Source of the DNA: Thecaphora thlaspeos | Lineage: Eukaryota > Basidiomycota > Ustilaginomycetes > Urocystidales > Glomosporiaceae | Length of the DNA: 64,000 nucleotides | Direction: 5' to 3' | NCBI GenBank assembly: GCA_900291925.1 | Contig: UWYS01000017.1 | Span: 378,001 to 442,000, forward strand | Part shown: piece after piece, positions 1 through 64,000 of the stretch | How the letters are laid out: each line of letters opens with the position of its first letter | How positions within the stretch are numbered: position 1 is the first letter of the stretch | Notes under the pieces: generated by a model | Databases searched by the model: none | Told to the model about the DNA's origin: nothing | Seen by the model: the letters and a program-made list of their open reading frames with translations, nothing else | Position numbers and translations under genes: made by a program

Positions 1-2142
1 GCCCGTCGTGGTCTGTACGCCGCCGAAGGGTTGTCGAGCGGCCGTGGGGTGTGACCCCCCGACGTCGACGGAAGGGTTGGAGGCAGATGACCGCCTCGAT
101 AGGCTCATCGCCCGGGGAGGGCGGTAGGAGGATGGCGGGATACGGCTCGGGCTTTGCGTGTGGGCGTGCGAAGACGCCATCGTCGACCCCGACACTGATG
201 CACCCGCCTCGCTGCCGGGGCCGATACCCTTGACCTCATCGACGACACGCTTCAGCGTCGGGTAGTCGAGGCGGTATTTACCGATCACCATCTGCTCGAG
301 GCTGTCGAAAGTGTCAAGCAGCCGGCTCCCCTCGGCCTGCACCACGGCGATCTCGGCCCGGATCTCGGCCGATGACTTGTCGGCGTAGTCAACGCCGAGC
401 ATATCGGCGCCGAGGCCGTCTTCTGCGCCATGGGTAGAGCCAGCACCTTTCGGTGGGGTTGGACCTAGACCCGGCGTGCCAACATTCAGGGCGGCGCTGG
501 AGCCCAGCAGCCCAATCTTGCCCGGTCCTGACCGCGTAGAGGCCGGGGCGGCCGATGTGTCGTAGATCGACTGGGCGCGGAGGGACCGTGCGCTCCTTGC
601 GGCGGAGAAGGAGCGCTCCATGTCGACCGTCATCGCCTCCGCCTGCAATCGCTTCGACTGGCTGCCGGTGCGGAAACGGCTGAGCGTCGAGGCGCGGCTC
701 GATTTGGCCGGGTTCGACCAGTGCGAGTACGCCGAGCCGGGTCGCGTCAATCGGCCGTCGCCGCCGGAGAGGAGCGAGGGTGCCGAGTTGTAGATCGTCT
801 GCCGGTCGTCTAGCGGCGATGGCAAGCCCTGGCTGCTCATCAGCGAGTCCCCGCTCGTCTGCTTTTGGACAGGAATGCTACCCCGCCTGAAGAAGCTGGA
901 GACGCTGCCGAACGTCGAGTTCTGCGTGCTCGACGCCTTTGGGCTGGCGGGGTACGATGCGCCACCATCTCCGAGGTGGTGGTGATGGCTGAAGTTGCGG
1001 GAACCAAGACGGTCCTGCTCGATGAAGCTGTTCGACGCCAAGTGGCCGCTGTTGCTGATGGCCGCTACAGCCCCTAAGCCCGCGACGTTGGGCTCCTGCG
1101 GCACCTCCATCGCCTGGCCATCCATCTGCATCATCTTTTCAAAGAGACCCGAGCGCAGCGCCCGGTACTCGTCCTCATTCAGAAGACCGTCGGTGTTCGC
1201 GATGGCCAGCTCGTTGAGCTTGGCGGCCAAGTCCTCCGAGGTCACGGGCGGTCCCGCGGCCCGCACCGGCATGGATGCTGCAGGCAACAAAGGCGCCTGT
1301 GTGGACCCGTCGCGGTCAAACACCCAGCCGTCGGACTCCCTTTGGGTCAGAAGACGTTCCTCTGACCGCTTCTGGACGGAGAGATTGTTGCGGCCCCTGT
1401 CAAGGTGGTTCTCCGGCACCGAAAGGCTCACGTAAGAGGACAAAGGCCGAGTGTGAGACAGCAATGCAGAGGGAGGGTGCCTCTTCGAACGACGGCTTGT
1501 GTCTAGCTGGTTGAGGCCGAGGCTCACTTTCGAACGAAACGAAGGCGAGCGGCTCGGTGGATCGTGCTTGGAGGACTGGGCTGCCGGGGCCACCTCGATC
1601 TGATCGCGAGATCGTGACCTGACCCAGACGTCATCGTACAAGGTCGTGACAAGCCCGTTCTTATGTCCGAGGGAGGAGGCTGGGTCACGGTAGCTGGAGG
1701 GCGGACGTCTGAGTGAGTCACCGCTACCTGCCTCCGCTGCTATCTCGTGCGCCGGCAGCAGCTCCTCGTCCCGGGAGAGCTTGCCCCGTTCCTTTTTCCT
1801 CCTGGTCGACCCGCGTATCGTACCCGCAAAGCGTGAACTCCAGTCGCCGCCACCGTTGGCAGGCTCATTGGCGGAGCCCCCCTTGGGTCGATCGCCGCTG
1901 TCTTCCCGCCAGGGCGAGCTGACGGGTGCTGGGGCAGCGCCTATGTCTCCGCCCCATCCTGACGTGCCTATGACGTGCCTTGGCTTCGGGGGGACATGGC
2001 CGTCCGCAAGCGTGTGCCGCAGCGGTGTGCGCGGGTGTTCCGGATAGGCGGCCGAGGACGTCGAGCCTTCTTTGGTCGACGGACTGCCGGTGGGAAGGTG
2101 AGCTGCGCTCTTCCTCCCAAAGGTGGAGAAGAGCGCCTTCAT
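1..2142 (-). CDS. Orphan Ser-rich protein with degenerate EF-hand (3' end outside window)
   Basis: One open frame runs on the minus strand from an ATG at 2142 through position 1 with no stop, so at least 714 codons are present and the C-terminus lies outside the window. The only in-frame stop upstream is near 2333. I chose the Met beginning MKALFSTFGRKSAA as start; the codons before it look unlike coding sequence. The protein is mostly low-complexity Ser/Arg/Pro/Gly, as in disordered fungal regulators. Around residues 300-340 is an ordered helix-loop-helix, TSEDLAAKLNELAI then ANTDGLLNEDEY, resembling an EF-hand whose loop lacks the first acidic ligand, so calcium binding is doubtful. Around residues 590-640 is another helical block (SSAEIRAEIAVVQ, then LEQMVIGKYRLDYPTLKRV). 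It is divergent from the alpha-actinin gene. I do not recognise the family; a cortical or endocytic scaffold is possible but only a guess. Confidence 0.72.
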   Translation of the reverse strand, partial: MKALFSTFGRKSAAHLPTGSPSTKEGSTSSAAYPEHPRTPLRHTLADGHVPPKPRHVIGTSGWGGDIGAAPAPVSSPWREDSGDRPKGGSANEPANGGGDWSSRFAGTIRGSTRRKKERGKLSRDEELLPAHEIAAEAGSGDSLRRPPSSYRDPASSLGHKNGLVTTLYDDVWVRSRSRDQIEVAPAAQSSKHDPPSRSPSFRSKVSLGLNQLDTSRRSKRHPPSALLSHTRPLSSYVSLSVPENHLDRGRNNLSVQKRSEERLLTQRESDGWVFDRDGSTQAPLLPAASMPVRAAGPPVTSEDLAAKLNELAIANTDGLLNEDEYRALRSGLFEKMMQMDGQAMEVPQEPNVAGLGAVAAISNSGHLASNSFIEQDRLGSRNFSHHHHLGDGGASYPASPKASSTQNSTFGSVSSFFRRGSIPVQKQTSGDSLMSSQGLPSPLDDRQTIYNSAPSLLSGGDGRLTRPGSAYSHWSNPAKSSRASTLSRFRTGSQSKRLQAEAMTVDMERSFSAARSARSLRAQSIYDTSAAPASTRSGPGKIGLLGSSAALNVGTPGLGPTPPKGAGSTHGAEDGLGADMLGVDYADKSSAEIRAEIAVVQAEGSRLLDTFDSLEQMVIGKYRLDYPTLKRVVDEVKGIGPGSEAGASVSGSTMASSHAHTQSPSRIPPSSYRPPRAMSLSRRSSASNPSVDVGGSHPTAARQPFGGVQTTTG

Positions 2143-3460
2143 CTGAAGCCGATGAGCTGCCGAGCCGAGACGCGGCGTGCGAGATCCTCGTCTCCGATGG
2201 TGCAGATAACGGGCGGTATCGAGGTGTCGCTGTTTGGGTACGAGGAAACAGGCCTTGGCGGAGGCATAGAGTGCGGTCGTGAGATTGGCGTTAGCAGCTA
2301 GGTGACCAGCGTCGGTCTTTGGGCGGCGTAGTCAGTGGTGTCGCAGGAAGGCAGTGTCGTCCTTTCTCCCTGTGTGCCGAAGGAAGATGAGCAGGGCGGT
2401 AGGTGGACGGATAAAGCTCTCGAAGGCGCACGACCTTCAGGTCTGCGAGCTTGTCTGGCGGTGGCGCCGCCGGAGGTATGGACGCAAAGTTGCTGCAGGA
2501 TGAACGCCGTGTCGCCCTGGCCGAGTCGTTTGAGTTGAAACAGTGGTCAACGGCGGCGCGAACGACGGTTGGAGGGTGGAGGTGGAACAAGGCTGGAGCT
2601 TCGTATATTGCCCGTGGGGTATCTATCTTGGAGCGTCGAGGGCAAGACAGTCGACGCTACGAAAAGGGGGCAAGTGTCCGTCGGATGCCAAGAGAAGGGA
2701 GGGATGAACGGACAAGGAGTGGCGAAGAGAGAGAAAGAGGAAGGTCCGGCCCCCTCTGCAGGCGCCGAGGTCGAGTGGTGACGAGGCGAGGCCGCACGAG
2801 AAAGGGTCGGGCGCGGCGGGCAGAAGATGAGCGAGGGGAGATGGTGGTGAGGAAGCCGGTGAAGACCCGCCAAAAAGCGCAGGAGGGGATTGCTCTGGTG
2901 ACGCGGCGGGGAGGGCGAGGGAGGACGGTTGAGCAACGTAAGTTACGTCTGTGCACACGTCGAGCGTTGCCCTCTTTGCAGTCCGCACAGGCTTGAGGCG
3001 GACGGCCGTGGGGGGGGGCACCCTGCGCCGGCACGGCGTCCGCCCGCCTGCTTGCCTCTGCAGCACCAGCCAGCCGGGTCCCCGTCCGGCCAGCCCGCCT
3101 TTTGAAAAAAGAGGCCCAAAAAGGAGAGTTAAAATCGCTGGCTCGTTTGCGCAAGGCGAGGAAGTCTGGAGAAGTTGAAAAAGAAAAACGACGGCGGCGG
3201 CGGCGGCGACGCACAGCCGGTGACCTTTCGCTATGTAGGACCCCCTTGCCTGCAACCACACGACCATCAAACATAGACGTCGGCGAGCCACGAAGGAGAC
3301 CAACACCGCTACCCGCACACAGCCACCGCAGTCACCATATCGCAGAATATCGCTAGAGCACTCATTGGTCGTAGCTCGGCTTCGAAACACATAGCCGATT
3401 CCCGTACAGCGACAGCAAGAGCCAGTCCTCGGACCAACGCCGACACAGATACAAAGCGAT
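2143..3460. other. Intergenic, divergent promoter region
   Basis: This 1.3-kb stretch lies between the divergent starts of the EF-hand orphan and alpha-actinin. It carries several overlapping open frames on both strands, but they are Arg/Gly/Ser-rich, mutually antisense and lack recognisable motifs, as expected by chance in GC-rich DNA. A G9 run lies near 3011-3019 and a short CGG-type trinucleotide run near 3193-3212. I see no gene. Confidence 0.6.
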
Positions 3461-6423
3461 ATGGCCTACAAGCGGACGTCGGTCCTCGTCGGCCTGCCCG
3501 ACCAGGATCGAGGCTGGGAAGAGGTCCAGGCAAAGACCTTTACTAAATGGTGAGACATGCAGGGTGTCTCCCGCAAGACGAGGTCCAGTCCGGGCTGCTG
3601 CCGAACAGCGTGGGAACGAGACTAAGCGACACAGCGGCTGAGACCTTTGACCCCCTTACTGATGCCACCACTCTGTGCCGGTCCATTCTTCCAGGCTCAA
3701 CACCAAGCTCGAATCGAGGCAGATTGCGCCGATGACCAGCCTCACCTCGGACCTCTCCGACGGCGTCAAGCTGGTGCAGCTGATGGAGATCATGGGCGAT
3801 GTCAGCCTGGGTCGCTACTACAAGACGCCGCGGATGCGCGTGCAGATGGCGGAAAATGTCAACCTCGCGCTCGAGTTCATTAAGAGCCGCGGCGTCGTCC
3901 TGACAAACGTCGGAGCAGAAGGTGAGTCGCCGAGGGCTATGACGCCGCGCTTTTGGCGGGAACGATTCGGCGAGAGCATCGGCACTGATGGCTCGCAACC
4001 TCGTTGACACAACCGACCGGGCAGATATCGTCGACGGCAACCTTAAGCTGATCCTCGGCATGATCTGGACGCTGATTCTCCGCTTTACAATCGCCGACAT
4101 CAGGTGAGCGGGGCGGACCGCGACCTCGTTGTTTCCGGCTCCCATCGAAGCGTCCCAAGGCTGCCATTTATGCTGACTCCTCGGAAGTTTCTGTCTCTCC
4201 CCGGGAACGCTCCGCCCGCTAGCGAGGAGGGCGTCACGGCGAAAGAGGGCCTGCTGTTGTGGTGCCAGCGCAAGACAGCTCCGTACAAGGAGGTCGACGT
4301 GGCCAACTTCACCAGCTCGTTCAAGGACGGTCTGGCACTTTGCGCTCTCATTCATCGCCACCGCCCGGACCTGCTCAACTACGACGCTCTGCCTAAGTCC
4401 GACCCGCATGCCTGCACCCGCCAGGCGTTTGAGGTGGCAGAGCAGCATCTCGGCATCCCGCAGCTGCTCGACGTCGAGGACCTCTGCGACCGCGCGAAAC
4501 CCGATGAGCGCAGTGTGATGACTTACGTCGCCCAGTACTTCCACGCCTTCAGCTCGATGGAGCAGGCCGAGGTCGTCAGCCGCAGGGTCGCCACCTTCGC
4601 CGACGTCATGCAGAGCGCCTGGGTGATGCAGGAGGACTACGAGCGACGGGCAAGAGAGGTGAGCGATAGCAGCGCCGCTGTCCCGCAGTGCGTCTGGAAG
4701 GTCGAAGACGGAACCCCCTGACGTGTCTGTGCCTCGCTCGCTCCATTCTCCACTCTCTTCTCCCCCATCTTTTCCCTCACGCTTTCCCTTCCAGCTGAGC
4801 AACGCCATGCGCGACGTCCAGGGTGCGTGGGCCACGGCGACATTCCTCGGGACGTATGCCGACGCCCGGTCGCAGCTGACGACGTTCAACGAGTACAAGT
4901 ACGGCGTCAAGCGAGTGTGGGTCCGCGAGCGCACCGACCTCGCCGCGCTCCTCGGCAACATCCAGACGAAGCTCAAGACGTACCACCTGCGCGAATGGCA
5001 GCCGTCCGAGGGCCTAGGGCAGGCCGAGATCGATGCGGCCTGGCAGATGCTGGCGCGGTCAGAGGCCCAGCGGAGCCGCGCCATCAACGCCGAGATCCGC
5101 AACGCCAAGGAGAATTTGCGGGTCAAGTTCGCCCAGGCCGCCAACCACTTCGAGGCGCAGCTGCGCGAGATTGCCGGCGGCATCGCCGGCCTCGAGGGCG
5201 ACCTCGAGCGCCAACTAGATGAGGTCAAGCATCTGCAGCAGAGCCTCGACCCGATCAAGGAGAGTCTATCGGTCATCGAGGCGGTTGAGCGGGACTGCAC
5301 CGAGGCCAACGTCGAGGAGAACGACCACACCATCTTCACCGTCGACGACCTCATCTTTGAGCTCGAGCTGGTCAGGACGAGCGTGAGCAAGAAGCTCGCC
5401 TTTATCGAGAACCAGGTGAGTCCAAGCAAGAGGTGGAATGCGCCCGCTCAAGCAGCCGCAGCTGCACAGCGTGGCGCCTCTAACGATACAGAGCGCTGAC
5501 TCTGCGAGCTTTGATACGCACCTTTGCCTGGCGCCACCCACTCCCGGCCGCCGTCCGTAACAGATCGTTTCGAGGCAGCACACCAACCTGACGCCGGCGC
5601 AGCTGGAGGAGTTTGAGTCCACGTTCCGCTATTTCGACAAGGATGCCTCTAACACGCTGACGACCGCCGAGCTGGGCGCTGCGCTCGCCAGTCTTGGCAT
5701 CATCTACACCGTGAGTCGCTCGTAGTGGCTGAAGGCAATCCTGTCGACTCTGCGCTTCTTCTGACCTCCATGTCTCCATCGTCGTCTCGCACTACAGGAA
5801 GAGGACATCGAGCAAATCCACATCCAGCTCTCGGAGAGCTTCGGCGCCGTATCTTACGACGCCTTCCTCACCTTTCTCGTGAGTGCTCGCATGCCAATGC
5901 CTGACTGTGAGCGTGCGACCGACCACCTGACCAACATTTTCGCTTCGCTGCTCCTCCGTCGCCCTGCGCGCGCAGAGAGAGATCACAGAAGACACGACGT
6001 CTCCAGACCAGCTACTAGAGGCGTTCCAAGGCCTCGCCAGTGACAAGGTGAGCACAGTCTCCGCCCTGTCCCCGTGCCGCAACTACGAGACTGTATAGAC
6101 TACTGACATCCTCCCGCTTTCGCCCCTGACCCTTACGGCCCACCTCTCTGCATCGCAGCCATACGTTACCGAGCTCGACCTCAGATTGGCCCTACTGCCT
6201 CAAGGGTCGATCGACTACCTGAAGGCTGCCATGCCGCAGGGTCAGGTGGAGGGGGTCGACGAGCCCGCTTACGATTACGAAGGCTATTTGACGGGGGTGA
6301 GTGCGCTGTGCGACGTTGATCTTCGTCCGAATGTTCGATCGTCTGACCCGAACCGCCTCCGCGTCGCTCCCTGCCTTGCTCTGTTTCCTCCTTCCGCAGC
6401 TATTCGGCGTAGCGCAGGCATGA
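3461..6423 (+). CDS. ain1: Alpha-actinin (actin cross-linker)
   Basis: Joining 3461-3549, 3695-3921, 4025-4103, 4223-4658, 4795-5415, 5564-5710, 5798-5878, 5976-6047, 6159-6296 and 6400-6423 gives 637 residues, about the size of fission yeast Ain1. Two calponin-homology domains come first (about residues 15-125 and 130-240): TFTKWLNTKL, LMEIMGDVSLGRY and DGNLKLILGMIWTLILRF are classic actin-binding signatures, and the second starts EGLLLWCQRKT. A helical spectrin-like segment follows (about 270-480), with only enough length for a short rod, as in fungi. An EF-hand loop at about 509-520 (DKDASNTLTTAE) keeps acidic ligands and the terminal Glu; a second EF-like segment is degenerate. All nine introns are GT-AG, mostly gtgagt/gtgagc donors. 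The last exon is only 24 nt and encodes LFGVAQA. The protein should bundle actin filaments at the contractile ring and cortex. Confidence 0.95.
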
Positions 6424-7342
6424 CCACCCTTTGTGCAGCGATGCTCGCACAATATCGCTTCTTTGCGTCTCCATGTGCCGACGTAGCGGACCCGGTCCCT
6501 GGGATCCAATCATGCCATCGTCGGCGCTCTTTGTACATACAAACGGCGATGGCTTTGGGGCTCCAGGGGCTCTGATGCGTCCAACAACGCTCCTCTCCCT
6601 AGTCTCTGACCTATTGTCGCCGTCGCCATGAGCCCGCCGTCGCACTCCCCATCCTGTATTCTAGTCAGCAGTCGTGGTGTTTCCCCGTCGTTAGCGCCGT
6701 CTCGCCCTCTCTCCAAATGTCCGCAGCGTTTGCTCAAGCTTCAATCTCACAGCAGAACAACAAGCGTCGCTGTCCGGTCGAGACGGTGATGATGGTAGAG
6801 TGCAAGACCCTTGTGCTGTGTGGGCTTTCAAGAAGGCGTTCGGCGATGCGGCTTTATCAGGGCGTTCCCCGACCCACGCGACCTGGTGGGCGCCGCTGCC
6901 GCTGCCGCTGCCGCATGGTCCGAGCTCGAGAAAAGTCCGAGAGCCGAGAGCAGGCCGGGAAGAAGCGGATCCGTCCGAGCGCTCGCAGGCAGTCCGGCCG
7001 CATGGACCAGAGAGCTTTCCAACCCCCTCCCTTCTGCCCTTCATCCCCACTTCGCCCTTCGCCCTGCCTCACGTTGCTCGTGATCGGGGAGTCGTTCCAT
7101 CCGCTCGCCTCTTCCTGACACTAGCGGCTTCGACCCGAAGACGACGACGACGACGACGACAACAACAACAACAACAACAACAGCCGCCCCTGCCACGATA
7201 GAGGCTTACCAGCAGGTCGGATTCTCGACGTTGGAGACAGAACTTGGCCCTGCCGCACCTCATCGACGCTCAGCCTGACGGAACCTCTCCGTCCCAACTG
7301 CGCTTGCGTGACGACCAACTAGACTCCTGAAGGACAGTAGTC
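6424..7342. other. Intergenic region with trinucleotide microsatellite
   Basis: This 0.9-kb stretch separates alpha-actinin from the next plus-strand gene. Overlapping frames on both strands lack motifs. A composite (ACG)n then (ACA)n microsatellite runs from about 7138 to 7182. The segment probably holds the alpha-actinin 3' region and the promoter of the downstream gene. Confidence 0.55.
7138..7182. repeat. Compound (ACG)n(ACA)n microsatellite
   Basis: About seven ACG/CGA units are followed directly by about seven ACA/CAA units, roughly 45 bp in total. It lies 160 bp upstream of the start at 7343, in the likely 5' untranslated or promoter region. Confidence 0.85.
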
Positions 7343-10300
7343 ATGTACCTTCCACGCCGAACCTCGTTTTCCCTCGAGCAGAGGCCAACGCTTGGCCGGA
7401 ATCCCTCCTCATCCTCCATCGTCAGCCTGCACGTCCATCATTCCTACCTCGCCAGCCAGCTAGGTCAGCTGAGCTCCGAGCACGGTCTTGGACTCGCCTC
7501 GTCCAGCAACGACGGCGACAAAAGTACGCTGGACGCAGCGCCCACAAAAGCCGCAGCCCGATCTAGCGCAGACACGTCGCCCGTCGAGCTCGGAAGCGCT
7601 CCAAAGGCGAAGACCCAGGCGTCGTCAAGGCTTGATGACCTCTTCGTCAGCACACGCGTCGCTGCGGAGAAGCCGACAAAGCAAGCTTCGACCGGCAGCC
7701 ATGGCGCCAAATACGTCAGCCTGCGCCGCTACGCCGAGACGCGGTGGAAGCGCCAGGAGATGCTCGAGACCAAGATCATGCAGTCAAACGACGTGCAACG
7801 ACTCGAGTGGGAGGCAAAGGTGAGCCACATGGACTTCAGCCCTTAGTCGCCCCTTTTCACAGCTGTGGGCATCCCTCACCTCCTTTCGCCTGCTCACTGA
7901 ATCGTCACCTGCTCGCTCGTCGTCTCGCCGCAGGCCGCGATGCTCCGCGATTCGTACCCGCTGGCCATCCTCCTGCTCTACCGCGCCGGCATGCTCGGAT
8001 CGGCCAGCTCGTGTATCTCGCTCGCTCGTCTCTATGCCCTCGGCATCACAAAGGGCAACGCTCCCGTCGTCGTACTCGTCTACCGCGACCCTCTGCGGAG
8101 CTTGCCCTGGAGCCTCGAGGCGCTGGCCATCCTCGAGCGCAGGCTCTCGGCCCAGATCAAGGCCGCCTCAGCCTCGGTCGCCGTTTCGCGCAGGCTGCGC
8201 GAGCTGTGGGAGACGCCGCTCGACGCCGTCGCCCTTCTTCTACGCGCTATCATCGCTCCCGAGGTCGCCGCCCTCAGCCCAACACAGCGAAACGCCGTTG
8301 CGTTGCCCGACATTAGCAAGTTGACGGGCTCCCAGTCCGCGGGCCGGGACGACCCCGGCAACAACGCCACCGAGCGGCAGAAAGAGGACCTCTGGATCCG
8401 CGCAGAGGACGCCATCTCCAGGCTCGCCGCTCGCCTGCCCACCGCCGACGTGGATGATGCGGCGGCCAATGACGAGGCTTCTCGAGCGTCAGGCCTCGGT
8501 CCCGACGAGGAAGACGACGAGCAGGCTCTGCAGGGGAAGCTCGAGTCGCTGCGGGCTCATGTCAGATACCTCACTGCGGCGCTCAAGTCTCGGTCGTTTG
8601 TCCTCGACCCGCAGGCCGAGCTGATCGAAGGCCTGCGAACTGCCTGGTCCGGCTGTGCGGCCATCGACCCAGCCCAAGGCGGTGGCGTCATCGAGCCAGA
8701 GCTCCGAGGGTACGCTGCGAAGGCACTGGCCTGCCTCGACGAGACGAGGCTTTCCGGCAGCGCGGTCGTCACCGAGGACCACCTCTTCCAGCCGCTGATC
8801 CTCTCGCTAGATCAGCTGCTGCCCGAGCTCGCAATCCCAGACTACGCCGCTCGGAAGAACGAGCTTTGTGTCGCCCGTGCCAACGCCGATGCCCAGGCCA
8901 CCATCAAGAACAAGCGGCCTCGACGTAATTCGCTCAAGGAGATTGACCCCGAGGACATCGAGACCGCCGCCAAACACGAGTCCAGCGCGCGTCCTGCCCT
9001 GACGATGCGTCTCGCCGCGACGCCAGCTGCCGCGAGCGCCTCGATCGCCAGCGTGTTCGCCTCTGGCCAGAAGCAGGAGCCGGCTGTCTCTTCGCGCTCG
9101 GCCGACTCCCGCCAGCGCCTGACCCGCGCCATCGGCCAGAGCGGCGGCATGCCCAACGCGATCGATCTCGGCAGCGCTCGTTCGCCGATGTCGATTCAGG
9201 ACTTGGAGCGGCACAGGTCCTCCGGGCCGCCGTCGCCCGCCCTCAGCGCGGTCAGCGTCGGTACCGATTACGGCTTCAATCACGTCCGACCGCGGAGGCC
9301 CTCGAGCGTGGTGTCGGTGACGCCTTCGCTCCTCTTCCCCCCAAACGCCATCGAAGACGGCCGCCTCTCGCCCGGCGACGAGAGGCAGATGCCCTTTCTC
9401 CCCGGCTCGTGCGCCAGAGACGACGAGACTTCTCCGTCTCTGCCGCGCTTGCGGACGGCATCGCAGCTGTCTCCTGGAATTGGCGGACTTCATCCGTGTC
9501 TGGCCAGTGCCAGTCTAGCGAGGTCGCGTGTCACCAGCATGTACAGCGCACCGACGATGAGTGGTATCACCGCGTCGCCCTCGGCGCACTTTAGCACGTC
9601 GTCCGCCGCCACTGAGAGCCTGCACGGCCTCGACATCGGCCTCTTGCCGCCGCACGAAGGCGGCACGATGCCGACTCGGCGACGCACCTCGTCCAACGCC
9701 TCAATCTCGTCGCGACACCGGGGCATGGCGCACATGATCTCCAAGACTTCGCCGTCCATCTCCGAGGGGCCGGAGCGTTCGCACCTCTCGGAAGCGGGCG
9801 GCGAGCTGGCTGGTATCGTCGATACGCGGGGCGAGGTGGCCGCTGGATCCGTCAGCTCCGGTGCCGGCGGCCGCAAGGCGAGCGACACGCTGCGCAGGCT
9901 GAAGGTTCAACGCTCTTACAGCAAGCTGCACAGCCGCTTTGCCAGTGACGGCAGCGCCTCTGCCTCGCCGTCCGAACCGGTCCCTACCGTCCCGACCTGG
10001 GCCAAGGCACCCGCGGCATCGCTGCTGCGCCCTTCGACATCGAAGGCGACGGTCTCGTCGGATGCAGTCGCAGGCTCGTCCGAAGCGACGGCGAGGAACT
10101 TGCTGGCTGCGAGGAACGACCCGGCCGAGCAGCAGCAGCAGCAGCAGCCGGCACTGACCGCTGCGCAAAGCCTGGAGAGGTCGAGGTTGCCCCACTCGAG
10201 TATCCCGTCCGTGCTCGAGGAGGCCGAGGCGGTAGTGATGGACAAGGGCCTGGCCAGACCGTCCTTTACGAGCGCCTTGATGGTAAGTGTGGGGCGACTG

Positions 10301-11471
10301 CGAGGCCCAAGGTCAAACGCTGATCGCAGGGCTAAGCAAACGAGTGGAACTGATCTCTGACTCCTTTCATGCACTTTCTCTCTCTCTTCTCTCACACCCT
10401 TTCCACTCACAGGCCGGCGCCCTTTCAGGCCTGACCGTTGACCTGCTCTTCTACCCGATCGACACCATCAAGACGCGTCTGCAGAGCTCGCAGGGCTTCC
10501 TCGCCGCCGGTGGCTTCAAGGGCGTCTACCGCGGTCTGGGCAGCACGGCGGTAGGCAGCGCTCCCGGCGCCTCGGTCTTCTTCACGACGTATGAGTCGAT
10601 GAAGCCGACGCTGCGACGGCTGGTGCCAGACGTGTTCGGCGAGCACGGCTCGCTGGGCCCCGCCGGGCTTCACGTGGCCTCGGCCTCGATCGCCGAGACG
10701 GCGGCCTGTCTGATCCGCGTACCGACCGAGGTCACAAAGTCGCGCCAGCAGACGTCGACATACGGCGCCAAGACGAGCACGGCGCAGGCGTTCAGGATGG
10801 TCTTTGCCGAGAGTGGGTTTAGGGGATACTATCGCGGCTTTGCGGGGACGGTAGGAAGAGAGGTGAGTGTCCTGCCTGTCTGACGAACTCGCCGTGCGCA
10901 GACTCATAGGAGCACTTCTGCGCGTGCGAACTGCACTTTTCGCTGACTCGTCCACCTCCTCCGTCGCTCCCTTGGATTACGTACACGAATCCGAGAACAG
11001 ATCCCCTTCACCTGCATCCAGTTCCCGCTGTACGAACGTCTGAAGCTGGAAATGTCGCGCTCTGCCCTGTTCGGGCACGACTCGTGCTCGGGCGTCTCGA
11101 ACGAGCAGCGGGTGCGCGACCTGCCCACCTGGCAAGCGGGCATCGCGGGTAGCATCGCCGGTGCGATCGCCGCCAGTCTCACGACGCCTCTCGACGTGGT
11201 CAAGACGCGCATCATGCTCAACCGCAACATCGACGCGACCGCAGCGCAGGCTCTACCCAAGGGCGTCAACACGAGGATCCTCTCGACGTTGAAGCACATT
11301 TTCCAGACCGAGGGAGCCAAGGCGCTGTTTTCGGGATTCGTGCCGAGGACGATGTGGATCGGACTGGGTGGAGCTGTGTTCTTGGGGACGTTTGATGCCG
11401 GTGTCAAGGTGCTGGATGGTTCGAGCCCCGGCCTCCGCTTCCCGGAAGGTTACACGATGCAATATCATTAG
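7343..11471 (+). CDS. Long Ser-rich protein fused in frame to mitochondrial SAM carrier
   Basis: Exons 7343-7819, 7934-10282, 10413-10862 and 11001-11471 join into one 1248-residue frame. Residues 1-159 are followed by a helical region with one Sel1/TPR-like motif (about 170-200, LLYRAGMLGSASS then LARLYALG), then about 600 mostly disordered Ser/Arg/Pro-rich residues with a short polyglutamine run (CAG repeat at about 10130-10147). The last roughly 320 residues are a complete mitochondrial carrier of the Pet8/SLC25A26 S-adenosylmethionine type: three carrier repeats with PIDTIKTRLQ, PTEVTKSRQQ and PLDVVKTRIM, plus the family-specific REIPFTCIQFPLYE and GPRTMWI-like (VPRTMWIG) motifs. Nothing interrupts the frame between the two parts. 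Either the fusion is real, or two overlapping transcripts share the locus and the carrier starts at the internal ATG at 10238 (see separate entry). If the second intron is retained, translation stops at 10360 and only the front part, about 967 residues, is made. Confidence 0.75.
10238..11471 (+). CDS. PET8: Mitochondrial S-adenosylmethionine carrier (stand-alone reading)
   Basis: This alternative reading of the locus starts at the in-frame ATG at 10238 and uses the last three coding segments (10238-10282, 10413-10862, 11001-11471), giving 321 residues. That is close to yeast Pet8 (about 284) and human SLC25A26. The N-terminus MDKGLARPSFTSALM followed by AGALSGLTVDLLFYPIDTIK is what a normal SAM carrier looks like, so this Met could be the ancestral start. 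The product imports SAM into mitochondria in exchange for S-adenosylhomocysteine, supporting mitochondrial methylation and biotin/lipoate synthesis. Six transmembrane helices are expected. Introns are GT-AG with gtaagt and gtgagt donors. No distinct promoter can be recognised inside the upstream coding sequence, so whether this start is used cannot be judged here. The carrier assignment itself is secure. Confidence 0.8.
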
Positions 11472-12738
11472 AGACAAGACCTGGAGCCAGCCATACTGTC
11501 GCAGACAGCAGGGGCCGGTACTGCAGCATCGGTGACGACTGAGCCGTCGGTACGCACTCGCTGCGATCTGACTATGGATTCTCTTCGACGACGACGGTGT
11601 TTCCCAAGACAGACAAGGTGGTTGCTCTCGCCTCTGGCACGGCCTCCTCGCCTGCCAGCCTGTTTTCTCCCTCTTTCTCGCTGCACCCCCGTTTCTCGCT
11701 CGCTCTTGTTTGGCGTGATGCGCTGATGTCGTCGCTGTCCACGGAGGAGCGAGCGCCTTGGTTACATACACTCCTGCAAGTTGGCTCGTTCTTTTTTCAT
11801 TCGACGCCCCGGCATCTCATGCTGCGCAGTGTGCCGCTTCGGCCGCTCGCTTTGGCATGCCCATGCCAGCATATATGGATTCCACCTACGCTCTGCTCGC
11901 TCCATCGGCCCGACCTCTCTCCAGCTCCAGCTCCAGCCGCGTCGATTTAGGGGACGGTAGGTGTTCTTGTCCCTGCTGGCCTACATAACTTACAGTACTG
12001 TGAGTACTGTGAGTACTGCTTCCTCGATGGATCTGTGGCGCTCTGGAACGTCATCGCACGCATGAGGTCGTTCATCGCTTACTGGAAAGGACGGCGGTCT
12101 TGCCCCTCGAGCCCACCGCCGCCCGCTCCCCTCGCTTGGCGTGAGCTGCCACCTTTGGTACTGCACCGCCTGTTACGTTTGCTTCCCATATCCCTTTCTC
12201 CTCCTGCACCTTGGCGTCTGCTCTCTGTTGTGCCCCCACGCCCCTTGAACGTCAAAGCCTTGGCCTGCCTCGCCGTCAAATTTTCAGCCTACGCCGACGC
12301 TACAGTGCAGTAGCTTCCTCTGAACGCTCCCTGCGGCCTGTTGGCGTGCGTCCTGTGCCGCTTGAGCGAGGGAGTGGTCGACCTGTAGCCAAGCGTCAGA
12401 CGGCTCGCAAGCAGAGGGAGCCTTGGGGCGATGATGGTACAGCGAGTACAAACCTGTAAGATGTACGTGGTTAGTGCCAACGCTGGCCTGTTTCCCCTCC
12501 CGCCTCCATCAACAGCAGTCCCCTCCTCTCCATCTCCCCCTCCCCTTCCCTCTCCCTCACCCCTTCCCCCGCTTCGTCGTTCTCGCCACTGTCGTTTCAC
12601 CTTTGCCCTCTCTCCGATCCCAGCCTCTGCCAACGACTCTGCGGACAAGAGTACTCCGCCGGCCCTCGACTGTCTCTACCTCGCCAACTCCTCCTCGTCT
12701 GCACAATAACGTTATTCTCGCCATCGACACCTGCCACC
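11472..12738. other. Intergenic region, CT-rich promoter of the ThuA-like gene
   Basis: No convincing coding sequence was found in this 1.27-kb gap. Short frames are CT-rich and mutually overlapping. A short tandem of AGTACTGTG lies at 11994-12018. A strongly pyrimidine-rich stretch (about 12490-12570) precedes the start at 12739, which is common upstream of starts in this genome. Confidence 0.6.
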
Positions 12739-13930
12739 ATGAAGCTCTGCACATCACTCGGCGCACTCGCCGGCCTCACCTTTGTTGCCCTCTCGACATT
12801 GGCTGTCGATGCGCGCCAACGCATTCTGCTCTACACAAAGACGGCCACCTTTCGACACGACTCGATCCCCACCGCTATCGCGCAGATCGTCAAGTGGTCC
12901 AACACCACATGGCCCGGCTTCGACGTCATCCACACCGAGAACCAGCGCCTGTTCGACCGGAAAGGCTACCTGGACCAGTTTGACGCGCTCGTCTTTGTCT
13001 CGACTTCGGGCCGCATCCTCTCGGAGCAGGGCCAGTACCACATGATCAACTACATTCAAAAGGGCGGCGGATACATGGGCGTCCACGAAGCATCGGACAG
13101 CGTCTACGAGCCGTGGTACAACCGTCTGTGCGGTGCCCAGTTCGATTACCACCCGGAGCAGTGAGTGTCCTCGGTCGGACGAGCCCGTCGGCTCTGCAGA
13201 GGTAGTCCCATTCACTGACCCGACCCAGCTTGATCGTCCACTTTGTCCCTCCAGATGTCACGCCGAGATGCTCGTCGAGGACGGCAGCCACCCGAGCGTA
13301 TCGTGGATCAAGAACGGCAGCTGGATGGTGCAGGACGAGATGTACAACTTCCTCAGCGATCCGAGGGCGTATAACCACGTTCTGACGCTGAGCGCCAACG
13401 AGTCGAGCTACCACGACCCCGTCACGTCCAAGGCGGACCGAGCGGCGGTGCAGGGTTCGCCGCACCCGATCTCGTGGTACAAGGAGGGTAACCTCCTGGA
13501 CCGCTCCAACCGCTACGTCGGCGGCAACACCGAGGACACGTCCAAGTCCATCCCGGCGAGCGGCGGCGACGGAAGGATGTTCTACACGGCGCTCGGACAC
13601 AGCAACGAGACGTGGACGGAGAGCAAGGGGTTCAAGAAGCACTTTATGGGCGGTCTGGTGTGGCTGCTCAACTCGACGACGATCCGATCGTACAGCAACG
13701 ACACGGACAAGTGGAGGATGGGACAGCGGGACGAGCAACGTCCGCCGTACTTTGCCGAGGCCGAGGAGGACGAAGAGGACGAGGATCAGCAGCAGGGCAA
13801 CGCGACGTTCAACTCCAAGCAGCGACACAGCACCAACGATGCGCCCCTTGCGACGACGGCGCGGCCTGCCTTGGTCGTCGCATCGCTGCTATCGACGTTG
13901 GCGCTGGCTGGCTACACGACGCTTCTGTGA
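12739..13930 (+). CDS. Secreted ThuA-like domain protein, probable GPI anchor
   Basis: Exons 12739-13160 and 13255-13930 give 365 residues. The first 25 residues form a signal peptide (MKLCTSLGALAGLTFVALST, cleavage near VDA). The body is a ThuA-like/trehalose-utilisation domain with a type 1 glutamine amidotransferase-like fold: ILLYTKTATFRHDSI, then KGGGYMGVHEASD, HPEQCHAEMLVED, ISWYKEGN and GRMFYTALGHSNETW. These match the family pattern of a GxHxA-type loop and a late FYTxLGH motif. Splicing restores the conserved HPEQ-CHAE junction. The C-terminus has an acidic/Gln linker then a hydrophobic tail with no basic end, suggesting GPI anchoring to membrane or wall. N-glycosylation sites (NTT, NES, NET, NST, NDT) support secretion. 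The catalytic activity of eukaryotic ThuA proteins is poorly known; carbohydrate-related function is likely but unproven. Confidence 0.88.
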
Positions 13931-14929
13931 TGCGTCGTCGTACGTGCCCTCTCCCGTGCGCATCGCGTCCCTCCTCTTCGCCTTCTCTCTTTCCCCGCGT
14001 CGACGTCCCACCTTCGTCCCACGCTACTTCGACCGCCGCTGGATCCCCGTCTCCATGTACCCTTGACGGGTCGATGGATGACCGGCTTCCTCGATCCTTA
14101 CCCTTCCGTCCCGCTCTGTATGACCTGTAATCTGTACTCTATCACCTGTCCACTTTTCTTCCTTCTTCGGAACGGCCACGGAACTCGATACAATCCTCCT
14201 CCGAGATCCACTGTCTCGTGCTGACTTTCAGAGACGGGTGTGAAGCGTAGTCATCCATCTCCCCTTGGTCTTGCTTCACAGGTAGGGATCGAGGACTGCG
14301 GCGGCGATGGCGAAGGAGGCTGACCTAGACGTGAAGGGAGCTCTACTTCACGGCTGGCGGCCTCGGGCTGGTGCCATCGAGCGCCAAAGACGGCATGCCG
14401 GCAAATTGGCGTGATGAGCGGAGTGCTGAGCATTCTGATCGCTGGAGGCTGGGAAAGCAAGGCACCAGCTTGCCTGTGCCTGTGCCTGTGTGGCCTCCTT
14501 TCGTCGATGGCAGCCTGGTGGCAGCGCCGGGTGGCCGATGTTCCGAGTCCCGCGTCCGAGATTTGCCAGGGTCGGTCCTTGCTTGGCTCGAGGCGTCGTG
14601 TGGCCGCCCACGCTTAGTAAGAAAAGAGACGTCGCCCAGCCCGCTTGCGCCGCCTGCTGGACGCGGGCCTGGCAAAAACAGTTGTAATTGGCGAAAACTG
14701 CACCCGTTGGCACGGGATGTTGTATCTGATATATGGCTATCGGCCGGTAACGTTGTCGCGTCTTTAGAATTTTGGAAGCTTTCGCGAGATCCCCTCTCTC
14801 ATCCCGCGCCACTTGGTGCTCCTCGTCGCCATCACCGCCGTCAGCGCCACCGCCACCACTAATTCCCCCCACCAGCACCACCCCCATCACGAGCGGCGGA
14901 GCCTCATCCGCTCCCACCAGCCAGCCACC
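13931..14929. other. Intergenic region upstream of BMS1
   Basis: This 1.0-kb gap holds the 3' end of the ThuA-like gene and the BMS1 promoter. Frames on both strands overlap each other and lack motifs. A short CTGTGC/CTGTGCC run lies near 14470-14490. The 70 bp before the BMS1 ATG are CA/CC-rich and end in CCACCATGG, a strong start context. Confidence 0.6.
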
Positions 14930-17900
14930 ATGGCCGACGCTCAGCAGAGCAACAAGGCGCATCGCAAGGCCCAGGCCGGTCCCAAGTCTGACAAGGCCAA
15001 GCGCGCTAGCAAGCACCAGAACGGATTCAACGCAAAGGTGGGTTCTGCGTCCCCCTCCCCCCACCCTTTCCTCCCTCTTTCGTTCACGTCCTCTGGCACA
15101 ACGCTCGACTTATCCATCTGACACGCTGCTCCTGTGCCGTACGCTGGCGCTCGCTCTTTGCCCATCTCGCCGCAGGCCTTCATCTCTGCCAACCCTCGCA
15201 CAGCCGAAAAGCAGATCAGACGAAATGCCGAAAAGAACCAGAAGCGCTACCACGTCCCCATGGCCGACCGGACGCCCGAGGACGAGCCGCCGCCCATCAT
15301 TGTCGCCGTCGTCGGGCCAGAGGGCGTCGGCAAGACAACGCTGATGCGCAGCCTCATCCGCCGCTACACTAAGCACACCATCGCCGAGATCAAGGGCCCC
15401 GTCACCGTCGTCGCCGGCAAGAAGCGGAGGATCACCTTTGTCGAGTGCAACAACGACATCAACTCGATGATCGACATCGGCAAGGTGGCAGACCTTGTGC
15501 TCCTCATGATCGACGGCAGCTTCGGCTTCGAGATGGAGACGATGGAGTTCCTCAATGTTCTCCAGTCCCACGGCTTCCCCAAGGTCATCGGTGTCCTCAC
15601 CCACCTCGACCTTATCAAGAAGTCAAAGACGCTCCGCGCCACAAAGAAGCGCCTCAAGCAGCGCTTCTGGACAGAGATCTACGACGGCGCCAAGCTCTTC
15701 TACCTCTCCGGCATCATCAACGGTCGCTACCCAGACACCGAGATCGTCAACCTCAGCCGCTTCATTAGCGTGATGAAGTTCCGCCCGCTTGTCTTCCGCA
15801 ATGCCCACCCTTACCTGCTGGCCGACCGCCTCGAGGACCTAACGTCGCGCGAGGCCATCCGCCAGAACCCAAACATCGACAGGACGATCACCGTTTACGG
15901 CTACCTCCGCGGCACTCATCTCCGCGCGAGCCAGCGCGTGCACATCCCGGGTGCGGGCGACCTCACCATCAGCTCGGTCGAGGAGCTCGCCGACCCCTGC
16001 CCGCTCCCGACGCAGGAGAGCGAGAAGCGGCGCCGGCTCTCGGAGAAGCACAAGCTCATCCACGCTCCGATGAGCGACGTCGGCGGCGTCATGTTCGACA
16101 AGGACGCCGTTTACATCAACGTACCCGGCAACTTTACCAGAAACGCCGACGGCGAAACCGAGGTCCCGGCGGGCGAGGGAGAGCAGATGGTCATGGACCT
16201 CCAGGACGCGCGCGTCACGCTCGACGATCGCGCCGCGCGCGGCGAGCTGCGCCTCTTTGAGTCGTCGTCGTCGGCGCTGCGGACCGACGACCAGGGCGAC
16301 GACGCCTCGGCCAAGGCAAGGGGCAAGCGCACGCGCCGCGCCGCCTTTGATGACGTCCGCCTCGAGGAGAACGAGCTGGGTGACGATGACGACGACGAAG
16401 AGGACGACGACGGAGAGCTGGACGAGGAGGTAGATGGCGAGGATCTCGACGCCGACGAGGGGCGCGAGAGGCGGAGCGTCGACCGACGCGGCCGATCGCT
16501 CGCTCGGCCCGTGCCCGGCCAAGACAGCGTAGATGGCGCGGATACGGAGCCGATCGCCTACGCCGAAAGCGACTCTGACATGGGGCTCGGCAGCGATCAG
16601 GACGACGACGACGACGACGACGAAGAGAACGACGAAGAGGACGAGGACGAGATCGCGCCGTGGAAGCGCAATCTCGCCAGTCGAGCCGAGTCTGTCGTCT
16701 TCGCCAACCGCAAGCGCAAGGCGGCAGACCTGACGCGGCTGATCTACAGCTCCGACAAGACGCCGGAGCAGATTGCGAGCGGCGACATCTTCGACGACGA
16801 GGACAAGGACGATATCGTTAAACTGGCCGCAGCCGACGACAATGACGACTTCTTCCGCCCTGCTGCGCGCAAGAGCGGCGGCGGCACCGTCCACAAGGGT
16901 CCGCTCAACGAAGAGGTCGACGAATGCCCTGATCAGACGCGGCAGCCGATCGATGCCACCGCGGTGTCGAGATGGGAGAGCGAGCGGGTGCTCGACTCAA
17001 TTCGACACCTCTTTATCACCGGCGACGAGCCCGACGACCTTGAGGAGCGCAAGGATGGCAAGCAGAACGTTGCCAGCGACGATGACGAGGAGGAGGATGG
17101 TGGCGACGACGACGGCGAGGTCGGAGCAGCCGCCGGCCAGAGTGCCGAGTCCGTGCGCGATGCTGCGCTCGCCGCCAAGAAGGCCGCGCTGAAGCGCCGC
17201 TTCGACGAGCAGTACGACGATCCGGACGGCGAGGGCGCGGGCCAGGACTGGTACGACGAGCAAAAGGACCTGCTGGCCAAGCAGGCCGAGCTCAACCGCG
17301 CCGAGTTTGCCGACAAGGATGAGACGACGCGCCACCTGGTGGAAGGCTACCGGCCGGGCGCCTACGTGCGCATCGAGCTGACCAAAGTCGCCTGCGAGCT
17401 GGTGGACCATTTTGACCCCAACTTTCCGCTGCTCGTCGGTGGCCTGCTGGCGTCTGAGGAGACGTTTGGCTTTGTCCAGGTGCGGATCAAGAGGCACCGA
17501 TGGCACCACAAGATCCTCAAGACCAACGACCCGCTCATCTTCAGCCTGGGCTGGCGGCGCTTCCAGAGCATCCCGATCTACTCGCTCGACGACGGTACGC
17601 GCAACCGGATGCTCAAGTACACGCCCGAACACATGCACTGCCTCGCCACCTTTTACGGACCTGGCTCGTCGCCCAACACGGGCTTCTGCGCCTTCAACAC
17701 GCTGGGGTCCGAAAACCCGGGCTTCCGCGTGAGCGCGACCGGCGTCGTGCTCGACGTCGACGCCGGGACGCAGAAGATTGTCAAGAAGCTCAAGCTGACC
17801 GGCACGCCGGCCAAGATCTACAAAAAGACGGCCTTTATCAAGGACATGTTCACCTCTTCGCTCGAGGTGGCCAAGTTCGAGGGGGCACACCTTAAGACGG

Positions 17901-18740
17901 TATCTGGCATCCGCGGGCAGGTGAAAAAGGCGCTGGCGCGACCCGAGGGCCAATTCCGTGCAACGTTCGAGGACAAGATCCTGATGAGCGACATCATCTT
18001 CCTGCGCGCCTGGTTCTCGATCCAACCGCGCAAGTTCTACAACCCAGTGACGTCACTGCTGCTTAGTCCGGCGTCGCGCGCCTGGAAAGGGATGCGCCTC
18101 ACGGGCGCGGTGCGGCGCGACGAGCGCATCAAGACGCCGCTCGACGTCAACTCGACCTACAAGCCGGTCGTGCGACCCGAACATCGACAATTCAACCCGC
18201 TGCGCATCCCCAAGACGCTTCAGGCCGCGCTGCCTTACTCGTCCAAGCCCAAGACGACAAAGGCCCAGGGAAAGCCCATCTACATGCAGCAGAGGGCCGT
18301 CGTGCTAGAGGCCGACGAGAAGAAGGCCGTGGCGCTGCTCCAGCAGATGAGGACGGTGCAGAAGGAAAAGGTGCAGAAGAGGTACGTTCGACCGTACATA
18401 TTCCCTATGCCCCCCTTCTTGTCCACGGGTTCAACGTGCGCACATAAAGCGGATCGCTGACATACATCTTTTCCTTCCCCTTCTCCCCCTCCCCTCCTTG
18501 CTCTTTGTGCATTCCCCTTGCCCCCCCATCCACAGACGGGACAAGCAGACCGAGCGACGCAGCATCAAGGCCAAGGAGGCCGAGAAGCAAGAGGAGCGTC
18601 GCGCCGAGAAGCGCAAGGCCGATCTCAAGGAGATCTACAGAGCCGCCGGCCTCAAGGATGCAAAGAGGCAGAAGATGAACGCCAAGCGCGGCGGACGTGG
18701 CAGCGGAGGCAGCGGAGGCGGAGGCGGAGGGGACGACTAG
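14930..18740 (+). CDS. BMS1: BMS1, GTPase of small-subunit ribosome assembly
   Basis: Exons 14930-15037, 15176-18381 and 18536-18740 give 1172 residues, matching yeast Bms1 (1183). The start lies in CCACCATGG. Residues about 83-90 form the P-loop GPEGVGKT, and THLD near 178 fits the G4 motif. A long acidic, Asp/Glu-rich linker occupies the middle (16380-16640 and 17050-17110). The C-terminal half holds the BMS1/TSR1 domain with RRFQSIPIYSLDDGTRNRML, YTPEHMHCLATFYGP and RAWFSIQPRKFYNPVTSLL, followed by a basic coiled tail rich in KRR and EE and a Gly-rich end. Bms1 binds Rcl1 and U3 snoRNP in the nucleolus and acts in 18S rRNA processing within the 90S pre-ribosome. The two introns are GT-AG. 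Several long antisense frames here are by-products of codon bias. Confidence 0.97.
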
Positions 18741-18975
18741 CGAACAGTCACACTCTCGTTTGTCCGTTGTATGCATGGTGTTGACGCACGCGCAATCCAA
18801 TTTACTCGCCTCTTGCTCTTGCATTCCGACTTGCGATCGACACTTACGACGCGACTTGGGAACTATGCATGTTATGATGTCGACGACAAGGACGTATGTA
18901 TGGACACAGACGATGCGTCGCAACTCGCGCAGGGCGCCCATCGACACTCGTGTTATCCTCCCTTTCCCTTCCCTC

Positions 18976-20379
18976 TTACAGCCTACTCCTTCCCTTCTCG
19001 AGTCGTATCGACATCCTCTTGAGCAGATCCGCCACGTCGTCCGGTTTCTCCTGGACGAGGGTATGACCTCCGCTTAACTGTACGAACACGAGGTTCCTAA
19101 TACACGAGTGCGCTATGCTGCTGACCTCCTGCAACGGTATCACCATGGGTTTATGCGCCGAGACGTAGACGACTTTGACATGTGGTGAGATGTGTTTGAG
19201 CGTATGTGTCGCCAGTTGTATACCGCAGTTGCTTCGAATACAGAGTGATTCAGCTACGCGATCGCAACTGCGTTGGACGTCGTCGCCTTCTGATGAGAGT
19301 CCACCAGCAACGAAGGTGTCGATGACGCGCGCATCCCAGCTTGAGGTTACACGGTCCCTTGCAACGTCTTCCCGAGCCTCTGCACGACTTGACCATCTGT
19401 CTTGTTTCATCAGCGTCAATCGAGAGAGGGGGATCCGCCCAGCCTGGTCTTGAAGCTGCTGTGGAATCAGGATAGGCTCGACTACGCATAGATCGGAGAA
19501 TAGTTCGGAAAGGTGTACGGATAGTTGGAGGAGAGATGTCGCTCCAAACGAATGACCCAGTCCCACCAGTTTGGTGCGAGGTAGACGCGGCGGGGCGTAG
19601 GGGAGCACGGTAGCGGGTACGTCGACGTCGAGCGCAGAGGGAAGGTAGCACGTGAGGAACTGTAACAGATCGCGAGCGTAGTCGTTGGGATCGACGTATC
19701 GATGCGAACTAGACAGCAGATCGTCCGACGTAGTGACGCCGTGGCGGTCACGGTTGTACGTAGAGGTAGCGCCGTGTCCCAGGCCATCGACCAGCCAGAT
19801 CTGATCGATGCCATAGTCAGGCTCGGCGACGAGACGATCGAGTAGAGGCAGGAAGTTTTCCTTGCAGAAGCCGAGACCGTGTACTGCCACTAGCACTGTG
19901 CCCTTTGCACCGGCTCGTCGAAAAGGGACGAGACGTTGAGCGACCAACGTTGGTGGTGGCGACCGTGTCGAAGAGGCTGCGACGCCATCGTCATCGACGC
20001 CCACGCGAAACGGACCGGGTCGCGGCTCGTTTCGGTCTCTGTAGAACTGCACTTTGAGCGACTCCTTTGCGTCCTTTGCTAGCTTCTCGTATGTGCCTGG
20101 CGCTAGCTCGGGCTGTGGGTCTCCACCGCCCAGAGGACGCGAGTAGAAGCTGCGAGGACTCGCGGCTGGAAGGAGGTGGATGCTGCGTTGCCAGGTCGTC
20201 GCAGAGGGACGGTAGCTTCCAGCCGATGAGGAGTAGTGTGGCTGTAGGAGCTGGGTCAGTGCATCCCCTTCGCCGGCGTGGGTGCGGACGAGCGAGGAGG
20301 TGTGCAGACGCGCAGAGGTAAGGTCCAGTGGGGCGAACGAGTAGCCGAAGGGTGTCTGGACGGGCTCAGTGAGCGACAT
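18976..20379 (-). CDS. Alpha/beta hydrolase with C-terminal peroxisome signal (Lpx1-like)
   Basis: A single exon encodes 467 residues from the ATG at 20379; the frame also extends slightly upstream without an ATG. The core is an alpha/beta hydrolase: GTVLVAVHGLGFCKENFLPL gives the oxyanion HG strand, GLGHSFGATS the nucleophile elbow with catalytic Ser, and SGGHTLVQEKPDD the catalytic His near the C-terminus; the acid residue cannot be fixed by eye. The protein ends in Ser-Arg-Leu, a canonical type 1 peroxisomal targeting signal. Domain layout and the SRL end resemble the fungal Lpx1 peroxisomal lipase group and the related hydrolases often annotated as toxin-biosynthesis-like, so a peroxisomal acyl- or lipid-hydrolase role is likely. 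The substrate is not predictable. It is convergent with BMS1, with 235 bp between stops. Confidence 0.87.
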   Translation of the reverse strand: MSLTEPVQTPFGYSFAPLDLTSARLHTSSLVRTHAGEGDALTQLLQPHYSSSAGSYRPSATTWQRSIHLLPAASPRSFYSRPLGGGDPQPELAPGTYEKLAKDAKESLKVQFYRDRNEPRPGPFRVGVDDDGVAASSTRSPPPTLVAQRLVPFRRAGAKGTVLVAVHGLGFCKENFLPLLDRLVAEPDYGIDQIWLVDGLGHGATSTYNRDRHGVTTSDDLLSSSHRYVDPNDYARDLLQFLTCYLPSALDVDVPATVLPYAPPRLPRTKLVGLGHSFGATSLLQLSVHLSELFSDLCVVEPILIPQQLQDQAGRIPLSRLTLMKQDRWSSRAEAREDVARDRVTSSWDARVIDTFVAGGLSSEGDDVQRSCDRVAESLCIRSNCGIQLATHTLKHISPHVKVVYVSAHKPMVIPLQEVSSIAHSCIRNLVFVQLSGGHTLVQEKPDDVADLLKRMSIRLEKGRSRL

Positions 20380-21618
20380 GGCAGTCGGTGGCTGGACGGT
20401 CAAATTTGGGAATGCGTGGTCTGCGGGGAACTAGGCGATGTCGTTGGCGGGGATGGAGGTGGAGCGATTGGATCGAGAGCTGTCCGTGCAGGTCTGCCTT
20501 CTATAGACGACGGCGGCGACGACGACGCACAGGTGGTGGTGGGACGAGAAAGCGAGCTGTGGCGTCGCGGAGGTGGGGGGCAGCATTGTGACCTTTCCGC
20601 TTTCTCGTGCGGTACTTGGAAAGACGGATCGAGACCGAGGGCGACGCCGATGCCATCTTGCTCCTACGTCGGATAGCTTCCGCCGAGCACAGACGGCACA
20701 CGCACCGCGTTGGCCACCATCAACCCTGCCGGTGCACCCGGTAGCATCTCAAGGGCGGAGAAAACGCCGGCGAGCGCAACTGGTCGAAAGCAAAGTGCGC
20801 GGCACGTGATGCTCCGCGTGCGACCATGAACGGCCAAGCCGACCATGCTTAGAAGTGCCAAGGCTTACCACGCCTCGACCTCGTCTTACAGCACTATTCC
20901 CTACAGCACCAGAGCAAGGCGTATGCGCTTCAGCTCGACGCGAGTACGTACGAGCCAAAGTAGGGGTCGCAAGGTCTCCAGTGTCGCCACAGACAACGGC
21001 GACGGGGACGAAAGGTCCGCGGAACAGTAACTTCCGAGACCGAGAAGGGGAGAGGTCAGGTGACAGGATCACCTCCAACACTCCAAACCGCAGCAAGGAG
21101 TCGGTGTGCTGGGCCGGAGACCGCCAGCCTTATCTTGCCCGTTCCCGCACGAGTGAGGAGGACAAGGTCGCCGGCACCAGAGCGGGGTCTTGGCAAGCGT
21201 GATCGGGTGTCGCCACGCCGCGAAAGCAGCTGCTGCTTGCGTGGTCGCCATTCGGTTCCGGCTTGGTCCGCGCCGCGTATCCTCGGGCACGGGCGGTCGT
21301 CAGCTGCTCTGGTCAGGATATTGCTCGTGTGGCGAACTGGCACCGACGGAACGCATGGCGAGGGAGGGGGGCACTCCCACCTACCTCGATCGTAAGGGTC
21401 ACTCGCACACAGGTAGCAGCAGCGAGCGCAGGCAAGACGCTCCCATCGACTGTCCCCCGGCCCTTTTACCAACCACACCACCGCAGCAGCGTCTTTAGAG
21501 GTTTCCCTGGGTCTCAGGAAGCACCTCGTCCGCTCGCGCTACATTGACGACCCTCACGCCGCCGTAGCTCTCGTCCACCACCCCTTCCGTTTCTTCCTTC
21601 CTCGGAAAACGCTTCACA
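20380..21618. other. Intergenic, divergent promoter region of ENA ATPase
   Basis: This 1.24-kb gap separates the divergent hydrolase and ENA ATPase starts. No coding sequence is supported. The length suits a regulated promoter, as expected for a stress-induced sodium pump, but I could not assign specific operators by eye. Confidence 0.55.
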
Positions 21619-24600
21619 ATGGCGTCTATCCCTACCGGAAAGCAAAACGACGAGCTCGATCCTCGCAACGCCACGAACGTCAACGAAAGCGTAGCAGCTG
21701 CCCATGCCGCCAACCAGAGCAGCCAAGGACAAGAGAAGTTCTCTGAGGCGACACCAAACGAAAAGGGCCCCAGTGATGCCGTCTCCCACGACTCGACAAA
21801 GGCTGCACGCGTGTCCTTGGACACGGGAGACGGTCCGGAGATCAGCATGTCCGACGCTCTCTTGCGCTCATACGCCTACCCGATGTCGTCGGTGTTCAAC
21901 GCGCTCGGCGTCAACGACACCGACCACGGTCTGGACGACTCGACCGTCGCGGGCCGAAAGGAGGAGTTCGGCCCGAACCAGCTCGAGGGCAGCGACGAGA
22001 TCAGCATCTTCAACATCATCATGCACCAGATAGCCAACGCCGTGACTCTTGTGAGTGTCCTTGATCCTCGATCCTTGACCGTGTTCCGCCCAGCTTCCTG
22101 GACCGCCCCTTTGTCTGCGCAAGAGGATGCTGACGACCCTAGTTACCCTCTCCCCTTCGTCCTCGCCCTCCGCAGGTACTGCTCCTGGCCATGGGCGTCT
22201 CGTTTGGCATTAAGGCGTGGATCGAAGGAGGCGTCATTGCGGGCGTCGTCGGCATCAACATCTTCGTCGGCTTCTTTCAGGAGCTCTCCGCCGAAAAGAC
22301 CATGAATGCGCTCCGCAGTCTCGCCTCGCCCACCGCACGCGTTCTGCGCAACGGCTCCGCCAGCACCGTTCCCGCCAACGAGGTTGTACCCGGCGACGTC
22401 ATCGAGCTCAGCACCGGCGACACCGTCCCCGCCGACTGCCGCCTGATCGACTCGATGAACTTCGAGACCGACGAGGCCCTCCTCACAGGCGAGTCGCTCC
22501 CCGTCGCCAAGGACCACAATCTAATTTTCGAGGGCGAAGAGACCGGCGTTGGCGACCGCCCCAACATGGCCTATACTAGCTCGACTGTCTCCAAGGGCCG
22601 CGCCACCGCAGTCGTCGTCGGGACTGGCATGAACACCGAAATTGGCAAGATCGCCGACGCGCTCCGCGGTGTCGCCAAGGCCCAGAAGATCCGACAGGTC
22701 AAGAAGAACGCCTACGGCAAGGCCGGCCCGCACCGCTACGCCCAGGTTGGCGCGCTCAGGGTCTGGGATAAGATCGGCAACTTCCTTGGCCTCAACAAAG
22801 GCACGCCGCTGCAGAAGCGGCTCTCGCAGCTGGCTATCGGCCTCTTTGCCATTGCCGTCCTGTTCGCCGTCATCGTCTTCCTCGCCAACAACTGGACCGA
22901 CACCGAGGTCATCATCTACGCCGTCGCCACGGGTGTCTCGATGATCCCTGCCTCGCTCACCGCGGTCCTCACCATCACAATGTCGATGGGCAGCACTGCG
23001 ATGGTGAAGAGGAACGTCGTCGTCCGCAGGCTCGACTCGCTCGAGGCGCTCGGCTCGATCAACGACATCTGCTCTGACAAGACGGGTACGCTGACTCAGG
23101 GCAAAATGGTCCTGCGCAAGGCTTGGGTGCTCGCGAGGGGCACGCTCAGTGTTTCGGAGACCAACGAGGCTTTCAACCCGACTCTCGGGGAGGTCACGGT
23201 CAACGGGATCGAGCCGCGCAACGCGAAGAGCGAGGACCAGAGCAGCGGCGACGTCCTCGCTTCGGGCGGCAAGTCGGACAAGGTCGAGGGCGACGCGCCC
23301 TTCCAGGACTTCATGAACGTCGCCTCGCTCTGCAATCTGGCCACTGTGTTCAAGGACAAGGGGACGCATGAGTGGACCGCCCACGGCGACCCGACCGAGT
23401 GCGCCATCCAGACGTTCGTCACCCGCTTCGCCTGGGGTCGCACCAAGCTGACCAAGGGCGTCGAGGCCGACAAGGAGGCGACCGAGAAGTCGACCGGCAA
23501 GTGGACCCAGATCGCCGAGTACCCCTTCGACTCCGGAGTCAAGCGCATGGCCGTCACCTACTCCAACAACCGCACCGGCAAGCATTACGCTATGATGAAG
23601 GGAGCGGTCGAGCGCGTGCTCGACGCTTGTGTCTCTGCCCAGGGCCCCGACGGCCTTGTCGAGTTCACCGACGAGCTGCAGAACCAGACGCTCGAGAACA
23701 TGGAAGCGCTGGCGCAGCAGGGTCTCCGCGTCCTGGCGCTGGCCCACCGCGAGCTTAGCTCGTCCGAGGCCGACAAGGGCGGCGAGCTGGCGCGTGAGAA
23801 GGTCGAGTCCAAGATGGTCTTCCTCGGCCTTGTCGGCCTCTACGACCCTCCGCGGTTCGAGACGGCGGGCGCAGTGCGCAAGTGCATGGAGGCTGGCATC
23901 ACGGTCCGCATGCTGACCGGCGACCACCCGGGCACGGCCAAGGTCATCGCGCTCGAGGTCGGCATCGTCCCGCGCAAAACCAAGCGCTATTCGGAGAAGG
24001 AGGTGCAGGGCATGGTGATGACAGCAGCGCAGTTCGACAAGCTTTCAGACGACCAGATCGACCAGCTTCCGCAGCTGCCTCTCGTCATCGCACGTTGCGC
24101 TCCGCAGACCAAGGTCCGAATGATTGAGGCGCTCCACCGCCGTGACAAGTTCTGCGCCATGACCGGCGACGGTGTCAACGACTCGCCCTCGCTCAAGATG
24201 TCGGACGTTGGCATCGCGATGGGCATGAACGGCAGCGACGTCGCCAAGGACGCGTCTGACATTGTCCTCACCGACGACAACTTTGCCTCGATCTGCAACG
24301 CCATCGAGGAAGGCCGCAGGATGACGGACAACATCACCAAGTTCGTCTGCCACCTTCTCGCGCAGAACGTCGCTCAGGCCGCGGTCTTGCTGATCGGCCT
24401 CGCGTTCAAGGACCAGACCGGCCTCTCGGTCTTTCCGCTTAGCCCCGTCGAGATCCTCTACATCATCATGGTCACCTCAGGCTTCCCCGCCATGGGTCTC
24501 GGCATGGAGCAGGCATCGGTGGACGTGATGCAGCGCCCGCCCCGTGACAATAGGTGGGGCATCTTCTCGCCCGAGATGCTGATCGACCTATTCGTCTACG

Positions 24601-25217
24601 GCTTCTGGATGGCGGCCCTGTGCCTGGCCACCTTCACGCTGACCGTCTTCCGCTGGGGCAGCGGTGAGCTCGGCCTCAACTGCAACAGCAACAACGGCGA
24701 AGGCTGCGACACCGTCTTCCGCGGGCGCGGCGCCACGTTTGCCGTTCTCACTTGGTTCTCGCTGCTGCTGGCGTGGGAGATTATCGACCTGCGCCGCTCC
24801 TTCTTTGCGATGCACAACGACGGCAAGTGGTACAACCAGTTCCTCAAGGACACGTGGGGCAAGAACAAATTCCTCTTCTTCTGCGTCACGCTCGGCTTTA
24901 TCTCGGTCTTCCCCATCCTCTACATTTCCGGCCTCAACGACGTCGTATTCCTCCACCACGGCATCACCTGGGAGTGGGGCGTCGTGTTTATCTGCACGCT
25001 CCTCTTCGTCGGCGGCATCGAAGGCTGGAAGTGGGGCAAGCGCGTCTACTACCGCCGCAAGGAGGTTGACAACACGAGGATCGTCGACGAGGAGATGGGC
25101 GTCGAGAACGACGATGAGGGCGATGCCGTCGCGTCGTCGTCCGACGAGAAGCAGCAGGGCAGAGCCACCAAGCTTCCCCTGTCGCAGACGATCGACAGCC
25201 AGGCCATGCACATCTAG
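21619..25217 (+). CDS. ENA1: ENA-type P-type ATPase, Na+/K+ efflux pump
   Basis: Exons 21619-22050 and 22176-25217 give 1157 residues, typical of fungal ENA (P2D) pumps. After about 85 hydrophilic residues comes a cation-ATPase N domain (SYAYPMSSVFNALGVND). Motifs in order: TGES of the actuator domain near 248; ICSDKTGTLTQGK with the phosphorylated Asp near 445; KGAVERVLD in the nucleotide-binding domain; TGDGVNDSPSLK near 807; and a C-terminal set of transmembrane helices. The P2D group is recognised by the long N domain, NNWTDTEVIIYAVATGVSMIPASLTAVLT in the M4 region (proline in VSMIPASL), and PPRDNRWGIFSPEM after M5/M6. The pump exports Na+ or K+ across the plasma membrane at high pH or salt. 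The single intron (gtgagt) falls inside M1-M2. The C-terminal tail is acidic and Ser-rich. Confidence 0.96.
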
Positions 25218-25583
25218 TTCTTTCCTTGGCCACTTTCCCCCTTGCACCCCAACTACATCCACAGCATGTCCAACTCTCGTACGCACCAGCATATCGACAA
25301 CCGGCAGATCCTACAAGCTGGATCTCGCCCCGCAATCGCAACACAAGCACATACTCTCACGAACCCCCCTCTCTCTAGCATCTCTTGTTCTCGGATCGCA
25401 TCTACGCCACATGTCCGTCCTGTTGACGGCTTATAGGCTTGTCGAAAATGTATTGTTATTTGTTGCTGTTTTCCCAGCTCCGCTGCATCGCTTCCCTGCT
25501 AGTGTGTCATGACAAGAAAAGAATAGACGATGATTCGCCACGGGCGGATCTTGCACCAACCCTCTATGCGCGTGCGCTGGGCA
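25218..25583. other. Convergent 3' region
   Basis: This gap lies between the stops of the ENA ATPase (+) and the mitochondrial orphan (-). It is AT-richer than the flanking coding DNA and should hold both 3' untranslated regions. No gene is seen. Confidence 0.6.
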
Positions 25584-26622
25584 TTAGCCCTCATAGCCCT
25601 CTGCGATCAGCCACCTTTCGATCTCCTTGATGATCTGTTCCTCTGACCTTGCTGTAGTGGACAAAGTCTTGACCTTTGCCTCCTTTGAATCCTGGGTCGC
25701 GCCGGCGCCTACTAGGAGCGTATTCAAATTCGGATTGCTCTTGAACTTGAGCGCGGTATCGCTGTTGCAATCGAGCACGATGAGGCCGCTGATAGCAGGA
25801 CGAGAGGATGTGGGGTTGGAAAAGATTCTCTTCCACCACGACGATGTCGCGTCGTCGTTGGGGGAGGGGAGGATGTATTGTGAGACGACATCGGATGCTG
25901 AGGTGCCGTCTTTGACGAAGAGGACGGGAAGTCGTTGTAGAGAGGTGAGACGGAGTTGGGAATGTAGCTCGTCCGTACGCGTGCCGGGCGAAGGGAAAGG
26001 TGGGATGTTGAGATCCAAAGCATCGTACCCTGCTTCGCGAAAGTATGCTATGTACGATTGCCATCTTCCGTGCGGGGCGTCGGTGGGTGATGAAGTGTGG
26101 TTCAAAGGGAAAAAGACGAAGCGTTCAGGTGGACGCAAGGCAACTGCGATAGAAATCTCTGGGGGCACGCTGCAAGAAGACTCACTCAGCTCGACCCGTT
26201 CCACCAACCCCAGTGAAACTCTTGACCATACCACCCAATCCCACCCTGTCCCCTTCCGAACTCAGGAACACCAAAGTGACAGTCTGTCTTCGCATAGCGG
26301 CCGGACTAGCTTTTCTCCAAATCGTAGAACTTCCTTTCACATCGCCTCGCTCCCGTCCTTGCTTTTGCTCTTCATCTGGAGATGAGATTGTGTATTCCCG
26401 TTTCTGCTGGTTGTTAGCGGCGGAGGAAGGAGAGGGGGACGAGGGGAGCAAGAGGCCACCGATCGCTAGACCTGTGCCGAAGGAGAGTCCGAGATGCGAC
26501 GGTTTGACAGATTGGCGATATGAGGTGAGTGGGGTGGTGGTGGAGAGAAGTCGCGACGAATGGGCGACGGGAGTGGCGAAGCGGAGGAGGGTTCGAGTGA
26601 GAGGACGAGAGAGGGAGGTCAT
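25584..26622 (-). CDS. Mitochondrial protein of unknown function, hydrolase-like
   Basis: Two reading frames must be joined. The best canonical model uses exon 26622-26232, an 88-nt intron (donor GTATGG, acceptor ATCGCAG) and exon 26143-25584, giving 316 residues. The N-terminus MTSLSRPLTRTLLRFATPVA followed by HSSRLLSTTTP is a strong mitochondrial presequence, and a hydrophobic stretch (LGLSFGTGLAIGGLLLP) follows. The second exon begins a folded domain, ERFVFFPLNHT then GRWQSYIAYFREAGYDAL and LPVLFVKDGT, reminiscent of part of an alpha/beta hydrolase fold, but no GxSxG nucleophile is visible, so an enzymatic role is doubtful. The splice junction is uncertain. It is divergent from EMC6 with a 408-bp shared promoter. 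I do not recognise the family. Confidence 0.65.
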
Positions 26623-27030
26623 GTTGGTTTGCGGCGGATCTGAGCTTGTATGGTCTAGAACAACGGTGGTGGTGCTGGTGGTGGTGCGATGCGATGCGAT
26701 GCGATGGGCTGTCAATGGGTGAGGTAGTGGTGACGCCGCGCTACGAGAGGGGAGCGCTACGTCATGGCAATGCACAGGAGAGGTGGAGGCGAAGAAATCG
26801 GGTCCCGATTGTCCTTCCCAAATCTGTCCTTCCCCGATGGATGCACGTTCTGGCGTCGCGGAAGAAAGGCAGCGCGCACCGCAACGCACAGACACACACA
26901 CGCTCGCTCGACCTCGTTCCCTTTCCTCGGCACTTTATCATCGACCTCCTTTACGCCCCCCTCCGCCTCTCCCTCCTCTCACACACGTATCACCGACTCA
27001 AGCTACCCCTCAGCCGCCGACGCCAACACG
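26623..27030. promoter_or_regulatory. Shared divergent promoter (mitochondrial orphan / EMC6)
   Basis: The two genes start head to head 408 bp apart. The segment holds a GCGAT repeat (GATGCGATGCGATGCGATGG) near 26688-26707 and a CT-rich tract before the EMC6 start. No ORF here has coding character. Confidence 0.5.
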
Positions 27031-27693
27031 ATGACAACACAAGCACAAGAACAAGCCGAACTATTCCGTCTTCAATCCTACTACCCTGAGAACGTTGCAC
27101 ACAACGCCCAACAATTCTACTAGTACGTCCCTTGCCTCTTCTCTACCCTCCACCCCGCCTCTCTCGTCGTTCTGCCTTGGGCTTCCTCTTTCTAACCACC
27201 ATCTCGCACGAACTCTTCCTTTGCAACGGTCTAGTATCCGATCTACATCACTCTCCATCTGCGGCTCGGTCGCTGGTGTGTTGGGACTAACGGACTTCTC
27301 CGGTCTATACCTCTACATCGTCTCTCTACTACTCATCAACGCGCTCATCCTCCTCTTCAACGCTAAAGCCAAACCCGAACGATACTTTGTTCAACCTCTC
27401 TCCGTATCCCATTCGGAGGAGAATGGGCAGAACAAAAAGGTGGCGGCTGGGAAGGGTGGCAAGGCGACAGGATGGGATGTCAAAGAGGTAGGCATCATCT
27501 TGTTCGAAGGTGCGCAGGAGAATGGGTTTAGTTATGTCCTTTGGTGGACCTTTTGGTTCGCTGTCGTTCATGGTAAGTCCTTACCGTCCCTTGATGAGAT
27601 ACAAACGTGGTCAGGAATGGAGAAACGTTAAAAAGGAAGCTGACATTTTCGTTCTTTTCACCTGCCTTTTGACGCGATACAGTCTACGACTGA
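27031..27693 (+). CDS. EMC6: ER membrane protein complex subunit 6
   Basis: Exons 27031-27122, 27235-27572 and 27683-27693 give 146 residues, slightly longer than human EMC6 (110). The last exon encodes only the final residues Val-Tyr-Asp and the stop. Recognisable parts are NVAHNAQQFY before the first helix, IRSTSLSICGSVAGVLGLT then FSGLYLYIVSLLLINALILL for the first two transmembrane helices, and GFSYVLWWTFWFAVVHVYD for the third, which matches the conserved EMC6 ending FWTF...VHVY. A roughly 35-residue Lys/Gly-rich insertion sits in the cytosolic loop (NGQNKKVAAGKGGKATG). EMC6 is a core subunit of the EMC insertase in the ER membrane, which inserts tail-anchored and multipass proteins. All introns are GT-AG. 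Confidence 0.92.
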
Positions 27694-27735
27694 CGAGCTC
27701 GTAGCGCGCTTGCCAGTGTGCATGCCGATACGCTT

Positions 27736-27815
27736 GCGACTGGTCGACGACGATACGCTAGCGACTGGCCAACGACGACACGTTCGCGATTGATCAACGA
27801 CGACACGTCCGCGAC
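27736..27815. repeat. 25-bp tandem repeat, three copies plus partial
   Basis: Units begin at 27736, 27761 and 27786, each starting GCGA and ending in CGACGATACG or CGACGACACG followed by two variable bases. A fourth partial unit (GCGAC) starts at 27811, and a partial copy precedes the first. Copies differ mainly by transitions. Confidence 0.8.
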
Positions 27816-27866
27816 AGTGCAATGTCTGCCAGATGCGATGGTTGCAAGCGAGGGATGCCTCGATCT

Positions 27867-27888
27867 AGAGAGAGAGAGAGAGAGAGAG
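27867..27888. repeat. (GA)n microsatellite
   Basis: About eleven AG dinucleotides in a row lie 135 bp beyond the SF3B4 stop codon. Confidence 0.9.
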
Positions 27889-28022
27889 TAAAAGTACAGA
27901 TGCATATACGTGCGTGCGTTCGTACGTGTGCGGCAGCGTGATTTCGCTCATAGGTTCAGTAGTCCGGAAGGAGGAGTGTGCCGAAGCGGGCAGGGCAGGG
28001 GACTGCCGATGGACCGGCGCGA

Positions 28023-29252
28023 CTACCAGTGCCCTTGACCCTGTCCACCATAGCCCGTCTGTGCACCGTACGGCTGCTGCTGCGGCGCTATTGATCCGGG
28101 CGGATACTGCTGTGGATGCGGCTGTGATGGCGGCGGCGGCACGCCACCGTTCTGGAGGTGTTGCGATGGTGGTGGTGGTGGTGGCATTGCTCCGCCCTGC
28201 ATACCCATGTGAACGGGCGGCGGTGGCATGCTAAGAGGCGGTCCACCCTGGCCCATGCCGTGTGGCGGCGGAGGCGGAGGCGCGCCTTGCCCGTTCTGCA
28301 TGTGTTGCCCCTGACCCAAAGCCATGCCCGGCGCAGGTCCGTACGCAACTCCAACTCCAGGCGCAGGTCCGACGGCGCCGGCATTGGCGCCCGTCGCAAA
28401 GCCACCCCACGGTGCGGGCGGACGTGGCGGGCCGCCGGCGCCAGCGTTAAAGACACCGGGGGACGGCGGCGGACGCATGGGCGGTGGAGGTGGGAGAGCG
28501 TTGTTCTTCCTGGCCTGTGCGGCGAGGAGCCTCTCTGCGGGTGTGCCGTGGCGTTCGCCCGTCTTGCTGTCCTTCTTGATGGCGTAGGTGACGGTGATGG
28601 GGCGGTTGAGGAGGAACTGGTTGTTGAGCGACTCGATGGCCGCATCGGCCGACTCGAAGTTGTCGAAGGAGACGAAGCCAAAGTTTTTGGAGAGGCCGGT
28701 GGCGGGGTCGCGAGCGATCTGTGCGGACGGCGCGAGTGGGGTGAAGGCGGGGTGAAGAGGGCGAAGAGGGCGAGCAGGGAAAAAGGCAGAGAGGCAGATG
28801 TCAGTGGGCGGCGCGCCGATCGAGGCCAAGGGGAGGATGCGGGAGAGGCTACACACCTTTGGGACGCCGACAATCTGACCAAAGGTGGAAAAGGTGTCGT
28901 AGAGGGACCTTTCGTCAACGTTGAGGTCGAGATTGCCGACAAAGAGGTTTGCGCCAATGTCGATGTGCTTCTTGTCGCTGGAGGCCTTGTTGACGCGGAT
29001 GGGCTTACCGAAGAGCTTGAGGCCGTTCATGACCTTGCAGGCGTAGTCTGCGTCGTGTTCGGTCTGGAACTCTGCAAAGGCGTAGCCCTGATGGGTCTGT
29101 GTGATGCGGTCCTTTGGGAGGTGTAGGTGGACGAGGGGCCCGGCCTGGACCATGAGTTCCCAGACGAGGGCATCGGTGCAGCGGTCGTCGAGGTTGCCGA
29201 CGTAGCAGGTGGCGTCCTGGTTGCGGTCGAGCTCCGGTGGTCTTGAGGACAT
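28023..29252 (-). CDS. SF3B4: Splicing factor 3b subunit 4 (SF3b49/Hsh49)
   Basis: Exons 29252-28857 and 28718-28023 give 363 residues. Two RRM domains lie at about residues 16-92 and 103-180. RRM1 has [12 protein letters not shown] as RNP2 and [17 protein letters not shown] as RNP1; RRM2 has [14 protein letters not shown] and [17 protein letters not shown], and the spliced junction [14 protein letters not shown] matches the family. Residues from about 200 are Pro/Gly-rich with repeated PPPPP, QGG and QPYGA-like segments, as in human SF3B4. The protein binds pre-mRNA near the branch site within U2 snRNP and contacts SF3B2. The 138-nt intron (28856-28719) is a multiple of three and has no in-frame stop, so retention would insert 46 residues into RRM2. 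Confidence 0.94.
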
Positions 29253-30581
29253 GGCTGGGAGTACGAGTGGGTGTGTGCGAGGGAAGGGGGGATGATGGTG
29301 GACGGAGGAGTGCGTGCGTATAAGGCAAGTTAGTGTATGTAGGTGTGCGTGGCGTGTGGAGCAGCGTAGGGGCTGAGCATTACGATTCTTCCGCGCGAAA
29401 AGGGCGTGCGTGCACGGAGCGGAAGTCGGCGACGGAGTACTGCACAGTAGCGCTCCGAACGGAGCCGAATGCGCATGGGCAGGGCGTGGCGCGCGCCAGC
29501 GGTGCCGAACAATGCCGAAAGAAGCCTACATGCACCTCCTCTCGTCTAGAGGCGAGCTATGTAAGTAACTGTAGTTAGTTAGTTAGTTACAGGCCATGTT
29601 GTTTCTCGTTTTTAATTCAGATTCACAATTCATTTTCCTAGCCGCCACCCGGCAGGCGCGCGGTGCTTGTGTGTCTGTGGCTCTTGCGGCGCTCAAGCGC
29701 TGGCTCGGATGCCCCGCTCCTCGACAGCGATCCTTGACAGCGACCATGGCGACGCCAGGCGATCGTCGTCGCCATGTGTAACGCCACGTCGTCTCCTGAC
29801 CATCTAGCCATGGTACATACTGTAGCATCACTCGCATTTCCTCATTCCCGTGGCGACAGCTGCATACTCACAGCACCGTGCACCGTGTGCAGTGTACTGT
29901 ACTGTACTGTAGCGAACAGTGGGCCACCACCAGGTCTGCCTTGCCGTTGGATCATCGCCGCATCCAACGTCGCCCTGGTCGCAGCGGGCAACGACTGCAA
30001 ATCAAGGGCCGACGCTGCGCTCGTCGACGAGGCAGGAAATCGGAACGCTAAACGAAGAGGTGGCGGCACCACCGGTGCAGCAGTGCGGCCGGATACAGCG
30101 GCGCTATGGTGCTGTACTACTCAGCTGTCGAGCGCCTTGACACGCCGAGCATGACACCGTACCCTTGCTCTTCCCCCCCTCCTCGCCTGCTGGCCCACAG
30201 CTGCTTCGCTACAGTACATACTTTACATAAGCTGCCTTGGTCGGCTGTTGTTCCTTCAGCACCCCCCCCTGGTCTTGCCCACTTCATTTCTCCCTTCTTT
30301 CCGTGGCCCCTTTACAGTACCATCACCTCGTGCCACGCTTGCCCAGGCAACTGCCGCTCCCTCAACCCGGACCTCGGCCACAGCTCACGCCCCCACTCTG
30401 CCCCCGCGTGCATTACAGTAACAGCACTCGCCTTTGACTCTTTGCTTTCTTCTCCAGCTCTGTATCGCCTAGGCCTCATTCAATATCCGCGCCCGACCAT
30501 CCACACCGCCGCCCATACCCTTGCCAACGACCAAACCATACATTGCTTCACCCTTCAACACCCACCACGACCGCCATCACC
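29253..30581. promoter_or_regulatory. Divergent promoter region with recurring GCTACAGTA motif
   Basis: This 1.33-kb region lies between the divergent SF3B4 and MFS transporter starts. The 9-mer GCTACAGTA or its complement occurs at 29818-29826, 29905-29913 and 30208-30216, and shorter ACAGTA/TACTGT copies occur near 29441, 29895-29910, 30313 and 30416. GTTAGTTAGTTAGTTAC lies near 29574-29590. The segment is CT-rich nearer the transporter. No coding sequence is supported. Confidence 0.5.
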
Positions 30582-32048
30582 ATGGCCGCCACCCCCTCGA
30601 GCGCAGGCACAGACATCGAGGCCTCCCCTGCCCGCCCTGCCAGCCTCGCGTCATATTCTTCGCCCCAGAGCGATCCCAACCACACGCCCCATACCACCGA
30701 GAGCAACCAGCTCTCCATCCGCGACGAGAAACAGCTCGGCCTCGCCGACCATGACGATCCCAACCGACTCAACCGCTCCCCACCGCTGCAACACGGCCTC
30801 GCCGACGATGATGCTAGCTTCACTTTCCCCGAGGGCGGCCTCCGCGCCTGGCTATGCGTGCTTGGCGGCTTCTGCTCCACCTTCATCACCTTTGGCTACA
30901 TCAACAGCTTCGGCGTCTTCGAAGACTACTACTTCAGAGGGCCCCTCTCCCACAAGACTTCGAGCGAGATTGCCTGGATCGGCGCCTTCCAGTACTTTCT
31001 CATCTTTGCCGTCGGCGGCTTCTCGGGGCGCCTGTTCGACCTCGGCTTCTTCCGCATCGCCTTCACGCTCGGCGCCTCGCTCCTCGTCGTCTCGCAGATG
31101 TTCCTCAGCCTCTGCACCGAGTACTACCACTTCTTCCTCTGCCAAGGCGTCGGCCTCGGCCTGTCGTTTGGCATCGTCTTCAACATGGCCATCAACTGTC
31201 CCGCCCACCACTTCCAGCAGCGTCGCGCCATGGCCTTCGGCCTCGTCGCCACCGGCAGCTCGACGGGCGGCATCATCTTCCCCATCATGATCCGACGCCT
31301 TATCCCCGTGGTCGGCTTCGGCTGGACCATGCGCATCGTTGGGCTCTTTGCACTCGTCGCGACCATCTCGGCCTCGCTGTGCCTCAGCACACGCCTGCCA
31401 CCGACGATTGACGTGCGCGATAAGTCCAAGGGAGGCTGGAAGCAGGTCAAGTGGGTCGACCTGGATGCCTTCAAGCTGCCCGCCTACTCGTGGTTCCTCT
31501 TTGGCAGCACCGTCATCATGCTGGGTCTCTACATGCCCTTCACCTACATGGACGTCTTCAGCGAGCTCTACGACGTCCCCGCCAGCGGCTACTACCTGTC
31601 CATCCTCAACGCCGCCTCGATGTTCGGTCGCGCTCTGCCCGGTATCGTGGCGGATAAGGCGGGACTCATCAACGTCCTCGTTCCGCACGTTACCGTCTCT
31701 GGGATCCTGTTGATCTTCCTCCCGCTCTGCACCAACGTCGGCGGGCTGGTGACGTTTTCCATCATCTTTGGCTTCGCGTCTGGATGCTACGTCTCGCTTA
31801 TCCCGGCCTGCTGCGCGCAGCTGGGACCGACGTCCAACGTCGGCTCGAGGGTGGGCATGATGTTTGCTGTGGGCTCGCTAGGAGGGCTGTTTGGAACGCC
31901 CATCAGTGGAGCCATTCTGGGCAATGCGCCCAACTACGACTGGTGGGGCACAGCGACTTACTCGATGGCCACTGTCCTCCTGGGATCCTTTTGTCTGGGC
32001 ATGAGCAGATGGTATGCGCTGCAAAAGAGATGGGTTGGCAAGATCTAG
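30582..32048 (+). CDS. MFS transporter, monocarboxylate porter type
   Basis: A single exon gives 488 residues from the ATG in CACCATGGCC. About 85 hydrophilic residues precede the membrane domain, which begins PEGGLRAWLCVLGGFCSTF, the characteristic start of fungal monocarboxylate-like MFS proteins (Mch/Esbp6 group). Twelve helices are predictable: NSFGVFEDYY, IAWIGAFQYFLIF, GRLFDLGFFR, QGVGLGLSFGIVFN, RRAMAFGLVATGSSTGGIIFP, FGRALPGIVADKAG and VGSLGGLFGTPISG are family landmarks. GRLFDLGFFR takes the place of the loop 2-3 signature and SRVGMMFAVGSLGG lies in the second half. These proteins sit in the plasma or vacuolar membrane; many act on monocarboxylates, riboflavin or unknown substrates. 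The substrate is not predictable. It is convergent with the nitroreductase, only 71 bp apart. Confidence 0.9.
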   Translation: MAATPSSAGTDIEASPARPASLASYSSPQSDPNHTPHTTESNQLSIRDEKQLGLADHDDPNRLNRSPPLQHGLADDDASFTFPEGGLRAWLCVLGGFCSTFITFGYINSFGVFEDYYFRGPLSHKTSSEIAWIGAFQYFLIFAVGGFSGRLFDLGFFRIAFTLGASLLVVSQMFLSLCTEYYHFFLCQGVGLGLSFGIVFNMAINCPAHHFQQRRAMAFGLVATGSSTGGIIFPIMIRRLIPVVGFGWTMRIVGLFALVATISASLCLSTRLPPTIDVRDKSKGGWKQVKWVDLDAFKLPAYSWFLFGSTVIMLGLYMPFTYMDVFSELYDVPASGYYLSILNAASMFGRALPGIVADKAGLINVLVPHVTVSGILLIFLPLCTNVGGLVTFSIIFGFASGCYVSLIPACCAQLGPTSNVGSRVGMMFAVGSLGGLFGTPISGAILGNAPNYDWWGTATYSMATVLLGSFCLGMSRWYALQKRWVGKI

Positions 32049-32119
32049 CGCTCTGTCACCTGCCGCTGCCGCTGCTGCTGTTGCTGTTGCTGTTGCTTTT
32101 GACGCTTAATTCATCACGC

Positions 32120-32718
32120 CTAGCGAGAGCATAGATATTTACCTCTGCAACGTTTATAGCTTTGCCCTGAGTCGCAAGTTGCATGACATCTTGTTGTCAT
32201 TCCTGTTTCGGGTAGCCCGTTCTGCGTTCTCCGTTCTGCGGTCTCTGGTCGGACATTGGCTGCATCGAGGCGACATCTAGGGACGATCTTCTTGAAGACA
32301 GTCACCCTCTCCTCGTCGGGGAGGAAAGGCTTATCACCTGCCCCACCTTGAGGATGACCAAAGACGAGCTCAGACTTCAAGTCCCAAGCTTGGTTGATGT
32401 TCCAGTGCGCCTTTACGGCTGGAGCCGTGAGGTTACCGTAGTGTTGGAGATTTGCATCGTACCCTTCCAACTCTAGGGCGGTCCATGTGGCAAGTTGTGC
32501 CATACCCGAAGCGTGTTCGGACCACTGGGGTAACGAGGTGGAGTAAAGCGGCATCTTGCTCTGTAGACCCTTTATCATGCTGCTGTCTTCGAAGAATAGG
32601 ACTGTGCCGTATCCCACCTATCGTATCGGGTTTTTGTAAGTGTTATGTCAAAGCAAGGGTAAGAAAGGCACACTGTATGTGTGTGTGTGTGTGTGGATGG
32701 AGATTTAGCTGTAAAGAT

Positions 32719-32754
<36 letters not shown>

Positions 32755-33072
32755 CTAACACTACCACACCATCAAGCAGAAAGGGGGGGGAACACTCACA
32801 GAAAATCCAGCTGCCCTCCTCAGACCACCCTCTAATGCATCAGGCAGAGTAACCTTCTTCAATTCAGCAGGGACAATTTGAGTCCAATAATGATTGTGTT
32901 CCTTTCCAAGTAGGATGAAAACACAACTGCTCATACTGTTGAACAAAGAGGGAGAGTACTTGATGCTCTTCTGAACCAATGAGACAATGGCATTGTCAGG
33001 TAGGATCTGGTTCTTGGAGAGTGTGTAGATCACTTGATGTGCAGATAGGGCAGTGAGGAAAACTTTTGACAT
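32120..33072 (-). CDS. Frm2/Hbn1-like nitroreductase, probably CpG-damaged
   Basis: Exons 33072-32800 and 32617-32120 give 256 residues. The family is recognised from LSAHQVIYTLSK, APSxFNS-like YSPSLFNSMSS, VILLG-like VFILLGKEH, YGTVLFFED, PQWSEHASGMAQL, WTALELEGYDANLQHY and LKSELVFGHP. These FMN enzymes of fungi reduce nitro compounds and act in lipid or oxidative-stress signalling. Exon 1, the upstream DNA and most of the intron contain no CpG, whereas exon 2 has normal CpG content. In exon 1, positions that are usually Arg in the family (I recall RR before the IY motif and R before the VVxLLG strand) are His12, Gln13 and Cys50, each explainable by CpG to TpG or CpA change. The C-terminus runs about 50 residues beyond the usual end, suggesting loss of the original stop. 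The gene may be non-functional. An alternative start at 33081 would add three residues. Confidence 0.78.
32618..32799 (-). other. Nitroreductase intron filled with dinucleotide repeats
   Basis: The 182-nt GT-AG intron has a gtgagt donor at 32799 and an acceptor ending at 32618. On the plus strand it contains (TG)n at about 32679-32695 and (CT)n followed by (CA)n at about 32719-32754, plus a G8 run. The CpG-poor zone ends within it: the last CpGs before the zone are at 32622 and 32627. Confidence 0.75.
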
Positions 33073-33370
33073 GGTGTCCAAATGTGGTTTGCATGTGTGT
33101 GTGCCTGTGTGTGTTGGTGCTGGTGGTGGTGCTTATGTTGGAGGGAAAAAGTGTGTGATGTGTGAGAGCAAGAAAGGTTGTAGTGACAGTAAGAGAAGCC
33201 TGATATCACATACAACTTCTTATACATAAGACCAAGCACTACTTAGACACAGACTGTTGCCCAACATCTAGAGGGAGATAAAGACCATCCCTTGAACCCT
33301 ATCCCTTCCCCACATGCCAGCCCTACAGCCTTACAACTACACTTGGATGGAGTTAACAGTGCCACTTTTA
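33073..33370. other. CpG-free 5' region of the nitroreductase gene
   Basis: This stretch between the nitroreductase start and the transposon's left end contains no CpG and is rich in TG and CA dinucleotides. It should hold the nitroreductase promoter. No separate gene is seen. Confidence 0.6.
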
Positions 33371-33478
33371 ATGCATTTCCCTGGGAATCTGGCCTCCCTG
33401 GGAATCCAGCCAAAAAATCTACTTGTCAGCCTTCCTCACCACCACCACCCTTGCCATCACTGCTACACCATCTGCACT
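33371..33478 (+). repeat. Left terminal inverted repeat
   Basis: It starts ATGCATTTCCCTGGGAATC and contains an internal near-duplication (TCCCTGGGAATC twice, 17 bp apart), then a run of A and a CACCACC tract. It aligns to the complement of 35006-35119 along its length. It is free of CpG. Confidence 0.88.
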
Positions 33479-33692
33479 CTGTCAAGCACACCAGACAAGC
33501 ACTGCAATCAGTTCAACACTTGCTCCAAATAGTACATGCTCAGCTTTGCTTGCCTGGCCCAGAACTGCTGCCAAATGGGTTGGGGAAGAGGAGCCAGGGG
33601 GTCATACAAGGCAAGAGAGCTTGGTCCAGCAGAAGCAGGATCAACAGCAAGCTGGGGTGGTGCTGGCAGTGGCTCTGCAGGCTCAGCAGGTG

Positions 33693-35003
33693 CTAGAGGG
33701 GGTGGTTGTGCAACATCAGCCGCTTTGGCTTTGCCCTTTGCCTTGCCATATTCTTTGTTGGTGTTGCAGCATCTGCCTTGCTGGCCTTCTTGGTGGCTGC
33801 TTTCTCTTGTTCCTCCTTCCTCTGCTGCTCTGCAATGTCCATTGTAATCCTCTCTTCCCACAGGCACTCTCCTGTTGCTCAGCTGATCATGGTGTCCTTG
33901 CTGATGTAGCAATGGTTGCCTGCCTTGAAGGGCTCCTGGGCAGGCAGTGGCATCTCTTGGCAAGGTGGCTTGTAGCCAGGGAGCATCAAGAGGACCTTCT
34001 CAGGGGAGGGTGGCACTGTCAGACCCACATCTGAAAAAGCCTTGCATACTGCAGCATCCTTGATCTTGCTGTGGGTCTCAGTATAGAACCAAGCAAAATG
34101 GATGCAGTCAACCTTCTTTGTGCCACCAAGAGTGGCAACCTGGCAGCCATAGCTGTCCTTGATGGGGCCAAAGATGCTGGTATCAAGAGACTGGATAACA
34201 TGGGTGGCATGAGCCAGAAAGCAGACTGGCACAATGTGGTGCTTCCAGCACTGGTTGCAGAAGTCAACAGAGACATGCAAGGCATGCCCATCAAGGAGCA
34301 GCAGCCACCACTCACCCTCTTGAGCCCCAGTTGGCTTGGTTTGTGGCTCAAAGACCTGCTGAAGCCACTCAAGTGCCAAGTCATTGTTTGTCCAGCCCTT
34401 TGGCAAGACAGCAAAGTGCCAGTTGGGGCCCAGTCCCTCCATCCCCCCTGTGATCTCCAAGCTGGTGCCATGTGTCTTTCCAGAAATCACAAGCAGGTCA
34501 AGAAAGAGGCTGCTAGAGCCAATGCACTTGACAACAGTGGTGGACTTGCAGTTGTCTGGATGGACATGGAAGGCATTCTTCTTCTCAACAGGGACAATGA
34601 CCTTCTGATATCTGCTGAACCCCATGATGATGCCAGTTTTGTCCATGTTGTAGATCTGGTCTTGCACAATGTTGTACTGGCTGATGGTGCAGGAAAAGTT
34701 GGCATAGAAGCAGCTGAGGTTGTGAAACAAGGTACCATCCATGCACTGATTCTCTAGAGCTTGGTTGTACTTGCTCTGGAGCTGTGGGTGGTGCTCAAGG
34801 TAGTGCTGCACCCAGTTCTTGCCTGGTTCCCTCACCTGACAGCAGCTGCCAGCCTCTATGGGCAATTGCAGTGTTCCAGCATAATCCTGGACCATGGCTG
34901 GGGTGAGGGGGAAGCCTTGATTGGCACTGTGCTCAATGTGGGTGGCAAGAGCAGCCTTGGCAGCTGGTGAGAGGGCCTGCTGTGCTGTTCCAGAGAGCAA
35001 GAT
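33693..35003 (-). pseudogene. pogo/Fot1-like transposase, N-terminus lost, nonsense codon near C-terminus
   Basis: The frame is open from 35003 to a TGA at 33881-33879 (about 374 codons) and continues in the same frame for about 61 codons rich in Lys, Glu and Gln, which look like the normal basic tail, ending at a TAG at 33695-33693. The DDE_1 transposase core is clear: YNMDKTGI (first Asp), LLLLDGHALHV (second Asp) and IQSLDTSIFGPIKDSY (third Asp), preceded by the LSPAAKAALATHIEH CENP-B-type helical region and GKNWVQHYLEHHP. There is no initiating ATG and no room for the first helix-turn-helix, because the frame meets a stop exactly at the inverted repeat. Only two Arg occur in about 373 residues, with about 15 Cys and many His and Gln, as expected if CGN codons decayed to TGN or CAN. 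Confidence 0.85.
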
Positions 35004-35005
35004 TT

Positions 35006-35119
35006 AGTGCAGGTGGTGTAGCAGTGACAGCAAGGGTGGTGGTGGTGGTGGTGAGGAAGACCAACGAGTAGATTTTTTGGCCAGATTCCTAGGGAGGCCG
35101 GATTCCCAGGGAGATGCGT
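35006..35119 (-). repeat. Right terminal inverted repeat
   Basis: Read on the minus strand it starts ACGCATCTCCCTGGGAATC. It differs from the left copy by single-base transitions and a 6-bp (CAC)2 length difference. Unlike the left copy it keeps CpG at three places (near 35065, 35092 and 35117). Confidence 0.88.
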
Positions 35120-37680
35120 TGTAGCTGATATGCTAATGTCGTGGCAGAGTGCCGTCTGATTGAGGGCTTGGTGGGTCAAGTGGGCAGGCGACCGAGCCTC
35201 AGATCATCTTGAAAAGGGACCATGTGAGGGGCGGCGGAGAATTCGGCCCGCCCGGACTCACGACTGCCCACCCTGCCGTATTAAGGGAGTGCTCATGCCG
35301 TTACTCGGCTACCTTCCGTCCTCGGCCGCAGTGCACGCAAGTGACAAGCCAGAAAGGAGAGGTCGTGGCGACGGATCCGTCGAGATAAATTGGGCTTAGC
35401 AAGTTAAGGTTGTCAAATGTCTGACACGGCTGCCGAGGGCCAACACCGCCTCCCGCTGAGATCAAGGCGCAGGACTCCGCTTCGGGCAACCCGCCGTCGC
35501 CATCGGAACGGACCCGAAGATAGGGAGGACGGCAGGATCGAACCCACCGCACGCGGTCCCGGCTTTGGTTGCGGCGATGGGGACGGCGACGATAGGTCCT
35601 CGGGCCTCCGAAGTGGATGGGCGCGACCTCCAGAGGCGAGTGTGGAGGATAACTACTATGTAGGGGGATGCACCCTCGAAACGCCGTCAGCGCGCAGAAC
35701 AACCTTACGTCAAAGAGAGGGGCCCACCCTCTTCCCGACACCCGGCTGATCATGGGGTCGACATCGAAGGCGGGCCAGCTTTCATCATCCCAAACAGCAG
35801 CTGGCAAACCCTCACTCGTCAGCGCGATGGACGATCCTGACGCCGTGTGCAGCCATCATGGCGGCAAAGACTTTTGACGGGCTCGGCAGCGGCTTGGCAG
35901 CAGGCACAGCCTACGTACATACAGCAGGCGTTGTGTCTAGCCTCGCCTCTGCCCATGCGCAGAGGGGCGAGTGCGTGGCGGTGCATCTCGTCTTTCGTCT
36001 CCGCGCTTTTTGGTCGAGAACAGCGACCCGTCACGACAAAGGGGCTCACAGCTTTGCTTGTTCGTTTCGTGTCCTTTCTCTCGTGCTGGCAGAAGAGGGG
36101 AGAACGGAAAGGGCAGGCGTTCACGCAATTCCAGGGCTAAGAGAAAGCAGAGTGCGCTGGCCAGGGGCGGCCGCGGCCGGCCTCGGTGCCGGACAGCACG
36201 CAAGCACTCAGGGGGAAAGCCCATCATAACGTCGCTTGATCCGAAGCCAAATACAGTAAGAGGAGCAAAGCTCGGACCCATCCGATGGACGAGTGGCCAT
36301 GAGTTGAGGGCGTACGTATGTGCAAAGGGGAGCCAAGGGGAGCCAAGAAGGGTGCCGCGATGCGAGCGACATGGAAGAGGGAGGCGACCGAGGGAGAGGG
36401 CGTGCAGCTATGAGACGCCGGGGAAGAGAAGCGGACGAGGGCGAGCCTGGCCTCGGACGTAAAGTCGTCGGTCGCCGCCCTCCTCTGCCACAACCTCATC
36501 GTTTAGTAGTCGCCTTTCGTCTCTACCGCCATACCGTAACTTGTATCGCATCGGCCCGTCGACCGCCCGCTTCATCTCTCGGGAAGCAGCCGGACGCAGT
36601 CGCAACGGATCGCACCACGCCTCGCCCCCACCTCGGACAGCATCAGAAACGCAGCAACCAGTCGGCCGTCAGCCCACGCGGCCCGCCCCAACTTGACCTA
36701 GCTTTTGCTCTATCACCAACTGCCGCTCCGGCTGCACGGAGACCTACCCTTTGGCTCATCACAATATCGTTTTCGTCTACCTACGCTGTACAAGCTCACG
36801 ACCTGTCTACGTCTACGCCAGCCCCACCTCGGCATCTATCTATTCATAACGCCCCGTCCCAGTCTTTAAGTCTTTGTCCCGTCTTCGCCTTGCCACCAAC
36901 GTCGACGACGCACGACCAAGCCCCTTGCCCCTTGCCTTTCAGCGCCGCCTTCGGCCACTATTACTCTTACAAAGCTCGCCCATCCAGCCTCGCAACGGCC
37001 CGCTTGCACTCTCCACTGCCGGCAAAGCAACCCACCACTAGCCCGCCTTTGATCCTTTCTTACAACAACGGACCGAGACAGTCGGACTAATTAGAGTAGG
37101 ACACGAAGCCCCACACGATGCCCGGCATTATACCACCATTTTTCCCCTTTGAGCGCAGGAGCGTCGTCGACGATCTCCTCTGGCCCGACCGGCTCGTAAA
37201 TAGGCAAGCGTGAGTAGAAGCTGCGGCGAAAGCTCTTGAAGGAATCGCGGTGCGGCCGAGAGACCGCGCCGGGTGTGACGCTGTTGTATGCGGACCAGAG
37301 GTGCGAGAAGGGAGCTAGGCAGGCCGACGCAGCGAGGATCGCGTCAAAGGCGACGCTTTTCTGAAGGCTAAGCAAGACTACCTCTACTTCAGAGATGTTC
37401 TTGTCTGCACCTCTAGACCTCATTAGTCTGATGGCGGCGCAACGGCCTCAGAGACCTGTTGGAGAGAAGGGAGGATGGACCGTCTGCGAACAGCGTTCAG
37501 GGGCACTACTCCCAAATCGATGCCCGCTAAGCTGGTCTCTCTACGCCTCCATCCACCCCTGCCTCTGCCACACCTGAGGTTACGTCTGGTCTACTTGCCC
37601 GCACAGCCTCTCTCTCTCTCTCTTCTGCCACCTACCGTTGCTGCAGCAGTCCTGTGCTAAGGTGATCACTGACGCACAAG
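35117..37680. other. Long gene-poor stretch between transposon and mucin-like gene
   Basis: CpG density returns to normal just inside this 2.5-kb region. Open frames of 100-250 codons exist on both strands but overlap and lack motifs; the 36320-37090 plus frame is His/Pro/Ser-rich and unlikely to be coding. A minus-strand frame at 37091-37423 (110 residues, containing FKSFRRSFYSRLPIYEPVGP) has better composition and could be a small gene or fragment. The last 600 bp are CT-rich and likely contain the downstream gene's promoter and perhaps a missing first exon. Confidence 0.5.
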
Positions 37681-39570
37681 ATGTCTTCCTCTCCTGCCTC
37701 TCCTGCCTCTCCTGCCTCTCCGGCCTCTCCTGCCTCTCATAACTCCCATGCCTCTCCGGTCGGTCCTGCTTCCAACCCTCCTGCTCCCAACTCTCCTGCT
37801 TCCAACCCTCCTGCTTCCGACTCTCCTGCTCCCAACGCTCCTACCAAACCCGACGCTTCCGATCAATCCTCTTCTCCATCCTCCTCCACGTCCAAAACTT
37901 CGTCCAAATCCAAACCCGCTGAACCTGACCCCAATGCTGCGTCGACGACGGACGTAACCGGGAACATCAACAAAATGGATCGACCCTACACCCCGACCGA
38001 CTCCGCAACCAGCTCCAATATTGACGACACACCGGCGAACACGAACGCACGCCCGAACACCCCTTCCAACGACGTCGCGCCGCCTGCACCCAAACACGGT
38101 TCCCCCGATAGCACTGGAGACACTGGAACCGACACTGGAAACACTGGTGGCGGTGCTGCCGATGGCAGCGGAACGGCAAGCGGAGGTTCGGCTGCCGATT
38201 CCACCCCGCCCGCCGCCACTACGCCGACGACGAGCGCGCCACCGACAACAGCTGAAACGACGTCCGCTCCGTCCGCCACCACATCGCAGCCCGCCGCGAC
38301 CACCAGCGCCCCTACCCCTAGCGCTACCACTACGGCGCCGGCTCCGACCACGAGCGGCGCGGCCAGCACCACACCAACGGCACCCAGCGGCACACCTTCG
38401 GTCACTGGCTCATCGGGGCCGGCCTCTCAGCCCGTCGTGACTCAGATCGTGACCTTCACCGACTCGGCCGGCATGCCCGTCGTCTCGACGCAGACGTCAA
38501 CATCGGCTGTTCCGACTGGATCCTCACCCGCTTCCTCAAGTTCCGGCGGCAGCTCGGTGAGTGCAGGGCCCCCAAAGAAGGAATTGGCGGCGGGACAAGC
38601 TTTGATTCGCGAGCTTCTCATTGACCGCTCGCTCTTTTCTGCTCTTCCTTCCATCCCCCGTCACCTTGCGCAGAGCAACATTGGCGCCATCGTCGGAGGA
38701 GTGGCCGGAGGCCTTGCCGGTCTGGTGATTCTGATCTGGCTGATTCTGCTGCCGCTGCGCCGTCGCGCCAAGAAGGCGAAAGAGGTTGAGTGGCTGGCGT
38801 TTGGCCAGGAAAACGACCACGTCAACGAGTCCTCGGCCGAGGCGGTCTACGGACGCAGCGGCGGCGAAGGAAAGGGCGGCGGATCGGTGGCCAACATCAA
38901 CGAGATTCAGATGGACGAAATGGAGGACGCCGGACCGCACTCGGCATACCACTACGAGGGCATCGACAACGGCCAGAACTGGGGAGGCATGGCGGGCGCC
39001 GGAGTCGTTGGTGCTGGCGCTGCCGCCGCCGCCTACGGCCATCAGGGACAGTACGATGGACAGTACGATGGACAGTACGACGCCTACTACGCCCAACAGC
39101 AACAGCAGCAGGCTGGGTACGAGGCGCACGATTACCACCACCAAGGACAGTATCAGCAGCAGCCACATCCGGCCGGCGCCGGCTACGGCGGCCAGGATGC
39201 AGGATGGGCACTCGCCGGTGCTGGGGCGGCGGTCGGAGCTGGAGCAGAAGCCATGTCCGGACACAGTCACGGCGGCGGCGGCGGATACACGTCGCCCAAT
39301 GGTGGTGCGGCCGCTTCTGGGCTCAGCCATGGCCTCTCGACCGGATCGACCACCCTCGGACAGGGAGGCGGCTCGTACAGCTCGCACAGCAAGGCGCCAG
39401 AGTACGACACGATGGGCTACAAGGCTTACGGGCAGCCGCAGCCGCCGCAGCAGCAGAGACAGTCGCCGCCGATGCAGCCGCTGCAGCAGGCGAGGTCCGG
39501 GTCGCCCAGCAGCGTCACGCAGGCAGACGTCACGAGGAACGGCAGCAGCCTGCGTCTCGCCAACCCTTGA
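37681..39570 (+). CDS. Mucin-like single-pass membrane protein
   Basis: With a predicted intron at 38557-38673 (gtgagt donor, gcgcag acceptor) the exons give 590 residues. The N-terminal part is Ser/Thr/Pro/Ala-rich, with (SPA)n repeats at residues 4-19, then long STP stretches typical of O-mannosylated ectodomains. One transmembrane segment, NIGAIVGGVAGGLAGLVILI then WLILLP, starts directly after the splice junction, followed by basic RRRAKKAK and a cytosolic tail with QYDGQYDGQYD repeats, polyglutamine and Gly-rich stretches. The layout (STP region, SSNxGAIVGG membrane start, disordered tail) is common in fungal wall-stress or mucin-type sensors. No cysteine-rich WSC domain and no N-terminal signal peptide are visible; a signal peptide exon may lie upstream, or the true start is missed. 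The intron is a multiple of three and stop-free, so the unspliced frame also stays open. Confidence 0.75.
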   Translation: MSSSPASPASPASPASPASHNSHASPVGPASNPPAPNSPASNPPASDSPAPNAPTKPDASDQSSSPSSSTSKTSSKSKPAEPDPNAASTTDVTGNINKMDRPYTPTDSATSSNIDDTPANTNARPNTPSNDVAPPAPKHGSPDSTGDTGTDTGNTGGGAADGSGTASGGSAADSTPPAATTPTTSAPPTTAETTSAPSATTSQPAATTSAPTPSATTTAPAPTTSGAASTTPTAPSGTPSVTGSSGPASQPVVTQIVTFTDSAGMPVVSTQTSTSAVPTGSSPASSSSGGSSVSAGPPKKELAAGQALIRELLIDRSLFSALPSIPRHLAQSNIGAIVGGVAGGLAGLVILIWLILLPLRRRAKKAKEVEWLAFGQENDHVNESSAEAVYGRSGGEGKGGGSVANINEIQMDEMEDAGPHSAYHYEGIDNGQNWGGMAGAGVVGAGAAAAAYGHQGQYDGQYDGQYDAYYAQQQQQQAGYEAHDYHHQGQYQQQPHPAGAGYGGQDAGWALAGAGAAVGAGAEAMSGHSHGGGGGYTSPNGGAAASGLSHGLSTGSTTLGQGGGSYSSHSKAPEYDTMGYKAYGQPQPPQQQRQSPPMQPLQQARSGSPSSVTQADVTRNGSSLRLANP

Positions 39571-40083
39571 ACGCCAGTGTCGTCTTTCTCTTACCCTCAT
39601 TCGCTTGAGCGGCGTAACGCAGCGGACAGTGCGTCAATCATCACACACTAGACTCTTAGAACACGCCCATTCGATCGGCTCGCCTGCTCGCGATAGCGCT
39701 CCTTTGTGCCGCCGACGCAGCGTCCAAGACACCTGAATCTTGCCCATCCCGTCCAGTTGTAGCTGTCCACTCGACCGTTTCGCTCACCCGGCCTCGCCTT
39801 AGCGGATGGTGAGATAACTCCTTCCGTTTCTACTCATCCCAACTCATCTCTACAAGTCTTTGAACCCACCACGCACGCATCTCCTCAACCCTTTCCCTCG
39901 ACTTCATCTGTATATCACACACTGTCGTTGCCCTCTGTCCGTCGTTCGTCAAAGCAAAGCATCGAGCTAAGTGGCAAAATCTATAACGAGATATCGCATG
40001 CAGTGATGAGGTTTGCAAGATTGGAGGAATGGGGTACAAGTACAGGCGAGGATCGAAGTGCAAATAGGTGGGGGAGGGAGAGA
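39571..40083. other. Convergent 3' region
   Basis: This 513-bp gap lies between the stops of the mucin-like gene (+) and Ies6 (-). A short minus frame (39830-40063) has no motifs and is probably untranslated sequence. No gene is seen. Confidence 0.55.
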
Positions 40084-41098
40084 CTACTTGATCTCGGAGG
40101 CATCTCCACGCAGAGCGAGGTAGGCATTGTCTACGCCTGGTCCGAACTGCTTGATGATGTCGTACACTTCGACGCTGTGATAGCGTAGACGAGATTTAGG
40201 GTCGGTGTAAGGTGCCTGATGTGGTGGAAGGAGGATGGACAGTGTGTCAACGCAGCTGGAGAGGCAAAGAGCGCCGGGGAGGAAAGGGGAAGAGGGAGGA
40301 CGATGATGAGGGGGGGGAAACTTACAATGAGACCGGTGACGTCGCAGTACTTTTTCTGAGGTCGGAAACTGGGTGGTGCTTCGACTGTTGCGTCTGTGCG
40401 GGCGGTGGCGATGAGATGGAAGAGGTAATGTCAGGGATCGGGCGAAGGGTATGGGGAATGCGTCCCAGCGACACGATAGATGATGACGAAAGCAAGGCGT
40501 CATGGTACTCACAAGTCGGCACATCCCTCTTAGGTCTTTGTGGTTGCTCGTCGACCTCGCCGTAAAGTTTGACCTGTTCCTCGTGCTCCTCGTGATTCTC
40601 CTCCTTTGACTCATCCTCCTTCTTGTCAATCTCCGCTTCACCTCTTTCTTCTCTTTCCTTTTTCTCCCTCTCCTCCCTCCTTACCCAAGCCTTTTTTGCC
40701 GCACCAGTCAGTCTTCCCTTGATGAGCTCACTCGACCTAGCAGCTGGAGTTTTCTTTTCTCTCATCTTGACACCGGAAGCGCGTAGGGCTGGTTCTCGTT
40801 CGGATTGAAGGATCTGTTTGAGCGATTTGTTGCGGCGTGAGAGGTTGGATGAGATACGAGCCATACGTGCGGTGAAGGAGGGTTGTTTAAAGGGACGTGG
40901 AAGGGTGTGGAGGGACAGTGTTTCTGAGAGGGCAGGTGGGGCGGGTGTGGAGGAGACCGAGGTCGTTGCGGATTGACCGAATGAGGGATGCGCCTTGCTC
41001 CTGTTCCATGAGGGGGAGAGATGAAAGGGGAAGGGAAGCAAGGGTGAATCGCTGCCCAAGATAGGAGGCTAGACGGGTGGGAAGCGGGAAACTTACAT
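40084..41098 (-). CDS. IES6: INO80 chromatin remodeller subunit Ies6 (YL1_C domain)
   Basis: The best model joins 41098-41097, 41000-40513, 40393-40326 and 40215-40084, giving 229 residues. The C-terminal YL1_C domain is unmistakable: YATVEAPPSFRPQKKYCDVT, then APYTDPKSRLRYHSVEVYD and PGVDNAYLALRGDASEIK, matching yeast Ies6 to its last residues. Upstream, LPRPFKQPSF and RRNKSLKQIL match the conserved Ies6 N-terminal motif, followed by a Lys/Glu-rich charged stretch. No in-frame ATG precedes these motifs in the exon, but an ACCAT|GTAAGT donor at 41096 spliced to the ACAG acceptor ending at 41001 creates an ATG across a 96-nt intron, giving MSKAHPSFGQ. The start codon is thus split AT|G. Ies6 with Arp5 couples INO80 ATPase activity to nucleosome sliding. 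Confidence 0.9.
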
Positions 41099-41700
41099 GG
41101 TTGCTTTTGTAGACCTTGCAGGAGACAGTCGAGGCGAGTGTATGGCGCTGCGTGCGTTGGCTGAAGAAAGGCGGTCGAGCAGAGGAAGAGGTTGTGGTGG
41201 TTGCGAGAAAGCCCCGAAGGATGTGGAGTCGAGACGAGGACCCCGTGCCGCATGGTGTGGTCAAAGCAGGGCGGAAAATCGCATCGGAAATGAAATAAGG
41301 AAAGCGCGCTGCTGTCTGACTGACACCCGTTTCGAAAGCGCCGAGGATGGATCGTCTTCGATCGCTCTTTCATCCTTCTCTCAACTCACAAGCCACGGTA
41401 CAAACATTGACGATAGTACGGACGTCGAGGTACTAATCCTAATCGGCGTTCGACATTCCAGGACACGAGAAATAGGAGAGGTAAGGGGGTAGGTATGAAC
41501 ACAGGAGAGGGGCCGAGACGAGGAGTGGGGCGGGCGAAAGGGCCTGTGTATGAGGGTCTGAAAGGCAAGCAGGGACAGAGTGTGCGCGTCGCAAGGGCAA
41601 CAGGCGGCTCGGACAAGATCAAGAGACGGACTCGGGCAAAGCGAGTCTACGGTGTTTCGAAACACGGCAAGACCGGGACGACGAGGGAGCCACGCTATCG
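41099..41700. other. Intergenic region between tandem minus-strand genes
   Basis: It holds the Ies6 5' region and the 3' region of the next minus-strand gene. A minus frame reaching 41264 could be translated into the first Ies6 intron, but the split-ATG model explains the gene better. No further gene is seen. Confidence 0.5.
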
Positions 41701-43500
41701 CTAAACAAACTCGCGGCTGTCGTAGAGGTGGCCGTCGTCGTCCGGAGCAAACGAGTAACCGCCCCGCGTTGAGCCCAATTCGGACAGAGAGAGGACCGAC
41801 GAAGCGTACGGCAAAGACGGCAGCGACATCGTCAGCGAGACCGACGATGCGTCGTCAGAGTCTGGGGGCGGGAGGCCATCGGACGCGCTATTGTCGACCA
41901 GATCGCGATCCTCTTCCAACGGCGCGAACGCCGCCGTCTCGGGGATCGCGAGAAGGCCTGCTCCGTTCCGCTCAACTGCATGGTGAGAAAGGTCGAGCCC
42001 GTCGGGCATGGCCAACTCCTCCATCTTGACAAAGTCGAGGCTGAACCCTAGACGCTGCTTAAGCAGCTTCTCGGCCTCTACGACCCGCAGCCCTCGCACC
42101 AGGACGATGTAGAGGTCGCCGTCCTCGGTGATGCTGAGGTGCCTGTGCGGATCCTGCTCGTAGATGGCACGGAGGATGGCCTGGATCTTGAGCCAGCGGC
42201 GGTCTTCGAACTCGATCCCGAGCTGAGCATCCTGGAGGAAGCGGTCGTCGAACAGCGCGCGACCCGGTCTGGCGGGCTGCGGAGGTCGGCCGCCCAGCAT
42301 GCTGTGGATGGGCTCCGAGCGCCGGATGGTGAGGCGCGTGTGTGTCTCCCAGGGCGGGATCTCAAAGTAGGAGAGCATCTGCTCGCTGTAGTCGACGGCG
42401 CCGCCATCGTCATCAAGAATCGAAGATGCGCACGATGAGGCAGCGCCCACAGACGAAGCCGAGACGGCGGCGAGGGGCCTGCGCGCGACCTGAGGAGCCA
42501 CCTGCTCCTCTGCGGCAGCAACGGCGACGGACACATCGGAGCGGTGCTCTGCCTGCTTTCTCTTGTCCATGGCGCTGCTGCTGCTCATGTTGCCAAAGGC
42601 CACCTGGGCGGCGAGGCGGCGTCCCATCTGGACGGCCTGCTCCTCGCGCTGCCTGTGGGTGATGACGGCGGCGCTCCTGCGCGGGCCTCGCATAGCAGGA
42701 GGGGCCGTCTTTGCCATCTTGCGCTTCTCGTCGAGCTCGTTGCCGGCCAGGCGGACGGCGAGCGGGGCGTTGACGACGAGGTTGTCAAAGACGCGGCCGC
42801 CGCTGGAGAAGTTGCGCGCCGTCTGAAGTCCGGCGCCGTGGGCGGGCGAGCGGGGCACGAGCGGGGCGCGCGGGCCAAAGCCGCTGCCGGGACGGGCCGA
42901 TCCGCGGGCAAACGAGACAATGGGCTGGCCCGAGAGGTTGATACGCTGCGAGAATGAGGTCCTGGCGCTACTGGTCGAGGCTTGCTGGCCTGCGCGCACC
43001 TGAAGGCCGGCGAAGGCCTGGACGGCACCACGGAACACAGGCGAGACGTGCTTCGCCAGCTGCTTGGCTACACCCGCCTCCACTGCAAGGCGGAGCGATC
43101 CGAGCCCGAGCTTGGGCGAGACAGTCTGCTGGAGCATCTGCCGGAGCAGTGACGTGTAAAAGTTGGTCTTAGACGTCGGTCGAGCCGCTCGGCGCGGAGC
43201 GGCGGCCGCGCCAAGGCTGGCGGTGAAGCGGCCAAAGAAGGTGCACCAGCTGCCGCCACCGCCGGGTTTACCGGAGCTGGCGTTGGCCGCGGCTCTGGTG
43301 TGAATCCGGGCGGCTGCCTGAGAAAGAACGCGGTAGGATTGAGGCGAGGCAACGCAGGAGGCTGCGGAGCGTTTGGCCAGGGCGGCCGAAAATGGGTGGG
43401 CGAGGTGGCGGCGTGGGGCGGCGCTTCCCGACGGCGGTCGTAAGGACCGCCGCAGCGCAGCCCCCGCCTGGCGATGCAGCGAGGTGCGCGACAACAGCAT
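41701..43500 (-). CDS. Basidiomycete-type mitochondrial protein of unknown function
   Basis: A single exon of 599 residues starts at the ATG at 43500 (MLLSRTSLHRQAGAALRRSL), a strong amphipathic mitochondrial presequence rich in Arg, Ala and Ser without acidic residues; the longer upstream frame is GC-rich noise. Residues about 60-200 remain basic and Ser/Ala-rich. A conserved-looking block follows, FSSGGRVFDNLVVNAPLAVR then LAGNELDEKRKMAK, and another near the C-terminal third, RWLKIQAILRAIYEQDP then ITEDGDLYIVLVRGLRVVEA and LLKQRLGFSLDFVKME, which looks like a small folded alpha/beta domain. The final 100 residues are acidic and Ser-rich. I do not recognise the family and cannot assign a function. 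It is divergent from the dynein light chain gene. Confidence 0.75.
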   Translation of the reverse strand: MLLSRTSLHRQAGAALRRSLRPPSGSAAPRRHLAHPFSAALAKRSAASCVASPQSYRVLSQAAARIHTRAAANASSGKPGGGGSWCTFFGRFTASLGAAAAPRRAARPTSKTNFYTSLLRQMLQQTVSPKLGLGSLRLAVEAGVAKQLAKHVSPVFRGAVQAFAGLQVRAGQQASTSSARTSFSQRINLSGQPIVSFARGSARPGSGFGPRAPLVPRSPAHGAGLQTARNFSSGGRVFDNLVVNAPLAVRLAGNELDEKRKMAKTAPPAMRGPRRSAAVITHRQREEQAVQMGRRLAAQVAFGNMSSSSAMDKRKQAEHRSDVSVAVAAAEEQVAPQVARRPLAAVSASSVGAASSCASSILDDDGGAVDYSEQMLSYFEIPPWETHTRLTIRRSEPIHSMLGGRPPQPARPGRALFDDRFLQDAQLGIEFEDRRWLKIQAILRAIYEQDPHRHLSITEDGDLYIVLVRGLRVVEAEKLLKQRLGFSLDFVKMEELAMPDGLDLSHHAVERNGAGLLAIPETAAFAPLEEDRDLVDNSASDGLPPPDSDDASSVSLTMSLPSLPYASSVLSLSELGSTRGGYSFAPDDDGHLYDSREFV

Positions 43501-44497
43501 CTTCGTTGTCGTCGGCGCGGGTCCCAGGTCAGGTTGAATGCGACGATGGGAGGGGTGGGAGGGGGTGGTGCGATGGTGGCCAGGGAACGACACTCGCCGC
43601 GTTCGCTTTTTGCTACCGAGCTGCCGCGAAGGCCAGGTGGCGAAAGGGCGCGCAAGACCCTGCACCGCCGGGCCCCCTTGGCCCACGCCTTGCCTGCAGT
43701 GCAACCTTGAGCTGCAGCTGCCTGCCTCACCTGCCCTTGTTGTGGAGCAGCCCTTTCGCCTTGTCTCGCTCGATTCTGTCGCACGAGTCAAATGAAGGGC
43801 TACGAGGGGCTGCGGGCCGACCGAGGGCGAATAAGCTCGAAGATTGCCGCCCGCCCGCCCGCACGGACGCATCCGTTCGTGCGGGCACTTGGGCGGTGTT
43901 GCCTGTCAGCCCGTGGGACGCTGTCGGAGGAGAGGCCGACGACAGCTCGTTGAGGCCTATAAGGCGGCCGGAAGGGCGCTTCTCTGCTGGCCGCCGCGGA
44001 AATGAGGAGAGAAGGCGAGCAGTGCGTCAGTCTGCTCGCTGGGCGGACGGCCGCGTCGATTTTTTCGCCTTCGTGGCGGGCGAGTGGCGGAGCAGCAGAG
44101 TTGGACCAAGCGAGAGGCACTGCCAAAAGGCCGGCACCACTTCTGACTGACTTGCGAGGCGGCGCTGTGTTGGTGTTGCGCTCGCTGCCTGGGCTGCTGC
44201 TTCTTTCCGTCCTGCTTATAGCTTCGCCACCACCAACACCACCCACACCGCCTCGTCTTCACCCCGGCCGACTCTTTGCCACCTTGATCAGCCGCATAGG
44301 CCTCCTTCGTCTCTTCTCGCTCTCACTACTACCGAGCCATCGGTCGCAACTCTTGGTGGGTCTCCATCACAAACACACACATTCTCCCTCCCTCCCTCTG
44401 TGAGTGTACCTCCATCGAGCAGTTCGCAGTGCTAATCGCTCCCCGCCTCCCCTACTCTCCTCCTGTCGTCCTCGACAGACTCGACACAGACCTCGCC
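43501..44497. promoter_or_regulatory. Divergent promoter region (mitochondrial orphan / dynein light chain)
   Basis: The two genes start head to head 1.0 kb apart. Long frames here are shadows without motifs. A palindromic stretch (GCACGGACGCATCCGTTCGTGC) lies near 43860-43880. The segment before the dynein start is CT-rich. Confidence 0.5.
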
Positions 44498-45124
44498 ATG
44501 GCCGACGCACCAGCAACGACACAACCCGCCGCCTCGGCGGAGCCCAGCACCACACAATGCGATGCCCCGTCCTCGTCCTCGGCCGCTCCCGCCGCTGGAG
44601 GCGTCTCGGCGACAAAAGCCATTATCAAGAACGTCGATATGGCCGAAGAGATGCAGCAGCAGGTCATTGACCTCGCGTCCGACGCCCTGACAAAGTTTTC
44701 CGTCGAAAAGGACATTGCTGCACACGTCAAGCGTTCCATGGACCAGAAGTTTGGTCCCACCTGGCATGCCGTCGTCGGGAAGAACTATGGCAGCTACGTC
44801 ACCCATGGTGAGTACACGTTGTCGTCGTGCCGCCGCGCGACAGGGGAAGGGTGAAATGGTGCGAGAGAGGCTGACCTGACCTGGCCTGACCCCGACTCGA
44901 CCTGTGCGCAAACGTGATCACCGCTGCCAGAGACGAAACACTTTATCTACTTCTGTGAGTGTTTCCTCACCGGCGTTCCCGCGCCCAGCGCCGCCTGGCC
45001 CCCCACCAGCTCAGCTCCACCGCTGCAACGATTCGCTGACGATCCTGTATCGGTCTTCCCCCTACTACCACCACCTCCACCACCAGACCTTGGCCAGATT
45101 GCGTTCCTCCTCTGGCGAGCGTAG
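44498..45124 (+). CDS. DYN2: Dynein light chain LC8 (DYNLL type)
   Basis: Exons 44498-44807, 44931-44954 and 45087-45124 give 123 residues. The last about 88 residues are a complete LC8 protein: [79 protein letters not shown]. The splice junctions restore [10 protein letters not shown] and FYLGQ exactly. The first about 37 residues are an Ala/Thr/Ser/Pro-rich extension not present in animal LC8. LC8 is a homodimeric hub that binds the dynein intermediate chain and other partners by adding a beta strand to their disordered segments; in fungi it also acts at nuclear pores. Introns are GT-AG. The middle exon is only 24 nt. Confidence 0.96.
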
Positions 45125-45329
45125 GCCGGCCAGCTGCACTCCGCCTCTTCCGCTGCACAAATTCCAAGACAGATGTAACGAAGTCCGCATGCATACTCCA
45201 AAACACATCATTGCACGATATCGCAACACTGCACTGCGCGTCGTGAGAGAAAACCAACGCGGCGGCCCGGATCAGAGACTGACAGCTTCGAGTTGTGCGC
45301 TGATGAGCGGGAAGCGACCGAATGACGTG

Positions 45330-47222
45330 CTACACGCCGACCCGCTCCTTGGCCCAGTCAATCGTCTTCCGCAGCGCCACCAGGAGGCCCAACGAGGGGC
45401 CCGTCCTGCCCCGTCTCCTCCCATCAGGCCCCTCGCCCTCGCCCTCACCGCCATAGGCCGCAGCGGGCTCCCTTCCTCCGCCACTGTCACTTACGCTGTT
45501 GCCCCACCAGCCACCTCTACCCTCTGCCTCTCTCGCCTGTGCACTATCACCACCACCAACGATCCTTCCCCAAATATTCCTCGTCGCCGCCCTCTCACTG
45601 TCATTTGCTTGACTCTGGCCCGCACTCGTTCCCTTTGCTCCCTGATCCTTCAACGCCGCACTCAGCCTCCGCACCAGTTCCGGCCTCGCGCGGTCGTACA
45701 GGCCAGCGATCTCTCTGTCGAGCGACATGAGTCCCTTTCTCGCATGGAAGGGGGCGAGGTGGTTGTGCCGCCTCACCAGCTCGTCGAGCCGCTTGATCTT
45801 GTGGTCATGGTAGGAACGTTCGCGCTGCAACCATTCTGGATCCCTGTAGCTCGTCGCTACGTCCAATGTTCTCTGTTCGCCTTCGGTCCGAGCGGGTGGG
45901 ATGTAGCTGTAGAGCGGTGGGGCTGTTTCTCTCTCCCTGCCGAATGGCGAGACTGTTGCGACAGCAGATGTAGACGGGGCGGCAGTGGCAGCGCTATAAT
46001 CGAGCACCTTCAATCCCTGCCTCGACGGACCGCTGACCACCATTCTCACTGCGCGCCTACACCATTGCTCGACCAATCTGTACCTGAACTTTGCCGTCTC
46101 GTCCTCTAGCTCTACGTTGAGTTCTACCCAGGGCGGTGCGGCTCCTTGCCTCTTGACGATACGATTCATGAAGAACTCTTCGCTGTTGAGGAAAGGGTTT
46201 CGCTCCTGAATGTCCCGCTGGATGGGTTTTCCGCGTAGTTTGTTGGACTTGAACACCCCAGCGTCCTGTGCCGCTCTGATACGTTCCTCTACGACGGAGG
46301 CCCAACCGCGCGTCCCACCGCCCATGGCAAGGAGTTGATCTTTTTCCTTCGTCTCTGCCTCTTGTCCCTCTAATACGGCGGCTCTGTTGCCCAACTTGTA
46401 ATCCAAGACGCGCTCTCTCGCCTTGTTGATCTTGTCGACCCGTTCCATCTTCCTCACCCCTTCTCGAATCTGCCTTATCGCCTTGGCATCGTCCAGAGGT
46501 AGTTGCGAGACGTTTACACCGGCTTTTTTGAATTTCTCCCTAGTACTGTTCGATGCTGCGACACCTGCCATGGAGATGGAGGAGGATTGGAGGTATTGAC
46601 CGTAGTAGATGTTGGGTGTACCTGTTCCGCCCAGATGGCTTGGTCGGACGTAGACTGCTCTCCAGGGTTTCATATCGAGTGTCTTTGGAAGACGTCGACC
46701 GTCGTGTGAGTCACCTTCTCCCTCTATGGCCCCCGAACCACCATCGATTGTAGTCGAGGAGGAGAGAGTAACGACCGGTGGACCGGGTGAGGTGAGTGTT
46801 TGAACGCCCTTCAACTTTCGTTCGACCACGTCTTCCCCATCTGCGGCGATGCGGAGTGGTTTGTACTTGTCCAGTACCATACGGAGTACCGTATCTTGTA
46901 GTCGTTCGTTACCCGTCCAAGGTACGTCCGTTGGGTCGGGCTGGAACATGGAGTGTATCGGTGTTGCATCGTCGTCGGGGGATTCTTCGAGTGCGGCGTC
47001 CTGGAAGAGTTTTGAAGAGCCAGTTGGTGGTGGGGCTGACGATGAGACGGGGGGATTGGGCTTCGAGGGTTGGTCGGAGAGGGGAGACGATGTGGTGAGG
47101 TGGTGTGAACAGGAGGGGAGAGAGCGTGGAGAGTATCGGATGGTGCTACTGGAACGTTGGACGGTAGATGTAAGAGCGCGTCCGGCGGTGTTGCCCAGTG
47201 CGGCGTGTGGTGGTGGTGCCAT
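45330..47222 (-). CDS. DnaJ homologue subfamily C member 28-domain protein, mitochondrial
   Basis: A single exon encodes 630 residues from the ATG at 47222. The N-terminus (MAPPPHAALGNTAGRALTST) then SSSTIRYSPRSL is consistent with a mitochondrial presequence. The conserved DNAJC28/DUF1992 domain lies in the middle (about residues 300-370): WASVVEERIRAAQDAGVF then KLRGKPIQRDIQERNPFLNS and FFMNRIVKRQGAAPPWVEL, the canonical block. Before it a basic helical region (EGVRKMERVDKINKARERVL) and after it a second helical region (ERSYHDHKIKRLDELVRRHN then AGLYDRARPELVRRL) are also typical of fungal members. There is no J domain. Family function is unclear; a chaperone or Golgi/mitochondrial role has been suggested for relatives. 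It is convergent with the dynein light chain, 205 bp apart. Confidence 0.88.
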   Translation of the reverse strand: MAPPPHAALGNTAGRALTSTVQRSSSTIRYSPRSLPSCSHHLTTSSPLSDQPSKPNPPVSSSAPPPTGSSKLFQDAALEESPDDDATPIHSMFQPDPTDVPWTGNERLQDTVLRMVLDKYKPLRIAADGEDVVERKLKGVQTLTSPGPPVVTLSSSTTIDGGSGAIEGEGDSHDGRRLPKTLDMKPWRAVYVRPSHLGGTGTPNIYYGQYLQSSSISMAGVAASNSTREKFKKAGVNVSQLPLDDAKAIRQIREGVRKMERVDKINKARERVLDYKLGNRAAVLEGQEAETKEKDQLLAMGGGTRGWASVVEERIRAAQDAGVFKSNKLRGKPIQRDIQERNPFLNSEEFFMNRIVKRQGAAPPWVELNVELEDETAKFRYRLVEQWCRRAVRMVVSGPSRQGLKVLDYSAATAAPSTSAVATVSPFGRERETAPPLYSYIPPARTEGEQRTLDVATSYRDPEWLQRERSYHDHKIKRLDELVRRHNHLAPFHARKGLMSLDREIAGLYDRARPELVRRLSAALKDQGAKGTSAGQSQANDSERAATRNIWGRIVGGGDSAQAREAEGRGGWWGNSVSDSGGGREPAAAYGGEGEGEGPDGRRRGRTGPSLGLLVALRKTIDWAKERVGV

Positions 47223-47595
47223 GATTGATCGAGCTTCGTCGCTGCGTCCACGAATTCAAAGGTAACAAGAAAACGGTGGACGACAAGGTACAGCGGCGAA
47301 GCTGAGGGAAGGTGGTGAGTGATGGGTGGTGGCGGGAAGAAATGTGGCAAATGCCCAACGAGTGGCAAGCGAGCGAGCGAGGGTCCAAGCTTGACGCCGA
47401 GTACGGCCTGGAACGACTGAAGTCGCCGAGCGCCCGAGCCTACACCCTGCACCCTGCATCCTTCTTCCCCGCGCCTCGCCTGTAAAGGGAGCAACGACGC
47501 GAGCTCAGCTTCGACAACACTAAGCAAATGCTCCAATTGCTCTGCTGGTCCACTCGACAGTCCGCAAACGACGATGATACCGGCTAGACTCGTCC
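47223..47595. other. Intergenic region between tandem minus-strand genes
   Basis: This 373-bp gap separates the ALG1 3' end from the start of the DNAJC28-domain gene. It should contain that gene's promoter. No gene is seen. Confidence 0.55.
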
Positions 47596-50037
47596 TCAGT
47601 TGCCGGCATGCGATACCTGTATATGTGGGATATCGCGATCCAGGCTGCCCGCAAACCTTCCCCCACCGCCGAATCCGTCGTCTTCGTCGTCTTCGTCAGC
47701 GACGAAACCGGACGGAAGCGTTCCGACGAGCTGCGAGGCGGTCGGCGTCTGCCTGACGCTGCTGAAGCGCTGTCGCAGCCGCGACGATCGTCCCCATACC
47801 CCCTGCCCGTTGGCTATCGCTTCCGTCTTGACCAGCGCCTGCGCCTCTTCGCCCGCCTTCCGCCCGACGTTGGCTTGGTCAGCCAACATCTCGCTCTGCT
47901 GCCACTGCAGCTCCTCGTCCGGGTCATCCAAATCGTCGCTGGTCCGTCCCCCTCGCCGTAATAGGCTATGCCGTTCGTCGTTCGCCAGGCTTGTGCTAAT
48001 GCCTGTCGAGCTACGACCACCACTGAGCTTGGCCGTGCCCCCCTTCTTGTTGGCTAAGTCCTGATCCCGCTCCATATCGGCGGCGAGGAGGAAGGGTCGG
48101 ACGACCGTCTTCCAATTGCCTTGCCACGTCGACGTCCGGCTCTTCTGCGTCTTCGGCCAGCCGCTAGCCGCGCTCGGAGCAAAGGCAGGGCTGTGCAGCA
48201 GCGTGAACGAGTTATGCGGGCTGGGCGGGGCCGTCCCCTGGTGCTGCAGCCAGGCGTTGCTCCCGCTCAGCCTGGGGCTGCCCGTGGCCGAGCCTGTCGA
48301 CGTCGTCGGTGGTTCGAACGGATTCAGCATCCCCTCTCCCGTCATCAGCCAGTTGGGCGATGGATGCAGCGCGAGCAGGCTCTCGAGCTGCCTCGCCAGC
48401 CCCTCTGCGTCGCGGAAGATGAGGCCGTTGTGCCCGTCATGGACGAGCTCGTCGAGGCAGTTGAAGTCGAGCGCGCACACGGGCAGGCCGCAGCCAAGCA
48501 TGTCGACCACCTTCATCGGTAGGTCGATCCCGGACGAGCTCGAGTGCAGGCTGATGCCGACGTCGGCCGAGCCGAGCAGCTTGGGATAATCTTCTGTCTC
48601 GAGCCATGCGGTCCGGATGCGCACCCATTGCCAGTCCTCGTCGGCCTCGAGGCGCCGGATCTCGGCCTCGTAGCTCGCCTTGAGCTCGCCCTTGCCCGTC
48701 ACGAGGATGACCACCTTGGGCAGCGAGATGGCCGGCTCATTGGGCAGCGTGGCCGACCGGAGCGCGCCGAGGCTAGGGCGGCGCCGCTCCTTGCTCGTCC
48801 GTGCAACGTCGCTATCGAGCGAGAAGCCGTGGAGCTGCTCCGAGCCGGGCGAGGACAACGAGCTCGACGTCGAGTCGCCCTGCGCAGCCCGCGAGTGCTG
48901 GTGCCGCGTCGGGCTGCTCTGCATCTCCTCGCTGCCGCCGCCAAAGAATGGAAGCGAGGAAAGCTGCTGCTGCCGACTCCCCGCTGCGAGATCTCTAGCC
49001 CGGCGCTCGTAGATCCTGGTCGCGTGGAGAAGGAGCGTGAAATCTTCGTCGGCGGTCCAGCTGGTGCTGCTGACCACGAGAGCCGGCCGATCCTCGCGAA
49101 GGTTGATCTGCGGGCCGCTGCCGCCGAGGCTGCCGCATTCGGAACTGCCTGCTGCCGGCGAGTCGGGCCTCAGCGCATACGATGACCCGCGATCGGACGA
49201 GATGCGGGTGTAGGGGGTTGAGTGCGGCAGCGTGTACGTTGGGTAGAAGTCCTCGAGCGAAGGTCTGATCTGCGGGATGAGCCTTGTCATCAGCTCGTGG
49301 ACTTCGGCCGTGGTAGACCTGCGGAAGTGGCTCGGCGGCCGGTCGTGGAGGACGGCCTTTCTGCCCTTGAGGCCCCAATGGCGGTCGAGGTGCTTCATCA
49401 TGGCGCTGGTGACGAAGAGATGGGCAAAGGCGCTGCGACCGGTGATGCGCTCAAGCGTCTCTGCGAGCCTGACGAGGGGGCTCTTTTGGCTCATGCGCAA
49501 AGCGAGGATGGTGTAGCCGAGGTTGTGCCAGTCGATGATGACCCTGCTGCCGAGGAGTGCGCATACGAGTCGGACGATGCAGAGGGTGGGGAGGGCGGGG
49601 GGCGTCTGTACGAGGACGATTTCGGGCGGCGGCTGAACGCTGGCAGCGAGCTCCCAGAAGAGGGATACGCTCTGGAAGAGGACCTTTATGGGTGCGACGA
49701 TGGCGAAAGCGAAGCGCGGGAGGCGGGCGATAAATGTGGGCGGGTTGCGGAGGTGGTGGTGCTTGATCGAGGGGCGTCTGAGCGGGGGCGGCGGGACGGT
49801 CCCCTTGTACCCGACAACGGCGACCTTCCAGCCTTCGTTTGCGAGGCTCTCTACGTGGAAGCACATGCGCGGGCTGCGGCCAATGTCCCCGAGCACGACG
49901 ACGGCGGCCGACCTGCCCAGGCTGGCCTTTGATGTGGTCGAGGGCGCGCGGTACAGGGCAATGTAGAGGCCGAGGAAGAGGAGCGCTATCAGCACGATGA
50001 GCGTGGCACAGAACGCTAACAGCACCAGCACCAGCAT
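47596..50037 (-). CDS. ALG1: ALG1 beta-1,4-mannosyltransferase, extended
   Basis: From the first in-frame ATG at 50037 the protein has 813 residues, nearly twice yeast Alg1 (449). It starts in a membrane anchor (MLVLVLLAFCATLIVLIALL), then VVVLGDIGRSPRMCFHVESL, the Alg1 signature, and VIIDWHNLGYTILAL. The C-terminal catalytic half has VILVTGKGELKASYE, WLETEDYPKLLGSADVGISL, HSSSSGIDLPMKVVDMLGCG and CLDELVHDGHNGLIF. The enzyme adds the first mannose to GlcNAc2-PP-dolichol on the cytosolic ER face. A Ser-rich insertion of about 130 residues splits the domains, and an acidic/Ser-rich tail of about 120 residues follows the NW motif where yeast Alg1 ends. The frame stays open about 100 codons upstream without an ATG, so an N-terminal exon cannot be excluded. 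It is divergent from prefoldin 4. Confidence 0.93.
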   Translation of the reverse strand: MLVLVLLAFCATLIVLIALLFLGLYIALYRAPSTTSKASLGRSAAVVVLGDIGRSPRMCFHVESLANEGWKVAVVGYKGTVPPPPLRRPSIKHHHLRNPPTFIARLPRFAFAIVAPIKVLFQSVSLFWELAASVQPPPEIVLVQTPPALPTLCIVRLVCALLGSRVIIDWHNLGYTILALRMSQKSPLVRLAETLERITGRSAFAHLFVTSAMMKHLDRHWGLKGRKAVLHDRPPSHFRRSTTAEVHELMTRLIPQIRPSLEDFYPTYTLPHSTPYTRISSDRGSSYALRPDSPAAGSSECGSLGGSGPQINLREDRPALVVSSTSWTADEDFTLLLHATRIYERRARDLAAGSRQQQLSSLPFFGGGSEEMQSSPTRHQHSRAAQGDSTSSSLSSPGSEQLHGFSLDSDVARTSKERRRPSLGALRSATLPNEPAISLPKVVILVTGKGELKASYEAEIRRLEADEDWQWVRIRTAWLETEDYPKLLGSADVGISLHSSSSGIDLPMKVVDMLGCGLPVCALDFNCLDELVHDGHNGLIFRDAEGLARQLESLLALHPSPNWLMTGEGMLNPFEPPTTSTGSATGSPRLSGSNAWLQHQGTAPPSPHNSFTLLHSPAFAPSAASGWPKTQKSRTSTWQGNWKTVVRPFLLAADMERDQDLANKKGGTAKLSGGRSSTGISTSLANDERHSLLRRGGRTSDDLDDPDEELQWQQSEMLADQANVGRKAGEEAQALVKTEAIANGQGVWGRSSRLRQRFSSVRQTPTASQLVGTLPSGFVADEDDEDDGFGGGGRFAGSLDRDIPHIQVSHAGN

Positions 50038-50558
50038 CGCGGCAAGTCCGATCGAAAGATAAGTGTGTGACTCAGGTCGGGAGCTGCCGGTCTGGTTTGA
50101 CTCGCGCGGCCAAGGCTGAGACAGCGGCGAGGCTGAGACAGCGGCGAGGCTGGAACACGGCCGTTTCGTCCCGTCGTCGGCCAGAGGGACAAGCCGCGGT
50201 CCAAGGAGCGGCTCACTGGCACCGCCTTTCGAGGTGATTCGGAAGGAGTCCGAGACAGTGTTGAAGCTCGAAAGGTAGGTGACTGTAGGGGATGAGGTTG
50301 ATGTGGTGTAAAGGGAAGGGAGAGTATACAGGGGACAAGCCACAAAGCATGTGCGGGTGCCAGCCGGCCGGCCGGAAGACTTCCGCGACCTGAGTCAGCA
50401 AAGAAGGCCCAAAGTGGCTTCTGCCAAAAAGCACTGGCCAGCTCCTACCGGGCACCCGACGCTACGCCCCTTTCTCCTTGACTGCCCCCTCTTTGCTCTC
50501 GTCACCGCCATCCATCGACCCTTCGCACTGTCTTCCTCCCACCCGCCCGCACGTCGAG
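50038..50558. promoter_or_regulatory. Shared divergent promoter (ALG1 / prefoldin 4)
   Basis: The two genes start head to head about 520 bp apart. The minus frame in continuity with ALG1 is open here but has no ATG. The 100 bp before the prefoldin start are CT-rich. Confidence 0.5.
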
Positions 50559-51173
50559 ATGCGCATGGTAAGGATCACTGCGCCGTCATCCCCTTTCACG
50601 CTTTCTCTCATCTCTTCGCAGCAGCTCACCTTTTCCTCTCCTCCCCTCTCGTCCATCTCGCCCCTTTCTCCCCCTCGCAGCTGAACGAGGAAAATCAAAA
50701 CGACGTCGAGGTGTCCTGGGAAGACCAGCAATCCATCAACGCCTTTTCGCGTCTCAACTCGACCTACTCTGACGTCGAAGAGGACCTCAAACAGAAGCAG
50801 GAGGAAAAGGAGGCGCTCGATGACCTTGCAATGGAGCTCGAGCTGGCAGACGAGGACGAAGAGGTCCTCTACAAGATCGCCGACTCGTTCGTCTCGATAG
50901 CACACGCAGACGCCCTCCAGCGTCTAGAAAGTGACCAGCAAGGGGCGGACGAGCACATCGAAAAGCTGAAGGCGAAGCTGGACGAGTACGATGAGGGTAT
51001 GAAGCAGCTTAAGGTCAAGCTATACGCAAAGTTTGGCGAAAACATCAGTAAGTGGCGGTCCCTGCTAGCGCCTGGCGGCACGTAGCACGTCTAGGTGTAG
51101 AAGTTTGGCCGTTGTCGCTGACTTAGCCTGCACTCCGTCCGAACGTACGATCTCAGACCTGGAGAGGGACTAG
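50559..51173 (+). CDS. PFD4: Prefoldin subunit 4
   Basis: Exons 50559-50567, 50681-51047 and 51157-51173 give 130 residues, typical of prefoldin 4. The first exon is only 9 nt (Met-Arg-Met) and the last encodes AsnLeuGluArgAsp and the stop. Recognisable parts are VSWEDQQSINAFSRLNS at the start of the beta-type prefoldin fold, the first coiled coil (DLKQKQEEKEALDDLAMELE), the hairpin LYKIADSFVSI, and the second coiled coil ending YAKFGENINLE, the conserved C-terminal signature. Prefoldin is the hexameric cytosolic co-chaperone that hands nascent actin and tubulin to the CCT chaperonin. The 113-nt first intron (gtaagg...cgcag) and second intron (gtaagt...ctcag) are GT-AG. Confidence 0.95.
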
Positions 51174-51565
51174 CGCAGATGTAGTCCAGCCCTCCCGACA
51201 CCTGAAAATCGGCGGCGAGAGCGAGGTAAGCGGCGCCTTTGCTCTCTGTCTCGCTCTCGCTCTTCTCTCCCTTACACTGTACTTCTAGGCTCGAGCGCCA
51301 CAACACGCATATTGAGAAATCCCAGCAGTCCCTCGCAACTCTTACGCGAGGATCCGTTCGCAGCAAGACCGCTTGTGAGCGCTTGCGGCCGCTTCGACGT
51401 GTTCCCAAGCGAGCCACGTTGGGAGTGCGCGATGGTTAGCATGCTGAACACTGGAGGTGCATCGCCGATCATCTGATTGCTGCTGATTTGCCTGACGGTA
51501 GGAGGATGGACATCTACATCGATCAAGAAGGCTCCTCGCCTACGCTCCGGATGGGCCGACAAGTG
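51174..51565. other. Convergent 3' region
   Basis: This 392-bp gap lies between the stops of prefoldin 4 (+) and the UPF0643 gene (-). Short frames lack motifs. No gene is seen. Confidence 0.6.
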
Positions 51566-52612
51566 CTACCGCTTATCCTCACTCCACTCCTCGATCCTCA
51601 GGCTCTGCTCGCCCTCGACCTTCCTGACGGTATACCGGGTCAGGTCATACGTCGTATAGGCACTGCGACTGTACCTGGCCGCCTCACCATGCCTCTTCAA
51701 CCGACTAGCCTTGATGGCCTCAGCTCTATCCGTCCATATACACGTAGCCAGGTTCTCGCCCGTGTTCGGATCGGGACTACCGTACCAGTACATCAACAAT
51801 CCTCCGCTGTTGACGGCCTCTTCGTGCGCCAGCCTATCGGCTTCGTAAAAGGAGAGCGAATCCGATCTTGGTTTGCGAGCAGAGCGGAAGATGACGCCGT
51901 ACCATTCGGCTGAGAGGGGGAGGGGAAGAGGGGGAAGGAGATGCCAGTTGAAGACGCGTCGGATCGTCGAGATGACGGAGCGGGACGAGGTGAAGGCGGG
52001 GCAGAGGCTGGGCGCGGCGTCAACGCCTGAGGGTATCGGATGGGGAGGCAGAGGGATGGAGTTGTGCTGCTGATCCAGGTATCCGACGGCGTAGTCTGCC
52101 GTCAGAGGTCGAAAATGATGGAGGACCGTCCACAGCGCCAGACTGGCCGAATCGATCCGCGGTAGACGACTGCGGGTGTAAGGAACCTGCCTGCCCTGGA
52201 GATACTCGAATGCGTCGCGGTCGCGGTTGCGTGCGAAGCGCTCCTCTGTCTTGTCGTCTACGTCCTCCTTTAGCGACGAGCCGATGGGCAACCTGGACAA
52301 TATAGGAAGGAGGGTATCGAAGGTATTGTTCCTCGGTATGCTATCGAAGATGGCCGTTGAGGCTCCAGCGGGAACCTGTTGTTCTTGTTCGAGTGAGACT
52401 CCGGAGCTGTAAAGAGGGAGGGGCTTGGGAGTGTTGGTCCTACCCCTCTTTAGGGTCGGGGAGGAGGGAGGGGGGGGAGCTAGGGCGTGCGGGTCGATGG
52501 TGAAGTGTGAGCGGCCGATACGTCCTTTGAAGGTGTGGTACGCCTTGCCGTCTACCTCTGGCTGGAGGGGCGAGGAGATGTACAGCGTCGAAGATGGTTC
52601 ACGGCTGCTCAT
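51566..52612 (-). CDS. UPF0643-like conserved fungal protein
   Basis: A single exon encodes 348 residues from the ATG at 52612. The second half has the pattern I associate with the UPF0643 family: EWYGVIFRSARKPRSDSLSF, YEADRLAHEEAVNSGGLLMY, WYGSPDPNTGENLATCIWTD then EAIKASRLKRHGEAARYSRS and RYTVRKVEGEQSLRIEEW. The first half has a less conserved helical region (NNTFDTLLPILSRLPIG). Molecular function is unknown; the fold may relate to small alpha/beta barrels but no catalytic residues can be named. The family assignment is from remembered motifs and should be treated as likely, not certain. It is divergent from the DUF1772 gene across a 1.0-kb gap. Confidence 0.78.
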   Translation of the reverse strand: MSSREPSSTLYISSPLQPEVDGKAYHTFKGRIGRSHFTIDPHALAPPPPSSPTLKRGRTNTPKPLPLYSSGVSLEQEQQVPAGASTAIFDSIPRNNTFDTLLPILSRLPIGSSLKEDVDDKTEERFARNRDRDAFEYLQGRQVPYTRSRLPRIDSASLALWTVLHHFRPLTADYAVGYLDQQHNSIPLPPHPIPSGVDAAPSLCPAFTSSRSVISTIRRVFNWHLLPPLPLPLSAEWYGVIFRSARKPRSDSLSFYEADRLAHEEAVNSGGLLMYWYGSPDPNTGENLATCIWTDRAEAIKASRLKRHGEAARYSRSAYTTYDLTRYTVRKVEGEQSLRIEEWSEDKR

Positions 52613-53617
52613 TGTCGTCGTTGTGTCGCTGTGCGAGAGGAGAGCCGGTGGCTTTGGGGAGAGTAGGGTGGGAGGAGCTTTGGGTCAGATGCTATATGCC
52701 GCTTGGAAGATGTTGCCGGTAGCTGTTTGTCGCTGGACGATGAAGATGGCGAACGGTGGGAGGAAGGGGAACAGACGAGACCCTTCAGACCAAGCCAGCT
52801 TCTATTTGACCGTCTCTCCAGAGTTGCCCCCTCACGGACCTCTATGGCAGGCCGCCGACCGGGAGGTGGGCTCAGTCAGGCTCAAGCCTCACCACACGCT
52901 TACTCCCTCTCCCAGCTGGCTGAATGGCGTAACAGTAGCGCATACATGTTCGGACTGGCAAGCTTGACTCCAAGCCAACATGTTGGCTGGCGAGTCAGAC
53001 AGAAGACGTGCGAAGAACTGTAGCATACAGTGGGTCGGGATGCCGAATTGTGGCTGAGACGTCGTGGACGATGACAGCTTGTTGGCCCGATGGCGCAGTG
53101 AGCGCAGGGTGGCGCAATATGAATCTGGTCTTGACGTGCTATTGCGTGCTCCGCATCCCCTTGCCTCTCGTTGACATCGCCCATCGACTTGCGACTTGCT
53201 TGATTCATACGGAAGACAGACTCTAGTTTGTCAAAGAGCAAAGACCCATTTGTCGAAGCGATCGCTTTGGAACATGATCGATAGTGCGGCCGACGGAGCG
53301 CATGATACAGTAACCGCCACACTGTACGGCCTATCCCGTATGGGTGGGTGAGCGTAGGTCCGACGCGACCCGACGTCCAAGCACTCCGTCGCATTTCGCC
53401 AAAGTCGGGTCGGAGACGTGGAAGCAGCGTCCACACCAGCGTACTCCTCGTCGTTGTGGCTGCGTCGGTATTCATGCTTCCATCCCGGCGGGAGCGACCT
53501 CAACGCTGGCCTGCGCCGATATGATGAATAATAATGTCGACGTATCGTAGCTTACCCCCTGACTTTCTTGTCTTTATCCAACCATCTCTCCGCCATCCAA
53601 CCGCACCAACGTCGACC
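52613..53617. other. Intergenic, divergent promoter region
   Basis: This 1.0-kb gap separates the divergent UPF0643 and DUF1772 starts. Frames on both strands are short, overlapping and without motifs. No gene is seen. Confidence 0.55.
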
Positions 53618-54323
53618 ATGTCTCTCTCCTCCATCGTAGCTCTCGGTCTCGCTTTCTCTGGCGTTTCTGTCGGTGCGTCTTCGTCGTACACTCGCACGTT
53701 GATGCTCCATGATCGTCTCTTCTCTTTACACTGACACTTAGAATGTCCCTGCATTTCCCCCTTTCTCGCCATCAGGTCTGATGCTGAGCTATCTACTGAT
53801 CTACAACCAGGCGTTCCTGCGCAACGGCGGCAAGACAAACCTCGACATGCTGCAACGTCTCGACGTCTGGGCTCGTGGCTACGAACACGGTAAATTCACA
53901 AACGCACCCTTTGCCGCTGGCACGGCCATAGCCTTCCTCTCCACGCACTTCTTCAAGAACCGTCTGAACGTCTCGGAACAGAGGATCAATTTGTGTGCTC
54001 TTGCTGGTGTGGCTAGTCTGCTAATCGTGCCTTTTACCGCGAGTTCTGCCGTCCAACCCCTTACGTCGTCGATGGCATGACAGACAGACAGAGCGAGCTG
54101 ACGAGAGAATCATTGCTGTTTCGGAATCGAACAGGTGGTCGTCATCAAGCCGGTCAATGATCGTCTGTACGGACACCTCGATGTGGCGACAAACGACAAG
54201 GCCAGCGTAAAGGTCGATGAGGTCGAGCGTCTTTTAGCTACGTGGCAGACGCTGCACAACGTCAGGGTCGCTCTGTCCCTCGTCAGTCTCGCTATGGGCT
54301 TCTACGCTACGTTCGGTGTCTAA
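53618..54323 (+). CDS. DUF1772 / anthrone oxygenase-like membrane protein
   Basis: Exons 53618-53672, 53776-54038 and 54135-54323 give 168 residues, the usual size of the family. Four transmembrane helices are predictable: MSLSSIVALGLAFSGVSVGL, an internal helix around NAPFAAGTAIAFLSTHFF, LCALAGVASLLIVPFT and VRVALSLVSLAMGFYATFGV. The family landmark PFT-VVVIKPVNDRLY (P-[YF]-T then P-x-N-x-x-L) is produced only if the second intron starts with GC (ACC|GCGAGT) and ends AACAG, a GC-AG intron. DUF1772 members include fungal anthrone oxygenases of polyketide clusters, but most are uncharacterised and no polyketide synthase is nearby, so a role in secondary metabolism is not implied here. Confidence 0.82.
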
Positions 54324-54570
54324 GCTGTCTTTACCAGCTTTACGTGGTATCTCAATGAAGTGACTCGGCAATCTCCAGTCGGCGACGTCAAGAGAACGAG
54401 GGAAGTGCGGTCGTTCTAGTCTCAGTCGCAGAGGCCAAGGCTGAAAGGAGATGAGAGTGCTGCATTCCGTCGTATACGGATCCTTCCGAGCTGTTAGGGA
54501 CCAGCTCGTTTCTATTTTGGCGATCAACGCCACGCTGGGCAAGACTTCAGCGGTTTTTTTACGGCCTTCA
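54324..54570. other. Short convergent 3' region
   Basis: The stops of the DUF1772 gene and the GH28 pseudogene face each other 247 bp apart. No gene is seen. Confidence 0.6.
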
Positions 54571-56103
54571 TCAGGCAGTGACGACGCTCCTCCTCGACCG
54601 CTTGGCACACGCCTTGATCTGCGCCAGACCCTTTCCACACGCTTTGACAATCGTGATCACGGGCGTCCTCCCGCCTTCCTTTCCGATGACGACGTTTTCA
54701 AACAGCATATTCTTCATCGGAGCAGTTAGCGATTCGTTGAGGAGTACGGTGGCTCTCGTTGTGCTATCGCCCGTTCCGCTCCGGTTCCTGAATGTAAAGT
54801 CGCTTATCTGCAACGTGCTCGGGGAGGAGTTGGCGTCGGGTGTATCGAGGCTTCCTCCAGTCCAGTACGGATCGATGACAATCGGCTTGGCGACGTTGTC
54901 CAGCGTCACATTCTCCATTGTCACGTTGCGAATCACGCCCGTGGCGCTAGGGTAGCTCTTGGTGTACTGTCCAGCCGTCGCGTCGATCAGAGTAACATCG
55001 GTGGCGTAGATGTTGGTGATGTTAAAGACGCCGCCCTTGCCGACGCTGCCGATGCCGATACCGTAGCCGTGTCGGATGGTGACGTTGCGAATGGTGACAT
55101 CGTGCGCGGGTGACTTCATCACGAAGTTGGCGGAGGAGACGAGGCGAAGCGAGGCGCCAAGTGTAGGCATCGATGGTCAGTGTCCCTTACTACCATCGTG
55201 CGGTAGCGAGCCGTGGCGAAGGACTCACGAATCATCGCCATTGGTGATGTCCATGTTGCTGATATGGCAGTTGGTACAGCTGATATCGACGCCGTCCGTC
55301 GTCCCCTTGTACGGCGGTGGCGAGGAGAGGACCATATCGTGGACGTTCATCCCGCTGCACTCCGACAGACCCAGGAAAAACATCGGCGCATCGTCCAGAT
55401 GCACATGGGCCACCTCGCTATCGCTACATTTGAAGAAATTCACCAGCCTCGGTCGGTTGTTCTTGAGACCGTTGGCACGCCATTTGACGCCACCGCCGAT
55501 GAAGGATCCTTTGCCCGTAAAGAAGATTCGTTGCGCGTACAGAAATTGGACCATGGGTCCACCGCCGATGCTCTCGTCGTAGGGCAACGTGACGGTACCG
55601 TCCCACCGGAAGGTGTAATCGCTGCCCTTTTATAGTTGGACGTGCGTGCGCAGCATCCAGTTGTCAGAGGGGATGAGGAGGATCTTGTCGGCGCTACCAC
55701 CGGACATGATACACTGCTCGAACGCCGATGTGTTGGCGGGCCCGACGTCCGAACCGGCCTTGGTAGCGTAGTTGACAATGCTGCATACCTTCTTGCCCCA
55801 TCCGCCGACACCGGACTGCGATGCAGACGAGGATGACGAGGAGCTCTGGACGACGGTAGCCGGGGCGGCAGCGGCGGCGGCGATGGCGACATTCTTGGCG
55901 GCCGTATCGGACGAGCCGGTGGACGTCGACGCGCTGTTGGCAGCAGCGCCTACGACTGTGTTGTCGTTGGCGGTCTTGACGTGCTTGTGCGAGCCATGAC
56001 GGTGGTGGTGGCGACTAGAGGCTGCGCAGTGCTCGGCGAAGACGGGAAGGAGAGCGCACAGCAGCACGACCAGCGTACTGAGGCGGAGGATGAGCTTCAT
56101 CAT
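54571..56103 (-). pseudogene. GH28 polygalacturonase-like, likely inactivated
   Basis: The start at 56103 (MMKLILRLSTLVVLLCALLP, signal peptide) is followed by a His-rich and Ser/Ala-rich linker and the GH28 N-terminus WGKKVCSIVNYATKAGSDVG then ILLIPSDNWMLRTHVQL. An in-frame TAA (55632-55630) comes next, and the same frame continues KGSDYTFRWDGTVTLPYDES, where the family normally reads on. Later motifs are TDGVDISCTNCHISNMDITN then GDD (first catalytic block) and RHGYGIGIGSVGKGG (HG block). After GDD a consensus donor gtgagt begins an intron, but no AG lies at a position that restores the frame of RLVSSANFVMKSP; the expected acceptor region reads CACTTGG. Two independent lesions suggest a pseudogene, though assembly error or unusual splicing remain possible. 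The intact enzyme would cleave pectin outside the cell. Confidence 0.72.
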
Positions 56104-57804
56104 GGACAGCCGCGTAGCCAGAAGAAGGAGGGGAAAGAGGGAAAAGCGGGGAGCGAAGTCGTGAACAGCGAGGATTGGCATTGGCACGTTTGGTCCAGAC
56201 CTTATAGGCGTTTGCCAGTGCGTCGTGTGCCGACGGGCGACGTGGGCGTCTGAGGCCGCCGATCACGCCGCGGGTGGCTTGCTGCTGCCCGCCGACCTCT
56301 CTCTCCTGCCTCCTTTCCCCCATCACCTCTTTCTCCCAGCCTCCGGCCGCTTGTAGACACGTTTTGCTGCCCGCCCACCTCCCTTCTCGCTCCTGTTGGT
56401 GCGCTCGTCCGCCCGCCGTACGGCGGGCTGGGAGCCTCCGAGCTCAGAGGCCTCGCCCTTCTGCCCGCATCCCCCATGAATCTATGCCTGTTTGTCCGTC
56501 CTGCGGCGCGAGAGGCAAGCCTGGGATTGTGTCGAGGCGCTCGTCGACCAGCCGGGGTAGGAAGAGTACAGAGAGCATAGTAGCAGCAGGCACGAGCGTC
56601 TTCTTCTGCCCAGCTTGTCGTGGTCTGAACTGCTTCACCTGCACCGTTGTTGGGCATGAGCCAGACGCTGTAGGTATCTCCTGAGCGTTGTCCTGACCAT
56701 ACATGGTGCTGCTGCTTCACGTTCGTACGCTTGTCTGAGCGGGGGGACAAGCCAAAGATCAGCGAAACCTTGCTGATCCATGATACTACTGTGGGGATCT
56801 GCATTCACGAGTGCCGGCGACCAGCCTGCGCGCACGCGAGCACGCCCATAGCCCACAGCCTGCCAACCATGGCGCTAACTACAGTCGCCCTTGGTTGCCA
56901 TGATCAGCCTTGTTGGTTCGACCAAGATTGCCGTATGTGACTATGGCACGGTGAGCTGTGCGTAGTCAACGTCAGGCTCAGTCGTAATGTGCCTTCGAAT
57001 GGTTGGACGTCAAGTACGTAAGGTCGCTCGACGCCGACAGTCTTGGTGAAGGGCTTCGCTTTTTGCCGTCGTTCGACCATGGGTGCTGACATGCGGGCAA
57101 CAGCGGTCGGCGCGCGCCCGGCCGCAGATATCGGAAGAGGTTGAGAGATTTGCGCGCCGTCGTCCGGATCCTCGCGCAGTTCTGGGAGTACGTGCCTGCA
57201 GGCGTCGGCGCAGTCAAGAAGAGCAGACGACGCGTTCTGCACGCGAGCCGAGTCGCTCCGGACGCAACAAGGTGTTTCGAAGTCCTTGCGACTGGTCCTG
57301 GTTGACGTGTCAGAGTACCGTCCTGCTCAGTCCATGTCACAGCAACGTTGTCATGCCGCTGCTGAGCGACACTGCCTCCGTCCGCAAGGGATGGCTACCT
57401 GCTTGCTTACCGGCTGATGGCTTCCGCTTTCTAAACTGCAAGAGTGGGATCGTGCGCTCCTTCCTAGGTCAGGGCCCACGGGGGAAAAGAAGGTGCTCTG
57501 CATTCCTGTGTCAGCGTTCTTTACTACTGCAGGGTAAGAGGAGGAGAGAGTGTGGGGGGAGACGCGTAGGCGAGCCACGCTGTTGAGTGTATTACAAAGG
57601 GACTTAGTTGCCGCTGTGGCAGATGCAAAACGAAGGTGTGCGAGCAAGTCTACGATTCGGGGCGATGGTGCTGTCATGCCGCATCTAGCTGCCAGGGTGG
57701 GTGACCTGCCGGATGGTGGCCGTGCTGCTGGCTGTTGAACGGTCAGAGCTCATCGAACAAGTCGAGACCGTCGAGCGAAGAGTGATGCGCGGCGCCGCCG
57801 ACAA
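56104..57804. other. Intergenic region upstream of the GH28 pseudogene
   Basis: This 1.7-kb stretch lies between the GH28 start and the shugoshin stop (same strand). Several 60-200-codon frames overlap on both strands without motifs. It should include the shugoshin 3' region and the GH28 promoter. No gene is supported. Confidence 0.5.
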
Positions 57805-60800
57805 TCATGTTGACGATGACGTGAGCGACGAGGAAGAAGGTGTCGCGGTTGCTGCCGCTGCGCCAGTGGGAGGTGCGGACGATAAAGGCTGGCCGGAAGA
57901 GACAGTCCGTGGCGCCGTCGCCACCTGCGAGGACGAGAGGGCTCGGGCGCCGGAGCGGGGCGTTGCGTCGCTAACCGCGGCCCGCTTTAGGCTTGGCATC
58001 GAGCGCGACGGATTCGGTCCGGGCTTAGTCGCCGAGGTTCGCGCTGCAGAGGATGGTGGTAGTCCCGCCGAAACTCCCGCTGTCCCCACACCTGTCACTG
58101 CTGCCGCCGTTGCTGAGGGTGCCGCGCCCGCTGCAGCGGACTGTGCAGCCGCAGCGGCAATGGTCGAGGCTTGTTTCATTGTCGTCGTCCTGGCCAGCGC
58201 CGAGGTTGACGAAGCCGAAGCGGGGCGGACAGCGACCGAAGTGTGGCTACTCGAGCTGTTGCTGTTGCTCGAGGTGATCGACAGTGCCGGGCTCGATCGG
58301 CCCGAGCTGGTCGTCGCCGTAGCGAGGCTGCTGGTCGAGGCGGAGGGCCTCAGCACCTTGACGGTGCCCAGCAGCGGTGATGACCGCAGGACCGGGCTGT
58401 TGGTAGACGGCAGGCTCTTGGTCCTCATCTGTGGTGTCGATGACCCGCCACCGCCTGCGAGCCCAGCCGAGCGCGGCTGGTTCGTCAGAGCTGCGTGGAG
58501 GCCGCCGCGCTGCAGGCCCGCCGTGTTATTCCCGCTCGCCTTGCCGAGGCTCGAGGAGCCAGAAGCGGTCGCCGTTGTCGGCGAGGAGCTGCTGCTGGGT
58601 AGGCTAGACAGGTTCGTGCTGCTGCTGCGGGGCCGCGACGTCGGTGCGCTATTGCCCGCACTCTTGGGCCGCTCGCCAGTCTTGACGGTGACGGCGGTCA
58701 GCCTAGCCGCAGACAGGCGCCTGGTTGTCACTGTCCGTGTCGGCGGAGGCTTGACCGCGGCAACAGCGGCGGAGGTGCTGGCGCCGTCAGAAGATTCAAC
58801 CGGTCGCGAGCTCGAGGCTTGTGTCGGCGTGGTATTTTGGCTGGCATCTGGTGGACTGCGCCGGCTCATTTGCGCACTGCTCCCCGGCGCCTCCTTCGGC
58901 GTCCGATCACTGTCGGCGGCGATAGCATCGGAGCTGCTCGATGTAGTCAGGCCGAGCGAATTGGTAGCGGCAAGACTGGAAGCGCTGGCCGCCCTGGGTG
59001 GCAGCGTGGTCGAAGGCCGCCGCAACGAAGGCCGCCGACCTCCTTCAATTCCGAGTTCCTCGGCCGACGACGACGATTGGATGCTGCCCGAGGAGCCCGA
59101 CTTGGTCATACCGCCCGATCCGCTCGGTTGGTAGTCTTCATCATCGTCGTCATCATCGCGGCCGTCGCGGCTGTCGGTATCGAGGTGGTTTTCGTGGTTC
59201 TCGAGAGTGCTCAGGGCGCCCATGGCGGTCTCGAGTTCGTCCATGTCGCCCACATCGCTAACACTCAGCGCTCTCGACTCGTCGTCAGAGGTATCAGTGT
59301 TGGACTCAGTCCTCCAGAACCGCTTCGTCGAGCTCGCTTCCTCCGAGCCGTCCCCGATCGCCTGCTGTGACGTCCGCTTGCGCGTCGACCGGGGACGAGG
59401 TGGGTTGGTCTCGAACAGGTCGGCCAGGCTGGCGCTCCCACCTTCGACGTTGCCATCCTCATCGTCCGGGCCGCTGCGCCTAGTGGAGGGCCGCCCATCC
59501 CCGTCATCGTCGCTGTCCCTCGACGCGGCGGCCTCGCGCTGCTTGCGGAGGTCGTGAAGATTGCCGCTGTTGCCGGCTCGCCGAATCGACGACAAGGATA
59601 AGGACGAAGGCGTGGCGTGGCGCGAGGACGGCGCGCTTGATCCGGGCGTCGCCGGGATCAGATCGACCGGGTCGGGTTTGCGCATCTTTGTGTTGAGTTT
59701 AGGCAGCGCGTAGTTGACGCTTTTACGGGTCCGGCGCGTCCGTCCGAACGCTGCATCCGCCTCGGACGCCATCGACGGTCCGTTGGCCGGCCCAGCAGCA
59801 GCGCCGGTCGAGGTGTCCGAGGCCAACGAGGGCGAGACGGGTAGCTTCCTCGAGCTGGGAGGAGTGTGGCACGCCTCGGCGTCGTGCGAGGTCATCTTAC
59901 GCTTGGTTCCGCCGCCGCCAGGCGTTGAGGGCTCCCTCGGCCCCAGATCCTCGAGGCTCGCCTTCTTGGAGACCAGCGCTGGTTCCATCTTCTGCCGTCT
60001 CGCCTTGCGCCGCATCGGCTGGAGAAAGCCGCCCTTGATCTCGACGGCATCTTCCCGCCGTTGCTCTGGAGTGTGCTTGACGCCGTTGGTCACCTCGCGC
60101 AGGATCGACGATGTCGTCATCAAGCCTGCAGACAGGATGGGTCCGGCTATGGCCCTCTGGTCTAGCGGCAGCGGCGGCGAGACGACTGTGCTGTCGCCTT
60201 CATTTCCGGCGTCGTCATAGAGCCCCGTGACGTGCGATGACGCGTCGGCCTGGGCTACGACAACGTCGTCGTTGTGTTCGTTGGCGCTTCGAGCGGCACC
60301 TCCTTGACCGCGCTTGTCTGCTGCTTCGTCTTCGCCGCCGTCCTCAGTCAGGTTGGGGGGCGAGAGAAGCCCACTCTGGCGGCGACTGGACCGCCTCGCT
60401 GTCCTCCGCGACGCATGACCCCTCTCCTCGTGCTGCGCCCTGAGCGCGACTTGGATGTCTGCGTCCAGGTCCGCCTGGCGGATCGCGACCATCGGAGGTA
60501 CGGCGTCATCGCCGCCCTCATCTGCGAAGCTGGGCGGGTTGGGCCGCCATTCAGGCGTCGAGCCGTCCCGCGATGCCGCTGCGATGGCGTCCTCGAGGTC
60601 CATTGGGAGGCCGGGACTGCTCATGGGCGACGGCGGACCGCCGACGTCAAAGAGGGAATCCCTCTGGATCGTGTGGAAGCCGCCGTCTCCCCGCGTTCCT
60701 TCGAAGCCGTTGCCGCCACCCAACATCGGCGTGTCCTGGCGGTTCAGCAGCCAATCGGCACGTTGCTGCCGCGGTGCTCTGTATGATACCCGACCGACGG

Positions 60801-61570
60801 CGGCGGCTTCGTGCTGAATCCCGTGCTGCTGCTGCTGCTGCTCCTCCTCCTCTCCTTCGCCCTCCATCAGGTCGACCAAATGAGGATCGGGGGCCCGGGC
60901 GACGGATCTGACGACGCCGGCGGGCAGTGCCGATGAACCAAGGTTGATGCGGTTGCCCGACCGCAAGTGAGGTTCTGGCCCAACGCTAGACATGTCGAGC
61001 CCAAGGCCCTCGAATTGGCCGCTAGGGTCTGAGTTGCGGAGGCTGCCGTTGATGGTCGCCAAGCTTCGTCCGATGACGTCCCAGCCAGTCTGGACGCACT
61101 CGACGACGTGCTCGAGGCGGTTGACCTTGGCCCGCAGCCCAATCGAGGAGAGGGCCTGCGCCTCGCGCTCGGACTCTAGCGCTTCAATTTTGGTCTCGAG
61201 CTCGCGGATCCGCATCTGGGCTAGCGCATTGGTCTTGATGACCTCGCGGTTCTGCGCTATGTGCTTCCGCTTGACTGTAGAGAGGCGGAAGTAGTTCGGA
61301 AACACCTGATGTTCAGCACGTCAACGGCAGCGCCAGGACGATGACGCTCGAACCTCGACGCCGACTGACGATATACTCACATGCCTCAAAGTTCTCGAGG
61401 ATATGCTCGACGTTAGGTAGGACAAAGGAAGAGGTCCTACCGACACTACCGGCGCTCTCGCCGCCACGTCCATCTTGAAGGCCAGCCCCGGGGATGCCGG
61501 GATTGCTATTGGTCGCTTGCTCGTGGAGACTCGCACTTAGGCGAGCCTCTCTGCGCGTGGCCGGAGCCAT
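57805..61570 (-). CDS. SGO1: Shugoshin, protector of centromeric cohesin
   Basis: Exons 61570-61370 and 61305-57805 give about 1233 residues, long for the family because of large Ser/Thr/Ala-rich low-complexity regions. The N-terminus has LPNVEHILENFEA, then the shugoshin coiled coil (RKHIAQNREVIKTNALAQMR then IRELETKIEALESEREA), which binds PP2A-B56. Far downstream the basic Shugoshin C-terminal motif appears: RRTRKSVNYALPKLNTKMRK then PDPVDLIPATP, which binds phosphorylated H2A at centromeres. The C-terminal 400 residues are disordered and Ser-rich. The exon junction is uncertain: the donor gtcagt at 61369 keeps the frame, whereas the stronger-looking gtgagt at 61380 does not. Shugoshin keeps Rec8 or Scc1 cohesin dephosphorylated and so protected from separase. 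Confidence 0.85.
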
Positions 61571-64000
61571 GGGCTAGAGACGAGAGAGAAGGAGAGAAGG
61601 ATGAGAGCCGCCGTACGTGGAACGGAGGGCCTGTCTTGCCGTCGCAAAGGATAGGCGGCGACGTCGCGTGTCCGTGCTGATGGACTGGAGGAAGGCTCAG
61701 TGGCTTATCGAGGTCGCGAGGCGGACAGACGCTAGAGCGAAGGTGGTGGCGATGAAGAACGAGCAAATCTGTCTTTCATCGAGATCGATTTAGTCGACCG
61801 TATCTGGAATGTGTGGTGAGTTTGCCTGACGGCGAAGGGGGTAAACATGCAAGGCGTTTCCAGAAGAAAGATGTCTGGTCGTGCTGGTTTTATGCGCCGA
61901 GCAAGTGTCCTCCCCTCAAATGGCACTGAGGGTGCAGGTAGTGTGACGGCTGAAAGGCCTCTGTGATCTGTGCAACTGCTGCGGGAGCGATCGGACACAG
62001 GCTCCGTCGAATGTCGGAGGAGGGCCGCTTGGGCGGGACGAGTCCCGGGTGATCAAGGGAGGTTTGGACTGCCCTAAGCCTGGCGACGCTAGGGACGAAG
62101 CCGTCGCCGTCTTCTGCGCGTCCGCACCGGAGCGGATCGTCCGTAAGGTGTTGGCTCAGAGCGTGGCGGCCCGAGCAGCCCCAAAAATGACCTCCGGTCG
62201 GATGGCAAGGAGCGTGAATTCCTGCCGCCGGTAAGCTTGTCCCAAAGCAGTGCGGAGCGGGGTGGTCTGCTGGCTGCTGCGCCTCGAGACGAGAGTCGTC
62301 CAAAGGACAATCAGGCGGGCGAGGATCGTCGGCGTATGGATCTACCAATGGAAGAGGGACGACGAGCAGGACACTCAGCAGCGGCTCGATCCGAAAGAGC
62401 GCGGCCGATGTCGTCCACGTGTATGCTGCTGCTGGCGGTTGAGCGGACGGAGTCGAGGAAGAAGCCGAGGGCGATGAGACGCGCGGACGGGTGGATGGGC
62501 GGAGGGGCAGGTGACTCGAACGGCAGACAACGTCGAGAGCCGGGGGGGGGGGGGGAGATGATGAGAGCGACGTCGTCGTCGCCGGAGGACGTGTCGTGAG
62601 GGGAGGTCGTGGCGGGAGGAACAAGGTGTGGAGAGCCAACGCAACAATCGAAGGACCGGCACAACTCGCCTGGCCGCCCGACCGCCTTCGCATGCTCTGC
62701 CGCCGCACTCACTCTCAGACTTTTTCTCGCAGCTCTCCAATCTGTAAGTGCGCATGCGCGGACCTGGTCTTTGGAGATTGTGCTCCGCCTTCCTCACACA
62801 CGTACGGTCAAGGCACCCAGCGCCACAGTCGCCATCCACGAACGAGCGGGCGGATGTACCGACGACCCCCTAGCTTTGCAGTCGACATCCGGCGGGCAGG
62901 CACGAACGTTCCCAGGCAGCCGTCACGCACAGGAGAGATCGAAGGACGGCAAGGAGCAGGGAGCCGCCCGCCGTCGTGCGGGACTGGGCTGGGCGGACCA
63001 GTGCAGCAACAGCAGGCTTGCGGTCCGCTTCCCTCGCTATTTCTGCGCGCGTATGCGTTTAGTGTGTCTTTGAGTTTGTATGTGATCTCAACGAAGTTGC
63101 TTGGCCGCCGTTGCAAGCGCAGACCCTAGGCCTTGCGTCCCTCTTCCCCTTGGTCGCCCCTGTGCCGGTTGTACACTCCGTCCGTCGCCTGTCAAATCTT
63201 CCCTGCCCTGCGCCCAAGAGCAACACAGACAAGAGGCGAAAAAAGAAATTACTATTGGAGCGCAAGTCATGCTCGCCTCCCCTGCTTGTCTTCTGGTGGT
63301 GTTCTCTCCCCAGAAGCCGTCGTCTCCTTTGCATGAGACAAGAGCCCGGCGACAGAAGGCAGGCCAACCAGCGAAGACTACGCCCTGTCGTTGCCTGTGC
63401 TTCGCAAAGGAAAAACTGAAGCTCGCCGTGGCCCGCCCTTCGCTCAGACCCGCGTCGCCTTCACGTGCTACGGAAGACCGCGCTCGGGCTGGGGCTGCAC
63501 TCAACGCCGGTGGCCTCCTTCCGGTCGACGACGCGTTCGGGCAGGGCGTGGCGCGAACGAAGGCCGCTCCACATCCCGCCGACTTTGCACCTGACCACCC
63601 TACCCGCACACCACCGTTTCCCACAGTCCACAACCCTGACTCCCACCCTCTCTCGGCAGCTTCCGACGGCCCCAACCTGCGCCCTACCATCCAACACACC
63701 ATCGGACGTCTTCCGAAGCCTTTGACTAGGTTCGGCGAGGACTGCGCGTCAAGACTCCCGCGTGACCGAGCCCATAAAGGGCCGCTGCTGCTCCCTGCTG
63801 GTGCGCCACCGGATTATCCGAAGCAGCGGATCTCGACTGCTCCAACCTCGCCTTACCTTGGCTTTGCTCTCGACTGGAATCATTACCACTCAGCCGCGGT
63901 AGGTTAAGCTCGTCAGAGGGCTGTTGAGCCGTCCAGCAGCTTCGTCCGCGGCCGTCGACACCTTGGAGCACACGGCGCGACACACCGTCGACCTGGACCC
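61571..64000. other. Gene-free right end of window
   Basis: The final 2.4 kb are upstream of shugoshin. Frames up to 272 codons occur on both strands (for example 61890-62708 minus and 63101-63907 plus), but they are Ser/Pro/Arg-rich, overlap one another and lack any family motif. A G13 run lies at about 62541-62553. The region may contain the shugoshin promoter and the promoter or first exon of a gene beyond the window. Confidence 0.45.

Follow-up and report, generated by a model that had tools for sequence, protein, structure and literature searches.

The 2.4-kb segment almost without CpG that interrupts the CpG-dense window (the whole 64-kb stretch of Thecaphora thlaspeos DNA analysed here) is probably the scar of a methyltransferase-linked, RIP-like process that mutates the CpGs of repeats and that here spilled over some 740 bp into a gene. 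The desert is in two parts, a transposon copy on the right and single-copy host DNA (32629-33370) on the left. Comparison of copies closely supports a transposon family that was once CpG-rich and whose members lost their CpGs separately, CG becoming TG or CA on either strand; it is equally well supported that the loss at the window copy runs on into the single-copy host gene and ends abruptly close to where exon 2 starts. If read correctly, this one locus shows legibly that a repeat-directed CpG mutator can harm an ordinary gene beside a transposon, and such mutation would also account for CpG deserts in genome scans of these fungi. The features of the locus are collected in Table 1.

Table 1. 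Features of the CpG desert and its surroundings, in window coordinates.
Feature	Position	Strand	Basis or remark
CpG desert with a single CpG at 33721	32629..35064		Base count and dinucleotide observed/expected
DDE_1 (Fot1/pogo-like) DNA transposon copy	33371..35119	- (transposase strand)	Family copies share ends; DDE_1 match
Left terminal inverted repeat, CpG-free	33371..33449	+	Inverted-repeat search, comparison with other copies
Right terminal inverted repeat, CpGs at 35065, 35099, 35117	35041..35119	-	Same basis as left terminal repeat
TA, target-site dinucleotide at left end	33369..33370		Right side is TG at 35120-35121
Transposase open frame, 373 aa, DDE_1 domain, CpG-free	33879..35000	-	ORF and Pfam
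Nitroreductase exon 2	32120..32617	-	Homology; 16 CpGs within first 330 bp
Predicted nitroreductase intron with GT and CT microsatellites	32618..32799	-	Splice signals read from sequence, frame kept; CpGs only 32622, 32627
Nitroreductase exon 1, 91 codons, CpG-free	32800..33072	-	Splice reading and homology
Nitroreductase upstream region, CpG-free, single-copy	33073..33368	-	Copy search and composition
Neighbouring MFS (monocarboxylate-transporter-like) gene, CpG o/e 1.00	30543..32048	+	Marks conserved gene order

The original prediction was of a segment of about half G+C, rich in TG and CA and flanked by CpG-dense DNA, in which the sole CpG between 32628 and 35065 is at 33721-33722. All of this was borne out. 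The CpG positions of the whole window include 32627, 33721 and 35065 with none in between, leaving gaps of 1094 and 1344 bp, and the next-largest CpG gap in the window is 85 bp. In 500-bp bins, CpG observed/expected (o/e) fell to 0.00-0.03 across the core, 33001-35000; it was 0.33 for the bin at the edge (32501-33000) and 0.74-1.52 for the remaining 123 bins. GC content of the core was 0.47-0.55, and its TpG+CpA o/e was 1.62-1.80 compared with 0.64-1.45 in the other 123 bins. At the C and G content of the transposon itself, the probability of finding no CpG in 1343 bp is approximately 5e-42. The right end of the desert falls within the right terminal repeat, which stops at 35119, and the CpGs at 35065, 35099 and 35117 are part of the transposon; on the left, the desert reaches into the nitroreductase intron to within about 10 bp of its 3' end, the CpGs at 32622 and 32627 being intronic. 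No structured RNA was found in the desert at the Rfam gathering score. The sole weak match was MIR1507, at 22.3 bits where the gathering score is 73; it sits on the microsatellites and was rejected.

Fot1/pogo-like elements encode a DDE_1 endonuclease with a Tc5/CENP-B-type helix-turn-helix (HTH), and have terminal inverted repeats and a TA target duplication. The window transposase matched DDE_1 (PF03184, E 1.2e-17, 64.5 bits, cut-off 22) and fell just under the cut-off for HTH_Tnp_Tc5 (21.8 bits, cut-off 22.2), a domain that the relatives P0210 and P0211 carry. The terminal inverted repeats of the window copy are 80 nt long and 88% complementary, and such repeats were found in the 18 copies read. 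TA lies immediately outside both repeats in copies such as L026, L027 and L031, while the window copy has it at the left end and is followed by TG at the right end.

All 12 long family copies examined in the same genome were CpG-poor (CpG o/e 0.02-0.13; TG+CA o/e 1.63-1.70), most of them beside flanks with normal CpG. Among these copies 84 columns contained both TG and CA, against 13 for GC, 5 each for CC and GG, and 2 for AT as control dinucleotides. Separate decay from CG would leave such a mark, one copy reading TG where another reads CA. The column count is not enough to establish CG as the ancestral state, because a TA-centred version of the test gives 60 columns; the ancestor is fixed by the 114 retained CGs as against 18 TAs (CG:TG:CA:TA of 114:470:547:18 at 105 inferred CpG sites). 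The uniform depletion and the alternation between copies thus uphold the CpG-specific C-to-T loss proposed at the outset. Interior CpG retention was 72/1030, and set against a non-CpG divergence of 0.036 per pair this puts the rate of CpG decay at about 150 times that of other changes. At 13 shared sites, short copies kept 48 of 78 CpGs and long copies 40 of 153. Stops occur inside the DDE_1 domain of other copies. The suggested search for further deserts in the genome found other CpG-poor repeats, and at several loci family elements are nested in or adjoin them.

The decay also depended on sequence context. Twelve of the 14 TCG sites not followed by A leaned towards TG (one tie, one CA), and 11 of the 14 mirror sites leaned towards CA (one tie, two TG). 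This preference for a 5' T in C-to-T change was reached in 0 of 20000 permutations, and changes of the TpCpG type made up about 73% of those at asymmetric sites. In the left flank the preference was not visible (TTG+CAA 33, TCA+TGA 27; background 1667:1453). Runs of TG or CA along one strand, a mark of RIP, were not significant in 10 of the 12 copies and reached p < 0.03 in L021 and L022 only.

The left flank belongs to an FRM2-like nitroreductase gene, of which it takes in exon 1, the DNA upstream and almost the whole intron; it contains no CpG and 144 TG+CA where 92 are expected. No second copy of it was found in the genome, and the idea that it is an older repeat was rejected. Single-copy status of CpG-poor flanks was checked on the left of L017 (the window copy) and L031 and on the right of L019 and L026; L031 is another copy whose CpG-poor flank is single-copy. 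Confinement of the loss to the transposon and its immediate left neighbour therefore stands, the neighbour being the single-copy 5' half of a host gene. The predicted protein is 72% identical over 100% to PFL1_04553 of Pseudozyma flocculosa and matches structure 8cqv (E 2.7e-42); once spliced, it had no Pfam match at E 0.001. A PF00881 search of the genome returned no nitroreductase paralogues and also missed the window gene itself, so it is blind here. The best matches of the nitroreductase and MFS genes bear consecutive P. flocculosa locus tags, and the locus is apparently syntenic with that species.

Exon 1 carries the loss into the protein. Arg12, Arg13 and Arg50 are replaced by His12 (CAT), Gln13 (CAA) and Cys50 (TGT), where arginine is found in 118/118, 117/118 and 118/120 homologs, respectively, among the 120 listed. 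These are the codons expected from CpG transitions in arginine codons, and CpG loss is, on this closely supporting evidence, the simplest account of the three substitutions; the conserved arginine codons of the left neighbour thus now read as products of the loss claimed for it. The N-terminal Arg-Arg pair of FRM2/CinD-like nitroreductases is presumably the flavin site, and the product of the gene is likely to be impaired. Of the differences from the P. flocculosa protein, 10/31 in exon 1 and 3/24 in exon 2 can be explained as CpG transitions, which is not significant for that protein alone (Fisher p 0.12); a looser test at 60% conservation, the sole one to separate the exons, gave 7/21 versus 0/14 (p 0.027).

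A search of the genome with PF00145, which intron-split genes could escape, found two methyltransferase loci, answering the call to look for DNMT homologues. One encodes a DNMT5-like protein with methylase and SNF2 domains (match to 7r76 at 1254 bits), and the other, whose best solved relatives are DNMT1, is designated DNMT1-like. Judged by best matches, neither was identified as RID. Neither gene locus contains a CpG-free gap of at least 150 bp; ordinary gene regions there and in the window outside the desert are thus not depleted in the way that would have counted against the original prediction.

In the explanation that we favour, repeat CpGs would be methylated or otherwise engaged by the DNMT1-like and/or DNMT5-like enzyme, and C-to-T conversion would be actively driven, as in RIP, rather than left to gradual spontaneous deamination; the enzyme, or heterochromatin, may then have overrun the left end of the transposon into the nitroreductase gene. 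A sister copy, L018, serves as a built-in control. It differs from the window copy at one position across 33426-35060, retains terminal-repeat CpGs that the window copy has lost, and lies between CpG-normal flanks. The flanks of L018 would also fit a young insertion, and a passive history can be drawn from this, in which the repeat and 740 bp to its left were stably methylated at CpG, 5-methylcytosines deaminated spontaneously, and the window copy is old and L018 its young daughter. We regard this as rather unlikely. The approximately 150-fold rate exceeds the roughly tenfold transition excess of methylated vertebrate CpGs, the 5'-T preference is marked, and the window copy shed its terminal-repeat CpGs over a time in which its interior came to differ from L018 at no more than one position. 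The presence of both methyltransferase genes and the intermixing of TG and CA along 10 of 12 copies are in its favour, as is the excerpted text of PMC4352252, which ascribes the basidiomycete CpG signature to methylation and deamination through a Masc2-like enzyme. Should the window copy be older than L018, its flank may have decayed slowly before the two split.

The remaining alternatives are less probable still. The left 740 bp might have been CpG-poor before the insertion, through an older nearby repeat or an earlier insertion, so that the element landed in mutated DNA. The loss is indeed one-sided, with CpGs kept on the right in both the terminal repeat and the flank, and family elements are nested in or adjoin other CpG-poor repeats at several loci; against this, the flank is a recognisable gene half of which the genome holds one copy, and L031 repeats the pattern, making prior depletion improbable. 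Recent arrival of the transposon or the whole block from a CpG-poor genome, suggested by edges that are sharp at the element ends in most copies, is very hard to reconcile with TG/CA alternation and retained CGs inside the same genome, with CpGs preserved in terminal repeats and short copies, and with a left half belonging to a gene in P. flocculosa order; copy comparison and gene order largely refute a foreign origin. Nor is it at all probable that transposase and nitroreductase merely avoid CpG by codon choice or selection: the CpG-free 373-aa frame is intact in the window copy, as this would have it, but terminal repeats, intron and upstream DNA are depleted too and exon 2 is spared, the changes at nearly invariant arginines are non-conservative, and other copies have acquired stops in DDE_1.

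Repeat-directed mutation can be extended tentatively: an active, RID-independent, CpG-only hypermutation with TpCpG preference could be operating in Ustilaginomycotina, converting all CpGs in tracts of several hundred bp in one or a few episodes, sparing short repeats, and able to pass from a repeat into the single-copy gene beside it as far as a sharply defined limit, with conserved residues rewritten. CpG-poor repeats of smuts are already published; the sharp-edged leak into a gene and the TpCpG bias in the Ustilaginomycotina lineage are new.

RIP in Neurospora targets CpA, depends on the RID/Masc1 methyltransferase, and acts premeiotically on duplicated DNA. The present case resembles it in the repeat-directed C-to-T change, in leakage into adjacent unique DNA and in the lesser effect on shorter repeats, and C-to-T (G-to-A) transitions are likewise concentrated in repeats. 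It differs in target, since CpG is lost here and CA accumulates instead of being favoured for mutation, and no RID was identified in the PF00145 search. Leakage of RIP from repeats into single-copy DNA in Neurospora and other Pezizomycotina is described in the excerpted text of PMC4014442. The same excerpts report CpG-to-TpG changes in Rhizoctonia solani AG8 that strike genes too and rise near repeats, as genome-wide heterozygous SNPs between nuclei, whereas here the loss is complete and sharply bounded beside one element. Cryptococcus DNMT5, a CpG maintenance methylase (excerpts of PMC7862722; PDB 7r76), has a predicted DNMT5-like counterpart here, accompanied by a DNMT1-like enzyme. Ustilago hordei and U. 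bromivora are Ustilaginomycotina whose repeats are CpG-depleted as here and for which the authors propose possible RIP; that work, as excerpted (PMC5106213), deals with dinucleotide frequencies of repeats, whereas the present analysis compares copy with copy, finds the 5'-T preference and traces the loss into a single-copy gene. Excerpts of PMC5381629 describe Microbotryum, where RIP-like C-to-T change in repeats is directed to CpG with a 5' T preferred; it belongs to another subphylum, the Pucciniomycotina, and in T. thlaspeos CpGs of every context are nearly gone, TpCpG being merely preferred.

The CpG desert was confirmed: the sole CpG between 32627 and 35065 is at 33721, and every other CpG-free gap in the 64 kb is 85 bp or shorter. 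The noted richness in TG and CA was also borne out, with a TG+CA observed/expected ratio (o/e) of 1.62-1.80 in the four 500-bp bins of the desert core, compared with 0.64-1.45 in the 123 bins of 500 bp outside it; the corresponding CpG o/e values were 0.00-0.03 and 0.74-1.52. Since CpG is near zero and TG+CA is raised in the core bins, the desert consists of DNA in which TG and CA have been gained where CG stood, and C and G are not scarce. The original interpretation, CpG-specific C-to-T loss in a transposon and its immediate left neighbour, was supported by a comparison of transposon copies and by the arginine codons of a host gene, and was sharpened.

Features of the desert and adjoining DNA, in window coordinates
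Feature	Position	Strand	Remarks
Exon 1 of nitroreductase gene	33072-32800	-	
Intron of nitroreductase gene	32799-32618	-	inferred from splice signals and frame; mostly in desert
Exon 2 of nitroreductase gene	start 32617	-	
Window copy of transposon	33371-35119		TA on left side, TG on right side
DDE_1 endonuclease frame	33879-35000	-	E 1.2e-17
Inverted repeats flanking DDE_1 frame			80 nt each

Searched at the DNA level, the assembly that contains the window (G000; 20.6 Mb, 32 contigs, with the window at C17:378001-442000) yielded at least 125 pieces of the transposon family, whose closest proteins beyond this genome are Ustilago trichophora transposases (36-40% identity). Eighteen copies were read, 12 long (1.7-2.2 kb; CpG o/e 0.02-0.13) and six short (0.46-0.76 kb; 0.34-0.52), and all have the same type of terminus, TA followed by ACGCGTTTCCCTGGGAATCCGGCC, with scattered CG/TG/CA differences. 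TG and CA occurred together in 84 columns of the 12 long copies, and comparable tests centred on GC, CC, GG and AT gave 13, 5, 5 and 2 columns. A TA-centred test has the same two derived states as the CG test and gave 60 columns, so that alternation alone leaves TA possible as the ancestor; the states at 105 inferred sites (CG 114, TG 470, CA 547, TA 18) and the CGs retained in short copies favour CG. Both strands were affected, and T was more often found 5' of the mutated C: TCG sites without a following A leaned to TG in 12 of 14 cases (one tie, one CA) and their mirror sites to CA in 11 of 14 (one tie, two TG), while TCGA sites, with T on both strands, were balanced (28:32 over 6 sites). 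This preference was matched by 0 of 20000 permutations, a figure that serves as a guide and not an exact probability because the copies are partly dependent.

In the interior of the element CG was retained in 72 of 1030 site-copies, and strict non-CpG divergence was 0.036 per pair. By arithmetic that treats the copies as a star, leaves sites fixed for one state uncounted and includes pre-insertion differences in the divergence, CpG sites changed at approximately 150 times the rate of an average site of any other kind. More CG was retained in the terminal repeats (21/56 and 21/69) than in the interior. At 13 shared sites short copies retained more (48/78) than long ones (40/153), with non-CpG divergence of 2.4% in short and 3.2% in long copies. 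This length effect resembles that of RIP, but may instead come from a younger lineage of short copies. The loss may be active (RIP-like CpG mutation) or passive (spontaneous deamination of methylated CpG). A PF00145 search for DNMT homologues did find two loci, both with normal CpG. The first, DNMT5-like, carries methylase and SNF2 domains within one frame and aligned over 1567 residues (1254 bits) with PDB 7r76, an entry titled Rad8 whose protein is Cryptococcus DNMT5; the second is DNMT1-like, with DNMT1 as its best solved relatives.

To the left of the transposon the desert continues into DNA (32629-33369) with no second copy in the genome. In this 741-bp flank TG and CA together number 144, which is 52 more than the 92 expected. 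The gene here encodes an FRM2/CinD-like nitroreductase (72% identity to P. flocculosa PFL1_04553) and the adjacent MFS gene best matches PFL1_04554 (75%); as these best matches have consecutive locus tags, gene order appears to be shared with P. flocculosa. The MFS and nitroreductase genes (30543-32617) are convergent, with about 70 bp between stop codons. Exon 1 has no CpG in 273 bp and exon 2 has 16 in 330 bp; o/e in exon 2 is normal beside the desert edge (1.00 over 32500-32628) and somewhat low farther away (0.38 over 32288-32400). Among the best 120 of 783 homologs, Arg12 (118/118 aligned), Arg13 (117/118 aligned) and Arg50 (118/120) are conserved, and here the codons are CAT (His), CAA (Gln) and TGT (Cys). 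Where a column was conserved at 60% or more, CpG transitions accounted for 7 of the 21 deviations seen in exon 1 but for none of the 14 in exon 2 (p 0.027); at 90% conservation the counts were 3/4 and 0/3 (p 0.14), and against the P. flocculosa protein alone 10/31 and 3/24 (p 0.12). GT and CT microsatellites lie in the intron near the left edge of the desert (32674-32758), and could be a boundary or else a coincidence.

The sister copy L018, 38 kb from the window copy, differs from it at 10 of 1710 aligned positions, with one difference within 33426-35060 and several of the rest due to a repeat unit absent from the left end of L018. CpG is normal in the flanks of L018, and its terminal repeats still contain CpGs that are missing from those of the window copy, so the window copy shed these within the time of one interior difference. 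Every CpG still present in the left terminal repeat of L018 is gone from that of the window copy, and the left CpG-free tract runs on unbroken from that end. Most simply, this points to a recent episode that covered roughly 800 bp, a reading that would be weakened by gene conversion of the interior, or if the window copy were the older resident.

CpG o/e fell below 0.4 over both the first 100 bp and the following 150 bp in only 6 of 36 flanks: the left flank of L017 (the window copy), both flanks of L019, the left flanks of L022 and L031, and the right flank of L024. Copy number was tested for three of these: the left flanks of L017 and L031 are single-copy, and the right flank of L019 is repeated, with the left flank of L022 among its matches (98%). 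A diverged DDE_1 relative lies about 400 bp right of L024. Erosion thus usually ends at the element boundary; two single-copy exceptions were observed, one of them in the window. The L031 flank (L031:4154-4453; G000:C2:38153-38452), whose first two bins have o/e of 0.32 and 0.17, is a candidate second leak, and no gene was identified in it. Contig C14 carries two copies (99% identity) of a CpG-poor 1.8-kb block that adjoins another family copy (L026:6022-7800).

Other repeats proved CpG-poor as well: four integrase-bearing (rve) loci drawn from 11 matches, L013 to L016, had o/e of 0.04-0.48 in 300-bp bins, so the process extends beyond the DDE_1 family. Erosion was much lighter at four DDE_1 loci of other kinds, whose long open frames had o/e of 0.80-0.95. 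The DDE_1 elements L038 (G000:C5) and L039 (G000:C2), also distinct from the window family, are 99.2% identical over 2287 bp and have 664-aa open frames with o/e of 0.8; their 18 differences include 5 CpG changes and 12 other transitions, and the pair perhaps represents an early stage of CpG loss.

A search of literature listings gave no paper that describes a comparable leak into a gene of a smut fungus, which does not prove that none exists. Earlier reports describe U. bromivora and U. hordei repeats without CpG, possibly through RIP (PMC5106213), raised substitution near U. hordei retrotransposons with the mechanism unexplained there (PMC9603552), and CpG hypermutation in R. solani, commoner near repeats (PMC4014442). 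TpCpG is described as specific to Pucciniomycotina (PMC4014442) and reported in Microbotryum (PMC5381629), the CpG signature is tied to Masc2-like enzymes and methyl-cytosine deamination, with U. maydis listed as lacking such enzymes (PMC4352252), and RIP-like enrichment is called unique to ascomycetes (PMC12543289). Repeat-directed CpG loss is of an already known kind; what is new here is the leak into a gene, its edge, and the TpCpG preference in a smut lineage.
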